A stretch of DNA of 64,000 nucleotides from Methylobacterium sp. FF17 (GTDB taxonomy: Bacteria > Pseudomonadota > Alphaproteobacteria > Rhizobiales > Beijerinckiaceae). The notes below the pieces were generated by a model that saw only the letters and a list, made by a program, of their open reading frames with translations, made no database searches and had not been told where the DNA came from. A program made the position numbers and the translations under genes. The stretch spans positions 4,666,001 through 4,730,000 of the forward strand of contig NZ_CP107532.1 in the NCBI RefSeq assembly GCF_025813715.1. The letters run 5' to 3'. This document shows positions 1-64,000 of this stretch, in pieces (position 1 is the stretch's first letter; the number at the start of each line of letters is the position of its first letter).

Positions 1-16
1 AACTCATGTCAAACAT
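1..16 (-). CDS. tatB: Sec-independent translocase TatB, first five codons only
   Basis: The reverse strand starts an ATG at position 16 and reads M-F-D-M-S before the window ends. TatB proteins typically begin MFDMSW or similar, and tatB normally follows tatA directly in alphaproteobacteria. It lies 118 bp downstream of tatA on the same strand. Five codons cannot prove the identity by themselves, so the call rests on the N-terminal motif plus position. Confidence 0.65.
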
Positions 17-134
17 GGTGTCGACTGTCCCGCGACCGCGCGCTGTCCATCAACGGCGCGCAGGCCATGGCAGGTCACGGCGGATTCCGCCAGACCCGCA
101 CGGCCGGAGCGCCTCACTTCACGTCGCGCGTGCG

Positions 135-392
135 TCAGACGACCTTGCGGTCGGCCGAGACCGTGTTGGCGGTGGCGGGCTCGCCCTGGTGGGGCAGCGT
201 GCGCACGGGCTCGCCCGCGCTCGGCGGCGGCACGGCGGTGGTGGCCGGCGTCTCGTCCTCGGCCATGCCCTTCTTGAAGGCCTTGATGCCCTTGGCGACG
301 TCGCCCATCAGGTCCGAGATCTTGCCGCGCCCGAACAGCAGCATCACGATGCCGGCGACGATGATCCAGTGCCAGATACTCATGCTGCCCAT
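135..392 (-). CDS. tatA: Twin-arginine translocase subunit TatA
   Basis: An 85-residue TatA/E family protein. TatA oligomers form the membrane-permeabilising component that moves folded proteins with twin-arginine signals to the periplasm, working with TatB and TatC. Visible features are the short hydrophobic N-terminal helix ([15 protein letters not shown]), the conserved FGRGK hinge, and an amphipathic helix ([14 protein letters not shown]), followed by a Pro/Thr-rich tail. The ATG at 392 is preceded by GGGAGG about 5 bases upstream, which favours it over the internal ATG at 383. tatB appears to begin just to the left. In related genomes scpA and scpB usually lie between nagZ and tatA; here only 188 bp separate them. 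Confidence 0.95.
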
Positions 393-542
393 GGCAACCT
401 CCCGCGCCGCAGCCAGAACGCTGCGCGGCGCCGTTACGTGTGTCGGTTCAGGGCGAACCTAAGGGTCGGGCCGCGCGAGCACAAGAAGCGCCGGCGCGCC
501 CGCGCCGTTCCGATCGCCGCATCGCGGGCCGGAGACGATCGG

Positions 543-598
543 GCGGCAAGGGTCAGAAGGCAAGCGTCAGGCAGCGAGGGTCAGGCGGCGAGCGTCAG
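543..598. repeat. Four 14-bp tandem repeats spanning the nagZ stop codon
   Basis: Four imperfect 14-bp units (543-556, 557-570, 571-584, 585-598). On the reverse strand each reads close to CTGACGCTCGCCGC. The rightmost unit encodes the last residues of NagZ (A-L-T-L-A-A), and the next unit supplies the TGA stop because 14 is not a multiple of three. The remaining units lie in the short nagZ-tatA gap. Confidence 0.85.
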
Positions 599-1588
599 GG
601 CCGCCTCGAAGCGGGCGCGGGCCTCGCGCACGTCGAAGGCCTCGGCCGCCGTGGGCAGGCGCGCCAGGGCGCCTTGCGCCCGGCGCAGGGCCGCCCCGGC
701 GAGGCGTGGGGCCCCCTCGGCGACGCCGCGCATCTCCTCCGGGTCGCCGTTGCAGTGCAGGCCGACATCGATGCCGGCGGCGAAGCAGGCCTCGGTGCGG
801 GCCCGGAACGTCCCCTGGAGGGCGTGCATCGAGAGGTCGTCGGTCATCAGCAGGCCGTCGAAGCCGATCGTGCCCCGGATGACGTCGCGGATCACCCGCG
901 CCGACTGGGTGGCCGGGTGGGCGGGGTCGAGGGCGGTGAGCACCACGTGGGCGCTCATGGCCATGGGCAGGTCGGCGAGCGCCCGGAACGGCACGAAGTC
1001 CTGCGCGCTCAGGGCCTCCAGGCTCGCCTCCACCACGGGCAGGCCCTTGTGGCTGTCGCAGCCCGCGCGGCCGTGGCCGGGGATGTGCTTCATCACCGGC
1101 AGGACGCCGCCCTGCATCAGCCCCTCGGCGACCGCCCGGCCGATCTCGGCCACCCGCTCCGGCGTGGTGTCGTAGGCCCGATCGCCGATCACGTCGTGGG
1201 CACCGGCCACGGGCACGTCGAGGACGGGGGCGCAATCGACGTTGATGCCGACGCCGGCGAGGTCGTGGGCCATGAGCCGGGCCCCGAGGCGGGCCAGGGC
1301 GGCGGCCGAGCCGTCGAGGGCCCGGAAGCGCCCCCCGGCCGGGTAGGCCGGCCAGTGCGGCGGCCCCATGCGCTGCACCCGGCCGCCCTCCTGGTCGATC
1401 AGGATCGGCGCGTCGGCGCGGCCCAGCGTGGCCCGCAGGGCGTCGGTCAGCGCCCGGACCTCGTCGGGCGTGCCGATGTTGCGCTTGAACAGGATGAAGC
1501 CCCAGGGCGCCACATCGCGGAAGAACGCGGCCTCCTCCCGCGAGAGGGTCTTGCCGGCGCAACCGAGGATCAGGGCACGGGAGGTCAT
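581..1588 (-). CDS. nagZ: Beta-N-acetylhexosaminidase NagZ (GH3)
   Basis: A cytoplasmic glycoside hydrolase family 3 enzyme of 335 residues that removes N-acetylglucosamine from anhydro-muropeptides during peptidoglycan recycling. The NagZ signature KHIPGHG (from residue 167) followed by DSH (178-180) is present; this flexible loop carries the Asp/His acid-base pair. The nucleophile Asp is the first Asp of TDDLSM (about residue 250). The N-terminus M-T-S-R-A-L-I-L-G fits the family; the open frame continues 24 codons upstream without family similarity, so ATG 1588 is chosen. It is the third gene of the argS-SPOR-nagZ series. Its stop codon lies inside a 14-bp tandem repeat. Confidence 0.93.
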   Translation of the reverse strand: MTSRALILGCAGKTLSREEAAFFRDVAPWGFILFKRNIGTPDEVRALTDALRATLGRADAPILIDQEGGRVQRMGPPHWPAYPAGGRFRALDGSAAALARLGARLMAHDLAGVGINVDCAPVLDVPVAGAHDVIGDRAYDTTPERVAEIGRAVAEGLMQGGVLPVMKHIPGHGRAGCDSHKGLPVVEASLEALSAQDFVPFRALADLPMAMSAHVVLTALDPAHPATQSARVIRDVIRGTIGFDGLLMTDDLSMHALQGTFRARTEACFAAGIDVGLHCNGDPEEMRGVAEGAPRLAGAALRRAQGALARLPTAAEAFDVREARARFEAALTLAA

Positions 1589-1811
1589 GACGGGGGACGC
1601 GTCCTCGGGGATGGGACCGGGTCGCCGGCCCGGAGGGAGCGCGGCGCGGATTCGACGCAACGCGCATCGCGTCCGGATGCGGCGAGATCAGGGTCGGACG
1701 GGACGCGGGACGACGCAAGGGCGGCGGCGTGGCCCGGGAGCCACAGATCGCCCTGTGCGGGGAACCCGCCGCGTCCCGCTCCGGCGGCTCAGCGGGAGCG
1801 GGTCGCCGCGC

Positions 1812-3326
1812 TCAGTTCTTGGCCACGAAGCACTGGCCGCCGGCGCCCTGCAGCTGCGTGCAGAGGCTGGTCGCCTCGTTCTTGCCGAGGGGCCCGACGC
1901 GGACGCGGTAGATCGTCTTGCCGTTGACCTCGGCCTGGCGGATCAGGGCGGGCTGGCCGGAGAGCTGGCTGAACTTGCCCTGCATCTGCTTGAAGGCGGC
2001 CTGGGCCTCGCCCTCGCTGGTACGCACGCCGAGCTGGACGGCGTAGCCACCACCACCCGAGGTCGCAGCCACGGCGGGCGGGCTGGCGGGCGGGTTCGCG
2101 ATGGCGGAGGTCGCCTCCGGCGCCACGGCGGCGACGCGCTGGGGGGCCTTGGGGCGCGGGGCCGGCTCGGGCGGCGTCGCGGCGGGCGCTTCCGCCACCG
2201 GCATGGTCGGCACCGGCGGCGGCAGCCGGGTGGCGCGCTGGCGCAGGGACGCGTTGCCCGTGGCGCCATCGCTGGCCGCACCCGGCAGGGTCATGGTCGG
2301 GATGACGGAGGCGGGGGTGGCCGTCGCCTCGGCCTCGCGCTGGGGCGGCGGGGGCGGCGTATCGGGCTTCACCGAGACGGTGCGCACCCGGCGCGGCTCG
2401 CCGAGGGAATCCGCGAGGGCGCCCTGGGGCGGCTGCGCCGGGGGCGCCGACGCGGCGCTGCCGGGCGTCGCCCCGCCCTCCCCCGAACCCGAGACGGCCC
2501 CGGACCCCAGGGCCGCGCGGGCGGCCTGGGCCACGTCGAGGGGCTGCTCCTCGCGATTGACGATGCGGATCTGGCCGTCCTTGGCGGTGCGGTCGTAGAT
2601 CTGCTTGTTCTGGTCCGGAATCTCGACGCCGTCGGATTTCTGCGGCGCGATCTTCAGGGGCGCGGTGTCGGCCATGATGGTCGGCACGCCGTTGCCGTCG
2701 CCGGACAGGCCATGCAGGCCGCGCCAGGCCAGGGCGCCGGTGACGCACACGGCCAGGATGCCGAGCCCGGCGCCCACCGAGACGAGGCGGTTGCGCTGGG
2801 GCGCCCGCTCCAGGGGACGGACCCGCGTGTCGGCGTCGTTGGGCGCGAACTCGGCCGCGTTCGCATCCGGGTACGGCTCCTGCGGATAGGCGCCTTGCGC
2901 GTCGTGATAGGGCCCGCGATCGACGGAGGCGAGGTACTGGTCGAAGGCGTCCGTGGGCGAGGCGCCCTGGACCGCCGGGGCATAGGGCTGCGAAACTTGG
3001 CCCTGCGAAACTTGGCCCTGCGGAACTTGGCCCTGCGGAGCTTGACCATGGACAGCGGGGGCCGGCGCCGGGGCAGGCCCGTCCGCGAAGCTCGGCTCCA
3101 CGCGGCCCCGCGCCGCTTGGGTGGCGTCGACGCGGGCGTCGCGGGCCTGGAGCAGGGCCCGGAACGGGTCGTCCTGCCCGACGATGCGGGCGAGTTCGGC
3201 GAGCGGATCGGCCTTGACGCCGGGGGTCTCCCGGGCGCCGTGCGCCTGCACCGGAGCCTGAGGCTGCTGCAGATCCCGCGCAAAGGCGTCGAAATCGACC
3301 GTCGCTCGCGAAGCGTTCGTCGTCAT
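1812..3326 (-). CDS. SPOR-domain inner-membrane protein
   Basis: A 504-residue protein with an N-terminal cytoplasmic region, one transmembrane helix (around RLVSVGAGLGILAVCVTGALAW), a long Pro/Ala-rich periplasmic linker and a C-terminal SPOR domain (roughly residues 428-504) of the type that binds glycan strands lacking stem peptides at division sites. The ATG at 3326 is preceded by AGAGGGA at good spacing, which decides against the GTG 18 bases upstream. It lies between argS (30 bp upstream) and nagZ, the usual alphaproteobacterial order, consistent with a cell-wall role. The cytoplasmic part carries a four-copy 15-bp repeat (GQVPQ/GQVSQ-like pentapeptides). Confidence 0.88.
   Translation of the reverse strand: MTTNASRATVDFDAFARDLQQPQAPVQAHGARETPGVKADPLAELARIVGQDDPFRALLQARDARVDATQAARGRVEPSFADGPAPAPAPAVHGQAPQGQVPQGQVSQGQVSQPYAPAVQGASPTDAFDQYLASVDRGPYHDAQGAYPQEPYPDANAAEFAPNDADTRVRPLERAPQRNRLVSVGAGLGILAVCVTGALAWRGLHGLSGDGNGVPTIMADTAPLKIAPQKSDGVEIPDQNKQIYDRTAKDGQIRIVNREEQPLDVAQAARAALGSGAVSGSGEGGATPGSAASAPPAQPPQGALADSLGEPRRVRTVSVKPDTPPPPPQREAEATATPASVIPTMTLPGAASDGATGNASLRQRATRLPPPVPTMPVAEAPAATPPEPAPRPKAPQRVAAVAPEATSAIANPPASPPAVAATSGGGGYAVQLGVRTSEGEAQAAFKQMQGKFSQLSGQPALIRQAEVNGKTIYRVRVGPLGKNEATSLCTQLQGAGGQCFVAKN
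2985..3044. repeat. Four 15-bp in-frame tandem repeats in the SPOR gene
   Basis: Four units (2985-2999, 3000-3014, 3015-3029, 3030-3044) close to GCCCTGCGAAACTTG. They are read on the reverse strand as imperfect Q-G-Q-V-S/P pentapeptides in the cytoplasmic segment of the SPOR-domain protein. The unit is a multiple of three, so changes in copy number would keep the frame. Confidence 0.85.
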
Positions 3327-3356
3327 GGCAGCATCCCTCTTCACGCCGAGATCACC

Positions 3357-5105
3357 TCACCGCATTTCATCCGGCGCGGTGACGCCCAACACCGCGAGGC
3401 CGGAGGCGACGACGCCCCGCAAAGCCTCAACGAGGGCCAATCGAGCCCGAGTGGAGTTTCGGTCACTAGGATTAATAAAACGTAATTGCGGCAAGTCTTT
3501 GCCCTTGTTCCATAAACCGTGCAGGGCACTTGCGAGTTCGTAGAGATAGAACGCCACCCGGTGCGGCTCGTGTGCGGTGGCCGCAGCCTCGATGACGCGG
3601 GGATACTGCGCGACGAGGCGCATGATCTCGACCTCGCCCGGATCGCTGAGACGCGTGAGGTCGGCCTCGCGGAGCAGGCCGGCGCGCGAGAGGTCCTCGT
3701 CCGGCAGCGCCTGCGCGGCCTGCCGGAACACCGAGACGCAGCGCGCATGGGCGTACTGCACGTAGAAGACCGGGTTCTCCTTCGACTGCTCGACCACCTT
3801 GGCGAGGTCGAAGTCGAGGGTGGCGTCGTTCTTCCGGTAGAGCATCATGAAGCGCACGGGGTCGCGCCCGACCTCGTCCACGACCTCGCGCAGCGTGATG
3901 AACTCGCCCGCGCGCTTCGACATCTTCACGGGCTCGCCCGCCCGCAGCAGCCGCACGAGCTGGCACAGCTTCACGTCGAGGGTGGCGTGCCCGTCGCTCA
4001 CCGCCTTCACGGCGGCCTGCATGCGCTTGACGTAGCCGCCGTGGTCGGCCCCGAGCACGTCGATGAGGTCGGTGGCGCCCCGGGCGATCTTGTCCCGGTG
4101 ATAGGCGATGTCGGAGGCGAAGTAGGTGAAGCTGCCGTCCGACTTCAGGAGCGGCCGGTCGACGTCGTCGCCGAATTCCACGGTGCGGAACAGGGTCTGC
4201 TCGCGGTCCTCCCAATCCTCGGGCAGCTGGCCCTTGGGCGGCGGCAGGCGGCCCTCGTAGACGAGGCCCTTTTCGCGAAGCTCCGCCAACAGGACGGGCA
4301 CCGCCGCCTTCAGGGTGGCTTCGGAGAAGAACACGTCGTGATGGATGCCGAGCCGCGCCAGGTCGGCGCGGATCAGGTCCATCATGGCGTCGATGGCGAA
4401 GGCCCGCACCTCCGGCAGCCATTCGGAATCCGGCCGGTCGAGCAGGGCGCGCCCGTGCGCCTCGGCGAGGGCCGCGCCCACCGGCACGAGGTAGTCGCCC
4501 GGGTAGAGCCCCTCGGGGACCGGGCCGACCGGCTCGCCGAGCGCCTCGCGGTAGCGCAGGAACGCCGAGCGGGCGAGCACGTCGACCTGCGCGCCCGCGT
4601 CGTTGATGTAGTATTCGCGCGTCACGTCGCGCCCGGCCGCCACCAGCAGGTTGGCCAGCGCATCGCCGAACACCGCGCCCCGGCCGTGGCCCACATGCAT
4701 CGGGCCGGTGGGGTTGGCCGAGACGTACTCGATGTTGACCTTCCCCCCCGGCATGGCGCCGCGCCCGTAGGCCTCGCCCTGGCTCAGCGCCGCCCGCACC
4801 ACGTCGTGGAAGGTCCCCGGCGCCAGGCGCAGGTTGATGAAGCCGGGGCCGGCGACGCTCGCCTCCACCACGTCCGGGTCGGCGCGCAGGGCCGCCGCCA
4901 GGGTCTCGCCCAGCGCCTTCGGGTTGGTCCGGGCCTCCTTGGCCAGCACCAGGGCGGCGTTGGTGGCGAGATCCCCGTGGCTCGCGTCGCGCGGGGGCTC
5001 CACCACCACGCGGGAAAGGTCCAGCCCCTCGGGCAGCTGCCCGGACTGGATGAGGCCCTGCACGGCCGCGCGGACGCGGGCCTCGAAGGTGGCGAAGATG
5101 TTCAT
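3357..5105 (-). CDS. argS: Arginyl-tRNA synthetase
   Basis: A class I aminoacyl-tRNA synthetase of 582 residues that charges tRNA-Arg. Visible in order: the N-terminal ArgS additional domain, the HIGH-type motif HVGH (137-140) in [13 protein letters not shown], the catalytic Rossmann domain, the KMSK-type motif KMSKRAGEF, and the C-terminal DALR anticodon-binding domain ending in APDEMR. The start [11 protein letters not shown] matches the family N-terminus, so ATG 5105 is preferred over the ATG eight codons upstream. Both ATGs lie inside a 17-bp tandem repeat and neither has a strong ribosome binding site. The SPOR gene follows 30 bp downstream. Confidence 0.97.
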
Positions 5106-5170
5106 GGGGCGCGGAAACTCATGGGGCAAGGAAACTCTTGGGGCGACGAAACTATGGAGCGACGAGATTC
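5104..5170. repeat. Four ~17-bp tandem repeats over the argS start
   Basis: Units at 5104-5120, 5121-5137, 5138-5153 (16 bp) and 5154-5170, each close to ATGGGGCGCGGAAACTC on the plus strand. The first unit contains the argS start codon in reverse complement and the second supplies another possible in-frame ATG (5129), so the repeat makes the translation start ambiguous. Confidence 0.8.
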
Positions 5171-5483
5171 ATGAGGACGTACGGATCCGCTTTGGGGGCT
5201 CGCGCGAGGCGCGTCGTCCCGGGCGGTTCCGGGGCATAGCAAGGCCGCCCCCGGGTGTCACGGCGGGCGCCCCGCCGCGCCCTCGCGGCGATCGCGGTTA
5301 CCGATGCGTTGGCGCGACCGCGTGATTTCGCCGAATCGCCGTGACCGCGCGTTCGGTCTGCCACCGGTCTGCCACATGCGCGGCGGCGCGGGGCGGCGAT
5401 TCGATAAAATTGCGCGGATCGACTTCAGCGCGGGACAGGTCCCGGGGCGGCACGGTGACGGCGTTGGACTTGAGGACGCCGCC
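5106..5483. other. Divergent intergenic region argS / LapG-like gene
   Basis: This gene-free stretch of about 380 bp separates argS (leftward) from the first LapG-like gene (rightward). It begins with the 17-bp repeat cluster and must carry both promoters. No convincing promoter boxes, operator palindrome or RNA gene could be read in it. Confidence 0.5.
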
Positions 5484-6116
5484 ATGGGCAGGACGAAGAC
5501 GATCGCGCTGGCACTGTTCGCTGCCCTCGCCACCCTGGCGACGGGGGCCTCCGCGCCCCGGGCCCAGACCCTGGCGGCCCTGCCCCTGCCCTCCCCCTCG
5601 GCCCAGCCCCTGAACCCGGCCAAGCCGCTGGCGGCCTGGACCGCCTTCTGCCAGCGCTACGCCGCCGAATGCGCCCTCGACCCCAACGAGCCCGCCCGCA
5701 TCACCCTGACCCCCGCCACCTGGGCCACCATCGCGGCGGTGAACCGCCGGGTGAACACGGCCCTGGCGCCCATCACCGACCTGGAGCACTGGGGCACCCC
5801 GGACCGCTGGGATCTCGCCGAGGACGGCGCGGGCGATTGCGAGGATTACCAGCTCCTCAAGCGCAGGCTCCTGGCGGATGCCGGCCTGCCCCGCCGGGCC
5901 ATGCGGATGACCGTGGTCATCGACGAGAAGGGCGAGGGCCACGCGGTGCTCACCCTGGTCACGGATCGCGGCGACTTCGTCCTCGACAACAAGGTGAGCG
6001 AGGTGATGGCCTGGCACCGCACCGGCTACGTCTTCATCAAGCGCGAGTCGGCCGACGTCGTGGCATGGGTTTCGCTGGGCGGTGTCACCTCGCCCGTGAC
6101 CACGGCCAATCGCTGA
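5484..6116 (+). CDS. LapG-like (BTLCP) cysteine proteinase, copy 1
   Basis: A 210-residue secreted member of the bacterial transglutaminase-like cysteine proteinase family (Pfam PF06035), which includes LapG, the periplasmic protease that cuts large adhesins. A signal peptide (residues 1-27, ending ASAPRAQ) precedes the domain. The catalytic Cys-His-Asp triad is visible: C119 in GDCEDYQLL, H153 in EGHAVL and D168 in FVLDNK. The ATG at 5484 has GAGGA upstream and starts the signal peptide. A close paralogue follows at 6344. No LapD-like c-di-GMP receptor or adhesin gene is in the window, so the substrate is unknown. The stop codon lies in an 18-bp tandem repeat. Confidence 0.88.
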   Translation: MGRTKTIALALFAALATLATGASAPRAQTLAALPLPSPSAQPLNPAKPLAAWTAFCQRYAAECALDPNEPARITLTPATWATIAAVNRRVNTALAPITDLEHWGTPDRWDLAEDGAGDCEDYQLLKRRLLADAGLPRRAMRMTVVIDEKGEGHAVLTLVTDRGDFVLDNKVSEVMAWHRTGYVFIKRESADVVAWVSLGGVTSPVTTANR

Positions 6117-6179
6117 GATCTGGTCAGTCGCTGAGACCCGGCCAATCGCCGAGATCTGGTCAGTCGCTGAGACCTGGCC
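6108..6179. repeat. Four 18-bp tandem repeats over a stop codon
   Basis: Units 6108-6125, 6126-6143, 6144-6161 and 6162-6179, close to AATCGCTGAGATCTGGTC. Units 1 and 3 resemble each other, as do 2 and 4, implying a 36-bp duplication of a pair. The first unit contains the last codons and TGA stop of the upstream LapG-like gene; the rest is non-coding. Confidence 0.85.
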
Positions 6180-6343
6180 CCCATGGGGGGCCGCCGGCGG
6201 CCTGCGCGTCGGACGAGGATTCCGCGCGCCCAGCTGGAACCTTCGCCTGTCTGGCGGGTTAACGGGGGTTTAACTTTCCGATTGAGCCTCGCTCGTTCCC
6301 GTGCAAACCTTGCCGTCTCATAAGGGATGGCAGGGCGACCGGC

Positions 6344-7033
6344 ATGCGGCACGCGATTCTGCGAAGCACTGATGGGCTCCCCCACCGCTGGGCGGGCGGG
6401 ACCCTGTGGCGGCGCCTCGGCCGCGCGGTCCAGTTCTCCCTGGTGGGCACGATCCTGCTGCTCGGCGGTGCGACCACCGAGGCCCAGACCGTAGCCGCCC
6501 TGCCCGATGCGCAGGCGCTCCAGGCGGGACCGCCCGCCAGACCGGTGGCGGCCTGGACGGCCTTCTGCGCCCGGCTGCCGTCCGAGTGCACGGTCGATCC
6601 GGGCGAGCCGGCGGTCATCACCCTGACCCCGCGCATCCGCGACCTCCTCAGCCGCGTCACCCGCCGGGTCAACGCCCGCATCAAGCCGATCACCGACCTC
6701 GCCCATTGGGGCGTGGTCGACCGCTGGGACTATCCCGACGACGGGTTCGGCGATTGCGAGGATTACCAGCTCCTCAAGCGCCGGATGCTGGTGGAGCGCG
6801 GCCTGCCCCGCCGGGCCCTGCGCATGACGGTGGTGATCGACGAGATCGGCGAGGGCCACGCGGTGCTGATGGTCCGCACCGACCGGGGCGACCTGATCCT
6901 CGACAACAAGACCAACGCGGTCCTCTCCGGCCCGCGCACCGGCTACACCTTCATCAAGCGCGAGGGGCAGGACGGGCTGGCCTGGGTCACCCTGGAGGGC
7001 GGCGCCTCGCCGGTGGCCACCGCCAACCGCTGA
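6344..7033 (+). CDS. LapG-like (BTLCP) cysteine proteinase, copy 2
   Basis: A 229-residue paralogue of the preceding gene, with the same domain and a longer, more basic N-terminus before the hydrophobic signal or anchor (VQFSLVGTILLLGGA). The triad is C138 (GDCEDYQLL), H172 (EGHAVL) and D187 (LILDNK). The two proteins share long identical stretches around the triad and both end in TANR, so they probably arose by tandem duplication. A strong intrinsic terminator closes the gene at 7053-7087. A weak GGAAC-N16-GGTT sequence about 85 bases upstream resembles an EcfG promoter with one mismatch and is not called. Substrate unknown. Confidence 0.87.
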   Translation: MRHAILRSTDGLPHRWAGGTLWRRLGRAVQFSLVGTILLLGGATTEAQTVAALPDAQALQAGPPARPVAAWTAFCARLPSECTVDPGEPAVITLTPRIRDLLSRVTRRVNARIKPITDLAHWGVVDRWDYPDDGFGDCEDYQLLKRRMLVERGLPRRALRMTVVIDEIGEGHAVLMVRTDRGDLILDNKTNAVLSGPRTGYTFIKREGQDGLAWVTLEGGASPVATANR

Positions 7034-7052
7034 TCCATCGCGGGGCGGGCAC

Positions 7053-7087
7053 GGAACGGACCGCCGGCGGGCGGTCCGTTCCCTTTT
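7053..7087 (+). terminator. Rho-independent terminator after the LapG-like pair
   Basis: A perfect 13-bp stem (7053-7065 with 7070-7082) closed by the loop GGCG is followed by CTTTT at 7083-7087. It sits 20 bp after the stop of the second LapG-like gene. Confidence 0.88.
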
Positions 7088-7312
7088 CTGCGTTCCCCTG
7101 CCCCACTCCGCCCGCGTCCCGCGAAGGGGCCGGCCGGGCCGGTCCCCCTCTCCCGTTCGGCGGCGGGCCGGTGTAAGCAACGCCGGCCCCGGTGAGGCCG
7201 CTCGGTCGATGCCGTGCCGTCCCTCCCCCCAGCCGTCGCATATTCGCCACAGGGCGGGCCTCTAAGCGGGCACCACCCGCAGGGTTCGAACTGCCTTCAG
7301 GAGAGCGTCCCG

Positions 7313-8254
7313 ATGATCGGCCGCCGTCACCGCCTCGCCGCCGGTCCGCTGCTCGTCCTGGCGGCCGGACTCAGCCTGCCGCAACCGGCTTCCGCCCAGG
7401 TCTCCTCGTTCCTCGATGGGCTGTTCGGGCGCAAGGAGCAGCCCGCGCCCGCCCCCGAGCCGGAGCCCGCCCCGGCGACGCCCCCGGCCGCACCGAAGAA
7501 GCCCGTCGCCCAGGCGCCGAAGCCGGCCAAGCCCGCCGACAAGGCCGCGTCCGACAAGGCGGCCCCCGCCAAGGGGTCGGAGGCGAAGGCGGCCAAGGCG
7601 TCGGAGGCCAAGGCGTCGGAGTCGAAGACGCCCGACGCGAAAAAGGTCGCCGCCGTCGGCGCCCCCGCCGGCGCGGTCGCGGCCGAGATGGACGACGCCA
7701 CGGTGGTCGCGCAGGCCAACGCCTATTTCAACGGCATCACCACGCTCACCGGCAGCTTCATCCAGATCGGTCCGGACGGGCGCCGCATCGGCGGCAAGCT
7801 GACGCTGGCCAAGCCCGGCCGCCTGCGCTTCGACTACGACCAGCCCTCGCCGCTGGAGATCGTGGCCGACGGCACCTCGGTCGCGGTCAAGGACCGCAAG
7901 CTCGGCACCCAGGACCTGTACTTCATCTCGCAGACCCCCCTGAAGTTCCTGCTGCGCGAGCGGATCGACCTCGCCAAGGATCTGACCGTCAACGACGTGG
8001 CGAACGATCCGGGCGGCATCCGGATCAGCCTGGAGGACCGCTCGACGCTGGGCGGCACCTCGAAGATCCAGCTCTTCTTCGACGCCGAGGTGAAGATCCT
8101 GAGCCAGTGGCGGATCACCGACCCGCAGGGCTACCAGACCACCGTGCAGCTCTCGAACCTGCAGAAGGGCCGCGCCGTCGAGGGCAACGCGTTCTTCATC
8201 AATTACGGGCGCGCCGAGGACAAGGCGGCCGAGCGCCAGATCCGGGCCCAGTAG
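7313..8254 (+). CDS. lolA: Outer-membrane lipoprotein carrier protein LolA-like
   Basis: A periplasmic LolA-type chaperone that would take lipoproteins released by LolCDE and deliver them to the outer membrane. The 313-residue product has a signal peptide ending PASAQ, then an Ala/Lys/Pro/Glu-rich low-complexity stretch of roughly 90 residues that typical LolA proteins lack, then the LolA fold (from about ANAYFNGITTLTGSFIQIG, with GKLTLAKPGRLRFDY and the closing LSNLQKGRAVEGNAFFINY). The ATG at 7313 is preceded by AGGAGA. The low-complexity segment contains short 15-bp duplications (KASEA-type). It is convergent with the MBL gene, 17 bp away. Confidence 0.88.
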   Translation: MIGRRHRLAAGPLLVLAAGLSLPQPASAQVSSFLDGLFGRKEQPAPAPEPEPAPATPPAAPKKPVAQAPKPAKPADKAASDKAAPAKGSEAKAAKASEAKASESKTPDAKKVAAVGAPAGAVAAEMDDATVVAQANAYFNGITTLTGSFIQIGPDGRRIGGKLTLAKPGRLRFDYDQPSPLEIVADGTSVAVKDRKLGTQDLYFISQTPLKFLLRERIDLAKDLTVNDVANDPGGIRISLEDRSTLGGTSKIQLFFDAEVKILSQWRITDPQGYQTTVQLSNLQKGRAVEGNAFFINYGRAEDKAAERQIRAQ

Positions 8255-8271
8255 GTCCCGGAGCGACGGCC

Positions 8272-9087
8272 CTACAGGTCCAGCGTGACGCTCAGGCCGT
8301 CATGGGCCGGTACGACGTTCGACGGCAGGCGGGCGCTCAGCGTGGCGTAGTCGAGATCCGTGTGCAGGTTCGTCAGGATGGCCCGGCGCGGGCGCACCCG
8401 CTCGATCAGCGCCAGGGCGTCCGAGACCGAGTAGTGCGTCGGGTGCGGGGTCTCCCGCAGGGCGTCGATGATGAGGAGGTCGAGGCCGTGCAGGCACGCC
8501 TGCGCCGCCTCCGGCATCCGGCTGACGTCGGGCGCGTAGGCGAGGGGCCCGAAGCGGAAACCGAGGGCCGCCTCGTTGCCGTGCTCCATCCCGAAGGGCA
8601 GGGCCGACACGGCGCCGCCCGGGCCCTCCACCGCCATCGGCTCCCCGTCCGCCAGGTCGTGCATGTCGAGGATCGGCGGGTACTCGCTGCCCGGCGGCGT
8701 CTCGAAGCAGTAGCCGAAGCGGGTCTCCAGCAGGCGGCGGGTCCGCGCATCGGCGAAGACCGGGATGCGCCGGCGCATGTGGATGACCAGCGCGCGCACG
8801 TCGTCGATGCCGTGGGTGTGGTCGGCATGGGCGTGGGTGAACAGGATCGCGTCGAGGCGCTGCACCCGCGCGGCGAGGAGCTGCTCGCGCAGGTCCGGCG
8901 CGGTGTCGACGAGGAGGGTGGTGGCGGCCTCGTCCGGCCCGTCCCGCCGCTCCACCAGGATCGAGCAGCGCCGGCGCCGGTTGCGCGGCTCGCCCGGATC
9001 GCACGCCCCCCAGCCGTAGCCCACGCGGGGCACCCCGCCGGACGAGCCGCAGCCGAGGATCGTCACTGTCAATGCGCCCATCGGCAC
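8272..9087 (-). CDS. MBL-fold metallo-hydrolase
   Basis: A 271-residue metallo-beta-lactamase-fold hydrolase, PhnP/RNase Z-like in type. The metal-binding motif HAHADH (residues 85-90) is present, along with an N-terminal ILGCGSSGGVPRVG strand-loop and DTAPDLREQLL, both typical of the PhnP-like branch that acts on cyclic nucleotides or phosphodiesters. It ends the holB-metG-tatD-MBL series widely conserved in alphaproteobacteria. No C-P lyase genes are nearby, so the real substrate is not known. Confidence 0.88.
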   Translation of the reverse strand: MPMGALTVTILGCGSSGGVPRVGYGWGACDPGEPRNRRRRCSILVERRDGPDEAATTLLVDTAPDLREQLLAARVQRLDAILFTHAHADHTHGIDDVRALVIHMRRRIPVFADARTRRLLETRFGYCFETPPGSEYPPILDMHDLADGEPMAVEGPGGAVSALPFGMEHGNEAALGFRFGPLAYAPDVSRMPEAAQACLHGLDLLIIDALRETPHPTHYSVSDALALIERVRPRRAILTNLHTDLDYATLSARLPSNVVPAHDGLSVTLDL

Positions 9088-9155
9088 CTCCGCGCCCGTT
9101 GGTATCGGAGGGGGCCGGGCCCTGTCACGCCCTCATCCACGGCTTGGCCGGCCCC

Positions 9156-9935
9156 TCAGCCCGCCGCCTTGGGGAACAGGCGGTGGAAATTGGCCGTGGT
9201 CAGCGCGGCGAAATCCGCAAACGGCATGTCGAGGGCCTGGGCCAGGGCGCGGGCGGTGTCCGCCGTGTAGGCGGGCTCGTTGGTGCGGCCGCGATGGGGC
9301 TCGGGTGCCAGGAAGGGCGCGTCGGTCTCCACCAGCAGGCGGTCGCGCGGGACGCTCAGGGCGATCGCCCGCAGGTCGTGCGAGCGCCGGAAGGTGACGA
9401 TGCCCGAGAACGACACGAACAGGCCGAGTTCGACGCCCACCTGTGCCAGCCGCGCCCCCGACGAGAAGCAGTGCAGCACCGCCGTGAAGGCGCCGCGCCC
9501 CATCTCGTCGACGAGGATCGCCTCCATCTCCGCATCGGCGTCGCGCGAATGGATGACCAGCGGCAGGCCGGTCTCGCGGGCGGCCGCGATGTGGCGCCGG
9601 AAGACCCGCTCCTGCACCGCTTCCGGCGCGGCGTTGTCGTAGTGGAAGTCGAGGCCCGCCTCGCCGATGCCGATGCAGCGGGGGTGGTGCGTGTGCGCCA
9701 CGATGGCCTCGGTCGGCACGTCCGGCTCGTCGCCCGCCCCGTCCGGATGGGTGCCGACGGTGTGCCAGATCTCCGGATGCGCCTCGGACAGAGCCTCGTA
9801 GGTCCGGGCCTTGGCGATCCGGGTGGAGATCGTGACCATCCGGGTGACGCCGGCGGCCTTCGCGCGGGCGATGACGGTGGGCAGATCCTCCGAGAAGTTC
9901 GGAAAATCGAGGTGGCAATGGCTGTCGACCAGCAT
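9156..9935 (-). CDS. tatD: TatD-family deoxyribonuclease/hydrolase
   Basis: A 259-residue metal-dependent hydrolase of the amidohydrolase superfamily; TatD enzymes are cytoplasmic 3'-5' exonucleases or phosphoesterases involved in DNA turnover and repair. The start MLVDSHCHLDF carries the HxH metal ligands (H6, H8), and GIGEAGLDFHY, the HSRDAD motif and ETDAPFL supply further ligands. The open frame extends 46 codons further upstream through the end of metG without similarity, so ATG 9935 is used; no clear ribosome binding site is visible, suggesting translational coupling to metG (40 bp upstream). Confidence 0.92.
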   Translation of the reverse strand: MLVDSHCHLDFPNFSEDLPTVIARAKAAGVTRMVTISTRIAKARTYEALSEAHPEIWHTVGTHPDGAGDEPDVPTEAIVAHTHHPRCIGIGEAGLDFHYDNAAPEAVQERVFRRHIAAARETGLPLVIHSRDADAEMEAILVDEMGRGAFTAVLHCFSSGARLAQVGVELGLFVSFSGIVTFRRSHDLRAIALSVPRDRLLVETDAPFLAPEPHRGRTNEPAYTADTARALAQALDMPFADFAALTTANFHRLFPKAAG

Positions 9936-9975
9936 GAGGAGACTCGAGAACGGTAGGAGGAGCGGTGCGCCGTCC

Positions 9976-11580
9976 TCAAACGGACGGCGCCTCCGGCTCG
10001 ACGAAGCGCGGGAACAGGCCGGCGGGGGCGGGGAGCGCCGTGCCGGGGACGAGGCGGCCGCCCTCCCCCACATCGGTGAGCTGGCGGCGGTCCGCCGGGA
10101 CCGCCAGGAGGTCGAGGAGCCGGGCGGCGGAGCCCGGCATGAAGGGCTGCACCAGGATGCCGATGGCCCGCAGGGTCTCGGCCACCACGTAGAGCGAGGC
10201 CGCCATGCGCGCCGGGTCGGATTTGCGCAGCACCCAGGGCTTCTGCGCGTCGAAGTAGCGGTCGGAGGCCGTCACCACGGCCCAGATCTCCGCGAGCGCG
10301 GTGTGGAGGGCGAGCCGGTCCATGGCCGCCCGGACCACGCCCGGCAGCGCGTCGGCGAGCGCCAGCAGCGCCCGGTCGTCCTCGGTGAGGTCGCCGTGCT
10401 CGGGGACCGACCCCGAACAGTTCTTGGCGATCATCGAGAGCGAGCGCTGGGCGAGGTTGCCGAGCCCGTTCGAGAGGTCCGCCGTGTAGCGGGTGATGAT
10501 CGCCTCGTGGCTGTAATTGCCGTCGCCGCCGAAGGGCACCTCGCGCAGCACGAAATGGCGCACCGCGTCGACGCCGTAGGTGGCCACGAGGTCCATCGGA
10601 TCGACGACGTTGCCGAGCGACTTCGACATCTTCTCGCCCTTCGAGAGCAGGAAGCCGTGGCCGAACACGCGCTTGGGCAGCGGCAGCCCCGCCGACATCA
10701 GGAAGGCCGGCCAGTAGACCGCGTGGAAGCGCACGATGTCCTTGCCGATGACGTGCAGGTCCATCGGCCAGAATTTGTTCCGCGGATCGGCGTCGTCGGG
10801 AAAGCCCGTCACGGTGAGGTAGTTCGTCAGCGCGTCGACCCAGACGTACATGACGTGGTCGGGATGCCCCGGCACGGGCACGCCCCAGTCGAAATTGGTG
10901 CGGCTGACGGAAAAATCCTTGAGGCCCGAGCGCACGAAGCTCGCCACCTCGTTGCGCCGGGTCTCCGGGCCGATGAAGTCGGGCTCGGCCTCGTACAGGG
11001 CGAGCAGCCGGTCCTGGTAGGCCGAGAGGCGGAAGAGGAAATTCTCCTCCTCCATCCAGGTCACGGGCGTGCCGGTGGCCTTGGCCACGGGCGTGCCGTC
11101 GGGGCCGGTCTCGAGTTCGTCCTCGGCGTAGTAGGCCTCGTCGCGCACCGAGTACCAGCCGGCGTATTTCGAGAGGTAGAGGTCGCCGTTGGCCTCCATC
11201 CGGCGCCAGAGTTCCTGGGCGGCGGCGTAATGATCGGGCTCGGTGGTGCGGATGAAGCGGTCGTGGCTGCAATCCAGCGCCTCGGCCATGGCGCGGAAGC
11301 GCGCGGACATCGCGTCCACGAGTTCGCGGGGCGTGATTCCGGCCCGGGCGGCGGTCTGCTGGATCTTGACGCCGTGCTCGTCGGTGCCGGTGGAGAACAG
11401 CACGTCGTAGCCGTCGATCCGCTTGAAGCGCGCGATCGCGTCCGTGGCGATCACCTCGTAGGCGTGGCCGATATGCGGCGCGCCGTTGGGGTAGGAGATC
11501 GCGGTGGAGAGGCTGAAGGTCTTGGCGGTTGCCGGGTCGGTGGCGGTCACGTCGGTGGGTTCCCCGAAGACAGGGTTCAT
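9976..11580 (-). CDS. metG: Methionyl-tRNA synthetase
   Basis: A class I synthetase of 534 residues charging initiator and elongator tRNA-Met. HIGH is exact (residues 36-39, in [13 protein letters not shown]), the KMSKS motif appears in [17 protein letters not shown], and the connective region lacks the four-Cys zinc knuckle, as in the short MetG type of alphaproteobacteria. No C-terminal tRNA-binding domain is present. ATG 11580 is chosen because the preceding 15 codons show no family similarity. It lies 51 bp after holB and 40 bp before tatD in one likely operon. Confidence 0.96.
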
Positions 11581-11631
11581 GGGATCACGGGCTGAGGGCG
11601 ACGGTATCGGATCACAGGATACCATGCCGCG

Positions 11632-12693
11632 TCAGGCGGCGCGGAGCGCACCCGCGAGATCGCCGAACAGGGACAGGACCAGCGGCCGGCGGTCGAGATT
11701 GTAGGTCGCGGCCTCCCGCGCGGCGCGGGCAATCTTGTCACATACCTCGACCAGGGCCGCAAGGCGGGCGGGCGGCTCGTGCCGGCGCCGGTCGAGCTCG
11801 GCCGAGACGAAGCGGAACACGGTGTCGAGGCTGGTGGCGAAGAGCTCGTCGGATTCGCGTGCCGAGAGCTTCTCCGCAAGCGCCAGGATGCGCCGCCAGT
11901 CGGGCTGGTCGAGGCGCGCGAGCAGGGTCTCGACCTCGGCGACGAGGTTCGCCCTTACGGGGTCGAGCAGCGCCACGGCGCCCGCCACCGAGCCCTCCGA
12001 GAGGCGGGCCGCGCGGGCGAGGGTGTCCGCGTCGGGCTGCACGAAGGGCGGGGCGAAGCGCCCGATCACGCGGGCGACGTCGTCCTCCTCCAGGGGCCGC
12101 AGGGTCAGGGCCCGGCAGCGCGAGCGGATGGTCGGCAGCAGGCGCCCCGGCGCGTGGCTGACGATGAGGAAGAGGCTGCGCGGCGGGGGCTCCTCCACCA
12201 TCTTGAGGAGCGCGTTGGCGCTGTTGGCGTTGAGATCCTCCGCGCTGTCGACGATGCAGATGCGGTAGCCCGCATTGCCGGCGGTGGCGCCGAACAGCTC
12301 AAGCGCGTTGCGGGCCGCGTCCACCGAGATCTTGGTGGCCAGGGTCTTGGCGTTCGCCGCGCGGGTCCGGCGCAGGGCCACGAGGTTGGGATGCGACAGG
12401 GCCGCGACCTGGCGCGCCACCGGGTGGGCCGGGTCGACGGCGAGGCTCTCGGGGGCGCTCCGCGCGCCCGGATGGGCGATGAGCCAGCGGGCGACCCGGT
12501 AGGCGAGCGTCGCCTTGCCGATGCCGCGTGGGCCGCCGATCAGCCAGGCATGGTGCAGGCGGCCGGAGGCGATCGCGTCCCGGAAGGCGGCCTGCGCCTC
12601 GGCATGACCGATGAGCGCGTCCTGCTCGCGCGGACGCGGGACCTCGGGGAGATCCCCCGGCTCGACATCCTCGGGGGCACGTTCAGGCCGCAT
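11632..12693 (-). CDS. holB: DNA polymerase III subunit delta'
   Basis: A 353-residue AAA+ clamp-loader subunit that helps load the beta sliding clamp at the replisome. The product has the HLIGH-like entry ([18 protein letters not shown]), a retained P-loop ([10 protein letters not shown]), and the conserved [23 protein letters not shown] segment with the sensor region following. The start at ATG 12693 overlaps the end of tmk by 11 bp, indicating coupled translation. The tmk-holB-metG-tatD order is standard for the group. Confidence 0.93.
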
Positions 12694-13384
12694 CGCCACC
12701 CGCCATCTCCAGATGGCCGCCGGCGAGGCGCGGCAAGCGCTCCGCCACGACGGCGCGGATCGCCGCCTCCACCGCATCCGCCGGCAGGGTCGCGTTCACG
12801 ACGGCGCAGCGCCCGGGCTCCGCCGCCGCGATGGCGAGGAAGGCCGCGCGCAGGCGCGCGTGGAAGGCCAGGGCCTCCGCCTCGAACCGGTCGGGTCCGG
12901 CCTCCCCGTCCGCCGCCTGCCGGGCCCGGGCGCGGGCCAGCCCGAGTTCCGGGTCGCAATCGAGGACCAGGGTGAGGTCGGGCCGGGTCGGGCCGACCAC
13001 CACGCGCTCCAGGCTCGCCAGCACGGCCGGGTCGAGGCCGCCGGCGGCGCCCTGGTAGGCCCGCGTCGAATCCGCGAAGCGGTCGCAGAGCACGATCTCG
13101 CCCCGCGCCAGCGCCGGACGGATCAGGGTGTCGAGGTGGTCGATCCGGGCGGCGCTGAACAGCAGCGCCTCGGCGAAGGGGCCGTGGGCCTTGGCGAGCC
13201 CGGAGAGCAGCGCCTCCCGGATGGCCTCGGCGCGCGGCGAGCCGCCGGGCTCGCGCGTCGTCAGCACGGGGCGCCCGGCCTGCGCGCGCAGATGCGCGGC
13301 CAGGCGCCGGATCTGCGTCGACTTGCCGGCCCCTTCCCCGCCCTCGAAGGTGATGAAGGTGCCCCCCGCCCCGGCCGCCGTCAC
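12683..13384 (-). CDS. tmk: Thymidylate kinase
   Basis: A 233-residue dTMP kinase making dTDP for DNA synthesis. The P-loop is GGEGAGKS (residues 15-22), the substrate Asp-Arg motif is [13 protein letters not shown], and an Arg-containing lid precedes the C-terminal helices. The start is taken as GTG at 13384, overlapping the TGA stop of the carboxypeptidase gene by four bases, because the protein beginning there aligns with the family N-terminus ([12 protein letters not shown]). The open frame runs far upstream without similarity. It also overlaps holB by 11 bp. Confidence 0.94.
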
Positions 13385-14580
13385 GATTTGGCGCCGGCCT
13401 TCTCGAACGCCTTGCGGAACAGGCCGGTCCCGACCTCCCAGGTCGCGTCGAGGGCCCGCTGCGGGATGCTGCCCGCCTCCACCGCGTCGCCCGCGTAGAG
13501 TGGCTGGTCGAGGGCCTGCGTGTCGCCGCGCGTGATGCGCAGACGGGCGACCTCGCGGCCCTGCTCCACGGGGGCGACGAGGGGTCCCTGGTAGACCGCC
13601 CGCGCGGTGATCCGGTCGCCGGAGCCGCGCGGCAGCAGCACGCGCACGGGCTTCTTGGCCACCAGCGGCACGCTCCCCTGGGTGCCGCCGTAGACGGAGG
13701 CCTCCGCCACGGTCTCCCCGGCGGCGAAGATCTGGCGTGGCTCGAAGGCGCGGAATCCCCACTCCACCAGCTTGCGCGATTCCGAAGCGCGGTCGCGGGC
13801 GGTCTTGAGGCCGCTCACCACCATGATGAGGCGCTGGCCGTTCTGCACCGCCGAGCCGGTCAGGCCGTAGCCCGATTCCTCGAGGTAGCCGGTCTTGAGC
13901 CCGTCCGCCCCGATATCGAGGGTGAGGAGCGGGTTGCGGTTCTGCTGCTTGATCTTGTTCCAGGTGAACTCGCGCTCGGCGAAGATCTTGTAGAGGTCCG
14001 GGTAGGTCTCGATCAGGTGCAGGGCGAGCTTGGCGAGGTCGCGCGCGGTCACCTTCTGGTCGGGGGCCGAGTAGCCGGTGGCGTTGCGGAAGGTCGAGCG
14101 CGTCAGGCCGATTTCCTTGGCGCGCGCCGTCATCATCCGCCCGAAATTCTCCTCCGAGCCGGCGATGCCCTCGCCGATGGCGATGGCGGCGTCGTTGCCC
14201 GACTGCACGATGAGGCCGCGCAGGAGGTCGGACAGCTTGATGCGGCTGTTGAGCTGGGCGAACATCGAGGAGCCACCGCCCCCCGCCCCGCCCCGGCGCC
14301 AGGCGTCCTCGGTGATCTGGAACTCGGAATCCATCGTGAGCCGGCCCTGCCGGATCTCGTTGAACACGATCTCGGTGGTCATCAGCTTGGCCATGCTGGC
14401 CGGAGAGAAGGGATCGTCGGCCCCCTTCTCGAACAGCACCGAGCCGGAATCGGCATCGATCAGGATCGCGTGCGGGGCCGCCGTCTGAAAGACCTGGGCG
14501 CGGGCGCCGCGCGCATCCGCCAGGCTCAGGGCCACCAGCGCGGTGGCGAGGACGACGCCCGACCGTACGTTACGTCCCAT
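13381..14580 (-). CDS. D-alanyl-D-alanine carboxypeptidase (PBP5/DacC family)
   Basis: A periplasmic low-molecular-weight penicillin-binding protein of 399 residues that trims the terminal D-Ala from peptidoglycan pentapeptides. The signal peptide ends around ARGARAQ. The active-site motifs are visible as SxxK at S62-K65 (SMAK), SxN at S127-N129 (SGN) and KTG at K229-G231. A C-terminal beta domain (PBP5_C) and an amphipathic tail ([13 protein letters not shown]), which would anchor it to the membrane, follow. ATG 14580 has GGAG nine bases upstream, which supports it over the ATGs 10 and 20 codons upstream. The GTG start of tmk overlaps its stop. Confidence 0.93.
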
Positions 14581-14801
14581 CGCGCCGCGCTCCGCGAGGC
14601 GCCGTCGCATCTGCCCCGCGAGGACCAATCTCAGACCCATTCCGTGCCCCACGCCAACCCCATCATCGCCCCCAAGCGTGACGTTACAAGCATTTGCCCC
14701 CGAGATCGAACGCAAATCGCGGCGCGAGGCCGCACGCGCGACGATCCGCCCGCGGCACCGGCCGGCGGGATCGGCCCGCCCCCTTGAGCGGGATTTCGCC
14801 C

Positions 14802-16295
14802 TCAGCGGGCTTCGGCGAAGCGAGCGCGGGCGTGGGCCGGCGCCTTCGCGAGGAGGGCGGGCTTGGCGGCGGGCGAAGGTTTGGCGGCGGACGCCTTGGC
14901 GGCAGGTGTCTTGGCTGCAAGTGTCTTGGCGGCGGGCTCGGCCTTGCCGGAGGCGACCTGCACCGGCGGCGCCTTCGGCGCGGCGAGCCGGGCCGGAGCG
15001 GGCTTCGCGGCGGCGTGCAGCGGCGCGACCGCGCCCGCCGTGGCCGGACGGGCGCCGCCCGCGGTCCGGACCGGCAGCGCGGGCTTCTCGGATGACGGGG
15101 CGATCCGGTCGGACGCCGAGGCCATCCGATGGGACGCCGGCACGGGCTTGCCTGAGAGGGGCGAATCCTTGCCGGCCATGGACACGGCCTTGCCGGACGT
15201 CGGCGAAGCCTTGCCGGTCGTGGGCAGGGCGGCGAAGCGGCTCGCGCCGGCCTCGGCCCGCACCGTGTCCGGCCGGGCTCCGGCCAGGCGCAGGGGCGGG
15301 GGCGCGAGGCCGAGCGGGGCGGCGCGCGGCGCAGCCTGCGCCACGGCGGGATGGGATTCGGAAGGGGCGTGCCGCACGGGCCGGAACCCTTCGCCGCGCA
15401 GCGCCGTCGGCTGCACGGCGGCCGGGACGGCCACGGTGGCGGCCCCCGCCACGAGGACCGGCGCGGGCCGGACCGGGCGTGGGGCCGGGGCCGTCTCGGG
15501 GACCTCGGCCGACCCGGCGGATTCGTCCTCGCCGGCCTGCTTGAAGGCGAGCGCCGGGCGGCTGGCCCGGGCGAGGCGCTCGGAGGACACCTGCGGCGCG
15601 TCGGGGCCGAGATCGGCCATCATCACGGGCGACTGCCCCCGGATGCTGGCGGGCTGGCCGTCGGTGCGCAGGGTGGCGAGGAGCTTGCGATCGTCGCTGC
15701 CGGCGGTGGAGGCCTTGCCCGCATACTCGACGCGGACCCGCGCGGTGCCGCTGCGGCGGAATTCCAGGGCCTCGGCCACCTCCTCGGAGACGTCCATCAG
15801 GCGGTTGGCGTGGTAGGGGCCGCGATCGTTCACCCGCACGATCATCGAGCGGCCGTTGGACAGGTTGGTGACCCGGGCATAGCTCGGCAGCGGCAGGGTC
15901 GGGTGGGCGGCGGCGATGGATTGCCGGTCGAAGACCTCGCCGTTGGCGGTCATGCGTCCGTGGAAGGCCGCGCCGTACCAGGAGGCCAGCCCCTCGCGGA
16001 CGTAGCCCTTGGCATCCTCGCGCGGCACGTAGGTGCGCCCCGCCACCACGTAGGGCTTGCCGGAGAAGCGGCGTCCGCCGCCCTTGGGGATGACGTCGCC
16101 CTCGTTGTAGAGGCGCGGGCTCGCCTTGACGCCGTATTTCGGATCGATGCCCGAGCCGCCGCCGGAGCCGGCGGCGAGTTTCTGGGCGTTCTGCGCGCAG
16201 TTCGCGGTGGTGAGGGCCACCGCCGAGACGGCCAGCAGCCGCCAGAGCGGCAGCGGGGCCGGCCCCGGATGTCCGGCCTTCGTCGTACGCGCCAT
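14802..16295 (-). CDS. rlpA: RlpA-family septal-ring lipoprotein with long repeat tail
   Basis: A 497-residue lipoprotein with signal peptide and lipobox (ALTTANC, lipidated C33). The double-psi beta-barrel domain covers about residues 100-190 and keeps the residues used by lytic transglycosylase RlpA: E120 (NGEVFD), H131 (AAAHPTLP) and D157 (VNDRGPY). After the barrel comes about 300 residues of low-complexity Ala/Pro/Lys sequence without a SPOR domain, unlike the E. coli and Pseudomonas proteins. The end consists of A-A-K repeats encoded by 15-bp units at 14881-14940. ATG 16295 is preferred over the TTG 18 bases upstream. It lies upstream of dacC, and both act on peptidoglycan. Confidence 0.9.
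   Translation of the reverse strand: MARTTKAGHPGPAPLPLWRLLAVSAVALTTANCAQNAQKLAAGSGGGSGIDPKYGVKASPRLYNEGDVIPKGGGRRFSGKPYVVAGRTYVPREDAKGYVREGLASWYGAAFHGRMTANGEVFDRQSIAAAHPTLPLPSYARVTNLSNGRSMIVRVNDRGPYHANRLMDVSEEVAEALEFRRSGTARVRVEYAGKASTAGSDDRKLLATLRTDGQPASIRGQSPVMMADLGPDAPQVSSERLARASRPALAFKQAGEDESAGSAEVPETAPAPRPVRPAPVLVAGAATVAVPAAVQPTALRGEGFRPVRHAPSESHPAVAQAAPRAAPLGLAPPPLRLAGARPDTVRAEAGASRFAALPTTGKASPTSGKAVSMAGKDSPLSGKPVPASHRMASASDRIAPSSEKPALPVRTAGGARPATAGAVAPLHAAAKPAPARLAAPKAPPVQVASGKAEPAAKTLAAKTPAAKASAAKPSPAAKPALLAKAPAHARARFAEAR
14881..14940. repeat. Four 15-bp in-frame tandem repeats in the rlpA tail
   Basis: Units at 14881-14895, 14896-14910, 14911-14925 and 14926-14940, close to TTGGCGGCAGGTGTC, encode A-A-K-T-P-type pentapeptides on the reverse strand near the RlpA C-terminus. 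Sequence divergence between units is higher than in the other repeats of the window. Confidence 0.7.
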
Positions 16296-16660
16296 CGCGA
16301 TGATCCGCCCCAAGCCCTTGCCCCAATACGCTGAACACGCTGGATCGGCCCACCGGCGGACAAGAGCAGGACCGGCCGGGCCCTCGGACCGTGGCGCCGG
16401 GCGCCGCGTCCGAGCGGCTAGAATTGTCCGGACGGCGTAAAGGAAGCCTGAACGATGCCGGGCCGGCCGCGGCCCGCCCGCCGGACCCTACCGAACTAAA
16501 AGAATTCGGAACCGCCCGCAGGTCACTGCGCTGAAATGGAATTACCCGGTTTGCCCCCGCGCCGGGACACGGCGTCCGGACACAGCCGGACACGTCATCC
16601 GAAAAGACAAAAAACCCCGGCAAAGGCTTGCCGGGGCTCGGGATTTCACGAAACTTCGAC
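16296..16660. other. Intergenic region rlpA / RHH gene
   Basis: This 365-bp stretch contains the rlpA promoter region at its left (rlpA reads leftward) and, at 16602-16636, the intrinsic terminator of the RHH/ParA pair. No coding sequence with support was seen between. Confidence 0.55.
16602..16636 (-). terminator. Rho-independent terminator of the parA-RHH operon
   Basis: A perfect 9-bp stem CCCCGGCAA/TTGCCGGGG (16615-16623 with 16628-16636) with a four-base loop. In the reverse direction it is followed by TTTTTTGTCTTTT (16602-16614). It lies 25 bp beyond the stop of the RHH-like gene. Confidence 0.93.
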
Positions 16661-16975
16661 TTAGCGGCCGTCGGGCTCGTTGAGCTGGTCGATGGAGCGG
16701 GCGCCGCGCTGCTTGAACAGCAGGTCGAGGGCTTCCAGCATCAGGCCGTGCATCTTGGCGCGCTCGGCATGGGCGAGGTCGCGCAGCTGATCGTAGACCG
16801 GCGGCTCGAGATAGACCGACATTTGCCGGGCCCGCTCCTTCAGGGTCGCGTTGCCGCGCCGGGGCGGGGGGCCGGCGGTGCCGAGCTGGACGATCTCGGC
16901 GGTCTGCTGGGGTTTGCCCGGAGGGACGGCGGCGGCCACGATGGAAGCGAGACTCAGCTTAGGCGGCTTTGGCAT
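16661..16975 (-). CDS. Ribbon-helix-helix-like partner of ParA
   Basis: A 104-residue basic protein. The C-terminal half (about residues 40-95: LKERARQMSVYLEPPVYDQLRDLAHAERAKMHGLMLEALDLLF) has the spacing of a ribbon-helix-helix DNA-binding fold, one strand then two helices; the N-terminal half is disordered and Pro-rich. The gene overlaps the end of parA by 17 bp and is closed by a strong terminator, so the two form a two-gene operon. ParA-RHH pairs usually position a DNA or protein cargo. The RHH assignment is from pattern, not a database search. Confidence 0.72.
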   Translation of the reverse strand: MPKPPKLSLASIVAAAVPPGKPQQTAEIVQLGTAGPPPRRGNATLKERARQMSVYLEPPVYDQLRDLAHAERAKMHGLMLEALDLLFKQRGARSIDQLNEPDGR

Positions 16976-17597
16976 GCTTGCTCACCTGCATGCGCTTCTC
17001 GATCCAGCCCCAGAGCCGGCGCACCTCCTGGGCGGCCTGGCCCTTCGGGTTGAACTCGGTCACACCCTGGCCGACGCCGATGGCGTCCTGGTGGTCCGTG
17101 CGGGCGACGATGTTGACGTCGGGCAGGATGCCGAGGACGGCGAGGCCGTCGGCGGCGTCGCGGATGCGGTAGGAGCGCGGGGGCGTCTGGTTCAGCACGA
17201 AGGCGAACTTCTTCTCCAGCCGGTAGATCGCTGCCAACGTCGGCTTGAAGGCGCGCAGGTCCGCCGGGGTCGGGCGGCACGGGATGACGCAGAGGTCGGC
17301 GGCGCGGATCGCCGAGAGGGTGCCGGCCGAGTCGACGCCGGGCGTGTCGATGAAGACGTAGTCGTAGGCCGACTCGCGCAGCTGGGCCATCACGCCCTCG
17401 ATCTGCGTCGCGTCGATCTGCGCCACCTCAGGGCCCTCGGCGGTGCGGTGGTCGAGCCAGTCGCTGATCGTGGCCTGGCGATCCATCTCGAGGATGCAGA
17501 CCGAGAGCCCGCGCTCCTGGGCGGCCACGGCCAGCGAGATGCAGAGCGTGCTCTTGCCGCTCCCCCCCTTCTGGGTGACGAACGTGATGGCTTTCAT
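16959..17597 (-). CDS. ParA-family ATPase
   Basis: A 212-residue deviant-Walker ATPase of the ParA/MinD superfamily. The P-loop KGGSGKST (residues 10-17) has the signature Lys, the Walker B-like segment is YVFIDTPGVDSAG, and PCRPTPADLRAF resembles small chromosomal or plasmid ParA proteins of alphaproteobacteria. It lacks the N-terminal HTH of plasmid type Ia ParA. The start is ATG 17597, preceded by GAAGGGA. It is not the chromosomal parAB locus, since no parB gene adjoins; the partner is the small downstream RHH-like gene. Confidence 0.88.
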   Translation of the reverse strand: MKAITFVTQKGGSGKSTLCISLAVAAQERGLSVCILEMDRQATISDWLDHRTAEGPEVAQIDATQIEGVMAQLRESAYDYVFIDTPGVDSAGTLSAIRAADLCVIPCRPTPADLRAFKPTLAAIYRLEKKFAFVLNQTPPRSYRIRDAADGLAVLGILPDVNIVARTDHQDAIGVGQGVTEFNPKGQAAQEVRRLWGWIEKRMQVSKHAKAA

Positions 17598-17937
17598 CCT
17601 GGCATCCCTTCGCGAGCGTCGACGTATCCGGGTGGAGAGGGTTGGCGGACAGGCCCGGATCGCCGGGGACGCGAGGCGCTGGCCCGCGTCCTGTGACCCA
17701 AGGATGCTGCGATCCCGGATGTCGCCGATCATGGTTAACCAACGGTTAAGCCCACGCCGATCCGCGCGTCCCGTAAAGCCAATCTCAGGTTGATCAAATC
17801 TCAGCCCGCATGGACCGGGCGGCCTTTCCGCCTCGTTCAATACGCTCTAGGGTTGGGTGCATGGGCTACCCTTCCCGCCCCAAGAATAAACCTCAAGTCA
17901 CCCTTCCCATTCGCCATCGAGCTTATCGCGGACGCCA
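17598..17937. other. Divergent intergenic region parA / PAS-like gene
   Basis: A 340-bp gene-free stretch with the parA start region on the left and the PAS-like gene on the right. It is somewhat less GC-rich around 17720-17900. It should hold both promoters, but no clear boxes or operator repeats were identified. Confidence 0.45.
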
Positions 17938-18519
17938 ATGACGCGACATTCGTCCCCCGATCCGGACCTTGCCGACGGAATCGGCGGCCTGTGCGCCGCC
18001 CTGGCGGCCTCGGGCGTCGTCGGCGTCTGGCTGCACGACATCTGGGCCGATCGCCTGGTCGTCTCCGTGCCCCTGGCCCTGGCCCTGGGGCTCACCCCGG
18101 AGGAGGGCACGCGCGGCGTGCCCCTCGCCGCCCTCCTCGCCGCGATCCACGGGGACGACCGGGCCCGCGTCGAGAACGCGCTCCACGCGGCCATGGCGCG
18201 GGGCGGCGGCTTCGCGGTGGCCTTCCGCACCGCCCCCGTCCCGCGCTGGCTCGACCTGCGCGGGCGCTTCGAGGGCGATGCCACGGGGCGGACGACGCGG
18301 GGGCGGGGGATCGTCCTCGACCTCAGCGAGGATCGGGCCGGCGGCCCCCAGGACCAGCACGTTGTGAACCGGATGGCCGAGCACGCCATCGCCCTGCGGG
18401 GCCTCGCCGACGACCTCGAACGCCCCGGCCTGAGCCGCCTCCTCGATCACCTCATGCTGGAGATCGGCGCCGAACTCGCGCGCCACCTCCGGTCCGCGCC
18501 GGACGGGCAGCGGCACTGA
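17938..18519 (+). CDS. PAS-like sensory domain protein
   Basis: A 193-residue soluble protein whose central part (about residues 28-125) has the PAS_3-like pattern: VVGVWLHDIWADRLVVSVPLALALGL, then LAAIHGDDRARVENALHAAM, then GFAVAFRTAPVPRWLDLRGRF. The C-terminal 60 residues are helical (ALRGLADDLERPGLSRLLDHLMLEIGAELARHL) and could dimerise, but no kinase, HTH or GGDEF output domain follows. The ATG at 17938 has only a weak ribosome binding site. A sensory role is inferred from the fold alone. Confidence 0.6.
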   Translation: MTRHSSPDPDLADGIGGLCAALAASGVVGVWLHDIWADRLVVSVPLALALGLTPEEGTRGVPLAALLAAIHGDDRARVENALHAAMARGGGFAVAFRTAPVPRWLDLRGRFEGDATGRTTRGRGIVLDLSEDRAGGPQDQHVVNRMAEHAIALRGLADDLERPGLSRLLDHLMLEIGAELARHLRSAPDGQRH

Positions 18520-18555
18520 GCGACGCTCGGAGCCTCGCTGGCGCGGGCGCCCTGA

Positions 18556-19317
18556 TCAATCCGGCCCCGGTCCGCGCAGGAGGTAGGTGTCCATGATCCA
18601 GCCGTGGCGGGTGCGGGCGGCCTCGCGGACCGCGCCGATCTCGGCCGCGACGTCGCCGAGGCGGCCCGCGATCAGGATCTCGTCGGCGCTGCCGAGGAAG
18701 GCGCCCCAGTAGATCGTCAGGTCGGGGTCGAGGTGGTCGAAGCGCGGTTGCCCGTCGAGCATCACCACGGTGGTGTCGGCCCCCTCGGGCAGGCCGCCGG
18801 CGACCTGCCGGCCGGTGGTGATGGTGATGGGCGCGCCAATGCGGTTGAGGGGGATGCGGTGGCCGGCCGCCAGCGCCTGCACGCTGGTGATGCCCGGGAT
18901 CACCCGGACCTCCAGGGCCAGGCGGCCGCGTGCCCGGATGCGGTCGAGGATCCGCAGGGTGCTGTCGTACAGGGAGGGGTCGCCCCAGACCAGGATGGCG
19001 CCGCAATCCTGGGGGCCGAGCTCGCCCGCGATCATCGCCTCGTAGAGGGCGGCGCGCGCCGCGTGCCAGGCCTCCACGGTGGCGCCGTAATCGGACGGGC
19101 TCCGGTCCCGCTCGGGGTCCTGCGCCTCCACGAAGCGGTAGGGCTTGTCCGTGAGGTAGCGGGCGCAGATCGCCCGGCGCAGTTCCACGAGGTCGGCCTT
19201 CTCGCGGCCCTTGTCGAGGGCGAAGACCACGTCGACGGTGTTGAGGGCGCGGATGGCCTGGATCGTCATGTGCTCGGGATTGCCGGTGCCGATCCCGATC
19301 ACCAGGAGTGTTCTCAT
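18556..19317 (-). CDS. cobF: Precorrin-6A synthase (deacetylating) CobF
   Basis: An S-adenosylmethionine-dependent methyltransferase of 253 residues in aerobic cobalamin synthesis, methylating C-1 of precorrin-5 with loss of acetate. The tetrapyrrole methylase N-terminus (LLVIGIGTGNPEHMTIQAIRALNTVDVVF), DKGREKADL, ILVWGDPSLYDSTLRIL and VIPGITSVQALAAGHRIPLNRIG are all characteristic of CobF. ATG 19317 is preceded by GGAGGA. No other cob gene or cobalamin riboswitch was seen nearby, so cobF stands apart from the main cob cluster here. Confidence 0.92.
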   Translation of the reverse strand: MRTLLVIGIGTGNPEHMTIQAIRALNTVDVVFALDKGREKADLVELRRAICARYLTDKPYRFVEAQDPERDRSPSDYGATVEAWHAARAALYEAMIAGELGPQDCGAILVWGDPSLYDSTLRILDRIRARGRLALEVRVIPGITSVQALAAGHRIPLNRIGAPITITTGRQVAGGLPEGADTTVVMLDGQPRFDHLDPDLTIYWGAFLGSADEILIAGRLGDVAAEIGAVREAARTRHGWIMDTYLLRGPGPD

Positions 19318-19513
19318 CGCGCGCCGTCCTCCGCCCCCCGAGAGGCATCCCCCGCCGCCCGCTTAGAGCATGCGGCGGGGAAGGGGAACCGGCCGCGCGC
19401 AGAAACCCCGTGCATTGCCAGCCCCTTAGGGCGTGCCGGGGTGTCCGCCGGCACGCCGCCCGTCAAAAGCGGCCTGTCGCCGCCCCTTCGGGTATGCTAA
19501 CCTTGCATCCGAC

Positions 19514-19966
19514 ATGACGCGCGTCCGGCACATGGCACTCTGGCTCGCGGCGGTGATCCTCCTGATCGCCGTCGGCCTCATGCCGTCCGGAGCCCAGGCC
19601 CATGCCGGCCATGCGCCCGCCGCCGCTCCGGCTGCCCCTGCCCTTTCCGCCGCTTCCGCCCCGTCCGCCTCGGCAGACATGCGCTCGGCGGACATGCGCA
19701 TGGGTCTTCCCGACGCGGCGATCCGAGCGGTCGTGCTGGCGGCCGCGCCGGTCAGAGCGCTGAGCAGCGGCGCCTGCGACGGCACCTGCTGCAACGGCGG
19801 CTGCCGCGGCCCCGGCTCCTGCTGCACCGGGGCCGGGCTCGCCCCGGACGGCCCCGACGCCACCGGACCGCGCGGTCCCGGTGACCGCGCCCTGGCGCGC
19901 GCCCTCCCCGCCCGGACGGACGTCGTCCCGGAAGCCCTCTCCGAACCACCCAGATTCCTCGCCTGA
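19514..19966 (+). CDS. Small secreted Cys- and His-containing protein, metal-efflux island
   Basis: A 150-residue protein not recognised as a named family. It has a signal peptide (MALWLAAVILLIAVGLMPSGAQA) followed by HAGHA and an Ala/Pro-rich stretch with a short duplicated SADMR. After it comes a dense cysteine cluster, CDGTCCNGGCRGPGSCC (seven Cys in 17 residues), reminiscent of a metal-binding knuckle. It lies 93 bp upstream of the adaptor gene of a heavy-metal RND pump on the same strand, so a periplasmic metal-binding or sensing role is plausible but unproven. The start is uncertain: ATG 19514 or ATG 19532, neither with a good ribosome binding site. Confidence 0.62.
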   Translation: MTRVRHMALWLAAVILLIAVGLMPSGAQAHAGHAPAAAPAAPALSAASAPSASADMRSADMRMGLPDAAIRAVVLAAAPVRALSSGACDGTCCNGGCRGPGSCCTGAGLAPDGPDATGPRGPGDRALARALPARTDVVPEALSEPPRFLA

Positions 19967-20059
19967 CGCTGCCCTGCGTCCCCGAGGCGCTCGAGATCCC
20001 CGACGGGGTCCCGAGGCCGGGACGCCGCTCCGTGCTCTCCGGCGAAAGAATCCTGGTCC

Positions 20060-21790
20060 ATGCCCCGTTCCGTCGCGGCCGCGCTGCGCGCGCTCGCCCG
20101 CCTCCTCACCCTCGCGCTCCTCTGCGCCCCCGCCCTGCCCCTCCTGTCCGGGGCGGCCTTCGCCCATGAGGGCCACGACCACGGGGCGGAGGCGGCCCCC
20201 GTCCCGGCCGCGACGGCGCCCCGCGCGGAGGCCGTCTCCGAGCGCTTCGAACTCGTCGCGCGGCCGGCGGGGGGCGACCTCGTGCTCTACCTCGACGCCT
20301 TCGTCACCAACGCCCCGGTCACGGGAGCGACCGTCGCCATGAAGACCCCGGAGGGCCGGCGCAAGGCCGCCGAGACGGCGCCCGGCACCTACCGCCTCGC
20401 GGCCCCCTGGCTGGCGGCGGACGACCACCATGAGCTCGTCGTCGGCGTCTCGGCCGAGGGCCGCACCGACATCCTCACCCTCGACCTGCACCTGCCCGCC
20501 CCGCTGGAAGCTCCGGACGCCGGCCCGTCGGATTCCGGCCCCGCCACGACGGCCCGGGCGCTGGCCGACCGCCTCGCCCGGCAGAACCCGGCCGCCCTCG
20601 CGGCGGGGGGCTTCCTGATGGGGCTCGGCGCCTTCGCCCTGGCGCGCCGGCGGCGCACGGGCCAGGTGCTCGCCCTCCTCCTCGCGCTCGGCGCGACCCT
20701 GGTGCTCGGCGGCGCGGCCCTCGCGCACGAGGGCCATGGCGCCGACGCGAAGGACCCCGCCCTCACCCCGGCCGCCCTCACCGCCGGTCCCCTGATGGAG
20801 CGGGCGCGCCGCCTGCCCGACGGCTCGGTCTTCGTGCCGAAATCGCTGCAGCGCCTGCTGGCAATCCGCACCGGCCTGACGGCGCAGGCCTCCGTCACCC
20901 GCAGCACCGAATTGCCCGGACGGATCATCCCCGACCCGAATGCCAGCGGCGTGGTGCAATCCTCCGTCGGCGGGCGCCTGTCGCCCCCCGAGAGCGGCTT
21001 TCCCCGCCTCGGCACGCGGGTGAAGCGCGGCGACGTGCTCGCCAGCGTGACGCCGCCGGTCCAGGCGGTGGACGTCTCCGACATGCGCCAGCGCCAGGGC
21101 GAGCTCGACCAGCAGATCGCCATCCTGGAGCGCCGGGTCGACCGCTTCGCGCGGCTCTCCACCACCGGCGCGGTGGCGCAGACCCAGCTCGACGATGCCC
21201 GCTCGGAACTCGGCGGCCTCAGGGACCGCCGCGCCGCCCTCGACGCCGTCCGGCGCGAGCCCGAAGCCCTGGTCGCCCCGGTGGACGGGGTCGTCGCCGA
21301 GGCCAACGCCGTGGCGGGCGCCATGGCGGCCCCCGGCACGGTGGTCTACCGCATCGTCGATCCGGGCAAGCTCTGGGTCGAGGCCCTGAGCTTCGAGGCC
21401 CTGGCCGAGGGCAGCCGGGCCACCGCGCGGCTGGGCGACGGCGGCACCCTGCAGCTCGCCTATCGCGGTACGGGGCTCGCCGACCGCAACCAGGCGGTCC
21501 CGGTCCAGTTCGCGGTGGAGGGAGACACGAAGGGCCTGCGGCTCGGCCAGTTCGTCACCGTGCTGGCCCCCGTCGGCGACGCCCGCCCCGGCCTGCCCCT
21601 GGCGCGCTCCGGCATCGTGCGGGCGGAGGGCGGCAGCCTCGTCTACGAGCACGTCAGCGCCGAGCGCTTCCTCGGCCGCCCGGTGCGGGTGGCGCCCCTC
21701 GATGCCGACCGGATGCTGGTGGATGACGGGATCGCGGCCGGGCGCCGCGTCGTGATCCAGGGCGCCGAACTCCTCGATCAGATCCGCTGA
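20060..21790 (+). CDS. CusB/CzcB-like efflux adaptor with extra N-terminal module
   Basis: A membrane-fusion protein of 576 residues linking an inner-membrane RND pump to an outer-membrane channel. The C-terminal two thirds (from about residue 255) have the HlyD/CusB architecture: [20 protein letters not shown], the lipoyl-like halves around [23 protein letters not shown] and [20 protein letters not shown], and a coiled-coil hairpin between. The first 250 residues are unusual: a signal peptide, HEGHDHG, a beta-rich YtkA/FixH-like domain, a hydrophobic segment ([18 protein letters not shown]) and then a second HEGHG. It looks like two secreted proteins fused. Seven bp separate it from the pump gene. 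Confidence 0.9.
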
Positions 21791-21797
21791 GGCCCCG

Positions 21798-24700
21798 ATG
21801 TTCGAAGCGATCGTCGCGCAGTCCCTGCGCAACCGCCTGCTCGTCCTGGCGCTCGCCGCCGCCCTGGTGCTCACGGGCCTCCTCGCCCTGACCCGCCTGC
21901 CGGTCGACGTGCTGCCCGACCTCAACCGCCCCACCGTCACGGTGATGACGGAGGCCGAGGGGCTCGCGCCCCCGGAGGTGGAGCAGCGCGTCACCTACCC
22001 GATCGAGACCCGGATGAACGGCCTGCCCGGCGTCACCCGCGTGCGCTCGGTCTCGGGCATCGGCCTCTCCATCGTCACCGTGGAATTCGCCTGGGAGGCC
22101 GACCTCTACCGGGCCCGCCAGTTCGTGGCCGAGCGCCTGGCGCTCGCCCGCACCGAACTCCCCGCCAACGTGATGCCCCAGATGGGCCCGGTCTCGTCCA
22201 TCATGGGCGGCATCCTGCTGGTGGCGGTGACCTCCGAGACCGCGACGCCGATGCAGGTGCGCGAGGCCGCCGACTTCACCATCCGCCCGCGCCTGCTGGC
22301 GATTCCCGGCGTCGCCCAGGTCATCCCCATCGGCGGGGAGGTGCGCCAGTTCCGGGTCGCCCCGAACCCCGCCGCCATGCGGGCGCTGGGCGTCACCCAT
22401 GCCAGCCTGACCCAGGCGCTGGAGGGCTTCGGCACCAATGCGGGCGGCGGCTTCACCGACGCGGGCGCCCGCGAGGTGCTGATCCGCGCCATCGGCCGGA
22501 CCATCGACCTCGACGACCTGCGCAACCTCGTGGTCGGCACGGCCGCGGGGCCGGTCTACCTGCGCCAGGTGGCGGAGGTGGATTTCGCGCCCCGGCCCCG
22601 GCGCGGCGACGGCGGCTACATGGGCCAGCCCGCCGTGATCGTCTCGGTGGAGAAGCAGCCGGGCGTCGACACGGTGCGGCTGACGCAGACCGTGGAGGCG
22701 GCGCTCGCCGACCTCGGCCCCAGCCTGCCGCCGGGCATCGCGGCACAAAAAATCCTGTTCCGGCAGGCGGATTTCATCGAGACGTCGCTGCGCAACGTCG
22801 TGACCGTGCTGCTGGAGGCGGTCGCCGTGGTGGCGGTGGTGCTGTTCGCCTTCCTGATGAACGCGCGCACCACCCTGATCTCGCTCACCGCGATCCCGGT
22901 CTCGATCCTCGCCACGGCGGCGATCTTCTCAGCCCTCGGCCTCTCCATCAACACGATGACCCTGGGGGGCCTCGCCATCGCCATCGGCGAGCTCGTGGAC
23001 GACGCGGTGGTGGACGTGGAGAACATCCTGCGGCGCCTGCGCGAGAACCGACAGGAGGGGTCGCCGCGCTCGTCCTTCCCGGTAATCGTGGCGGCCTCCA
23101 ACGAGGTCCGCTCCGGCATCGTCTACGCCACGGTGATCATCTGCCTCGTCTTCGTGCCGCTCTTCGCGCTCTCGGGCATCGAGGGCCGGCTCTTCGCGCC
23201 GCTCGGCCAAGCCTACATCATCGCGATCCTGTCGAGCCTTCTCGTCTCGCTCACCCTGACGCCGGCGCTCGCCTCCTGGCTGCTGCCCGGACTAAAAGGC
23301 CTGGAGGCGCCGGAGGGCCGTCTGATCCGGGGGCTGAAATCCGGCAACACCCGGCTCGTGGCCTTCGCCTTCGGGCACCAGCGCGGCGTGATGGCGGCGG
23401 CGGTGCTCGGCGTCGGGGTCGCGGCCTGCGCCGCCACCGGGCTGCCCCGGGCCTTCCTGCCGCAGTTCAACGAGGGCTCGTTCACCGTCAACCTCGCCTT
23501 CACGCCGGGCATCTCGCTCGCCGAATCGAGCCGGATCGGCGCCATCGCGGAGGGGCTGGTTCTCGACATCCCGGAGGTGGACCGGGTCGGGCGCCGCACC
23601 GGCCGGGCCGAGCTCGACGAGCATGCCGAGGGCGTTCACTCCACCGATCTGGAGATCGGCATGAAGGCGAGTGGGCGGCCGCGCGAGGCCATCGTGGCTG
23701 CCTTACGGGCCCGCCTCGGGGTGCTGCCGGTCGCGGTGAATATCGGCCAGCCGATCTCCCACCGCCTCGACCACATGCTCTCGGGCGTGCGCGCCGAGAT
23801 CGCCCTCAAGCTGTTCGGCGAGGACCTCGACGGCCTGCGCCGCACGGCCGAAGCCCTGAAGACGGAGTTCGAGAAGATCCCCGGCATCGCGGATCTCGCC
23901 ATCGAGAAGCAGGTCCGCATTCCGCAGCTCGAGGTCCGGGTCGATTCCGGCCGGGCCGCCCTCTACGGCATCGCCCCCGGCGCCGTGGTGGAGGCGGTGA
24001 GCCGGCTGGCCAACGGCCGGGTGGTCTCGACGCTCGTCGACGGCCTGCGCCGCTACGACGTCACCCTGCGCCTGCCCGAATCCGGCCGCTCGGTGGCGGC
24101 CTTGCGCGACCTCCTCATCGAGACGCCCACCGGCTGGGTGCCGGCCCATGCGCTGGCCGACATCGCCGAGCGCGACGGCCCCAACCAGATCCTGCGCGAG
24201 AACGGCCGGCGCCGGCTCGTCGTCCAGGCCAATACCGGGGCGGGGGCGGACGGCTCGGCCGTGGCCGCCGCCATCGCCGAGACGCTCGCGCGGACCACCC
24301 TGCCCCAGGGCATCACCGCCAGCCTGGAGGGCGCGTTCCAGGCGCAAGGGGAGGCGACCCGCACCATCGGACTCCTCAGCCTCGTCTCGCTGACCCTGGT
24401 CTTCGCCCTGCTGGCGAGCCGCTACCGCTCCGGGGTGCTGGCGCTGATCGTCATGGGCAACGTGCCGCTGGCGCTGATCGGCAGCGTCGCGGCGCTCTTC
24501 ATCGCGGGGCTGCCCCTCTCGGTCGCCTCGATGATCGGCTTCGTCACGCTCACCGGCATCGTCGCGCGCAACGGCATCCTGAAGATCAGCCACATCCTGA
24601 ACCTCGGTCTCAACGAGGACCTGCCCTTCGGACCGGCCCTGGTGCTGCGGGCCAGCAACGAGCGTCTGGTGCCGGTACTGATGACGGCACTCGCCGCCGG

Positions 24701-24929
24701 CATCGCCCTGGTGCCGCTGCTGGTGGACGGCACCGCGCCCGGCAAGGAGATCCTCCACCCCGTCGCCGTGACGATCTTCGGCGGCCTGTTCAGCGCCACC
24801 CTCCTCGACGCGGCGCTCACCCCCGTCCTCGTCCTGCGCTTCGGCCGGGACGCCTTCGCCCGCCTCCAGGCGGCGCGGGCGCCCGAGCCGGCCCCTGCGA
24901 CGGGCGCCCCCGCCCCTGCCCTCTTCTGA
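21798..24929 (+). CDS. Heavy-metal RND efflux pump, CusA/CzcA family
   Basis: An inner-membrane resistance-nodulation-division transporter of 1043 residues, the usual length. It shows the N-terminal helix and [19 protein letters not shown], the periplasmic porter domain, the conserved TM4 region [21 protein letters not shown], the symmetrical second half and a C-terminal [12 protein letters not shown]. It exports divalent or monovalent cations using the proton gradient, with the upstream adaptor. The metal cannot be fixed from sequence: the His-rich neighbours suit copper, nickel, cobalt or zinc. No outer-membrane factor (CusC/CzcC type) gene is in the window, which is unusual for such an operon. 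Confidence 0.93.
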
Positions 24930-24953
24930 CCTTCCGCGAACGGAGATCACCCC

Positions 24954-25388
24954 ATGAAGACCGCGACACACCTGCTGGCCGCCCTCGCGCTCCTCGCCCT
25001 GACGGGCGCCGCCCCGGCCCACGAGGACCACCGCGACGGGGACGGGCACGATCACGGCCACGGCACGCCGGGCCACACGCATGAGGGGCCCGCGAAGGCC
25101 GGGGCGCCCACCCCCTCCACCAAGGCGTTCGAGGAAGCCGCCATGCGCATGCACGGCGACATGGAGATCCGCTATTCCGGCGACGTCGACCGCGACTTCG
25201 CCGCCGGCATGATCCCGCACCACGACGGCGCCATCGCCATGGCCCGCATCGCCCTGCAATATTCGAAGGACCCGGAGGTCCGGGCGCTCGCCGAGACCAT
25301 CGTCAAGGCGCAGGAAACCGAAATCGCGCAGTTGCGGGCGATCCTGAAGCGGAAGGAGGCGGCGCCGAAGGCCGCGACCGCGCGCTGA
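24954..25388 (+). CDS. DUF305 periplasmic metal-associated protein
   Basis: A 144-residue secreted protein with a signal peptide (ending GAAPAHEDH), a His/Asp-rich N-terminal segment ([15 protein letters not shown]) and the DUF305 ferritin-like helical domain with its hallmark [15 protein letters not shown]305 proteins often accompany copper resistance genes and some bind copper. It lies 24 bp after the RND pump in the same operon, so it probably buffers the exported metal in the periplasm. Met-rich helices ([11 protein letters not shown]) also fit a copper ligand set. Confidence 0.88.
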
Positions 25389-25464
25389 GGCGCCGCCCCT
25401 GGTCGGGGTGGGCGGCGGCGCTATCTGGACCGGTTCCAGACAGGCATCGCGGAGCCGCCCCGGC

Positions 25465-25983
25465 ATGAGCTTCCCCATCTCGCTGACTGTGAACGGCGTG
25501 GCGCGCAGCCTCGTCCTGGAGGATGCGCGCGTCACCCTCCTCGACCTGCTGCGCGAGCGCCTCGACCTCACCGGGGCCAAGAAGGGCTGCGACCGCGGCC
25601 AGTGCGGCGCCTGCACCATCCTGGTGGACGGCGTGCGGCTGAATGCCTGCCTGGCGCTGGCCGTGAGCTACGATGGCGCGGCGATCACCACCATCGAAGG
25701 GCTGGCCGAGAACGACGCCCTGCACCCGGTCCAGGCCGCCTTCCTGGAGCATGACGGCTTCCAGTGCGGCTTCTGCACCCCGGGCCAGATCCTCAGCGCC
25801 GTCGGGCTGATCCGGGAGGGCCAGACCGGGGGCGACCCGGAGCGGGTGCGCGAGGGCATGAGCGGCAATCTCTGCCGCTGCGGCGCCTATGCGGGGATCA
25901 CGCAGGCCGTGCTCGCCGCCCACGGGGCGATGACCGGCGCCGACGTGCTGCCCGGCCGCCAGATCGCGGAGGATGCGGCATGA
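25465..25983 (+). CDS. paoA: Aldehyde oxidoreductase 2Fe-2S subunit (PaoA/YagT type)
   Basis: The 172-residue iron-sulphur subunit of a xanthine-oxidase-family molybdoenzyme. The plant-ferredoxin-type cluster ligands are C42, C47, C50 and C62; the second 2Fe-2S site uses C101, C104, C137 and C139 (CGFCTPGQ and CRCG). It passes electrons between the molybdenum subunit and FAD. The start is ATG 25465 with GGAG upstream; the open frame extends 19 codons further without similarity. No Tat signal is visible on this start, so unlike E. coli PaoA export is uncertain. It overlaps the next gene (ATGA). Confidence 0.9.
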   Translation: MSFPISLTVNGVARSLVLEDARVTLLDLLRERLDLTGAKKGCDRGQCGACTILVDGVRLNACLALAVSYDGAAITTIEGLAENDALHPVQAAFLEHDGFQCGFCTPGQILSAVGLIREGQTGGDPERVREGMSGNLCRCGAYAGITQAVLAAHGAMTGADVLPGRQIAEDAA

Positions 25984-27044
25984 AGGCCTTCGACTACATC
26001 CGCCCCGCCAGCGTCGCCGAGGCGGTGGCGGCCGCCGCCCGGCCGGGCGCGGCCTACCTCGCCGCCGGCACCAACCTCCTCGACCTGATGAAGGGCGGTG
26101 TCACCCGGCCCGACGCCCTCGTGGACATCACCCGCCTGCCCGGCCTCGACCGGATCGAGCGTCTGGCCGACGGCACGACGCGCATCGGCGCCCTGGTGCG
26201 CAACGCAGCGCTGGCGCACGATCCCGTCATCGCCAAGCGCTATCCGGCGCTCGCCGAAGCGCTGCTCTCGGGCGCCTCCGGCCAGTTGCGCAACGTCGCC
26301 ACCACCGCCGGCAACGTGCTGCAGCGGACCCGCTGCCAATACTTTTACGACACCGCCAGCGCCTGCAACAAGCGCGACCCCGGCGCGGGCTGCGAGGCGC
26401 GCGGCGGCGTCACCCGCGGCCACGCGATCCTCGGCTGGAGCCAGCACTGCATCGCCACCCACCCCTCCGATTTCTGCGTGCCGCTCGCCGCCCTCGACGC
26501 CAGCGTGGAGATCGCGTGGCCGGCCGGCGCGCGCTCCGTGCCGCTGGAGGCGTTCCACCGCCTGCCCGGCGACCACCCGGAGCGCGAGACCGTGCTGGAG
26601 CCGGGCGACCTCATCGTCGCCGTGACGCTGCCGGCCGACGCGGAAGGCTTCGCCGGCCACAGCCGCTACCTCAAGGTGCGCGAGCGCACGTCCTACGCCT
26701 TCGCGGTGGTCTCGGCGGCCGTGGGTCTGCGAATGGAGGGGGACCGGATCGCCGAAGCCCGCATCGCGCTGGGTAGCGTCGCCCTGAAGCCGTGGCGGGC
26801 CCGGGAGGCGGAACACCTGCTCGCCGGCGCCGCGCCGACGCCCGAGACCTTCGCCAGAGCCGCGCAGGCCGCGCTCGCGGAGGCGACGCCGTCCGGCGAC
26901 AACGCCCACAAGATCGAGCTCGCCCGCCGCCTCGTGGTGCGCGCCCTGACCCTGGCCGCCGCCGGCACCCCGGCCCTCGTCCCCGCGCTGCCTGCGAGCC
27001 CCTTCGCCCCCCTCCCCTCGGCCGGAGCCCCTGTGCATGCCTGA
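25980..27044 (+). CDS. paoB: Aldehyde oxidoreductase FAD subunit (PaoB/YagS type)
   Basis: The 354-residue flavoprotein subunit. The FAD-binding loop is AGGT-like (LAAGTNLLDLMKGG), with GASGQLRNVATTAGNVLQRTRC following. The insertion with C119, C129, C138 and C157 matches the extra 4Fe-4S cluster that distinguishes PaoB from CoxM/XdhA-type FAD subunits. The start overlaps the paoA stop (ATGA), and the end overlaps paoC by 8 bp, so the three are translationally coupled and made in equal amounts. Confidence 0.93.
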   Translation: MKAFDYIRPASVAEAVAAAARPGAAYLAAGTNLLDLMKGGVTRPDALVDITRLPGLDRIERLADGTTRIGALVRNAALAHDPVIAKRYPALAEALLSGASGQLRNVATTAGNVLQRTRCQYFYDTASACNKRDPGAGCEARGGVTRGHAILGWSQHCIATHPSDFCVPLAALDASVEIAWPAGARSVPLEAFHRLPGDHPERETVLEPGDLIVAVTLPADAEGFAGHSRYLKVRERTSYAFAVVSAAVGLRMEGDRIAEARIALGSVALKPWRAREAEHLLAGAAPTPETFARAAQAALAEATPSGDNAHKIELARRLVVRALTLAAAGTPALVPALPASPFAPLPSAGAPVHA

Positions 27045-29268
27045 GCGTCAGCGCCACGGCGCCTCCATCGGCCAGCCGCTCACCCGGCGCGACGGCCATG
27101 CCAAGATCACGGGCGCGGCCCGCTACAGCGCGGATGTCAGGCCCGAGGGCCTGGCCCACGCCGTGATGGCGGTGAGTTCGATTGCCCGCGGCCGGGTCAC
27201 CCATCTCGACGTGGCGGCGGCCCAGGCGCATCCCGGCGTGATCGCCGTGATGACCCCGGAGAACGCCCCCACCCTCGCCAAGTCCCCGGACCTGAAGGAC
27301 AATCCCTTCGCGTTCCGCCTCGACCTCCTGCAGAACGACGGCGTGCGCTACGCCAACCAGCCCATCGCGGTGGTGATCGCCGAGACGCTGGAGGCCGCCA
27401 CCGAGGGCGCGGCCCTGCTGGCACCCCGCTACGAATCGCAGGCCGTCAGCGTCGCCCTCGGGGCGGGCGAGGTGTTCTGCCCCGAGACCATCGGGGCGGG
27501 TTCGGCCACCGACGAGGGCTCGGGCGATGTCGGCGCCGGCATGGCGGCCGCCGAGACCCGGATGGAGGCGACCTACGACACGGCCGCGCAGTACCACAAC
27601 GCCCTGGAGCCGCATTCCAGCGTGGCCGAGTGGGACGGCGACCGCCTGACGCTCCACACGCCGACCCAGGCGCTCTGGATCGCGAAGGGCCGGCTCGCCG
27701 GTCTGTTCGGGATCCCGCCGGAGAACATCCGCGTGATCTGCCCCTATCTCGGCGGCGGCTTCGGCTCGAAGGGCTTCATCGCCTCGCCCCAGATCCTCGG
27801 GATCATGGCGGCCCGATTCGTCGGGCGTCCGGTCAAGCTGGTGACCCGGCGCGAGCAGATGTTCGGCCCCGTGGGCCACCGCGCCGCCACCCGCCAGACC
27901 CTGACGCTCGGCGCCGCCCGGGACGGCACCCTCACCGCCCTCGACCACCACACCCTGACCCTGACGAGCCGGCACGACGACTTCGTCGAGCCCTCCGGCA
28001 TCCTCTCGCGCCACCTCTACGCGGCCGGCGCGATCGCCACCACGCACGCGGTCTCGCGGGCCGATATCGGCACGCCGATCTTCATGCGCGCGCCGGGCGA
28101 GGCCTCGGGCAGCGTCGCGGTGGAGAGCGCCCTCGACGAACTGGCCCTGGAGCTCGACCTCGACCCCCTGGAGATCCGCCTGCGCAACTACGCCGAGGTG
28201 GAGCCGATCAGCCACCGGCCGTTCTCCTCCAAGGCTCTGCGGGAATGCTACGCGCAAGGGGCGGAGCGCTTCGGCTGGGCCGCCCGCCCGAGGCAGCCGC
28301 GCCAGATGCGCGACGCCGACGGGCTCCTCGTGGGCTGGGGGCTCGGCACCGCCACCTACCCGGCCGGGATGATGCAGGGCGAGGCCCGCGCCACGATCCG
28401 GGCCGACGGCACCGCCCTGATCGAGACCGCCGCCCAGGACATGGGCCAGGGCGCCTGGACCGTGCTGGCGCAGATCGGCGCCGACGGGCTCGGCCTCCCC
28501 CTGGCCCAGGTGGAGCTGCGCATCGGCGATTCGGACCTGCCGAACGGCGGGCTCGCCGGCGGTTCCACCGGCACCGCCACCGGCGGCACCGCGGTCCACA
28601 ACGCCGCGCAGGCCGCGATCGCCGAGCTCGCGGAGCTGGCGGTCAACGATCCCGCTTCGCCCCTCTACGGCGCCGGCAATGCCGGCGTCACCGCCCTCGA
28701 CGGACGCCTCGCCCGCAACGACGACCCCGCCCGCTCGGAATCGTTTTCCGAGATCCTCGCCCGCGCCGGCAAGGCCTCGGTGGAGGCGAAGGGCCAGGGC
28801 GCGGGCGACCCCGCCTCGCGAAAGGCCTATGCGATGCACGCGCACGGGGCGGTCTACGCGGAGGTGAAGGTCGATCCCGATCTCGGCCAGATCCGGGTGA
28901 CGCGGCTGGTGGGCGCCTTCGCGGCCGGGCGGATCGTCAACCCGCACCTCGTGCGCAGCCAGTATTACGGCGGCATGATCTGGGGCGTGTCCCTGGCGCT
29001 GCACGAGCACGCGGTGCTCGACCCGCGCTCGGGCCGGGTGATGAACGCCAACCTCGCCGAGTACCACATCCCGGTGAACGCCGACGTGCCGTCGCTGGAG
29101 GCGATCCTGGTGGAGGAGCACGACCCGCACGTGAACCCCCTCGGGATCAAGGGGGTCGGCGAGATCGGCATCACCGGCACCGCCGGGGCCATCGCCAACG
29201 CGGTCTGGCACGCGACCGGGATCCGCGTGCGCGACATCCCGATCACCCTCGACCGCCTGCTGGGGTGA
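27037..29268 (+). CDS. paoC: Aldehyde oxidoreductase molybdenum subunit (PaoC/YagR type)
   Basis: The 743-residue catalytic subunit, which binds molybdopterin cytosine dinucleotide and oxidises aldehydes to carboxylates. Typical segments are GQPLTRRDGHAKITGAARYSADV, PYLGGGFGSKGF for cofactor binding, and the C-terminal GIKGVGEIGITG with the presumed catalytic Glu at 709. No MocA/PaoD-like maturation factor follows; it would have to come from elsewhere in the genome. The substrate range is unknown; in a methylotroph aromatic or short-chain aldehydes are plausible. Confidence 0.93.
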   Translation: MPERQRHGASIGQPLTRRDGHAKITGAARYSADVRPEGLAHAVMAVSSIARGRVTHLDVAAAQAHPGVIAVMTPENAPTLAKSPDLKDNPFAFRLDLLQNDGVRYANQPIAVVIAETLEAATEGAALLAPRYESQAVSVALGAGEVFCPETIGAGSATDEGSGDVGAGMAAAETRMEATYDTAAQYHNALEPHSSVAEWDGDRLTLHTPTQALWIAKGRLAGLFGIPPENIRVICPYLGGGFGSKGFIASPQILGIMAARFVGRPVKLVTRREQMFGPVGHRAATRQTLTLGAARDGTLTALDHHTLTLTSRHDDFVEPSGILSRHLYAAGAIATTHAVSRADIGTPIFMRAPGEASGSVAVESALDELALELDLDPLEIRLRNYAEVEPISHRPFSSKALRECYAQGAERFGWAARPRQPRQMRDADGLLVGWGLGTATYPAGMMQGEARATIRADGTALIETAAQDMGQGAWTVLAQIGADGLGLPLAQVELRIGDSDLPNGGLAGGSTGTATGGTAVHNAAQAAIAELAELAVNDPASPLYGAGNAGVTALDGRLARNDDPARSESFSEILARAGKASVEAKGQGAGDPASRKAYAMHAHGAVYAEVKVDPDLGQIRVTRLVGAFAAGRIVNPHLVRSQYYGGMIWGVSLALHEHAVLDPRSGRVMNANLAEYHIPVNADVPSLEAILVEEHDPHVNPLGIKGVGEIGITGTAGAIANAVWHATGIRVRDIPITLDRLLG

Positions 29269-29269
29269 C

Positions 29270-29300
29270 CCCGTCTCCGCTCCAACGGGGCGGAGACGGG
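29270..29300. terminator. Hairpin between convergent paoC and anti-sigma genes
   Basis: An 11-bp perfect stem (29270-29280 with 29290-29300) with a nine-base loop lies one base after the paoC stop and 17 bp before the end of the leftward anti-sigma gene. There is no T-tract on either side, so it may be a transcript end stabiliser or a weak bidirectional terminator. Confidence 0.5.
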
Positions 29301-29317
29301 AGCCTCCGGCCACCGCC

Positions 29318-30031
29318 CTATTCGCGGATCAGCTTGCCCGAATACACCACCGGCCCGGTGGGCTGGCCGGTGGGCGAGCCGCCCTCCGGCTCGACGGAGA
29401 CCGCGAAGGTGCCGGCGGCGAGCGCGTCGCCCTGCGCCGGCAGGGTCAGGCCCCGCGCCCCCGCCCCGACGAGGCCGAGGGTCCTGGGGGCCTCGCCGGC
29501 GCCGACATACCAGAGTTCGAGGCTGCGTCCCGCCGGGGCCTGGGCGCCCACGGGGCGCACCCGCGCGGTGCCGGCCCGGGTGTCGATGCTGACGAGGAGC
29601 GCCGGCGCCTCGCCGCCGCTGCTGACCACGGCGAGGTAGCGGCCCTCCCCGTTCGTCGCCGGCCGCGGGCCGGCCGCGATGAACAGGGCGAGCCCCGCGG
29701 CCAGGACGGCCGCCGTGCCGGCGGCGAGGCGCCAGCGCCGCAGGGAGCGGTGGAGCGCGCCGACGTGGTCGTCGTTCGCCGCGGCCGGGTGGCCGGCGCC
29801 CGCCGGAGGGGCGACGGCTCGGGCGATGGCCGGCCACACGCCGGGACCCGGCTGGACCTCGGGGGCGGCGAGGGCGAGGGGTGCCAGGCGGCGTTCCCAG
29901 GCGTCCCGCGCGGCGCGGGCGGCGGGGTCCACCGCGAGTTCGAGGTCCACCGCCGCCCGCTCGGACGGCGACAGGGTGCCGAGCACGTACTCGGCCAGCC
30001 GCAGGTCGCGCTCGTTCGGATCCGGGGTCAT
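29318..30031 (-). CDS. Anti-sigma factor (RskA type)
   Basis: A 237-residue single-pass membrane protein. The N-terminal cytoplasmic part (RDLRLAEYVLGTLSPSERAAVDLELAVDP) is the anti-sigma domain; there is no Cys at all, so it is not a zinc-binding (ZAS) type. One transmembrane helix (WRLAAGTAAVLAAGLALFIAAG) leads to an extracytoplasmic RskA domain ending YSGKLIRE. It should hold the upstream ECF sigma factor inactive until an envelope signal triggers proteolysis. Its ATG overlaps the sigma-factor stop by four bases, the usual coupling of such pairs. Confidence 0.9.
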   Translation of the reverse strand: MTPDPNERDLRLAEYVLGTLSPSERAAVDLELAVDPAARAARDAWERRLAPLALAAPEVQPGPGVWPAIARAVAPPAGAGHPAAANDDHVGALHRSLRRWRLAAGTAAVLAAGLALFIAAGPRPATNGEGRYLAVVSSGGEAPALLVSIDTRAGTARVRPVGAQAPAGRSLELWYVGAGEAPRTLGLVGAGARGLTLPAQGDALAAGTFAVSVEPEGGSPTGQPTGPVVYSGKLIRE

Positions 30032-30624
30032 GCGGCACCGTCCAGACAGCCGCGCAGGGAGGCGAGACCGCGATGCAGCCAGGTCTTGATGGTGCTCACC
30101 GGCCGGTCGTAGCGCTGGGCCAGGTCCTCGCGGGACCGGCCCTCGCAATAGGCCAGCACGATGCAGTCGCGATGCAGGGCCTCCAGCCGGCCGAGGCAGG
30201 CCCGGAGCGCGTGGCTGTCGAGGATCGCGCCCGCGCTGTCATGTGGGTCGGCCAGCCGCTCCACCCAATCCTCCCCGTCCTCGGTCGCCGGCCCCTGGAT
30301 CTCGCTGCGCCGCCGCACCCCGTCGATCGCGCGGTTGCGCGCGATGGTACAGAGCCAGGCCAGCGGCCGACCGGCCTCCGGGCTGTAGGACGCGGCGTTC
30401 TGCCAGACACGCAGGTAAACGTCCTGCAGCACATCCTCGGCCAGGCTGCGATCCGCCTGGATACGCAGGATCACGCCGAAAAGTTTCGGCCCCGTCCGGT
30501 CGTACAACGCCCGCAGGGCGGCCTGATCGCGCCGGGCGATCCGCGCGATCAGCCCCGCCAGGGCGGCGTCGGTGCGCGCGGGATCGTCGGCCGGGGGACC
30601 GCCGAGCTGAGGGCTGGCACGCAA
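30028..30624 (-). CDS. ECF RNA polymerase sigma factor
   Basis: A 198-residue sigma-70 family factor. Region 2 runs from about residue 35 (LRALYDRTGPKLFGVILRIQADRSLAEDVLQDVYLRVW, then AWLCTIARNRAIDGVRRR) and region 4 from about residue 135 (LEALHRDCIVLAYCEGRSREDLAQRYDRPVSTIKTWLHRGLASLR). The likely start is TTG 30624, because AGAGGA lies at normal spacing upstream and no ATG or GTG precedes region 2. With its cognate anti-sigma factor it forms a SigK/RskA-like module. Its target promoters are not evident; no paired autoregulated promoter could be identified in the short upstream gap. Confidence 0.92.
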   Translation of the reverse strand: MRASPQLGGPPADDPARTDAALAGLIARIARRDQAALRALYDRTGPKLFGVILRIQADRSLAEDVLQDVYLRVWQNAASYSPEAGRPLAWLCTIARNRAIDGVRRRSEIQGPATEDGEDWVERLADPHDSAGAILDSHALRACLGRLEALHRDCIVLAYCEGRSREDLAQRYDRPVSTIKTWLHRGLASLRGCLDGAA

Positions 30625-30761
30625 CGGTTGGGCTTCCTCTCTGCGCGCGGGCCGGCTCGGGGCCCGGTGGCGGGTCTCAACTCAGGTTAGTCGAGGCCGA
30701 GCCGCCGCGCCACCGGATCGCGCGCGATCGCTGCGGATACCGGCCCGAGGAGCGGCCCAAC

Positions 30762-32009
30762 TCAGCGGCGCTCGTAGAGCAGGCGGGCCCGGATCGTGCC
30801 GTCGAGCGCCCGGATCTCCTCCAGCAGCGTCTCGGCATCGGCATCGGTCACGTCGGTCTCCACCACCACGTAACCGACCTCGCCGTCCGTCTGGTAGAAC
30901 TGCGCGGCGATGTTCACCCCGCGCCGCGCGAAGGCCTCGTTGAGGCGGCCCAGCATGCCCGGGATGTTGCGCTGGACGTGGATGAGGCGGGTGCCGGTGG
31001 GACGCGCGGGCAGCTGCACCTGCGGGAAGTTCACGGTGCCCACCGTGGAGCCGATGTCGGAGTAATCCACGAGCTTGCGCGCCACCTCGGAGCCGATGCG
31101 CTCCTGCGCCTCCTCGGTGGAGCCGCCGATATGCGGCGTCAGGATCACGTTCGGCAGGCCCTGGAGCGGGCTGACGAAGCGCTCCTGGTTGGAGCCGGGC
31201 TCCACCGGGAACACGTCGACGGCGGCGCCCCGCAGGTGGCCGTCGCGCAGCGCGGATGCCAGGGCGTCGAGGTCCACCACGGTGCCGCGCGCGTTGTTGA
31301 TGAGGAAGGCGCCGGGCTTCATCGCCCGGATCTCGGCCTGCCCGATCATGTTGTGGGTCTCGGGCGTCTCCGGCACGTGCAGCGAGACCACGTCGCTCTG
31401 GGCGAGCAGGGCCTCCAGGGTGTCGGTGGGCTCGGTGTTGCCGTGGCGCAGCTTGTCGGTCTGGTCGTAATAGACCACCCGCATGCCCATCGCCTCGGCC
31501 AGCGTCGAGAGCTGCGAGCCGATATTGCCGTAGCCGACGATGCCCAGCGTCTTGCCGCGCACCTCCTGCGAGCCCGTGGCCGACTTGTCCCATTCGCCCG
31601 CATGCGCGCCCACCGAGCGCGGCACGATCCGGCGCAGCAGCATCACGATCTCGCCGATGACGAGTTCGGCCACCGAGCGGGTGTTCGAGTAGGGCGCGTT
31701 GAAGACCGGGATGCCGCGGTGCCGCGCGGCCTCGAGGTCGACCTGGTTGGTGCCCACCGAGAAGCAGCCCACCGCGAGCAGGCGCTCGCCGGCCGCCAGG
31801 GCGGCCGCGTCGAGCTGCGTGCGCGAGCGGATGCCGAGGATGTGCGTGCCCTTGAGCGCCTCGTGCAGGGCCTCGCGGTCCAGGGCCTTGGCCACCCGCA
31901 CGACGTTGGTGTAGCCGGCGGCCGCGAAGAGGTCGGCGGCGCTGTCGTTGATGCCTTCGAGCAGCAGGACGCGGATCTTGTCCTTCGGGAAGGAGAGTCG
32001 TTCGGCCAT
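30762..32009 (-). CDS. serA: D-3-phosphoglycerate dehydrogenase SerA
   Basis: The first enzyme of serine biosynthesis, 415 residues, oxidising 3-phosphoglycerate with NAD. The NAD-binding motif is GYGNIGS (159-165); the catalytic Arg, Glu and His of the 2-hydroxyacid dehydrogenase family are R241 (ARGTVVD), E270 and H293 (TPHIGGST). The C-terminal ACT domain (about 343-415) is the site of serine feedback, as in E. coli SerA. ATG 32009 is the start. Serine synthesis is also the C1 acceptor supply for the methylotrophic serine cycle. A D-2-hydroxyglutarate-dehydrogenase-like gene is divergent 277 bp away. Confidence 0.95.
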   Translation of the reverse strand: MAERLSFPKDKIRVLLLEGINDSAADLFAAAGYTNVVRVAKALDREALHEALKGTHILGIRSRTQLDAAALAAGERLLAVGCFSVGTNQVDLEAARHRGIPVFNAPYSNTRSVAELVIGEIVMLLRRIVPRSVGAHAGEWDKSATGSQEVRGKTLGIVGYGNIGSQLSTLAEAMGMRVVYYDQTDKLRHGNTEPTDTLEALLAQSDVVSLHVPETPETHNMIGQAEIRAMKPGAFLINNARGTVVDLDALASALRDGHLRGAAVDVFPVEPGSNQERFVSPLQGLPNVILTPHIGGSTEEAQERIGSEVARKLVDYSDIGSTVGTVNFPQVQLPARPTGTRLIHVQRNIPGMLGRLNEAFARRGVNIAAQFYQTDGEVGYVVVETDVTDADAETLLEEIRALDGTIRARLLYERR

Positions 32010-32021
32010 GGATGTCTTCTT

Positions 32022-32051
32022 CTTGAATGGCGCGTACTTGGATGGCGCGCC
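32022..32051. repeat. Two 15-bp tandem repeats just upstream of serA
   Basis: Units 32022-32036 and 32037-32051, close to CTTGAATGGCGCGTA, lie 13 bases upstream of the serA start codon, inside its leader. Confidence 0.65.
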
Positions 32052-32286
32052 CCTGGGGGCGACAGGGGCGCCGGGCCCGTCACGGACCGCGCGGCCGGGC
32101 ATGGCGCGCCCCCGAATGGGGGGTGTGAGAGGCCAGTTCGCCGGAACGGTCAAGGCCCGGCCTTGAGCATCGGCGGGGTTTGTCAGGCCGCCCCCTTGAC
32201 CCCGGCCGCCGGCCCCGAAATGCCGGGCCCAGCTTTGCCCCGGGTCCCCGACCCCGCCCCGAGCCCCGAGCACGAGGACCATTCCG

Positions 32287-33690
32287 ATGAGCCAGACCAC
32301 CGCGCGGGCCGACCTTCTCGGCCGGCTGGACTCCCGCCTCGGCCGGGGCGGCCTGCTCACGGCGGAGGCGGATCTCGCCCCCTACGCGGTGGATTGGCGC
32401 CGCCTGTTCCCGGGCCGGCCGCTGGCGGTGGCGCGCCCGGCCTCCACCGCCGAGGTCTCCGCTGTGCTGGCGGCCTGCCACGCGGCCGGAGTCGCGGTGG
32501 TGCCCCAGGGCGGACATACCGGCCTTGCGGGGGGCGCAACCCCCGACGCCTCCGGGGGCCAGGTCGTGCTGTCGCTCGCCCGCATGAATGCGATCCGCCG
32601 GGTCGACCCCCTCGGCCTGACCCTGGAGGCCGAGGCCGGCTGCATCCTCAAGGTGGCCCAGGACGCGGCGGAGGCGGAAGGCCGCCTCCTGCCCGTCAGC
32701 CTCGCGGCGGAGGGCTCGGCCATGCTCGGCGGCATCATCGCCACCAACGCGGGCGGCATCAACGTCCTGCGCTACGGCATGACCCGCAACCTCGTCCTCG
32801 GGCTCGAGGTGGTGCTGGCCGACGGCACCGTCGTCGACGGCCTGCGGGCCCTGCGCAAGGACAATGCGGGCTACGACTGGAAGCAGCTCTTCATCGGCAG
32901 CGAGGGGACGCTGGGCGTCGTCACCGCCGCCATCCTGCGCCTCGTGCCGCGCCCGCGCCACACCGCCACGGCGCTCCTCGCGGTGCCCGACCCGGACGCG
33001 GCCCTGCGCCTCCTGAAGGCGGCGCAGGACGCCCTCGGCGACACCATCCAGGCCTTCGAGCTGATCGCGGGCGCGTCCCTCGCCCTGGTGGCCGAGCATG
33101 CGGGGCTCGCCAGTCCCATCGGCGCGGCGGACTGGACCGTGCTGATGGAGGCGGGCTCGAGCCTCGACGGCCTGCGCGAGGCGGTGGAGACGCTGCTCGG
33201 CGAGGTCCTGGAGCGAGGCGACGCCGTGGACGGCGTGCTCGCCGAGTCGGGCCAGCAGGCGGCGGCCCTCTGGGCGCTGCGCGAGCACATCACCGAGGCC
33301 GAGGCCCGCGCGGGCAAGAGCGTCAAGCACGACGTCTCCGTGCCGATCCCGGCGATCCCCGGCTTCCTGGCGGCGGCGGACGAGGCCCTCGCCGCCGGCG
33401 CGCCCGGCACCCGGCCCAACACCTTCGGCCACATGGGCGACGGCAACATCCACTACAACGTGCTGATCGGGCCCGAGCACGACCCGGAGGCCATCAACCG
33501 CCTCGTCCACGACGCGGTGGCGCGCTTCGGCGGCAGCATCTCGGCCGAGCACGGCATCGGCCAGTACCGGGTCGACGAACTCGTGCGCCACCGCCGGCCG
33601 GAGGAGATGGCGCTGGCCCGCCGCATCAAGCACGCCCTCGACCCGCAGGGCCTGCTCAACCCCGGCAAGGTTCTGCGCCCGGGAGCCTGA
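32287..33690 (+). CDS. FAD-linked oxidase, probable D-2-hydroxyglutarate dehydrogenase
   Basis: A 467-residue vanillyl-alcohol-oxidase-fold flavoenzyme. The PP-loop FAD domain (VVPQGGHTGLAGGATPDASGGQVVLSL) and the metal/substrate motifs HMGDGNIHYNV and SAEHGIGQYRVDEL place it in the D-lactate/D-2-hydroxyglutarate dehydrogenase (GlcD-like) family. The start has GAGGA upstream. SerA-type enzymes can reduce 2-oxoglutarate to D-2-hydroxyglutarate, and a D2HGDH recycles it; the divergent pairing with serA makes this substrate more likely than glycolate or D-lactate. That is inference from context. Confidence 0.85.
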   Translation: MSQTTARADLLGRLDSRLGRGGLLTAEADLAPYAVDWRRLFPGRPLAVARPASTAEVSAVLAACHAAGVAVVPQGGHTGLAGGATPDASGGQVVLSLARMNAIRRVDPLGLTLEAEAGCILKVAQDAAEAEGRLLPVSLAAEGSAMLGGIIATNAGGINVLRYGMTRNLVLGLEVVLADGTVVDGLRALRKDNAGYDWKQLFIGSEGTLGVVTAAILRLVPRPRHTATALLAVPDPDAALRLLKAAQDALGDTIQAFELIAGASLALVAEHAGLASPIGAADWTVLMEAGSSLDGLREAVETLLGEVLERGDAVDGVLAESGQQAAALWALREHITEAEARAGKSVKHDVSVPIPAIPGFLAAADEALAAGAPGTRPNTFGHMGDGNIHYNVLIGPEHDPEAINRLVHDAVARFGGSISAEHGIGQYRVDELVRHRRPEEMALARRIKHALDPQGLLNPGKVLRPGA

Positions 33691-33773
33691 TCGGACCCCC
33701 GAGACTGTCGAAATCCGAGCCGGCGTCCTATCTCCGGGGTGACACGCGACACGACGGCAGGAAGGACGCTGGC

Positions 33774-34748
33774 ATGGCCTCGCCCGGAGACTGGAAGATC
33801 CCCGCATCCGCGCAGCCCCGGGCCGCCGATTACGGCTACGACCTCGAGGCGGCGCTCACCGCCATCGTGGCGCTCTCGACGCGGGTGCCCCCCGAAGCCT
33901 TCACCGCCGAGACCCTCGGCACGGAGCGGGCGGGCAACGGCGTCGTGATCGGCGAGGACGGGCTCGTGCTGACCATCGGCTACCTCGTGACGGAGGCGGA
34001 TTCCGTCTGGCTCACGACCCATGACGGGCGCTCGGTGCCCGGCCACGTGGTCGGGTTCGACGCGGTGACGGGGTTCGGCCTCGTCCAGGCCCTCGGCGAC
34101 CTCAAGGTGAAGCCGCTGAAGCTCGGGCGCTCGGGGCCCGTGCGCATCGGCGACCGGGCCGTGATGGCGGGGGTCGGCGGCCGGGCGCGCAGCCTCGCCG
34201 TGGAGATCGTCGCCCGCCAGGAATTCGCCGGCTACTGGGAATACGTCCTCGACGAGGCCCTGTTCACCGCCCCCTCGCACCCGCACTGGGGCGGGGCCGC
34301 GCTGATCGGCCCGGACGGGTCGCTCCTCGGCATCGGCTCCCTGCAGCTTCAGCAGGGCGGCCCGGAGGGCCCGAAGACCATCAACATGATCGTGCCGATC
34401 GACCTGCTGCCGCCGATCCTCGAGGACCTGACCACGCGCGGCCGGGTCGACCGGCCCGTGCGCCCCTGGCTCGGCCTCTATGCCAGCGACGGCGAGGAGG
34501 CCGTGGTGGTGATGGGCCTGGCCGATGACGGCCCCGCCGAGGCGGCGGACCTGCGCCCGGGCGACGTCATCGTGGCGGTGGCGGGCGAGCCGGTGGCGGA
34601 TCTCGCCGGGTTCTTCCGGCAGGTCTGGGCGCTCGGCGAGGCCGGGGTGCGGGTGCCGCTGACCATCCAGCGCGACGGCAAGCCGCTCAAGCTCTCCCTG
34701 ACCTCCTCCGACCGCGAGCGCTTCCTCGTCGGGCCACCTCTCCATTGA
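33774..34748 (+). CDS. HtrA-like PDZ protein with degenerate protease domain
   Basis: A 324-residue protein with the trypsin-like (S1C) fold followed by a PDZ domain (about residues 235-315: WLGLYASDGEEAVVVMGLADDGPAEAADLRPGDVIVAV). All three catalytic positions seem to be lost: the His of TNNHV aligns with Y70, the Asp of TDLA with G100, and the Ser of GNSGGP with W172 (HPHWGGAA). No signal peptide is visible, so it may be cytoplasmic, again unlike HtrA/DegP. The start has AGGAAGGA upstream. It is probably a peptide-binding scaffold or regulator. The stop is within a 14-bp duplication (34740-34767). Confidence 0.8.
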   Translation: MASPGDWKIPASAQPRAADYGYDLEAALTAIVALSTRVPPEAFTAETLGTERAGNGVVIGEDGLVLTIGYLVTEADSVWLTTHDGRSVPGHVVGFDAVTGFGLVQALGDLKVKPLKLGRSGPVRIGDRAVMAGVGGRARSLAVEIVARQEFAGYWEYVLDEALFTAPSHPHWGGAALIGPDGSLLGIGSLQLQQGGPEGPKTINMIVPIDLLPPILEDLTTRGRVDRPVRPWLGLYASDGEEAVVVMGLADDGPAEAADLRPGDVIVAVAGEPVADLAGFFRQVWALGEAGVRVPLTIQRDGKPLKLSLTSSDRERFLVGPPLH

Positions 34749-34793
34749 CCGCCCTCCATTGATCGAAGGACCGGCCGGGTTTATTTCAGGGCG

Positions 34794-36212
34794 ATGACGG
34801 ACAGTCCCATCCACATCGTCGGCGGCGGCCTCGCCGGGTCGGAAGCCGCCTGGCAGGTCGCCGAGGCCGGCCATTCCGTGATCCTCCACGAGATGCGCCC
34901 GGTGCGCGGCACGGAGGCGCATCACGGCGGCGATTTCGCCGAGCTCGTCTGCTCGAACTCGTTCCGGTCGGACGACGCCAACGGCAACGCCGTCGGGCTG
35001 CTGCACCAGGAGATGCGCACCCTGGGTTCGCTGATCCTGCGCGCGGCCGACGCGCATCAGGTCCCAGCCGGCGGGGCGCTGGCGGTCGACCGCGAGGGCT
35101 TCGCCAAGGCCGTCACCGCCGCGATCGAGGCGCATCCGCGCATCGCGATCGCGCGGGAGGAGGTCGAGGGCCTGCCCCCCGAGGCCTGGGGCTCCACCAT
35201 CATCGCGACGGGGCCGCTGACCGCCCCGTCCCTGGCGCAGGCCATCCGGGCGCTGACGGGGGCGGATGCCCTCGCCTTCTTCGACGCGATCGCGCCGATC
35301 GTGCACCGCGATTCCATCGACATGGGCAAGGCCTGGTTCCAGTCGCGCTACGACAAGGTCGGGCCCGGCGGCACGGGGGCCGACTACATCAACTGCCCGA
35401 TGAACCGGGAGCAGTACGACGCCTTCATCCAGGCGCTGATCGGCGGCGACAAGATCGGCTTCAAGGAGTGGGAGGCCTCGACCCCCTACTTCGACGGTTG
35501 CCTGCCCATCGAGGTCATGGCCGAGCGCGGCCCCGAGACCCTGCGCCACGGACCCATGAAGCCGGTGGGCCTGACCAACCCGCACGACCCCACCGTGAAG
35601 GCCTGCGCCATCGTGCAGCTGCGCCAGGACAACGCGCTCGGCACCCTCTACAACATGGTCGGATTCCAGACGAAGCTGACCTATTCCGAGCAGGTCCGGG
35701 TGTTCCGCACCATTCCCGGCCTCGAGAACGCCGAGTTCGCGCGGCTCGGCGGCCTGCACCGCAACACCTACCTCGACAGCCCCCGCCTCCTCGACGCGAC
35801 CCTGCGGCTGAAGGCGCGGCCCAGCTTGCGCTTCGCCGGCCAGATCACCGGCTGCGAGGGCTATGTCGAGAGCGCCGCCATCGGCCTGATGGCCGGCCGC
35901 TTCGCCGTGGCGGAAGCGCGCGGGGAGACGCTGGCGCCGCTCCCGGCCACCACGGCGCTGGGCGCGCTGATCGGCCACATCACCGGCGGCCACATCGCGG
36001 CCGAGGATGCCGGTGCGCCGCGCTCGTTCCAGCCGATGAACGTGAATTTCGGCCTGTTCCCGCCCCTCGACCATGCCGTGAAGGGCGAGGGCGGCCGGCG
36101 CCTGAAGGGCCCCGAGAAGGCGGTCGCCAAGAAGAAGGCCCTGACCGACCGGGCGCGGGCCGATCTCGCGGGCTGGATGGGGATCGGCCCGGCGCAGATC
36201 GCGGCGGAGTAG
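34794..36212 (+). CDS. trmFO: tRNA uracil-54 C5 methyltransferase TrmFO
   Basis: The folate- and FAD-dependent enzyme, 472 residues, that makes ribothymidine at position 54 of tRNA, using methylenetetrahydrofolate as carbon donor. The dinucleotide-binding motif is GGGLAGSE (10-17), and [29 protein letters not shown] and the [42 protein letters not shown] segments are hallmarks. A folate-dependent tRNA methylase fits a host with heavy C1-folate flux. It reads in the same direction as the HtrA-like gene, 45 bp downstream. Confidence 0.96.
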
Positions 36213-36697
36213 CGGGGGCCTGCGTCCGCTTGTGGGTGCCGGCCTCGTGATGGGCCGGCCCCAGCCGGGGCCTGGAACGTCATGGGTCTTTCGGGGGAAT
36301 GCCTCCGACGCGAAAGCGTCCATTCCCGCTCCCTGTCCGTTCCGTCTGCGGACACGAGGCGCAACGACGGGCGCGTGCAACGCTCAGTCGCGGGTGGAAG
36401 GTCGAGACGCGACGGCGGCGATTGGCAGGGTGAGCGTGATGGGATTCAATCCTCGCTCCGCATGAAACGAATGGCCGTATGGCCATCTTTGCGGAAACCG
36501 GCCTGTCCCTGCACCGGCCGGACCATGCAAGCAGCTCCGAAGGTTGCGATCGAGAGGGCGTTGCAGCGTGTCGCGAGCAATTTCACAGGCGCGTTGAACC
36601 GCCTCGCGATGTATCTTCGATTCCGGCCCTCAGCCACGACGTGACGCCCACGGGAGCCGAAATAGCCGAGCCGCTTCAATCAACCGTTGGGTCGCGG
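36213..36697. other. 485-bp gene-free region with three stem-loops, possible small RNA
   Basis: Between trmFO (rightward) and the GNAT gene (leftward) there is no convincing coding sequence; the short open frames on both strands have no recognisable product. Three hairpins can be drawn in series on the plus strand: 36295-36327 (7-bp outer and 5-bp inner stem with a GAAA tetraloop and a five-base bulge), 36387-36413 (6 bp, 15-base loop) and 36471-36486 (perfect 6 bp, loop GTAT, followed by CTTT). This could be a structured RNA of about 200 nucleotides or coincidence. Confidence 0.35.
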
Positions 36698-37219
36698 TCA
36701 GCCCGGCTCGTACGTGAAGATCCGCCGGCCTGGCCGGTGGCCCTCGTCGCCGGTGTCACGGAACCCGACCTTCTTGAGCAGCCCCACCGAGGCTGCGTTC
36801 TCGGGGCGGCACTCGGCGACGATGAAGCGGTGGGGGAAGCGCTGGCGCAGCAGGCCGAGGGCGGCCGAGACCGCTTCGCTGCCGTAGCCCTGCCCGCGCG
36901 CGGCGCCGCCGACCCAGTAGCCCACCTCCACCGCCTGGTCTCCGCGCAGGTGCAGGCCGAGGATGGCCACGAGGGTGCCGTCGGGGCGCTTGGCCCCGAG
37001 GAAGCAGTCCTTCGTCACCTTGGCCGGGCCGATGAGCTGGCGCGCGTTCGCCAACGTGAAGGGATCGGGCAGGAAGTCCACCGCCCCGGTGATCGCCGGA
37101 TCGTCGGTGAGCGCCCGCACGGCCTCGGCATCCGCCGGCTCCAGCCGGTTCAGACGCAGGCGCGCGGTCTCGACGGGGGGCAGCTTGGCGAGGGTGTAGC
37201 GCGAGGCGAGATTGAACAT
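36698..37219 (-). CDS. GNAT family N-acetyltransferase (RimJ/RimL-like)
   Basis: A 173-residue acetyltransferase. The N-terminal ETARLRLNRLEPADAEAVRALTDDPAI and the acetyl-CoA-binding GYWVGGAARGQGYGSEAVSAAL (RGQGYG is the P-loop-like motif) followed by ENAASVGLLKKVGF are typical of the RimJ/RimL subgroup acting on N-termini or small molecules. The upstream neighbour is the EamA transporter gene (53 bp, same strand); the downstream side is the gene-free region. The specific substrate is unknown. Confidence 0.88.
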   Translation of the reverse strand: MFNLASRYTLAKLPPVETARLRLNRLEPADAEAVRALTDDPAITGAVDFLPDPFTLANARQLIGPAKVTKDCFLGAKRPDGTLVAILGLHLRGDQAVEVGYWVGGAARGQGYGSEAVSAALGLLRQRFPHRFIVAECRPENAASVGLLKKVGFRDTGDEGHRPGRRIFTYEPG

Positions 37220-37272
37220 GGCCCCGCGAGCCTACCATATCCGCGCCGCGGGATCCGTGTGCGATGGCGGGT

Positions 37273-38253
37273 TCAGGCGAACCGCTTGGCGCCCGCCACG
37301 CAGAGGACGACCAGCCCGGTCACCGCCAGCATGGAGGGGGCGACGGGCTCGCCGAGGAGCCAGCCCGCGAGCGCCAGCCCCAGGAACGGCTGCAGCAATT
37401 GCAGCTGGCCCACGCCCGCGATGCCGCCCAGCGCCAGTCCGCGATACCAGAACACGAAGCCGACCAGCATGCTGAACACCGAGACGTAGGCGAGGCCAGC
37501 CCAGGCCGGCCAGCCGATGCGGCCCCCGGTCTCGGGCCGGATTCCCGGCCAAGTCTCGGGCCACGTCTCGGGCCAGGTCTCGGGCCAGGTCTCGGGCCAG
37601 GTCTCGGGCCAGGTCTCGGGCCAGGTCTCGGGCCAGGTCTCGGGCCAGGTCTCGGGCCAGCTCGCCAGGGCCATGACGGCCATCACCGGCAGGGCCAGGA
37701 GGAGCGACCAGGAGATGACCTGCCAGCCTCCGAGACGGCGCGACAGCACCGCCCCCTCGGCATAGCCGAGGCCGCAGAGCAGGATGGCCGCCGTCATCAG
37801 GAGATCGCCCGCGACGGAGCCGCCCCCGCCCTGCACGAGGGCGAACCCCGCCACGGCGGCCGCGCCCACGAGGGAGAACAGCCAGAAGGCGGGCCTCGGG
37901 CGCTCGCCCCCGCGCAGGACGCCGAACAGCGCGGTGGCGAGGGGCAGGATCCCGACGAACACCACCGAATGCGCGGCGGTGACGTGCTGCAGCGCCAGGG
38001 CGGTGAGCAGCGGAAAGCCCAGCACCACGCCGAGCGCCACCAGGGCCAGGGCGCCGAGGTCGTCGCGCCCCGGCCGGGGCTGGCGCAGGAGCGCCAGCAG
38101 GGCGGCGCCGAGCACGGCGGCGATCACCGCCCGGGCGGCCGTGAGGAAGAGCGGCGCGAACCCCGTCACCGCCACCCGCGTGGCCGGCAGCGAGGCGCTG
38201 AAGATGAGGACGCCCACGAGGCCGCTGCCCCACCCCGCCGTTCCGCTCCGCAT
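37273..38253 (-). CDS. EamA/DMT-superfamily transporter with WPET repeat loop
   Basis: A 326-residue inner-membrane protein with two EamA halves and about ten transmembrane helices (for example LVGVLIFSASLPATRVAV at the start and MLAVTGLVVLCVAGAKRFA at the end). Such transporters usually export amino acids or metabolites. Between about helix 7 and helix 8, the loop is expanded by nine consecutive W-P-E-T tetrapeptides, encoded by a 12-bp tandem repeat at 37547-37654. ATG 38253 is chosen because the preceding 53 codons are not membrane-like. The rest of the protein looks intact. Confidence 0.86.
   Translation of the reverse strand: MRSGTAGWGSGLVGVLIFSASLPATRVAVTGFAPLFLTAARAVIAAVLGAALLALLRQPRPGRDDLGALALVALGVVLGFPLLTALALQHVTAAHSVVFVGILPLATALFGVLRGGERPRPAFWLFSLVGAAAVAGFALVQGGGGSVAGDLLMTAAILLCGLGYAEGAVLSRRLGGWQVISWSLLLALPVMAVMALASWPETWPETWPETWPETWPETWPETWPETWPETWPETWPGIRPETGGRIGWPAWAGLAYVSVFSMLVGFVFWYRGLALGGIAGVGQLQLLQPFLGLALAGWLLGEPVAPSMLAVTGLVVLCVAGAKRFA
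37547..37654. repeat. Nine 12-bp tandem repeats (WPET) in the EamA gene
   Basis: Nine contiguous copies of a 12-bp unit (GGCCAGGTCTCG); the first two copies carry one substitution each and the other seven are identical, followed by a decayed copy. The unit is read on the reverse strand as Trp-Pro-Glu-Thr. Near identity of the copies indicates recent expansion, and the length is a multiple of three, so copy changes are frame-neutral. Confidence 0.97.
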
Positions 38254-38413
38254 GATCCGCCTCCCGATGCTCCCGGCCCCCCCGATAGCGCCGCGGAGCG
38301 GCGCCGCGACAGCGACAGAGCCCGAAGGATCCGGATGAACTGTCCGGCGCACGGACCGGACACCGGGTCGGGAACCCCGAGCCGGAAGACTTGGAGCGGA
38401 AGACGTGGACACG

Positions 38414-38446
38414 AAAAGGCCCGCCCCGGTGGTGCCGGGGCGGGCC
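38414..38446 (-). terminator. Rho-independent terminator of lctP
   Basis: A perfect 12-bp GC stem (38418-38429 with 38435-38446) with a five-base loop, followed on the reverse strand by TTTT (38414-38417). It lies about 30 bp beyond the lactate permease stop. Confidence 0.88.
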
Positions 38447-38476
38447 GATGTCGTCAGCCTGTCGATCAGGCGGCCC

Positions 38477-40174
<1,698 letters not shown>

Positions 40175-40353
40175 GGGCGCCGTACTCCTCCGGGTCGAGC
40201 CCGATCTCACGCCGGGCCTTGTTGCGTTGCTAGCAGAGCCGTAAGGGCGGCTCAACGCGGTTAATCATGTATTCAGAGGGTGTTGCAGGGCGGCCTCCGC
40301 TCCACGGGCGGTGCGCCGGGCCGAAGTCCCTTGCGTGATCGGCGCACAGGGCC

Positions 40354-40378
40354 GGAACATGACTCCCTGCGACCCGTT
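40354..40378 (+). promoter_or_regulatory. EcfG-type general stress promoter of the Mn-catalase gene
   Basis: GGAAC (40354-40358), a 16-base spacer and CGTT (40375-40378) match the consensus of the alphaproteobacterial general stress sigma factor EcfG exactly. The predicted transcript start lies about 35 bases before the catalase ATG. The match is read directly; use by EcfG is inferred. Confidence 0.8.
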
Positions 40379-40420
40379 CCCTGCCGGACGATCCTTCTGA
40401 CCTCTCCGGAGTACAACCCT

Positions 40421-41344
40421 ATGTTCATGCGCGTCGACCAACTCCAAGCCGAGCTTCCCGCGCCGAAGCGCAAAGATCCCAATGCCGCCGCGGCCCTGCA
40501 GGAACTGCTCGGCGGCAAGTATGGCGAGATGTCGACGCTGGGGAACTACATGTTCCAGAGCTTCAACTTCCGTAGCAAGTCTAAGCTGCGCCCGTTTTAT
40601 AGCCTGGTGGCCGCGATCACGGCCGAGGAACTCGGCCATGTCGAGCTCGTCAGCAACGGCGTCGCGATGCTCAACAACGGCCCCGACAACGACGGCGACA
40701 CCCAGGATGGCGGCGACATCTCGGGCGCGCCCTTCGAGGACATGAAGGACATTCGCCTCGCGGCGGCCTTCCTGTCCAACGGCGGCGGCGTGACCCCGGT
40801 CAATTCCAACGGCGCTTCCTGGAACAACGATTTCATCACCACCACCGGCAACGTGGTGGTCGATCTGCTGCACAACTTCCATCTCGAATGCGGCGCGCGC
40901 CTGCATAAGCTTCGCGTCTACGAGACCCTGACCGATCCGACCGGCCGCGAAGTCTGTGGCTACCTGCTCGTGCGCGGTTCCGTCCACGCCCACGCCTACG
41001 CCCTGGCGCTCAAGAAGATCACCGGCGTGGAGATCGAGAAGTTCCTGCCGACCCCGAACATCAACCTCGACAAGATCCCGGAGTGCCAGAAATACCTGCA
41101 GGAGGGCTCGCACCGCCGGCTCTACACCTTCAGCCCGAGCGACTACAAAGAGATGGCCGGGATCTGGGGCAACGGCGAGGTGGCGCTTCCGGGCGACCCG
41201 CCGGGCGAGCTCACCGTGGTCGAGGGCATGCCCGACGGCGGCAAGATCCACCAGCTCACCGGCGTCCCCTCCGCCTTCACCCCGGACTACGCCCCGGAGG
41301 AGATGTTCGAGATCGCCGCGAAGCTGACGAAGAAGGCCCGCTGA
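40421..41344 (+). CDS. Manganese catalase
   Basis: A non-haem dimanganese catalase of 307 residues that converts hydrogen peroxide to water and oxygen. The four-helix-bundle metal ligands are visible at E36 (KYGEMSTL), E70 and H73 (AEELGHVE), E156 (NFHLECGARLHKLR) and H189 (GSVHAHAYA), with the family start M-F-M-R-V-D-Q-L-Q-A-E-L-P. The ATG at 40421 has GGAG upstream. Expression is probably stress-induced through the EcfG-type promoter just upstream, and a UUCG-looped terminator closes the unit. Third-position A/T is somewhat more frequent than in neighbours near 40570-40620. Confidence 0.96.
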   Translation: MFMRVDQLQAELPAPKRKDPNAAAALQELLGGKYGEMSTLGNYMFQSFNFRSKSKLRPFYSLVAAITAEELGHVELVSNGVAMLNNGPDNDGDTQDGGDISGAPFEDMKDIRLAAAFLSNGGGVTPVNSNGASWNNDFITTTGNVVVDLLHNFHLECGARLHKLRVYETLTDPTGREVCGYLLVRGSVHAHAYALALKKITGVEIEKFLPTPNINLDKIPECQKYLQEGSHRRLYTFSPSDYKEMAGIWGNGEVALPGDPPGELTVVEGMPDGGKIHQLTGVPSAFTPDYAPEEMFEIAAKLTKKAR

Positions 41345-41370
41345 GGCGCTCGTCTCCGGCCTGATTCAGG

Positions 41371-41397
41371 GGCGGCTCCTTCGGGGGCCGCCTTTTC
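41371..41397 (+). terminator. Rho-independent terminator of the catalase gene
   Basis: A stem of nine pairs (41371-41379 with 41384-41392, one G-T wobble) is closed by a TTCG tetraloop on a C-G pair and followed by TTTT (41393-41396). It lies 27 bp after the catalase stop. Confidence 0.92.
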
Positions 41398-41403
41398 GTT
41401 TGC

Positions 41404-41458
41404 GTGCGGGCCGGCGTTCGATCCGGCTGGCGTGGTCAACTCCCACGCCGGCCCGCAC
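41404..41458. repeat. Inverted repeat between convergent catalase and VOC genes
   Basis: A perfect 14-bp inverted repeat (41404-41417 with 41445-41458) encloses 27 bases. An alternative 7-bp hairpin (41429-41435 with 41443-41449) uses part of the right arm, so the two folds exclude each other. There is no T-tract on the reverse strand after it; its role at the end of the leftward VOC gene is unclear. Confidence 0.6.
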
Positions 41459-41469
41459 CACTGCCCGCG

Positions 41470-41844
41470 TCACTGCGCCGGCGAAGTCCGCGCGGTGAGC
41501 TTGTTTCCATCCGGGTCGCGAAGATACGCGACGAAGGCCCCGTTCGGACGCTCCGCGGGCGGGCTCTCGATCGCCATGCCCCCATGCGCGGTGCCGGCCT
41601 CATGCCACGCCAGAACGTGATCGCGGCTGGTCGCGGCGAGACCGATGGTCCCGCCGTTGGCGGCGGTCGCCGGCTGGCCGTCGATGGGTGTCGTGATCAT
41701 CAGCCGACCGCCCGCGTAGGCGTAGATCAGCCGGCCCCTGGCATCCATCTCGCCGGGCTCGCCGCCCAGCGCGACGAACGTGGCATCGTAGAAGCGCCGG
41801 GCCTGCTCCAGGTCGTTGCTGCCGATCATGACGTGGGTGAACAT
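41470..41844 (-). CDS. VOC/glyoxalase-superfamily protein
   Basis: A 124-residue vicinal-oxygen-chelate fold protein with paired beta-alpha-beta-beta-beta modules: MFTHVMIGSNDLEQARRFYDATFVALG at the start and NGAFVAYLRDPDGNKLTARTSP at the end. These small proteins include glyoxalases, fosfomycin-type transferases and isomerases; the sequence does not say which. ATG 41844 is chosen as the family N-terminus. It is convergent with the catalase gene. Confidence 0.85.
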   Translation of the reverse strand: MFTHVMIGSNDLEQARRFYDATFVALGGEPGEMDARGRLIYAYAGGRLMITTPIDGQPATAANGGTIGLAATSRDHVLAWHEAGTAHGGMAIESPPAERPNGAFVAYLRDPDGNKLTARTSPAQ

Positions 41845-41946
41845 GGTGTCTCTCCGCAACAGGGGCAGCACGTGACCGCCGCGCACGGCAGCCCTTTTGA
41901 GGTGCGCCGTTCGGAAGCCCCGGCGCGCGTCGGCACGTCCGGTCCC

Positions 41947-42831
41947 CTAGAACGCGCCCCGCGACGCCCGCCACAGGCGCCAGAGCCGGCGCCAGCGCGG
42001 CATCTCGACGACGGTGTTCAGCGGGTCGTAGCCCGGCCGCTCCATCGCGGCGAGGTAGGGCTCCACCAGCGCCACGGGCAGGAAGGCGGGGCGCGCGGCC
42101 GGCGCGATGGTGGCGCGGGCCGCCTCGTAGGCCTTGAGGTGGCGGCGGGCGAGCGCCCGCAGGTCGGCGGTCGCGCCGAGCAGGCCCGGCCCGCCGCGCC
42201 CGGTGACGATGTCCTCGCGGGTGACGCCGTAGGATTTCAGGATGTCGGCCGGCAGGTAGACCTGGCCCGCGCGGGCGTGCCAGGGCAGCGCCCGCAGGAG
42301 GCCGGTGACGCCGTAGGCGACGCCGGCATGGCCGGCCGCCGCCGCGCCCCCGGGCTCGACCCCGTCGCAGAGGACGAGGGCGCCGAGGCGGATCAGCGCC
42401 GAGACGGTCTCGCCGCAATAGCCTTCGAGGTCGTTCACCCGGGGCATCGGGTCCTCGTAGAGGTCGAAGACGCGGGCATCGATGAGGTCGACGAAGGGCT
42501 GGCGCCCGAGCTTGCGCGCCACGATGGCGTCGTCCAGCGCGGCGGCCACGGGGTTGGCCTTCACGTCGCCCCGCGCCTCGCCCTGGAGGGCGTCGCGCCA
42601 CCATTGCAGGCGGATCTCGCCGGCCATCGGGTTCGAGGCCGCCTCGCGGACCCGCGCGATGGTGAGGCTGAAGGCGATGAGTGCGAAGAGGTGGGGCCGG
42701 GCGCTCGCGGGGGCGAACAGGGTGGCGAAGTAGCGGTCGGGGTCGCCCTCCCGCACCAGGGCCTCGCAATGCTGGAAGGCGAAGGCGAGGCTGCCCTCGG
42801 TCCGACCGGTCCGGGTCTCGGATTCCGTCAT
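41947..42831 (-). CDS. Squalene/phytoene-synthase-like protein (NDUFAF6-like)
   Basis: A 294-residue protein of the squalene/phytoene synthase family that lacks the usual Asp-rich substrate motifs: the first DxxxD region reads IAFSLTIARVREAAS and the second NDLEGYCGETVSALI. RLQWWRDAL and YLPADILKSYGV are retained. The loss of Asp motifs fits the NDUFAF6 branch, mitochondrial complex I assembly factors, rather than a carotenoid enzyme. The gene follows secF and the Mth938-like gene (an NDUFAF3 homologue), which supports that reading. It is likely the last gene of the yajC-secDF operon. Confidence 0.82.
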   Translation of the reverse strand: MTESETRTGRTEGSLAFAFQHCEALVREGDPDRYFATLFAPASARPHLFALIAFSLTIARVREAASNPMAGEIRLQWWRDALQGEARGDVKANPVAAALDDAIVARKLGRQPFVDLIDARVFDLYEDPMPRVNDLEGYCGETVSALIRLGALVLCDGVEPGGAAAAGHAGVAYGVTGLLRALPWHARAGQVYLPADILKSYGVTREDIVTGRGGPGLLGATADLRALARRHLKAYEAARATIAPAARPAFLPVALVEPYLAAMERPGYDPLNTVVEMPRWRRLWRLWRASRGAF

Positions 42832-42862
42832 GTCCAGGATTCCCTCAAGACCCGTGACTCCG

Positions 42863-43252
42863 TCATGCGACCGCGATCAGGGCGGCGGCGACCTTGCGGT
42901 TCTCCGCCATGAGGATGTTGTAGGTGCGCGCCGCCGCGCCCGTCTGCATCACGTCGAGGCCGATGCCGCCCTCCTTGAGCCAGCGCCGGAGGGCATCGGG
43001 GAAAGGCGCGATCTCGAGCCCGGTTCCGACGAGGAGGAGTTCCACCGCCCCCGCCTCGGCGAGGACGGGGCGCAACGCCGCGCGGTCGATGCCGCGCGGC
43101 TCGGTGACGTCCCAGGCCCGGACGCCGGACGGCGTCACCAGGATCGAGCCGCGATGCGACATCTCGGCGAAGCGGAAGCCGCCGTTGCCGTAGGCGTCGA
43201 TGAGGTGGCGCCCGGGAACGAAGCCGTCATGCAGGCTGCCGGTGGACGCCAT
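42863..43252 (-). CDS. Mth938-like (DUF498) protein, NDUFAF3 homologue
   Basis: A 129-residue protein of the Mth938/DUF498 family: IDAYGNGGFRFAEMSHRGSILVTPSGVRAWDV, then VELLLVGTGLEIAPFPDALRRWLKEGGIGLDVMQTGAAARTYNILMAENRKVAAALI. The human member NDUFAF3 assembles respiratory complex I. It starts 6 bp after secF and 31 bp before the squalene-synthase-like gene, in the conserved alphaproteobacterial order. A role in membrane-protein insertion or complex I assembly is inferred. Confidence 0.9.
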   Translation of the reverse strand: MASTGSLHDGFVPGRHLIDAYGNGGFRFAEMSHRGSILVTPSGVRAWDVTEPRGIDRAALRPVLAEAGAVELLLVGTGLEIAPFPDALRRWLKEGGIGLDVMQTGAAARTYNILMAENRKVAAALIAVA

Positions 43253-43258
43253 GGCTCC

Positions 43259-44206
43259 CTACTCCGCCGCCTGGGGCACGCGCCCGCCGGTGGGGCGCGC
43301 CTGCGCCTTCACGCCGGAGAGCATCAGGCCGAGATAGATCAGCACCGGGGTCGAGACGAAGATCGCCGAGTAGGTGCAGATCACGACGCCGGCCAGCATC
43401 ACGATGGCGAAGCCCTTGATCGCCTCGCCGCCGAACAGCACCAGGGCCAGCAGCGACAGGAAGGCGGAGGTCGCCGTCATCACCGTACGCGACATGGTGG
43501 AGTTGATCGACAGGTTGAGGAGTTCGACGGTGGGAATCGTCTTGTAGCGCCGCATGAGCTCGCGGGTCCGGTCGAACACCACCACGGTCTCGTTGAGGGA
43601 GTAGCCCACGATGGTAAGGATCGCGGCGATCGAGGTCATGTTGAACTCGATGCGGGTGATGACGAAGACGCCGAGCGTCAGCACGATGTCGTGGAGCGTG
43701 CCCACGATGGCGCCGAGCGCCAGCTCCCGCTCGAAGCGGAACCACAGGTAGAACAGCACCGCGAGCACCGAGAGCACGACGCCGATGGTGCCGGACTGCA
43801 CGAGTTCGCCCGAGACGCGGGGGCCGACCGTCTCGGTGCGGCGGAACTCGTAATCGGCGTCGAAGGCGGCGTGCGCCTTCTGCATCACCGCCGTCTGGCC
43901 CTGCTCGCCCGGCTGCAGGGGGAAGCGCACGAGGATGGTGCCCTCGCCGCCGAGTTCCTGCACTTCGGTCTCGCCGAAGCCGAAGGCGTTCGCCGTATGG
44001 CGCACGGCCCCGACATCCGCCGTCTTCGACTTCGCCTGGAGCTCCACCAGGGTGCCGCCCTTGAAGTCGATGCCGAAGTTCAGCCCGACGGTGAGGAACA
44101 GCACCACGGTCGCCACCGACATGAAGGCCGAGAGCGGAAAGGTGAAGCGCCGGAAGCGCATGAAGTCGACGTGCGACTCGTCGGGCCAGAGGCGGAGCAG
44201 GCGCAT
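43259..44206 (-). CDS. secF: Protein export membrane protein SecF
   Basis: A 315-residue SecF with six transmembrane helices and a periplasmic domain. LNFGIDFKGGTLVEL (the first helix boundary), IVGTLHDIVLTLGVFVI, LTIVGYSLNETVVVFDRTRE and STMSRTVMTATSAFLSLLALVLFGG are the RND-related SecF motifs. With SecD and YajC it uses the proton gradient to help SecYEG complete export. ATG 44206 is chosen; the open frame extends upstream through sequence without similarity. It lies 74 bp after secD. Confidence 0.96.
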   Translation of the reverse strand: MRLLRLWPDESHVDFMRFRRFTFPLSAFMSVATVVLFLTVGLNFGIDFKGGTLVELQAKSKTADVGAVRHTANAFGFGETEVQELGGEGTILVRFPLQPGEQGQTAVMQKAHAAFDADYEFRRTETVGPRVSGELVQSGTIGVVLSVLAVLFYLWFRFERELALGAIVGTLHDIVLTLGVFVITRIEFNMTSIAAILTIVGYSLNETVVVFDRTRELMRRYKTIPTVELLNLSINSTMSRTVMTATSAFLSLLALVLFGGEAIKGFAIVMLAGVVICTYSAIFVSTPVLIYLGLMLSGVKAQARPTGGRVPQAAE

Positions 44207-44280
44207 GATCGGTCTCGAAACTCTCCTCCGCGACGCCGGCCGCGAGGGCCGGTCGTCCGGAATGACGGCAGGGCCGGCGA

Positions 44281-45888
44281 CTAGAACGGCAGGGCTTTGG
44301 GCCGGGCCATGTTGTACCACAGGGCGATCATCATGCGGGTCAGCGTCACGGCGGTGATGACCGTCGTGAGGATGCCGAGGATGAACACCACGGCGAAGCC
44401 CTTCACGGGCCCCGAGCCGAGGAAGAACAGGATCAGGGCGGCGATCGCCATGGTCGAGTTCGAGTCGATGATGGTGGCGAAGGCCTTGTCGAAGCCCGCC
44501 TGGAGCGAGGAGACGATGGAGCGGCCCGCCCGCACCTCCTCGCGCACGCGCTCGTAGATCAGCACGTTGGAATCCACCGCCGTGCCGATGGTGAGCGCGA
44601 TGCCGGCGATGCCCGGCAGGGTCATGGTCGCCTCCAGCACCGACATCAGGCCGAGGATGAGGCCCACATGGACGATGAGGGCGATGTTGGCGAAGAAGCC
44701 GAACACCCCGTAGGTGGCGAACATGAAGACGACGACGAGGGCGCCGGCCACCAGGGTCGCCATCTTGCCCGCCTCGATGGAGTCGCGGCCGAGGCCCGGA
44801 CCGACGACGCGGCGCTCGACCACCGTGAACTTCGCCGGCAGCGCGCCGGCGCGCAGCAGCACCGAGAGGTCGTTGGCCTGGGCCACGGTGAAGTTGCCGG
44901 TGATCTGGCCGGAGCCGCCGGTGATCGGCGTGTTGATGCGGGGCGCCGAGACCACCTCGTTGTCGAGGACGATCGCCATGCGGCGGCCGACATTCTCCGA
45001 GGTCGCCTGGCCGAAGCGCTGGGCGCCCTTCAGGTTGAACTTGAAGCTGACCATCGGCTCCTGGGTCTGATGGTCGAAGGCCGGCTGGGCGTCGGTGAGG
45101 TCGCCGCCATCGGCCATGATCCGGCGCTCGACGGGCACGCGGGCGCCCTTCTCGTCGCGGGACGGCAGGAGGTCGACGTCGCCGGAGGGCGAATCCGCCA
45201 GCATGCGGAACTCGAGCTTGGCGGTGGAGCCGAGCAGCTTCTCCAGGCGCTCCGGGTTCTGCTCGCCCGGCACCTGGATCAGGATGCGGTCGGCGCCCTG
45301 CTGCTGAATCGAGGGCTCGGTGGTGCCGGTGGAATCGAGGCGGCGGCGGATGACCTCGATGCCCTGGCTCACGGCCCGGCGGGTGCGCTCGGTGATGCCC
45401 GCATCCGTCAGCGTCATGCGCACGAGCCCGTCGGGCTGCTCGGCGATGTCGAGGGTGCGCCCGCCGCCCTGGCCGACGAGGGGATTGGCGATGGGCTGGG
45501 CGAGTTCGCGCAGCTTCGGCAGCAGCTTGGCGCGGGCGGCCGCGTCCGTCACCCGGACCTGGACGCCGCGCTGGAGCAGCTGGATGCCGCCTTCGGCCCG
45601 CACGCTCTCCTGCTGGAGGATGCGGCGGACGTCGTCGCGCAGGCCCTTGGCCTGCGAGGCCACGAGCTCGCCCTGGTCGACCTCGAGCAGGAGCTGCGAG
45701 CCGCCCTGGAGGTCGAGGCCGAGCACGATGGCACGCTGCGGCACGATCCAGCTCGGGAACCAGCCCGGCAGGGAGGCCATGAAGCCCTTGCGCTGCTCGG
45801 CCGAGAAGAAGCTCGGCACGGCGAGGCTGAGGCCGATCAGGATGACGGCCAGCGTCGTGACGATCTTGGTTCTCGAAAAGCGCAGCAT
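44281..45888 (-). CDS. secD: Protein export membrane protein SecD
   Basis: A 535-residue SecD with an N-terminal helix, the long P1/head periplasmic domain beginning IVLGLDLQGGSQLLLEV (the DLxGG motif), and five C-terminal helices that include GIAGIALTIGTAVDSNVLIYERVREEVRAG with the conserved Asp used in proton translocation. The protein ends WYNMARPKALPF. It partners SecF (74 bp downstream) and YajC (76 bp upstream). Confidence 0.96.
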   Translation of the reverse strand: MLRFSRTKIVTTLAVILIGLSLAVPSFFSAEQRKGFMASLPGWFPSWIVPQRAIVLGLDLQGGSQLLLEVDQGELVASQAKGLRDDVRRILQQESVRAEGGIQLLQRGVQVRVTDAAARAKLLPKLRELAQPIANPLVGQGGGRTLDIAEQPDGLVRMTLTDAGITERTRRAVSQGIEVIRRRLDSTGTTEPSIQQQGADRILIQVPGEQNPERLEKLLGSTAKLEFRMLADSPSGDVDLLPSRDEKGARVPVERRIMADGGDLTDAQPAFDHQTQEPMVSFKFNLKGAQRFGQATSENVGRRMAIVLDNEVVSAPRINTPITGGSGQITGNFTVAQANDLSVLLRAGALPAKFTVVERRVVGPGLGRDSIEAGKMATLVAGALVVVFMFATYGVFGFFANIALIVHVGLILGLMSVLEATMTLPGIAGIALTIGTAVDSNVLIYERVREEVRAGRSIVSSLQAGFDKAFATIIDSNSTMAIAALILFFLGSGPVKGFAVVFILGILTTVITAVTLTRMMIALWYNMARPKALPF

Positions 45889-45964
45889 CCGCCGGGTCCG
45901 TCCCTTGAAGTCGGTCTTGTCGTTATGCGGCCGGTGCGGACACCGGCCTCTTCGCGCGCGCCGT

Positions 45965-46300
45965 TCAGGCGGCCTTGACCGGGGCGCCCTTGACGCGGAC
46001 CTCGGAGATCATGGTGCGCACGACCTTGACGCGGACGTTGGGCGCGATCTCGACCTCGACCTCGGAGGCCTCGTCGGCGACCTTGGTGACGCGGCCGACG
46101 ATGCCGCCGGTGGTGACGACGGTGTCGTCGCGGCGCAGGTTCTTGACCATGTTCTGATGCTCCTTCACGCGGCGCTGCTGCGGGCGGAGGATCAGGAAGT
46201 ACATGATGACGAAGATGAGGACGAACGGCACCACCTGCAAGGCGATGTCCGCTCCGCCAGCGGCCGAGGTGGCCCCTTGCGCGAAGGCGGGGGTGATCAA
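45965..46300 (-). CDS. yajC: Preprotein translocase subunit YajC
   Basis: A 111-residue single-pass membrane protein associated with SecDF. It has the hydrophobic helix VVPFVLIFVIMYFLILRPQQRRVKEHQNM with the RPQQ(R/K) motif and the cytoplasmic KNLRRDDTVVTTGGIVGRVTKV domain. The start is read as TTG at 46300, because GAGGAG lies eight bases upstream and the product then begins MITPAFAQG, the common alphaproteobacterial form. The ATG at 46369 would place codons over the promoter region. First gene of the secDF operon; divergent from the DUF815 gene. Confidence 0.93.
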   Translation of the reverse strand: MITPAFAQGATSAAGGADIALQVVPFVLIFVIMYFLILRPQQRRVKEHQNMVKNLRRDDTVVTTGGIVGRVTKVADEASEVEVEIAPNVRVKVVRTMISEVRVKGAPVKAA

Positions 46301-46542
46301 CGGGTGACTCCTCAAGGATGCGGCCCGCGCCGCCAGACCCTCGGTCGAGGGGGCGTCCGGGCTTGCCAAAAAGCGCGCGGACTATAGCCACGGGCAGGTC
46401 GAAAGCAACGCCGCCCGGGTGGGGCGAATGGGCCGCCCGTCCGGATTTCGCCGGCCGCGAGGCGATTTACCGGGTTCATGCCGGCCGCCCGGGGCCGTAA
46501 AGGACGGCACGCTCCGTTGTCCCCGCGTTCGAGGATCCGCCC

Positions 46543-47433
46543 ATGACCGCCACGCCCGCCGACCCGGCCGCCCTCGCGGCGTTCCTGCCCGTGCTGGAGC
46601 GGATCGCCGCCGCCCTGGAGCGCGCCGCCCCCGCACCGCGCCCGCCCGTGGACCTCACCGCGGCGGATGCCTTCCTGTGGGGGCCGGAGCGCCGGCTGAT
46701 CCCGGTGGCCCGCGTCAACCGGGTGGCGATCGGGCTCCTGACCGGCATCGACCGGGCCCGCGACACCCTGGTGGAGAACACCCAGCGCTTCGCCGCCGGC
46801 CTGCCCGCCAACAACGCCCTGCTCTGGGGCGCGCGCGGCATGGGCAAGTCGTCGCTGGTCAAGGCGGCGCATGCCGAGATCAACGCGGCCCGCCCCGCGG
46901 GCACCCTCCCCCTCAAGCTCGTGGAGATCCACCGCGAGGACATCGAGGCCCTGCCCGACCTGATGGCGACGCTGCGGAGCGACGCCCATCGCTGGATCGT
47001 CTTCTGCGACGACCTCTCCTTCGACGGGGACGACACCTCGTACAAGTCCCTGAAGACGGCGCTCGACGGCGGCATCGAGGGGCGCCCCGAGAACGTGCTG
47101 TTCTACGCCACCTCGAACCGGCGCCACCTGCTGGCCCGCGACATGGTGGAGAACGAGCGCTCCACGGCGATCAACCCGGGCGAGGCGGTGGAGGAGAAGG
47201 TCTCGCTGTCCGACCGCTTCGGCCTCTGGCTCGGCTTCCACAAGTGCAGCCAGGACGAGTACCTGGCGATGATCCGCGCCTACGTTGAGCGCCACGGTCT
47301 CAGGGCCGAGCCCGACCGAGTGCGGGCCGAGGCGCTGGAATGGGCCACCACCCGCGGCTCGCGCTCGGGCCGCACCGCCTTCCAGTTCATCCAGGATTTG
47401 GCCGGACGCCTGGGGCAGCGCCTGGAGGCGTGA
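46543..47433 (+). CDS. DUF815 AAA+ ATPase
   Basis: A 296-residue ATPase of the DUF815 family. The P-loop is GARGMGKSS (from G96) and Walker B is WIVFCDDLSF (D156, D157); ATSNRRHLLARDMVEN holds the sensor 1 Asn, and LGFHKCSQDEYLAMIRAY and SGRTAFQFIQDL are family signatures. Its cellular role has not been settled. It is divergent from yajC, an arrangement common in alphaproteobacteria. No partner gene overlaps it. Confidence 0.9.
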   Translation: MTATPADPAALAAFLPVLERIAAALERAAPAPRPPVDLTAADAFLWGPERRLIPVARVNRVAIGLLTGIDRARDTLVENTQRFAAGLPANNALLWGARGMGKSSLVKAAHAEINAARPAGTLPLKLVEIHREDIEALPDLMATLRSDAHRWIVFCDDLSFDGDDTSYKSLKTALDGGIEGRPENVLFYATSNRRHLLARDMVENERSTAINPGEAVEEKVSLSDRFGLWLGFHKCSQDEYLAMIRAYVERHGLRAEPDRVRAEALEWATTRGSRSGRTAFQFIQDLAGRLGQRLEA

Positions 47434-47520
47434 AGGGGCGTCGTTGGACGTGGCTCCTGCGGCACCGCCCCCTCACCCCCGGCTGCCGCCTTGCCACGCC
47501 GACGACAGGGTCGTCGCAGC

Positions 47521-47540
47521 CCTCTCCCCGCAAGCGGGGC
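47521..47540. repeat. Dispersed palindromic element fragment
   Basis: CCTCTCCCCGCAAGCGGGGC forms a tight hairpin within the 255-bp gap after DUF815. It resembles the CCCTCTCCCC...GGGGAGAGGG palindromes scattered in intergenic DNA of many Rhizobiales; a related CCTCTCCT/AGGAGAGG hairpin occurs at 56201-56219. Family assignment is from memory and approximate. Confidence 0.45.
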
Positions 47541-47610
47541 GTGGGAATGCACACGCCGCTGGGCGATCAGGGCGAAATGGCTGGGACCGGCATCGGCATG
47601 GCTCAACACG

Positions 47611-47642
47611 AAAAAGGGGCAGAGGACGATGTCCCCTGCCCC
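47611..47642 (-). terminator. Rho-independent terminator of the DUF3597 gene
   Basis: A stem pairing GGGGCAG (47616-47622) with CTGCCCC (47636-47642), extended inward by four more pairs after a mismatch, with TTTTT (47611-47615 reverse complement) following in the leftward direction. It lies 46 bp beyond the DUF3597 stop. Confidence 0.85.
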
Positions 47643-47688
47643 CGCGAGCGCGACCCGGATTCAGGCCGTGCCGAACCTCCGAAAAAGA

Positions 47689-48096
47689 TCAGTCCTTGAG
47701 GTCGGCCGGGACCTTGCCGCCGTTCTCTTCCAGCTTCTTGATGACCTGCTTGTGCAGCCAGACGTTCATTGAGGCCGAGTCGTCCTTGTCACCGGTGTAG
47801 TGAAGCTCGTCGGCGAGCTGCTTGCGGGCGGTGAGGCTCGAATCGAGGTCGAGGAGCTTCATCAGGTCGACGATGGAGGTGCGCCAGTTCAGGGACTGCG
47901 CGTTCTTCGCCGCCATGCCGTTCAGCACCGCCTCGACATCGACGGGACCGCCCGCCGGGGTACCGGTACCGGTCGAGGCGGGAGCGTCCGAACCACCGGC
48001 CGAGGGCTGGGCCGGGGCATCGGCCGGCTTGGCCTGCGCGTCTCCGCCGCCGAAGGGATGGAGGATCTTGCTGACGATGCTGCCGAGGAGGCTCAT
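47689..48096 (-). CDS. DUF3597 protein, probably stress-induced
   Basis: A 135-residue DUF3597 protein: MSLLGSIVSKILHPFG, an Ala/Pro/Gly-rich linker, and the conserved C-terminal domain VDVEAVLNGMAAKNAQSLNWRTSIVDLMKLLDLDSSLTARKQLADELHYTGD ending KLEENGGKVPADLKD. The domain resembles LysM-associated or stress-related small proteins but has no assigned activity. ATG 48096 has GAGGGA upstream. A perfect EcfG-type promoter lies about 50 bp upstream and an intrinsic terminator follows, so it is a single-gene unit of the general stress response. Confidence 0.9.
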   Translation of the reverse strand: MSLLGSIVSKILHPFGGGDAQAKPADAPAQPSAGGSDAPASTGTGTPAGGPVDVEAVLNGMAAKNAQSLNWRTSIVDLMKLLDLDSSLTARKQLADELHYTGDKDDSASMNVWLHKQVIKKLEENGGKVPADLKD

Positions 48097-48437
48097 AACA
48101 GGTGTTCCCTCAATCTCACGTCGGCGGCCGGTGCCGCGACGGGGTGACAACGGAACTTACCCCACCCTGTTCCCGTGAGCGGGCAGATGGTTCGGATCGC
48201 CTCATCCTGCGCTGTACGGTCCCAAGGGCCTGGAGGCGGAGAACAATCGTCTCCCGCTTCTCCGAACAGGAGACGAAAACGCCAAAGATCTCGGAGGTAT
48301 CACGCGGGCGAGAGTGCATTCTTGCGTCGCAACCCCGTGCATGCCACTCGCGACCTCTCCGCTTCCCGACCGCGCCGCCGCAGGCGCCCGCATCGCGCGC
48401 GCCCTGCGATCCAGCCTGCTCTCACCGGACCTGCCCG
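48097..48437. other. Divergent intergenic region DUF3597 / substrate-binding protein
   Basis: This 341-bp stretch holds the leftward EcfG-type promoter of the DUF3597 gene (48149-48173) and the upstream region of the rightward substrate-binding-protein gene. No coding sequence is supported within it. Confidence 0.55.
48149..48173 (-). promoter_or_regulatory. EcfG-type general stress promoter of the DUF3597 gene
   Basis: On the reverse strand GGAAC (48173-48169), a 16-base spacer and CGTT (48152-48149) match the EcfG consensus exactly. The predicted start lies about 45 bases upstream of ATG 48096. Confidence 0.8.
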
Positions 48438-49463
48438 ATGCGCCTGACCCGCCGAGCCCTCGCCACCGCCCTCGCCGCCTGCGCGGGCCTCCTCGCCGCC
48501 GGCCCGGCGTCCGCGCAGACCGCCGTGCCCGTGCGCATCGGCGTCATCCCGGTGATCGGCGCGGCGCCGGTCTTCGTGGCCAACGGCGAGGGCTGGCTCA
48601 AGGAGGCGGGCCTCGCCCCCACCTTCACCACCTTCGAATCCGGCCCGAACATGATCCAGGCGCTCGCGTCCGGCACCATCGACGTCTACGTCGCGGGCGT
48701 GGCGCCGCTGGCGGTGGCCCGCACCAAGGGCATCGACGTGCGGGTGGTGGCCTCCACCGCCATCGAGGAGATGGTGTTCGTGGCGGGCCCGAAGCTCGCG
48801 CCCTACTTCGCCGACGGCGCCAATAAGGCCGAGGCCTTCGCGAAGTTCCGGGCCAAGGAGGGCAAGGCCGCCCGCCTCGCCACGCAGCCGCCGGGCTCGG
48901 TGCCCAACACCACCCTGCAGCATTGGCTCTGGCAGGTGGCCAAGGCCGACAAGGCGAATGCCGAGGTGGTGGCCATGGGCATCGACGCGACGCAGCAGGC
49001 GATGCTGGCGGGTGCCGTCGACGGCGCCTCGATCCGCGAGCCGGCGCTCACCATCGTGCAGATGCGCAACCCCGCCATCAAGCTGATCGCCACCGGCGGC
49101 GAGATGTTCCCCGACCAGCCGGGCACGGTGGTGGGCGTGTTCGGCGCCTTCGCCGACAAGAACCCCGCCGCGGTGGAGGGCCTGGTGAAGGCCGTGGTGC
49201 GCGCCACCGAGCTCCTGAAGAGCGATCCGGCCCGCGCGGCCAAGCCCGTGGAGGCGGCGCTCGGCAAGGGCATCACGGATCTGGTCACCATCACCAGGGC
49301 CATCACCTCGCCGGCCGCGAAGTTCACCGCCGACCCGCGCGCCATCATCGAGGCCACCAAGCAGATGCAGGCCTATCAGGTCTCCATCGGCACCCTCGAC
49401 AAGGACGTGCCCCTCGAGGGCCTGTTCGAGCCGAAATACTACGAGGCCGCCACGAAGCGCTGA
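48438..49463 (+). CDS. ABC transporter substrate-binding protein (NMT1/SsuA-like)
   Basis: A 341-residue periplasmic binding protein with a signal peptide ending PASAQ and the NMT1/SsuA fold: VRIGVIPVIGAAPVFVANGEGWLKEAGLAPTFTTFESGPNMIQALASGTIDVYVAGVAPLAVARTKGIDVRVV. Such proteins bind sulfonates, taurine, nitrate or pyrimidine precursors. No permease or ATPase gene is next to it, so it either works with a transporter encoded elsewhere or is an orphan. The ligand cannot be read from sequence. Confidence 0.87.
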   Translation: MRLTRRALATALAACAGLLAAGPASAQTAVPVRIGVIPVIGAAPVFVANGEGWLKEAGLAPTFTTFESGPNMIQALASGTIDVYVAGVAPLAVARTKGIDVRVVASTAIEEMVFVAGPKLAPYFADGANKAEAFAKFRAKEGKAARLATQPPGSVPNTTLQHWLWQVAKADKANAEVVAMGIDATQQAMLAGAVDGASIREPALTIVQMRNPAIKLIATGGEMFPDQPGTVVGVFGAFADKNPAAVEGLVKAVVRATELLKSDPARAAKPVEAALGKGITDLVTITRAITSPAAKFTADPRAIIEATKQMQAYQVSIGTLDKDVPLEGLFEPKYYEAATKR

Positions 49464-49473
49464 GGCGCTTCGG

Positions 49474-49863
49474 TCAGGCCCGGTCCCGGGCGCGCCGCGC
49501 CTGGGTCAGCCCGCCATAGCCCCAGGACTCCGCCGGCACCTCGTCCACCACCACGTAGGTGGCGAGGGGCAGTCCCGCCCCGAGCGTCTCGGCCAGCAGC
49601 CGGTGCGCCGCGGCGATGAAATCCGCCTTCTGCGCCGGGCTGTTGCTGCCCGCCGTGACCGTGGCGGCGAGATGGGCGGCGACGTCCACGGGCTCGGCCC
49701 CGACGCTCCAGGCGCCCGGCGCCACCCGCTCCACCAGCACCGCCGTGAGATCGGCGCGCTTGGCCAGGGTCCCGGCCATCAGGCGGGTGACGCCCGCCCG
49801 CAGGGCCGCGAGGGCGGGCTCCGTCAGGGACGGGCTGGCGAGGGTGACACGAACGAACGGCAT
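49474..49863 (-). CDS. Tautomerase-family protein
   Basis: A 129-residue protein of the 4-oxalocrotonate tautomerase superfamily with the catalytic Pro right after the initiator Met (M-P-F-V-R-V-T). The double-length size resembles the MIF/CHMI-like or long tautomerase subgroup: VVLVERVAP-like core (ADLTAVLVERVAPGAWSVG) and ATYVVVDEVPAESWGYGG at the end. It is divergent from a LysR regulator (117 bp), which very likely controls it. The substrate is unknown. Confidence 0.85.
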   Translation of the reverse strand: MPFVRVTLASPSLTEPALAALRAGVTRLMAGTLAKRADLTAVLVERVAPGAWSVGAEPVDVAAHLAATVTAGSNSPAQKADFIAAAHRLLAETLGAGLPLATYVVVDEVPAESWGYGGLTQARRARDRA

Positions 49864-49931
49864 GGGCTGCGCCTCCAGAGGGTCGGTTCACGGGGATGCC
49901 GTGTTGACGAGCCCAGGCTTAGGTGCGCAGC

Positions 49932-49954
49932 ATCGTCGCGAATATCGCGAAGAT
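49932..49954. promoter_or_regulatory. Candidate LysR operator
   Basis: A 23-bp near-perfect inverted repeat built on TCGCGA-ATA-TCGCGA (49936-49950) with flanking ATC and GAT. It lies in the 117-bp gap between the divergent tautomerase and LysR genes, where LysR-type regulators normally bind. Confidence 0.6.
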
Positions 49955-49980
49955 CCCAACGGATCGTTTGGGAAAACCGA

Positions 49981-50901
49981 ATGGTCGCCCCGCCCGCCAC
50001 CCTCGACCTCGAGGCCCTGCGCAGCTTCGTCACCGGGATCGACCTCGGCAGCTTCGCCAAGGCCGCCGCGCGCCTGGACCGCTCGCCCTCGGCGATCAGC
50101 CTGCAGCTGCGCAAGCTGGAGACGCAGACCGGCCGTTCGCTGACCCGGAAATCCGGCCGCGGCCTCGCCCTGACCGAGGCCGGGGAAGCACTCCTCGGCC
50201 CGGCCCGGCGCCTGCTCGCCCTCAACGACGAGACCCTGGCCGCCCTGCACGGACCGGCCCTCTCCGGCCCCGTGCGCCTCGGCCTGCCCCAGGATTTCGC
50301 CGAGACCTGGCTGCCCGGCCTCCTCGGCCGCTTCGCGCAGCAGCATCCCGGCGTGCGGGTGGAGGTGCTGGTGGACACCAACGGGGCCGTGCTGGCGGGC
50401 CTCGCGGCCGGGCGCCTCGACCTCGCCTTGGTCTGGGAGAGCCCGGCCCTGGTCCGGGACAGCCCGCAGGCCCCCGCGGCGTGGCCGGGCTCGCAGCCCC
50501 TGGCGTGGCTCGACCTGCCGATGGCCTGGATCGGGCCGCGCGCGGGCTTTGCGCGTAACCCCGGGGAACCGCTGCCGCTGGTGGCCTTCGCCGCGCCGTG
50601 CCTGTTCCGCCAGGCCGGCCTGCAGGCCCTCGACGCGGCCGGGATTCCCTGGCGGGTGGCCTTCACCTCGCCGAGCCTGACCGGCCTCTGGGCGGCGGTG
50701 GCCGCCGGCCTCGGCCTCGGTCTGCGGGTGCCCCACGGGCTGCCGGCGAATCTGGCCGCCCTCGCGGCGGGCGACGCGACCCTGCCGGCCCTGCCCCGGA
50801 TCGGGCTGTCGCTGCGGGCCTCCGGCACGGGCCGCTCACCGGCCCTCGAGCGCCTCGCGGACCTGCTGCGGGCCGCGATGGCCCCGACCCTGTTCGCCTG
50901 A
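49981..50901 (+). CDS. LysR-family transcriptional regulator
   Basis: A 306-residue LysR-type regulator. The N-terminal winged HTH (LDLEALRSFVTGIDLGSFAKAAARLDRSPSAISLQLRKLETQTGRSLTRKSGRGLALTEAGEALL) is followed by the two-lobed effector domain starting GPVRLGLPQDFAETWLPGLLGRF. It probably autoregulates and controls the divergent tautomerase gene through the palindrome at 49932-49954. Effector unknown. Confidence 0.92.
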   Translation: MVAPPATLDLEALRSFVTGIDLGSFAKAAARLDRSPSAISLQLRKLETQTGRSLTRKSGRGLALTEAGEALLGPARRLLALNDETLAALHGPALSGPVRLGLPQDFAETWLPGLLGRFAQQHPGVRVEVLVDTNGAVLAGLAAGRLDLALVWESPALVRDSPQAPAAWPGSQPLAWLDLPMAWIGPRAGFARNPGEPLPLVAFAAPCLFRQAGLQALDAAGIPWRVAFTSPSLTGLWAAVAAGLGLGLRVPHGLPANLAALAAGDATLPALPRIGLSLRASGTGRSPALERLADLLRAAMAPTLFA

Positions 50902-50910
50902 GGCGGCCGG

Positions 50911-50938
50911 AGTCACTCGGCCGGCGTCACTCGGCCGC
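50911..50938. repeat. 14-bp duplication over the stop of the HerA-like gene
   Basis: Units 50911-50924 and 50925-50938, close to CGTCACTCGGCCGG. The right unit contains the final codons and the stop of the leftward HerA-like gene; the left unit reproduces them beyond the stop. Confidence 0.7.
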
Positions 50939-52513
50939 GAACAGACCCGGCATCTCGGGGGCCTGGGCCGCGTTCTGGCCCCCCTCCGACGGGGCGGCCT
51001 TGCTCGAAGGTCCGTCGGCGAGGGGCGCCTTCGGGTCGCCCGGCGCGGTCTCGCAGTTCAGGGCCGGCAGGGCGACGATGCGGTTGCCGCGGTAATCCAT
51101 GCGGCACACGATGGTGCCGCGCGTCTCGACATAGGCCAGCAGGCGCTTGGCGCGGCCGGGCGAGCGGCTGCCGATGGCCCGGGCCAGGGCCTCGTCGCCG
51201 GGGCAGGGCTCGTCGGCGAGCGCCGCGCGGGCCAGCAGCAGGAACAGGCCCTGGACCTCGTCCGGCAGGGTGGCGGCGACGCCCTGCGCCTCCTCCCAGC
51301 GCCCGTCCACCTCGCCCGGGGCGGCATCGGCCGCGTCGAAGCCCGCGCGGGCGACGCCGAGGCGGCGGCGGAACGTGGCCAGGTTCATCGCCTCGCCGTC
51401 GAGGCCGCGCATGCGGCAGCGCACGAGAAAGTCCTGGTAGACGACCGCCACGGGCTGGCCGCCGGCATCGGGGTCGGCGGCGATGCCGCGCAGGACCGCG
51501 TCGAGCCCGGCGCGGATCTCCGCCTCGCTCAGCGGCTCGGGCGCCTCCACCGGCTCGGGGCGGTAGGCGCTGAGTTCGCGCATGAGGTCGGCGGGCGTGG
51601 CGCGCGGGGTCGGCGGCGTGCGCGGGGCCGGGGCCCAGGCGTTGCCGGGCTCGTCGGGCGAGCGGGTGAGGATGAGCGCGCGTAGGTCCGCATCCGCGGG
51701 GGCGGGGAGCGGCACGAGCTTCGGCGAGCCGGAGCGGGCCGAGGTGGTGACGGGCCCGATGCGGAGCGCCAGGGGCCGCCGGCTCAGGGCCGGGCCCAGC
51801 GCCACGAACTCGCCGCGCGCCAGATCGCGGAAGCGCTCGGCCCCGCGCCGGTCGAGGCCGAGGAGGTCGGCCGCGCGCGCCATGTCGATGTCGAGGAAGG
51901 TGCGGCCCATGAGGAAGTTGGTGGCCTCCGCCGCCACGTTCTTGGCGAGCTTGGCGAGGCGCTGCGTGGCGATGATGCCGGCCAAGCCCCGCTTGCGGCC
52001 CCGGCACATCAGGTTGGTCATGGCGCCGAGCGAGGCCTTGCGGGCCTCGTCCGAGACGTCGCCGGCGGCGGCCGGCGCGAAGATCTGCGCCTCGTCGACG
52101 ACGATCAGGGCGGGGTGCCAGTGGGTGCGCTCGGCCTCGAACAGCCCGCCGAGGAAAGCGGCAGCGGCGCGCATCTGCGCCTCCATGTCGAGGCTCTCCA
52201 GGGTGAGCACCACCGAGACCCGGTGCGCCCGCACCCGCGCGGCGATGGCCTGGAGGTCGGCTTCGCCGTGGGCGCCGTCCACCACCACGTGGCCGTAGGC
52301 CTCCGCCAGGGTGACGAAATCGCCCTCGGGGTCGATGATGACCTGCTGCACCGCGCCGGCGCTCTGCTCCAGCAGGCGCCGCAGCAGGTGCGACTTGCCC
52401 GAGCCGGAATTGCCCTGGACCAGGAGACGCGTCGCCAGGAGTTCCTCGAGGTCGAGGCGCGCGGGCTCCGCCCCCGGCCCCATGCTCAGACCCATCTCGA
52501 TGCCGACCGTCAT
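50927..52513 (-). CDS. HerA/DUF87-type ATPase
   Basis: A 528-residue ATPase with the HerA/FtsK-like fold. The P-loop is GNSGSGKS (34-41), preceded by the HAS-barrel-like short N-terminus; PALIVVDEAQIFAP gives Walker B, and IIATQRLAKLAKNVAAEATNFLMGR and DIDMARAADLLGLDRRGAERFRDLARGEF are typical of the DUF87 group. The C-terminal 200 residues form a separate low-similarity domain with an acidic, Pro-rich end. HerA proteins pair with NurA nucleases or serve in defence, but neither kind of partner is adjacent. ATG 52513 has GGAG upstream. Confidence 0.86.
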   Translation of the reverse strand: MTVGIEMGLSMGPGAEPARLDLEELLATRLLVQGNSGSGKSHLLRRLLEQSAGAVQQVIIDPEGDFVTLAEAYGHVVVDGAHGEADLQAIAARVRAHRVSVVLTLESLDMEAQMRAAAAFLGGLFEAERTHWHPALIVVDEAQIFAPAAAGDVSDEARKASLGAMTNLMCRGRKRGLAGIIATQRLAKLAKNVAAEATNFLMGRTFLDIDMARAADLLGLDRRGAERFRDLARGEFVALGPALSRRPLALRIGPVTTSARSGSPKLVPLPAPADADLRALILTRSPDEPGNAWAPAPRTPPTPRATPADLMRELSAYRPEPVEAPEPLSEAEIRAGLDAVLRGIAADPDAGGQPVAVVYQDFLVRCRMRGLDGEAMNLATFRRRLGVARAGFDAADAAPGEVDGRWEEAQGVAATLPDEVQGLFLLLARAALADEPCPGDEALARAIGSRSPGRAKRLLAYVETRGTIVCRMDYRGNRIVALPALNCETAPGDPKAPLADGPSSKAAPSEGGQNAAQAPEMPGLFAAE

Positions 52514-52930
52514 GCCTGCTCCGGCTCCCGCGCGGGGGCTCGTTCCCCCGTGCTCCCTGGCTCTCGCACGAAGACCTTAACACGCGCCGCCGCCGGCGGG
52601 TCCGGGCGGCGGGGCCCGCATCCACAGGCCAGGGGTCGCAGAAGGACAGCGGCGGCGGCCGCCAGACGCTTTTTGTTCGATTTTTGTTCTCAGCGAGAGA
52701 GTCAACAACGGCGCAGGACAAAGAACCTAGGCCTACAGTCTTAGGTGCGTAGACCTAGGTCTTTCTTCCGGTACGTTTTATCTTGCCGCCTGCTTCGGGG
52801 TGCGTCGCGGAACAAACGATAAACATCATGCCGCGCCGACAGGATCGGCATCCCCCTGCATGAACTTCCCTGCATGAGATGACGGGCGCGGCCCTTGCCG
52901 CACGGGCGGGCTGATCCAGGTAATCCGGGC
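52514..52930. other. AT-richer intergenic region with long inverted repeat
   Basis: This 417-bp gap upstream of the HerA-like gene is clearly less GC-rich than its surroundings around 52670-52840. It holds the duplicated TTTTTGTTC stretch at 52670-52690, a long imperfect inverted repeat at 52720-52765 and a 14-bp tandem duplication (52854-52881). No coding sequence is supported. Confidence 0.55.
52720..52765. repeat. Imperfect 16-bp inverted repeat in low-GC patch
   Basis: The arms AAAGAACCTAGGCCTAC (52720-52736) and GTAGACCTAGGTCTTT (52749-52764) pair with one mismatch and one extra base, around the 12-base spacer AGTCTTAGGTGC that holds a further TTAGGT. It contains two perfect CCTAGG palindromes. 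It could be a protein-binding site, a transcript hairpin or a recombination scar. Confidence 0.65.
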
Positions 52931-53137
52931 ATGAACCCAGTCCTCGTCGTCGCCCTCGTCTGCGCCTCCACCGTCCAGGCCCCGGATTGCTCCCGGGACA
53001 CGGCGCTCGACATCATCACCGGGCCGGCCCACACGCTTCAGGAATGTCTGATGCAGGGGCCGGTGCTCGCCGCCAATGCCGGCCACGGCAATGACCAGGG
53101 CACCTACGTGAAGACGCGCTGCGAACCGCGCCGCTGA
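52931..53137 (+). CDS. Small secreted Cys-containing hypothetical protein
   Basis: A 68-residue protein with a short hydrophobic N-terminus (MNPVLVVALVCASTVQA) that may be a signal peptide, followed by PDCSRDTALDIITGPAHTLQECLMQG and a C-terminal YVKTRCEPRR. Three mature Cys suggest disulphides in the periplasm. No function is assigned. It begins shortly after the low-GC repeat region and is followed closely by another small gene. Confidence 0.6.
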   Translation: MNPVLVVALVCASTVQAPDCSRDTALDIITGPAHTLQECLMQGPVLAANAGHGNDQGTYVKTRCEPRR

Positions 53138-53166
53138 GCGTGAGCCGACCGGAGACGGAACAGCCG

Positions 53167-53451
53167 ATGGACGATGTCAGCCCCGAGCGCGCGGTGATGA
53201 TCCGCCTGCGGGCCCGCCTCGCGGTGGTGGAGCGTGCGGCCTGGTTCGGCCTCATCGAGGCCATGCGCGCGCGGCCCGCCGAGACGGAGGCCTACCTCAC
53301 GGCCGAGCGGGCGAAATGCGCCGAGGGGTTCGGCCAGCGCGGCTGGGCCGCCGACCTGACGGAGGCCGAGCGCCGCCTGCTCGGCGCCGAGGTCGATGCC
53401 GGGCTCGCCGGCCTCATCGCGGATGCCAAGTCGGAACTCGGTCAGGGCTGA
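53167..53451 (+). CDS. Small helical hypothetical protein
   Basis: A 94-residue, highly charged, Cys-poor protein predicted to be helical (SPERAVMIRLRARLAVVERAAWFGLIEAMRARPAETEAYLTAERAKCAEGF). The start at ATG 53167 is preferred because GGAG lies upstream; a GTG at 53140 is possible. It directly follows the small secreted protein and is convergent with metC. No function is recognised. Confidence 0.55.
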   Translation: MDDVSPERAVMIRLRARLAVVERAAWFGLIEAMRARPAETEAYLTAERAKCAEGFGQRGWAADLTEAERRLLGAEVDAGLAGLIADAKSELGQG

Positions 53452-53485
53452 GGCCGGCCCCGCGAAGGGGCGGCGTCCCGCCCGG

Positions 53486-54679
53486 TCACATCGCGGCGCG
53501 CAGGCGCGCGAAGCCCGCATCGAGATCCGCCTGCAGGTCCGAGACCTCCTCCAGCCCGATATGGAAGCGCAGGGCCGGCCCGTCGGGATCCCAGCGGGTG
53601 GCGGTGCGGTAGGTCCTGCAGTCGAACGGAATCACGAGGCTCTCGAAGCCGCCCCAGGAAAACCCCATCCCGAAGAGTTCGAGCCCGTCGAGCATCGCCG
53701 CCACGGCGTGCTCCGGGGCGGGCTTCAGGATCACGCCGAACAGGCCGGAGGCGCCGGAGAAGTCCCGCTTCCAGATCGCGTGGCCGGGATCGTCGGGGAG
53801 CGCGGGATGGAGCACGCGGGCCACCTCCGGCCGGGCCTGCAGCCATTGCGCCATGGCGAGCCCCTGGGCGCCGTGCTCGCGCAGGCGCAACGCCATGGTG
53901 CGAAGGCCCCGCAGCGCCAGGAACACGTCCTCGGGGCCGGGGCACATGGCGAAATGCTCGAAGGTCCGGTGCAGGGCCGGCCAGTAGCGTTCGTTGGCGG
54001 AGGTGAGGCCGAGGAGCAGGTCCGAGCCGCCGGAGAGGTACTTGGTGCCGGCCTCCACCGCGATGTCGACGCCCCGCGCATGCGGCGGGAACAGCAGCGG
54101 GGTCGCCCAGGTGTTGTCCATGATCACGGCGGCCCCGCGCGCCTGCACGACCTCGGCGATCGCCGGCACGTCCTGCATCTCGAAGCTCTGCGAGCCCGGC
54201 GCCTCCACGAGCACGGCCCGGGTGTTCTCGCGCATCAGGGCCCCGATGCCGGCGCCGATCAGGGGGTCGTAGTAGGTGACCTCCACGCCGAAGCGCTTCA
54301 GCACGCCGTCGCAGAAGATGCGCGTGGGGCGATAGGCGGAATCGGAGACCAGCAGGTGGTCGCCCGCCGAGACCGCCGCCATCAGGGCCACCGTGAGCGC
54401 CGCCAGCCCCGAGGGGGTCAGCACGGTGCCGGCCGCGCCCGCGAGCTCGCTCCAGGCGCTCGTCAGCGCATCCGTGGTCGGGGTCCCGGAGGTGCCGTAA
54501 TCGTAGCGCCCGCGCCGGTGCTTGAGGTCGTCATAGGTCGGGAACAGCACCGTGGAGCCGCGATAGATCGGCGTGTTGACGAAGCCGTGCTGGGCGGAGG
54601 GGTCGCGCCCCGCATGGACGAGGCGGGTGCTCGGCCCGAAGCGGGCGGGATCGCGGGGCGGGGTGTTCGACATCGGCAC
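53486..54679 (-). CDS. metC: Cystathionine beta-lyase
   Basis: A PLP-dependent enzyme of the Cys/Met metabolism family, 397 residues, cleaving cystathionine to homocysteine, pyruvate and ammonia. The PLP Lys is K213 in EAGTKYLSGGSD, with the Tyr-containing RGRYDYGTSGTPTTDAL segment and the phosphate-binding SGLAALT. The C-terminal SWGGFESLVIPFD is typical of MetC. A start at 54679 or 54673 is equally possible. It is divergent from aapJ, an arrangement also seen in other Rhizobiales. Confidence 0.92.
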   Translation of the reverse strand: MPMSNTPPRDPARFGPSTRLVHAGRDPSAQHGFVNTPIYRGSTVLFPTYDDLKHRRGRYDYGTSGTPTTDALTSAWSELAGAAGTVLTPSGLAALTVALMAAVSAGDHLLVSDSAYRPTRIFCDGVLKRFGVEVTYYDPLIGAGIGALMRENTRAVLVEAPGSQSFEMQDVPAIAEVVQARGAAVIMDNTWATPLLFPPHARGVDIAVEAGTKYLSGGSDLLLGLTSANERYWPALHRTFEHFAMCPGPEDVFLALRGLRTMALRLREHGAQGLAMAQWLQARPEVARVLHPALPDDPGHAIWKRDFSGASGLFGVILKPAPEHAVAAMLDGLELFGMGFSWGGFESLVIPFDCRTYRTATRWDPDGPALRFHIGLEEVSDLQADLDAGFARLRAAM

Positions 54680-55091
54680 CGAGGGCAGAAGGCTGAAGAC
54701 AGGGGATGAACCGGCCGCGACCTCAGCCCGGCCCGCGCGCTCCCGTCAACCCGACGTGCTTGGCCGCGGAAGTCTCGCAGGCGTCTCGTAGGCCGAAGCA
54801 CGCGTGACGTCTGCACCACCCACCCGTCACTCCGGTGCGCCGCAAATCCTCTGAGACGTGGCACCGGGACGGGAAGATCCCGCGGATCGCGGAGTTCGAC
54901 CTGGACGGGTCCGATCCGACCGCGCGCCTGTCTTTTCGGCGGTGGCAAGGCTGCGCATGAGCCCTGATCTCGCGGAGCCCGGTCCCGAACTCCGCTGGGC
55001 GGCACCGGGATCACGGGGTGGATATGAGGCGCCGCGCGCAAGCTGAAGGGCGCCGGCTTGACCCCGGCCCCCGATCCTCTGCAATGCGCGG
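54680..55091. other. Divergent intergenic region metC / aapJ
   Basis: A 412-bp gene-free stretch. It must contain the promoters of metC (left) and the aap operon (right). No SAM-type riboswitch, NtrC-like or other recognisable regulatory element was found by eye. Confidence 0.45.
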
Positions 55092-56105
55092 ATGCGACCC
55101 CTCTCGATCCCGCTCCTCGGCGCGCTCCTCGCCGTCATGCCGGCCCAGGCCCAGGAGGGCACCCTCGCCCAGGTGAAGGCGCGCGGGCACCTCGTCTGCG
55201 GGGTCAGCGGGGGGGTGGCGGGCTTCAGCATGCCGGACGGCCAGGGGCGCTGGCACGGGCTCGACGTGGATTTCTGCCGGGCGCTGGCGGCGGCGATCTT
55301 CGACGATCCGGACAAGGTGCGCTTCATCCCGCAATCCTCGGCCGCGCGCTTCACCGCCCTGCAATCGGGCGAGATCGACGTGCTCGCCCGCAACACCACC
55401 TGGACCCTGTCGCGCGACACCGCCGCGATGAACTTCCCGGTGATCACCTTCTTCGACGGGCAGGGATTCCTGGTCCGCAAGGCGCTGAACGTCACGAGCG
55501 TGAAGCAGCTCGACCGGGCCACGATCTGCCTGCAGCAGGGCACCACCACGGAGCTCAACACCGCCGACTGGTTCCGCACGCGCGGGCTGAGCTATCAGGT
55601 CGTCACCTTCGCCAACAGCGAGCAGACGCTCGGCGCCTATGAATCGGGGCGCTGCGACGCCTACTCCACGGACAAGTCCTCCCTCTACGGCGAGCGCCTG
55701 AGGACCGCGCACCCGGAGGAGCACGTCATCCTGGAGGAGGCGATCTCGAAGGAGCCCTTCGCGCCGGGCGTGCGCCAGGGCGACGACGCCTGGCGCGACC
55801 TCGTCGCCTGGACCCACTACGCCATGGTCGACGCGGAGGAGGCGGGCATCCGCCAGGACAATGTCGATGAGTTGCGGAAGGAAGCCCTGAGCCCGGACGT
55901 GAAGCGCATCCTCGGGGTGGAAGGCAAGTACGGGCAGGCCCTCGGGCTGACCACCGACTGGGCCTACCGGATCGTCCATCACGTCGGCAATTACGGCGAC
56001 GTCTTCGCGCGCAACCTCGGGGACGCGACGCCGCTCAAGATCCCGCGCGGGCTGAACGCCCTCTGGACGCAAGGGGGCCTGCAATACGGGCCGCCGATCC
56101 GGTGA
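55092..56105 (+). CDS. aapJ: General L-amino-acid ABC transporter, binding protein AapJ
   Basis: The 337-residue periplasmic receptor of the Aap transporter. A short signal peptide ends MPAQAQ. AapJ hallmarks are GVSGGVAGFSMPDGQGRWHGLDVDFCRALAAAIF, RNTTWTLSRDTAAMNF and the TIGVQQGTT-like ICLQQGTTTELNTADWF, with CDAYSTDKSSLYG. It binds a broad range of L-amino acids. It heads the aapJQMP operon; a short hairpin at 56201-56219 in the 225-bp gap before aapQ may stabilise the aapJ message. Confidence 0.94.
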   Translation: MRPLSIPLLGALLAVMPAQAQEGTLAQVKARGHLVCGVSGGVAGFSMPDGQGRWHGLDVDFCRALAAAIFDDPDKVRFIPQSSAARFTALQSGEIDVLARNTTWTLSRDTAAMNFPVITFFDGQGFLVRKALNVTSVKQLDRATICLQQGTTTELNTADWFRTRGLSYQVVTFANSEQTLGAYESGRCDAYSTDKSSLYGERLRTAHPEEHVILEEAISKEPFAPGVRQGDDAWRDLVAWTHYAMVDAEEAGIRQDNVDELRKEALSPDVKRILGVEGKYGQALGLTTDWAYRIVHHVGNYGDVFARNLGDATPLKIPRGLNALWTQGGLQYGPPIR

Positions 56106-56200
56106 GGGTGGGGGCAAGACGGATCGTGGGCGCGCGGTTCCTCCCTCCTCTGCCGGATCGGAACCGCTGGATCCCTCCATCGTGCGGGAAGCACGGGTCC

Positions 56201-56219
56201 CCTCTCCTGGAAGGAGAGG
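56201..56219. repeat. 8-bp hairpin between aapJ and aapQ
   Basis: A perfect stem CCTCTCCT/AGGAGAGG (56201-56208 with 56212-56219) with a three-base loop, about 95 bp after the aapJ stop. It could raise binding-protein expression relative to the permeases by protecting the upstream message; it also resembles dispersed palindromes of the group. Confidence 0.55.
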
Positions 56220-56330
56220 AGCCCCGCTGCGCGCGACGCACGCGACCGACGGCCGCCTTCGCACGGTCGCGCACGGACGATCGATCCGGGTCCCGTCGTA
56301 TGAATCCCGCCCCGCGATGGGGGACGGACC

Positions 56331-57488
56331 GTGCCTAGCCGCCCGCTCCGCCCCCGCGCCCTCGCGCTCCAGGCCCTCGTCGTGCTGGCACTCGCGGCGC
56401 TGGCGTATCTCGCCGCGACCAATGCCTCCGAAAAGCTCGCGCGCCAGGGCATCACGGCCGGGTTCGGGTTCCTGTCGCGCGCCGCCGGGTTCGACATCAG
56501 CCAGCGGCTGATCCCCTACGCGGCGGCGACCTCGACCTATCTCGACGCGTTCTGCGTCGGGCTCCTCAACACGCTGCTGGTCTCGAGCCTCGCCATCGTG
56601 CTGGCCACGGTGATCGGGTTCGCGGTGGGCATCACCCGGCTCGCGCCGAACTGGCTCGCCCGGACGCTCGCGGCCACCTATGTCGAGACGCTGCGCAACC
56701 TGCCGCTGCTGCTCCAGCTCCTGGTCTGGTACGTGGCCGTGCGGGTGGCGCTGCCCGAGGCGCGCGACCCGGCCGCCTGGGGCGGCGCCTATCTGAGCCA
56801 GCGCGGGCTGGTCCTGCCGCGCCCCGAGTTTTCCGGGGCCGCCTGGCTCGTGCCCCTCGCCGTCGCGGCGGGCCTGCTCGGTGCGTTCGCCCGGGTGCGT
56901 CGCGGGGCCCGGCGGGTCGAGGCCGGGGCCGAACCCGGCCCGGTCGCGGGGCCCGCCCTCGCCCTGGTGCTCGGCCTGCCGGCCCTGGCCTGGATCGGGC
57001 TGGCGCTCGCCGGCCACCCCGTCGCCATCGCCTGGCCGGCCCCCGGCCCCTACGGCCCCGAGGGCGGTCTCGGGGTGCTGCCGGAATTCGCCGCCCTGCT
57101 CCTCGGCCTCTCCACCTACACGGCGGCCTTCATCGCCGAGATCGTGCGCGCCGGCCTCGCCAGCGTGGCCCGCGGCCAGGGCGAGGCCGCCGCCGCCCTG
57201 GGCCTCGGCCGCGCCAAGGCTCTGCGCCTCGTCACCATCCCGCAGGCGATGCGGGTGATCGTTCCGCCGCTCACCAGCCAGTACCTCAACGTGACGAAGA
57301 ACTCGTCGCTGGCGGTGCTGATCGGCTATCCCGACCTCGTCCACGTCTTCATGGGCACCGTGCTCAACCAGACCAACCAGGCCGTGGAGGTCGTGGCGAT
57401 CACCATGGCGGTCTACCTCACCCTCAGCCTCGGCCTCGCCGCCGTGATGAACGCCTACAACCGCCGCGCGGCCCCGGTGATCCGATGA
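56331..57488 (+). CDS. aapQ: General L-amino-acid ABC transporter, permease AapQ
   Basis: A 385-residue inner-membrane permease of the HisMQ family, with an N-terminal helix, the SQRLIPYAAATSTYLDAFCVGLLNTLLVSSLAIVLATVIGF section, a large insertion typical of AapQ, and the EAA loop region GQGEAAAALGLGRAKALRLVTIPQAMRVIVPPLTSQYLN that docks on the ATPase. The GTG start at 56331 has GGGGGA upstream. Its TGA stop overlaps the ATG of the first of three 6-codon minigenes leading to aapM. Confidence 0.94.
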   Translation: MPSRPLRPRALALQALVVLALAALAYLAATNASEKLARQGITAGFGFLSRAAGFDISQRLIPYAAATSTYLDAFCVGLLNTLLVSSLAIVLATVIGFAVGITRLAPNWLARTLAATYVETLRNLPLLLQLLVWYVAVRVALPEARDPAAWGGAYLSQRGLVLPRPEFSGAAWLVPLAVAAGLLGAFARVRRGARRVEAGAEPGPVAGPALALVLGLPALAWIGLALAGHPVAIAWPAPGPYGPEGGLGVLPEFAALLLGLSTYTAAFIAEIVRAGLASVARGQGEAAAALGLGRAKALRLVTIPQAMRVIVPPLTSQYLNVTKNSSLAVLIGYPDLVHVFMGTVLNQTNQAVEVVAITMAVYLTLSLGLAAVMNAYNRRAAPVIR

Positions 57489-57550
57489 GCGGCGTGACCC
57501 GATGAGTGGCGTGACCCGATGAGCCGCGTGCCCCGATGAGTATCGTGCGC
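57483..57550 (+). repeat. Four 17-bp repeats forming a chain of six-codon minigenes
   Basis: Four 17-bp units (57483-57499, 57500-57516, 57517-57533, 57534-57550) close to CGATGAGTGGCGTGACC. Each contains ATGA. The aapQ stop (57486-57488) overlaps ATG 57485, which opens M-S-G-V-T-R-stop (57485-57505). That stop overlaps ATG 57502, giving M-S-G-V-T-R-stop (57502-57522), and that overlaps ATG 57519, giving M-S-R-V-P-R-stop (57519-57539). The last stop overlaps the aapM ATG at 57536. Because 17 is 6x3 minus 1, every unit is a complete minigene with a one-base shift. Confidence 0.92.
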
Positions 57551-58672
57551 GAAACCCTGCTGCCCCCGGCGCCCCCGCCGCGCCGGACCGGCGGGCCCCT
57601 CGGCTGGCTGCGGAACAACCTGTTCTCGGGGCCCGGCAACACCGTCGCCACGCTGGTGATCCTGGCGGGGCTGGCGCTCCTCGTGCCGCCGCTGATCCGC
57701 TTCCTCGTCACCGACGCGGTCTGGAGCGGCGCTTCGGGCGAGGCCTGCCGGCCGGAGGTCGCCGGGCATCCGGTCGGCGCCTGCTGGGCCTTCATCGGCG
57801 ACAAGATCAACTACCTCGTCTACGGCTCCTACCCGGCCGCCGAGCGCTGGCGCCCGAACCTGTTCTTCGCGCTGGTGGCCTTCGGCGCCGCCTGGATGCT
57901 GTGGCTCGACGCCCCGCGCCGGGGGCTCGGCGCGCTCTTCGTCTTCCTCGCCGGCCCGCTCCTGTCCTTCTGGCTGCTCTCGGGCGCCCCGCTCCTCGGC
58001 CTGGTGCCCGTGGCCACCAGCCTCTGGGGCGGCATGCTGGTGACCCTGGTGGTCTCGCTGGTCGGCATCGTCGCCTCCCTGCCGCTCGGCATCCTGCTGG
58101 CGCTGGGACGGCGCTCGGAGCTGCCGATCGTGCGCTATGCCTGCATCGGCTTCATCGAGTTCTGGCGCGGGGTGCCGCTGATCACCGTCCTGTTCATGGC
58201 CAACGTGATGCTGCCGCTGTTCCTGCCCGGCGACCTCACCGTGGACCGACTGGTGCGCCCCCTCGTCGGGATCGCGCTGTTCGCCTCCGCCTACATGGCC
58301 GAGGTGGTGCGCGGCGGCCTGCAGGCGATCCCCGAAGGCCAGGGGCGGGCGGCCCTGGCCCTCGGCCTGACGCGGGCCCAGGCCATGCGCCTCGTCGTCC
58401 TGCCCCAGGCCCTCAAGGTGGTGGTGCCGGGCATCGTCAACACCCTGATCGGCCTGTTCAAGGACACCACCCTGGTCTCCATCGTGGGCATCGCCGACTT
58501 CATCCGGGTGCTGGAGGCGGCCCGCGCCGATCCGCGCTGGTCGGCGCCGACGATCCCCGCCACGGCCTACGCCTTCGCGGCCCTGTTCTACCTCGCGTTC
58601 TGCTTCGCGATGGCGCGCTATGCCGGCTTCGTCGAGCGTCGGCTCGCCGCCGGGGAACGGGACCGGTCATGA
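57536..58672 (+). CDS. aapM: General L-amino-acid ABC transporter, permease AapM
   Basis: The second permease, 378 residues, of the HisMQ family. It has the long N-terminal part typical of Aap[56 protein letters not shown], and the EAA loop [35 protein letters not shown]. The ATG at 57536 is the fourth in a series of ATGA junctions; the three upstream are followed by stops within seven codons. Its own stop overlaps the aapP start by ATGA. Confidence 0.95.
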
Positions 58673-59397
58673 CGGCGCCCGCGGTCGAATTCTTCGGGGT
58701 GAACAAGTGGTTCGGCACCACCCACGTCCTGCGCGCGGTCTCGCTGAGCGTCGCCCCGTCCGAGCGAATCGTGATCTGCGGCCCCTCGGGCTCGGGCAAG
58801 TCGACCCTGATCCGCTGCGTCAACGGCCTCGAACCCTACCAGGGCGGCACGATCCGGCTGGACGGCCGGGACCTGACCCCGGCGCGCATCCCGGCGGTGC
58901 GACGCACCGTCGGCATGGTGTTCCAGCACTTCAACCTGTTCTCGCACCTCACCGTGCTGGAGAACTGCACCCTGGCGCCGATCCACGGGCGCGGGATCGG
59001 GCGCCGGGCGGCCGAGGCGCGGGCGCGCGCGGAACTCGAGCGCCTCGCCATCGCGGACCTGGCGGGGCGCCATCCCGGCCAGCTCTCCGGCGGGCAGCAG
59101 CAGCGCGTCGCCATCGCCCGCGCCCTCTGCCTCGACCCGAGCGTGATGCTGTTCGACGAGCCGACCTCGGCCCTCGACCCCGAGATGGTGGGCGAGGTCC
59201 TCGACACCATGACGGCGCTCGCCGAGCGGGGCATGACCATGCTCTGCGTCACCCACGAGATGGGTTTTGCCCGGCGGGTGGCCGACCGGGTGGTGTTCAT
59301 GGACGAGGGCCAGATCGTCGAGGTCGCCCCACCGCAGGCGTTCTTCGATCACCCCGAGCATCCGCGCACGCAGGCCTTCCTCGCCCGCCTGCTCTGA
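58669..59397 (+). CDS. aapP: General L-amino-acid ABC transporter, ATPase AapP
   Basis: A 242-residue ABC ATPase. Walker A is GPSGSGKST (38-46), the Q-loop is in [17 protein letters not shown], the signature is LSGGQQQRV (from 139), Walker B is [12 protein letters not shown] (D163, E164) and the H-loop is in CVTHEMGF. It energises the AapQM permease for amino-acid uptake. ATG 58669 overlaps the aapM stop (ATGA), so the two are coupled. Confidence 0.96.
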
Positions 59398-59561
59398 GAT
59401 TCCCAACCTCCCGGACCCCGGATCGCATCGGACCCGTCGCGCTCCGGGACGCGGGCACAACTGTGCCGGCGCAGGAAGTCTCGCGAAGCGCTCCGCTCCG
59501 GTTCGTTAACGCCGATGCGCTAAATCCCGTCTGGTACTCGCGTATCCGGGAAGTTGATCCC

Positions 59562-59978
59562 TTGCGTATCCTGCGTCACATCGTGGTCGGCAGCGTCTTC
59601 GGCGGCAGCGTCCTCGCCATCGCCTTCGCCTGCGTCGACCGGCTCGACCACCCGGCGCCCGTCCGGTCCGCCGCCCCGGTGGCGACGCTCACCCGGCTCC
59701 GCCCGCCCGAACCCGCCGTGACGGGCTCGCTGCCCGCCGAGACCGGCCCCTCGATCAGCGACATCCTCGGGCGCGACGCGGCGCCCCGGAACGCGGTGAC
59801 CCGGACCGCGCCCCCCGCCCCCAAGGCGGCCGCGGTCCGCGAGGCGACGGCCAAGGTCGCGCCGAAGCCCGCCGCTGCAAAGCCCGTGGTGAAGAAGACC
59901 GCCGAGGGCTTCGACACCGAGCGCCTGAACGCCCTGATGCGCGGCGATCCCACCGTCACCCTCACCCGCAGCCGCTGA
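59562..59978 (+). CDS. Membrane-anchored low-complexity hypothetical protein
   Basis: A 138-residue protein of unknown function with one N-terminal hydrophobic segment (ILRHIVVGSVFGGSVLAIAFACV), then an Ala/Pro/Lys-rich periplasmic region and a short conserved-looking end (TAEGFDTERLNALMRGDPTVTLTRSR). The likely start is TTG 59562, because GGGAAG lies at normal distance; GTG 59583 is an alternative. A 15-bp repeat follows the stop. Confidence 0.6.
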   Translation: MRILRHIVVGSVFGGSVLAIAFACVDRLDHPAPVRSAAPVATLTRLRPPEPAVTGSLPAETGPSISDILGRDAAPRNAVTRTAPPAPKAAAVREATAKVAPKPAAAKPVVKKTAEGFDTERLNALMRGDPTVTLTRSR

Positions 59979-60280
59979 ACCGGCTTCGAGGCAAGCGACT
60001 CCCAGGCAAGCGACTCCCAGGCAAGCGACTCCCAGGCAAGCGGCTCCCAGGCAACCTCCCGCGCCGCCTTGCGTGCCCGGCATACCGGTGCGCGCCATCC
60101 CGCACGCCGCGATCCCGCCCCGCCTTGTATGATACCGAGCCTCACCGGCCCCGACCGAGGGTCGGGGCCGGCGGATGGCCGCCGCCGCGCGGTCGCGCGG
60201 GCAGACCGCGACGAGTCCGGCTCATCGCGGTCCGGTATGAGCCGCTCCGGATGGGCGAAGGGCGGCGGGGGAGACGGTCC
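59979..60280. other. Intergenic region upstream of rarD, with 15-bp repeats
   Basis: About 300 bp separate the anchored protein from rarD. The left part holds the 15-bp tandem repeat (59989-60060). The right part includes the rarD ribosome binding site. No further feature was recognised. Confidence 0.5.
59989..60060. repeat. Four and a part 15-bp tandem repeats
   Basis: Units 59989-60003, 60004-60018, 60019-60033 and 60034-60048, close to AGGCAAGCGACTCCC and nearly identical to one another, plus a decayed fifth copy to 60060. They begin 10 bp after the stop codon of the anchored protein. Confidence 0.93.
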
Positions 60281-61138
60281 TTGGGTCTGATCTACGCGCT
60301 CGGCGCCTACCTGAGCTGGGGCCTCGTGGTCCCGGTGCATTTCCGCCTCCTCGACGCCGTGCCGGCCCCGAGCATCCTCGCCCACCGCATCGTCTGGTCG
60401 AGCCTGCTCGTCGCCGGGCTGCTGCTCGCCCTGCGCCGCCGCATCCGGAACCCGTTCCCGCTGGTGCGCCGGCACGGGCTGCTCGTGCTGTCGGCCGGGC
60501 TGATCGGCGTGAACTGGCTCCTCTACCTCCAGGCGGTGCAGTCCGGGCACATGCTCGACGCGAGTCTCGGCTACTTCATCAACCCGCTGATGAGCGTGGC
60601 CCTAGGCGCCCTGGTGCTCGGCGAGCGGCTGCGCCCGGTCCAGGCGGGGGCGGTGGCGCTCGCGGCCGGCGCCGTGCTGCTGGCGGTGGCGATGGCGGGC
60701 AGCCTGCCCTGGGTCTCGCTGGCGCTGGCGGGGAGCTTCTCCCTCTACGGGCTCGCCCGGAAGGTCGTCGGCGTCGACGCCATGGTGGGGTTCGCCGCCG
60801 AGACGCTGCTGCTCCTGCCGGTGGCGCTGGTCTATCTCGCGGCCGTCGCCCCGCCGGTGATCCAGGGCGATCCGGTGCGGGCCGGGCTGATCCTGCTCAC
60901 CGGGGCCACCACCGCCCTGCCCCTGATCTGGTTCGCGGCGGCCGCCGAGCGACTCACCCTCGCGACCCTGGGGCTGATGCAGTACCTCGCGCCCTCCTGC
61001 CTCCTCGCCCTGAGCACCCTCGTCTACGGCGAGCGGCTGGAGCCCCACCGCATGGTGCTGTTCGAGCTGATCTGGCTGGCGCTGGCGATCTACGCCGCCG
61101 ATGCCTATCGTGCCGCCCGGCAGGCGCGGGCCGCCTGA
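60281..61138 (+). CDS. rarD: RarD-type EamA permease
   Basis: A 285-residue inner-membrane protein of the RarD branch of the EamA/DMT superfamily, with about ten helices; the family signature ALGAYLSWGLVVPVHFRLLDAVPAPSILAHRIVWS and LTLATLGLMQYLAPSCLLALSTLVYGERL are clear. The start is read as TTG 60281, since GGGGGAG lies ten bases upstream; the ATG at 60251 is in frame and possible. The substrate is unknown; E. coli RarD is associated with chloramphenicol sensitivity phenotypes but not proven as a drug pump. Confidence 0.87.
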   Translation: MGLIYALGAYLSWGLVVPVHFRLLDAVPAPSILAHRIVWSSLLVAGLLLALRRRIRNPFPLVRRHGLLVLSAGLIGVNWLLYLQAVQSGHMLDASLGYFINPLMSVALGALVLGERLRPVQAGAVALAAGAVLLAVAMAGSLPWVSLALAGSFSLYGLARKVVGVDAMVGFAAETLLLLPVALVYLAAVAPPVIQGDPVRAGLILLTGATTALPLIWFAAAAERLTLATLGLMQYLAPSCLLALSTLVYGERLEPHRMVLFELIWLALAIYAADAYRAARQARAA

Positions 61139-61196
61139 GGGCTTTCCGGACCGGACGGGCCCGGGACGCCGACGCCCGCCGATCCTGGAGACTGCC

Positions 61197-61226
61197 ATGT
61201 CCCTGACCGTCATGTCCCTGACCGCG
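61197..61226. repeat. 15-bp duplication at a start codon
   Basis: ATGTCCCTGACCGTC at 61197-61211 is followed by an identical 12 bases and three diverged ones (61212-61226). The duplication carries the start codon of the DUF1993 gene, so the protein begins M-S-L-T-V-M-S-L-T. Confidence 0.8.
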
Positions 61227-61802
61227 CTTCTCGTGCCGACATATCGGAACATGCTGGGGACCCTCGCCGGGCTGCTGGACACGGTCGAACGGCAGGCGCC
61301 GACCCAGGCCGAAAGCCTGCTGTCGGCGCGCCTCGCCACGGATATGCTTCCGCTGGCCGCCCAGCTGCGCTTCGCCGCCTTCCTGGCGCAGGAAGCGACC
61401 TTCCGCCTGCGCGGGCAGGCCATGCCTCCGTCGCTCGAGGCGGTGGCGGCAGAGGGGCGCCATGCCGGTGACGCTCCCGGATCCTTCGCCGAGGCGCGTG
61501 ACCGGATCGGCCAAGCCCTGTCCCATCTGGACGGTCTGGCCGGGGACGCGCTCGACGCAGGAGCAACGTTGCCGATCGCGATCGAGCTTCCGGGCGGCCT
61601 GACCTTCGACATGACGGGCGAAACGTATGCGCGCGACTGGGCGCTGCCGCAATTCTACTTCCACGTCGTCACGGCCTACGCCATCCTGCGGAACCAGGGG
61701 ATCGAGATCGGCAAGGCCGAGTACGTGCCGCACATGTTCGCCTATCTCAGGTCCACACCGGCGGCATCGGCCCAGGCGGAGCCCGGCGACGCGCGGTCCT
61801 GA
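61197..61802 (+). CDS. DUF1993 protein
   Basis: A 201-residue DUF1993 protein of the DinB-like helical bundle type: TALLVPTYRNMLGTLAGLLDTVERQ, LATDMLPLAAQLRFAAFLAQEATFRL, and YARDWALPQFYFHVVTAYAILRNQGIEIGKAEYVPHMF. These proteins are thought to bind metal through conserved Asp/His residues, but no activity is established. The ATG at 61197 has GGAG upstream; the first five codons are duplicated. It stands alone between rarD and the peptidase gene. Confidence 0.86.
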   Translation: MSLTVMSLTALLVPTYRNMLGTLAGLLDTVERQAPTQAESLLSARLATDMLPLAAQLRFAAFLAQEATFRLRGQAMPPSLEAVAAEGRHAGDAPGSFAEARDRIGQALSHLDGLAGDALDAGATLPIAIELPGGLTFDMTGETYARDWALPQFYFHVVTAYAILRNQGIEIGKAEYVPHMFAYLRSTPAASAQAEPGDARS

Positions 61803-61856
61803 ATCCTGCGGGCTCTCCGATCGGAGACCGCGCCGAGGGACCCGCGGGAAGGCGCC

Positions 61857-62852
61857 GTGCTGACCAACCGCATCACCGACATCGCCGGCATCCGGGTCGG
61901 CCACGCCACCGACCTCCGGCTCGCCAGCGGCGTCACCGCCCTCCTCTTCGACGCCCCCGTGGTGGCGGGCGTCGACGTGCGCGGCGGCGGCCCCGGCACC
62001 CGTGAGACCGACCTCCTCGACCCGGAGCGCACGGTGGAGCGCATCGACGCGCTGGTGCTCTCCGGCGGCTCGGTCTTCGGCCTCGACGCGGCCGCCGGCG
62101 TCGTCGCGCACCTGGCCGAGACCGGGCGCGGCTTCGCGGTGGGGCCGGCGCGGGTGCCCCTCGTGCCCGCCGCGATCCTGTTCGACCTCCTCAACGGCGG
62201 CGACAAGGCCTGGGGCCGGTATCCGCCCTATCGCGACCTCGGCTACGCGGCGGCCCGCGCGGCCGGGCGGGCCTTCGCCCTGGGCTCCGTCGGGGCGGGG
62301 ACGGGGGCCGCCACCGCCAACCTGAAGGGCGGGATCGGCTCCGCCTCGACCGAGGTGACGGGCCTGCCGGTCCGGGTCGGGGCACTGGCGGCGGTGAACG
62401 CCTTCGGCCGCGTGACGATCGGCGAGGGCCCGCATTTCTGGGCCGCCCCCTACGAGACCGGGCCGGAATTCGGCGGGCTCGGGGGCCCCGCGGCGATGCC
62501 GGACGACGCCTTCGCGTGGCCGCGCGAGGCTCTGGCGGGGGCGAGCACCACCCTCGCCGTGGTCGCCACCGACGCCGCCCTGACCAAGGCGCAGGCGCGC
62601 CGCCTCGCGGTGATGGCCCAGGACGGGCTGGCCCGGGCGATCCACCCGGTTCACACGCCCCTCGACGGCGACGTGGTCTTCGCCGTCTCCACCGGCCGGG
62701 CGGCGCTCGCCGACCCCGTCACGGATCTCGCCCGGATCGGCGACGCGGCGGCCCGGACGCTCGCCCGCGCGGTGGCGATCGGGGTCTTCTCCGCCACGTC
62801 CCTGCCGGGGTTCGCCGGTCCGCCCGCCTGGCGGGACCGCTTCGGGCCGTGA
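61857..62852 (+). CDS. P1-family peptidase (DmpA/NylC-like)
   Basis: A 331-residue member of the P1 (DmpA/NylC) self-processing N-terminal-nucleophile hydrolases. Clear features are NRITDIAGIRVGHATD, LVLSGGSVFGLDAAAGVV, ANLKGGIGSAS, LAAVNAFGRVTIGEG and the cleavage region GASTTLAVVATDAALTKAQ, where T231 is the likely nucleophile exposed by autocleavage after S230 (NylC has Asn at that position). These enzymes remove N-terminal amino acids or hydrolyse amide oligomers. The start is GTG 61857. Confidence 0.87.
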   Translation: MLTNRITDIAGIRVGHATDLRLASGVTALLFDAPVVAGVDVRGGGPGTRETDLLDPERTVERIDALVLSGGSVFGLDAAAGVVAHLAETGRGFAVGPARVPLVPAAILFDLLNGGDKAWGRYPPYRDLGYAAARAAGRAFALGSVGAGTGAATANLKGGIGSASTEVTGLPVRVGALAAVNAFGRVTIGEGPHFWAAPYETGPEFGGLGGPAAMPDDAFAWPREALAGASTTLAVVATDAALTKAQARRLAVMAQDGLARAIHPVHTPLDGDVVFAVSTGRAALADPVTDLARIGDAAARTLARAVAIGVFSATSLPGFAGPPAWRDRFGP

Positions 62853-62861
62853 GCCGCGCCC

Positions 62862-63455
62862 CTACGGCGCCAGCCAGCACCCGCGCCAGCCGTCGGCGCG
62901 CATCCAGGCGGCGCGGCGGTGTCCGCGCCGGTCGAGGAAGAGGAATTCGAGGCGGGCCACCTCGACCACCACGGCGCAGAAGTTCGGGCGCCCCGTGGTC
63001 AGCGCCGTCTCGGCATCGGGCAGCGCGTAGGCGCCGCCCGTGGGCAGGACCGCCCCGGGGGCCGGGTCGGCACCGTAGCAGACCCGGCTCATCGCCCGGG
63101 ATTCGGCCCAGGCGGCCTCGGCGAGCGCGTCGTCGGTGTGGAGCCGGGCGGGGCCCGACGCCCGGATCTGGATCTTGGCGTCGGAATCGTAGCCGTGCAG
63201 GGCCGCGACGCCCGTGGCCGCGATCTCGACCGCCTTGTCCGAGCGGCGGTCACAGTGGAAGCGCAGGGCCCCGCTCGCGCGGTCGGCCGCGCGCAGCACC
63301 ACGGTGCGCACCTGCGGCTGTCCGGCCGCGTCCACGGTGGCGAGCGCCGGCATGTGGAAGGCGTTGCGGCGCAGGACGGGCCCCGCCTCCAGCAGGCGCC
63401 AGATCTCGGTGAGCGCCGCCTCGAGGTCGTCGTGGAAGGGCGGCAGCGGATCCAT
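62862..63455 (-). CDS. Pyridoxamine-5'-phosphate-oxidase-family flavoprotein
   Basis: A 197-residue split-barrel FMN-binding protein: PPFHDDLEAALTEIWRLLEAGPVLRRNAFHMPALATVDAAGQPQVRTVVLR is the FMN-domain start, with ESRAMSRVCYGADPAPGAVLPTGG in the middle. It belongs to the general PNPOx superfamily rather than being PdxH itself, as PdxH-specific C-terminal motifs are missing. The gene abuts the LAB_N gene with no spacer. Confidence 0.85.
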   Translation of the reverse strand: MDPLPPFHDDLEAALTEIWRLLEAGPVLRRNAFHMPALATVDAAGQPQVRTVVLRAADRASGALRFHCDRRSDKAVEIAATGVAALHGYDSDAKIQIRASGPARLHTDDALAEAAWAESRAMSRVCYGADPAPGAVLPTGGAYALPDAETALTTGRPNFCAVVVEVARLEFLFLDRRGHRRAAWMRADGWRGCWLAP

Positions 63456-63788
63456 TCAGGATCCCGCGCGGGCGGCGCGGCGCTCGCGCAGGATCAGGTT
63501 GACGTTGCGCAGATAGATGAAGGTCGAGAGCGCCTGCCCGAAGATGATCACCGGCTCGCGCCGCACGAGGCCGTAGACCAGGGTCATCAGGCCGCCCGCG
63601 ATGGACAGGAACCAGAAGGCCAGCGGCATCACGCTCTTGCCCGCCCGCTCGGAGGCGAGCCACTGCACCACGAAGCGGGCGCCGAACACCGCCTGGGCCA
63701 GGATGCCGAACACGAGCCAGGCATCGAAGCGGGTGACGAAGACGTCGTAGACGTAGCCGCGGATGTCCTCGGCGAGCTGGATCAGCAT
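63456..63788 (-). CDS. Lipid-A-biosynthesis N-terminal-domain (LAB_N) membrane protein
   Basis: A 110-residue protein with three transmembrane helices of the LAB_N family: FGILAQAVFGARFVVQWLASERAGKSVMPLAFWFLSIAGGLMTLVYGLVRREPVIIFGQALSTFIYLRNV. It is the stand-alone version of the N-terminal extension of some LpxB proteins and usually accompanies a GT2 glycosyltransferase and a GT39-type transferase in lipid A or undecaprenyl-sugar modification. It sits 4 bp after such a GT2 gene. Confidence 0.9.
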   Translation of the reverse strand: MLIQLAEDIRGYVYDVFVTRFDAWLVFGILAQAVFGARFVVQWLASERAGKSVMPLAFWFLSIAGGLMTLVYGLVRREPVIIFGQALSTFIYLRNVNLILRERRAARAGS

Positions 63789-63792
63789 GGCC

Positions 63793-64000
63793 TCAGGCCT
63801 CCGTCACGTCGGTCACGCGCGGCGTCACGCGCTTGCGCCGGATCAGCCACCACACGCCGGCCAGGTCGAGGAGCCCCACCCAGAGCCGGTCGAACAGGCC
63901 GTATTTCGAGGTGCCGGTGAAGCGCGGCCGGTCGACCACGTCGCGGTGGACCACGCCGAAGCCTTCGCGGGCGACGAGGGCCGGCATGAAGCGGTGCTGC
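63793..64000 (-). CDS. GT2 glycosyltransferase, C-terminal end
   Basis: The visible 69 codons at the window edge read ...RFMPALVAREGFGVVHRDVVDRPRFTGTSKYGLFDRLWVGLLDLAGVWWLIRRKRV..., the end of a dolichol-phosphate-mannose-synthase-like GT2 enzyme (RPRFTGTSKYG is the lipid-acceptor loop). The gene continues past the window, so the ATG at 63987 should not be taken as the true start. It probably makes an undecaprenyl-phosphate sugar used for lipid A modification. Confidence 0.85.
   Translation of the reverse strand, partial: QHRFMPALVAREGFGVVHRDVVDRPRFTGTSKYGLFDRLWVGLLDLAGVWWLIRRKRVTPRVTDVTEA

Follow-up and report, generated by a model that had tools for sequence, protein, structure and literature searches.

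The aapQ-aapM junction

The window, a stretch of 64,000 nucleotides from Methylobacterium sp. FF17, contains two neighboring plus-strand genes for amino-acid ABC transporter permeases. The aapQ-like gene lies at 56331..57488 and the aapM-like gene, whose start reads ATGAGTATC, lies at 57536..58672; both are open reading frames, called genes, and matches to TIGR01726 above cut-off. The junction sits in an amino-acid ABC transporter operon with an aapJ-Q-M-P layout. These gene names come from an earlier sequence-only reading of the locus; the NCBIfam-type matches show the general family only. Among the matches listed, the closest named relatives of AapM are from Methylobacterium sp. J-078 and J-068, at 90 and 91% identity over the best segment.

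The two genes are separated by 47 nt, a spacing composed of three 17-bp repeats that are each a six-codon open reading frame. The aapQ gene ends in ATC CGA TGA, with the stop at 57486-57488 on the plus strand. Minigene 1 (57485..57505, +; ATG AGC GGC GTG ACC CGA TGA, encoding MSGVTR) begins in an ATGA overlap with this stop, and minigene 2 (57502..57522, +; ATG AGT GGC GTG ACC CGA TGA, again MSGVTR) overlaps minigene 1 in the same way. Minigene 3 (57519..57539, +; ATG AGC CGC GTG CCC CGA TGA, MSRVPR) shares an ATGA with both minigene 2 and aapM. Going from aapQ through the three minigenes to aapM, ATGA is present at 4/4 stop-start contacts. The sequence confirms the unbroken ATGA chain of three 17-bp, six-codon units that the sequence-only reading had described, and the geometry it proposed for serial termination and reinitiation, in which a ribosome would pass four ATGA contacts, is borne out at this level.

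Tandem Repeats Finder places the 17-bp array at 57477..57540 on the plus strand (period 17, 3.8 copies, 89% matches, score 100), extending a little into both aapQ and aapM. At the next junction in the operon, the aapM stop and aapP start share a plain 4-nt overlap (58669..58672, +, from the gene coordinates) without a minigene. We also searched the genome for the 17-bp unit, using a typed pattern that is one base off the true unit. With one mismatch this pattern was found at this locus only, and with two or fewer mismatches there were 29 matches, versus 17 for the reversed control; the unit is not clearly dispersed, and a dispersed element was rejected. Other tandem ATGA arrays do occur in this genome, for example with period 14 near C1:1405164 and C1:1587272 and with period 17 near C1:4613575, these being among the matches listed, which span approximately half of the chromosome.

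Orthologous junctions in Methylobacterium

Long alignments matched the junction region in 45 of 111 genus genomes (counted by reading rows), and 44 junctions were read; G110 was omitted since its match stops short of the junction. The aapQ stop lies in an RTGA in 35/44 junctions, and 34 of these 35 connect in frame to aapM, either through a chain or by direct overlap. The exception is L299, which has a strict break before aapM. Among the 34 junctions that reach aapM, 18 contain at least one minigene and 16 contain none, some of the latter with in-frame N-terminal extensions. The nine junctions (9/44) without RTGA all have CTGA, and in seven there is a GGAG within the last aapQ codons.

The clade of ten that includes the window has 100/100 support in a tree built from 43 of the 44 junction rows, with one row omitted as too short. 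All ten (10/10) are unbroken, and their minigene numbers are 3 (own), 4, 2, 1, 2 (35+17), 1, 0, 1, 0, and 0, with unit number changing inside the clade. The unit sequences differ between these genomes, and the units are 17, 14, or 35 nt in length. The junction with four minigenes (17+14+14+14) is that of L271 from relative G088, where ATGA and GTGA contacts alternate. Outside of this clade, L282 has one 14-nt unit. A more distant group of 16 has GTGA at the aapQ stop, with an 11- or 14-nt link in 10, an in-frame arrangement in 5, and a break in 1. We gave this group less weight because the GAGG-like sequence there could equally be a ribosome binding site. Across the relatives, links of 11, 14, 17, and 35 nt are seen at the aapQ-aapM junction, and repeat number varies from 0 to 4 units between related species.

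A second junction and the argS leader

Elsewhere in the window, a 12-codon minigene (42828..42866, -) links the minus-strand gene 43252..42863, which has no NCBIfam match, to the gene at 42831..41947, as read from the sequence and from ortholog comparison. The downstream gene is squalene/phytoene-synthase-like, with the HpnD model below its cut-off. The spacing here is 35 nt, and Tandem Repeats Finder reports a 17-bp repeat at 42820-42867 (-). We read this junction in the best 30 of 111 matching genomes and dropped L487, where the walk was misplaced (n=29). The downstream gene is reached in 28/29, with 11 using minigenes and 17 reaching it directly or by in-frame extension. The minigene lengths in the 11 cases are 35, 32, six of 17, 14, 32, and 14 nt. 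In L466 the chain is strictly interrupted (TGA, 2 nt, ATG) within a longer 17-bp array. In the same ten genomes that form the aapQ-aapM clade, the second junction is strictly unbroken in 9/10. The sequence-only reading had proposed an alignment of related species as a check, looking for unit number that varies while the chain is kept, and this is the pattern found in 34/35 RTGA junctions of aapQ-aapM and in 28/29 at the second junction.

A third, degenerate 17-bp array was found by Tandem Repeats Finder in the leader of argS (5102..5173, -; argS matches TIGR00456 above cut-off). Its single intact ATGA-linked minigene is the last unit (5122-5102), and ATGA has been lost in two units. The units resemble the start of argS. 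Among 30 orthologs read over 90 nt each, L443 alone, besides the window's own genome, contains a possible remnant.

ATGA arrays across the genus

We then searched 59 genus genomes for three ATGA separated by a constant period; the match and control counts are summed rows. Period 14 gave 120 matches in 46/59 genomes, versus 13 in the reversed control, nine of which are in one genome. Period 17 gave 41 matches in 26/59 genomes versus 11 control matches in 7 genomes, and the three-ATGA pattern at this period is thus above chance. Period 16 gave 11 matches in 9/59 genomes (reversed control, 2), and period 13 gave 22 in 10/59 (reversed control, 0). Order-wide, period-14 triples were found in 119/397 genomes and 61/141 genera. 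Periods 15 and 18 were put aside as in-frame repeats; period-18 triples occur in 58/59 genus genomes, and most of the matches listed look like coding sequence.

Genes around the arrays were called with a hexamer model, for which 464 kb of the window's own genome served as training sequence. In these tallies, identical arrays were counted once and a few near-palindromic arrays were counted on both strands. A called gene start falls on the last ATG in 58/80 arrays of period 14 and 19/36 of period 17, with 1/10 for period 16 and 2/13 for period 13. The first TGA coincides with the end of an upstream gene in 24, 10, 1, and 4 arrays of periods 14, 17, 16, and 13, respectively, and both neighbors (a gene end at the first TGA and a start at the last ATG) are present in 20, 7, 0, and 1. 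In the same order, premature stops within units number 4/198, 4/77, 0/21, and 0/35. Taking periods 14 and 17 together, 77/116 arrays end on a gene start versus 3/23 for periods 13 and 16 (Fisher p = 3e-6; this and the following tests include orthologous arrays, which are few by gene clustering). When limited to tandem arrays, the comparison gives 63/93 versus 3/16 start-linked (p = 5e-4). For arrays with both neighbors the values are 27/116 versus 1/23 (p = 0.045), and for tandem arrays with both neighbors 24/93 versus 1/16 (p = 0.11). Arrays away from gene starts are distributed more evenly, at 22 for period 14, 17 for period 17, 9 for period 16, and 11 for period 13. Most start arrays are separate cases, as they precede 51 (period 14) and 18 (period 17) distinct gene clusters. 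Among periods 13, 14, 16, and 17, start-linked ATGA arrays are nearly restricted to those that are 2 mod 3.

General tandem repeats in 464 kb of the same genome were also tallied by period (0/1/2 mod 3). Those touching called gene starts number 9/0/6, those in intergenic sequence 20/11/9, and those inside genes 140/24/19. Several individual repeats were noted as well. Relative G036 carries an eight-unit 13-bp ATGA array (L368, C1:6677468-6677575) whose end does not fall on a called gene start. Within the window, a 15-bp in-frame duplication of a gene start (61196-61224, MSLTVMSLT) is an in-frame equivalent of these 2 mod 3 arrays. A 15-bp tandem array with 4.4 copies and 98% matches lies between called genes at 59989-60054, and an 11-copy 12-bp tandem array is found at 37528-37660.

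Contribution of unit length to the chain

Duplication of an ATGA-headed unit whose length is 2 mod 3 brings the TGA of the following ATGA into frame, and a chain results unless another stop intervenes. Using dinucleotide-shuffled inserts of the observed lengths, the chain reached aapM in 5% to 100% of trials, with 7.0% for the window's own junction. With length fixed, an unbroken chain is by itself weak evidence, and the information sits in the 2 mod 3 length and in the location of such arrays.

To place the arrays against unselected gene starts, we scanned 1.26 Mb consisting of the window, 20 stretches of its own genome, and 40 stretches from ten relatives. An RTGA-linked mini-ORF lies upstream of 37/323 eligible starts, versus 27 expected from shuffles. 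Beyond these values, linked mini-ORFs are not greatly enriched at gene starts in general in this 1.26 Mb, so the signal is confined to arrays. Spacings of 8, 14, 17, and 23 seemed raised on the basis of few cases; this window contributes two of the four links at period 17.

Among the start arrays, 38/77 lack a same-strand gene that ends in the 400 nt upstream, and coupling exactly at the first TGA is seen in 16 by a strict test (27 by a looser test). Coupling to a preceding gene therefore cannot fully account for the arrays. Where no such gene is present, ribosomes would have to enter the first minigene de novo.

A possible bridge for ribosomes

Based on the sequence and its comparison, we think it probable that a stop-start site was tandemly duplicated in 17-bp steps, that the copies were kept because their length preserves the overlaps, and that the resulting chain bridges aapQ to aapM. 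The original aapQ-aapM stop-start site would have been copied by slippage. A ribosome ending aapQ would then restart at the overlapping ATG, read six codons, stop, and restart, and could cross the 47-nt spacer to aapM by way of four ATGA contacts. In this way the chain would maintain coupling between the two genes across the inserted DNA, with the minigene peptides as by-products, and selection to keep translation of the downstream gene undisturbed may filter the lengths that are retained. What the sequences show directly is the geometry, the retention of that geometry among relatives that differ in unit number, and the period restriction. In the accessible part of one study, a stop-to-start gap of ~20 nt almost abolished coupling for six gene pairs in two species (PMC10666635); by this measure, a 47-nt spacer should break the coupling of aapQ to aapM unless it is bridged. 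Furthermore, an SD-like 4-mer lies ahead of the last ATG in 21/77 start arrays, versus 546/1078 ordinary starts, with an SD motif that was not taken from the genome's 16S rRNA. This scarcity fits entry by reinitiation, and also fits other SD-independent starts.

In another account, translation of aapM would begin de novo at 57536 and ribosomes would not use the minigenes. Lengths of 2 mod 3 would then persist only because reading from a stray start in the array terminates ahead of aapM and does not enter it out of frame. The 38/77 start arrays without a nearby same-strand upstream gene would suit this account, as would the fact that alphaproteobacterial starts often have no SD (half of the 1078 called starts here have no SD-like 4-mer by the motif used). 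However, aapM has no SD-like 4-mer in its 15 nt upstream window, such 4-mers are rarer at start arrays than at ordinary starts by the same motif, and 35/44 junctions retain a stop-start contact where aapQ ends. We regard independent initiation as unlikely. A regulatory role, which the sequence-only reading had raised, is only a little easier to credit. Here, unit number would be selected to set the AapQ:AapM ratio, with each termination-reinitiation step passing on part of the ribosomes and slippage supplying the variants. Close relatives do differ in unit number, from 0 to 4 with the chain intact, but tolerated neutral duplication predicts this variation equally, and selection on the ratio seems rather unlikely. 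In its broadest form, the arrays would be self-generated "micro-MIRUs" of Methylobacterium and relatives, after the mycobacterial interspersed repetitive units (MIRUs). Slippage at stop-start sites would produce in-register chains of 5- or 6-codon minigenes, whose number would be an evolvable dial on the translation ratio of neighboring subunit genes through serial termination-reinitiation. We consider this idea tentative and doubtful.

The remaining explanations appear far less plausible. The sequence-only reading had suggested that the minigenes could make short peptides, and two of the three units do encode the same peptide. Conversely, the minigene peptides differ between species. In start-linked tandem arrays, the differences between neighboring units fall at codon positions 1/2/3 in the proportions 48/54/38 (period 14) and 20/21/17 (period 17); without a third-position excess, the peptides are probably irrelevant. 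A peptide function, or action through peptidyl-tRNA drop-off, is thus very improbable. We assign a similarly slight chance to a DNA-binding array, an RNA structure, or an assembly artifact. A 17-bp repeat could in principle bind a protein, but its unit sequence is not conserved between species and is not clearly dispersed in the genome. The junction RNA folds no better than shuffled sequences (z = 0.93, with 163/200 shuffles at least as stable), and an assembly error is unlikely because comparable arrays, with the same architecture, occur at this junction in separately assembled related species. The feature itself is real and recurs, and of the readings considered the most likely is that this locally generated, MIRU-like minigene chain bridges a coupled gene pair.

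Comparison to known systems

MIRUs have a unit length of about 50-100 bp. According to a review (PMC12548453, accessible part), these repeats insert at start codons in such a way that an ORF inside the repeat is coupled at -4 nt to the gene, and the repeated units at senX3-regX3 are 77 and 53 bp (PMC4213456, accessible part), both of which are 2 mod 3 by our own arithmetic. Like the array here with its four ATGA contacts, MIRUs are repeated small ORFs with a start and stop that overlap the neighboring ORFs by 4 nt, and repeat number varies at a single operon junction, as it does here from 0 to 4 units between related species. Unlike the array, MIRUs are described as mobile and present in many places, whereas the unit here is not clearly dispersed and differs from locus to locus. 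The units here are 14-17 bp rather than the 53-77 bp of senX3-regX3, and they resemble duplicates of the start region of the gene itself. The array may thus work like a MIRU array, but we do not file it as one because its unit is not clearly dispersed and is far shorter.

Termination-reinitiation (TeRe) at ATGA overlaps is known from archaea and bacteria (PMC6728339 and PMC10666635, as far as accessible). The same 4-nt stop-start overlap is found here as four contacts in series; the pairs in those accounts are full genes, whereas here minigenes lie in series between the genes. In the axe-txe operon, the two-codon minigene mg2 lies ahead of an operon gene and affects that gene's translation in cis (PMC8708949, accessible part). 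Unlike our chain, mg2 is described as single, with two codons and no tandem ATGA chain, and its proposed action is partly through mRNA stability. Leader genes and mgtQ-mgtB are cases of short ORFs, in leaders or between genes, that aid translation of the next gene or are proposed to do so (PMC4833913 and PMC8092293, accessible parts); these differ in being single ORFs with other mechanisms. The sequence-only reading knew of no described equivalent, which is wrong in kind given the MIRUs and the single regulatory minigene of axe-txe in the sources above. For chains of 14- or 17-bp minigenes specifically, no description was found in the open-licence literature, as judged from titles and abstract openings, and the accessible part of PMC12725619 contains nothing on such duplications.

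Implications

If ribosomes do run the chain, four serial termination-reinitiation events within about 50 nt would be a natural gauge of the efficiency of one step, and the series of species with 0, 1, 2, 3, and 4 units at one junction would be ready-made for determining it per step. More broadly, a simple rule may apply, with 2 mod 3 duplications around an ATGA allowing a gene start or operon junction to absorb extra DNA unharmed.
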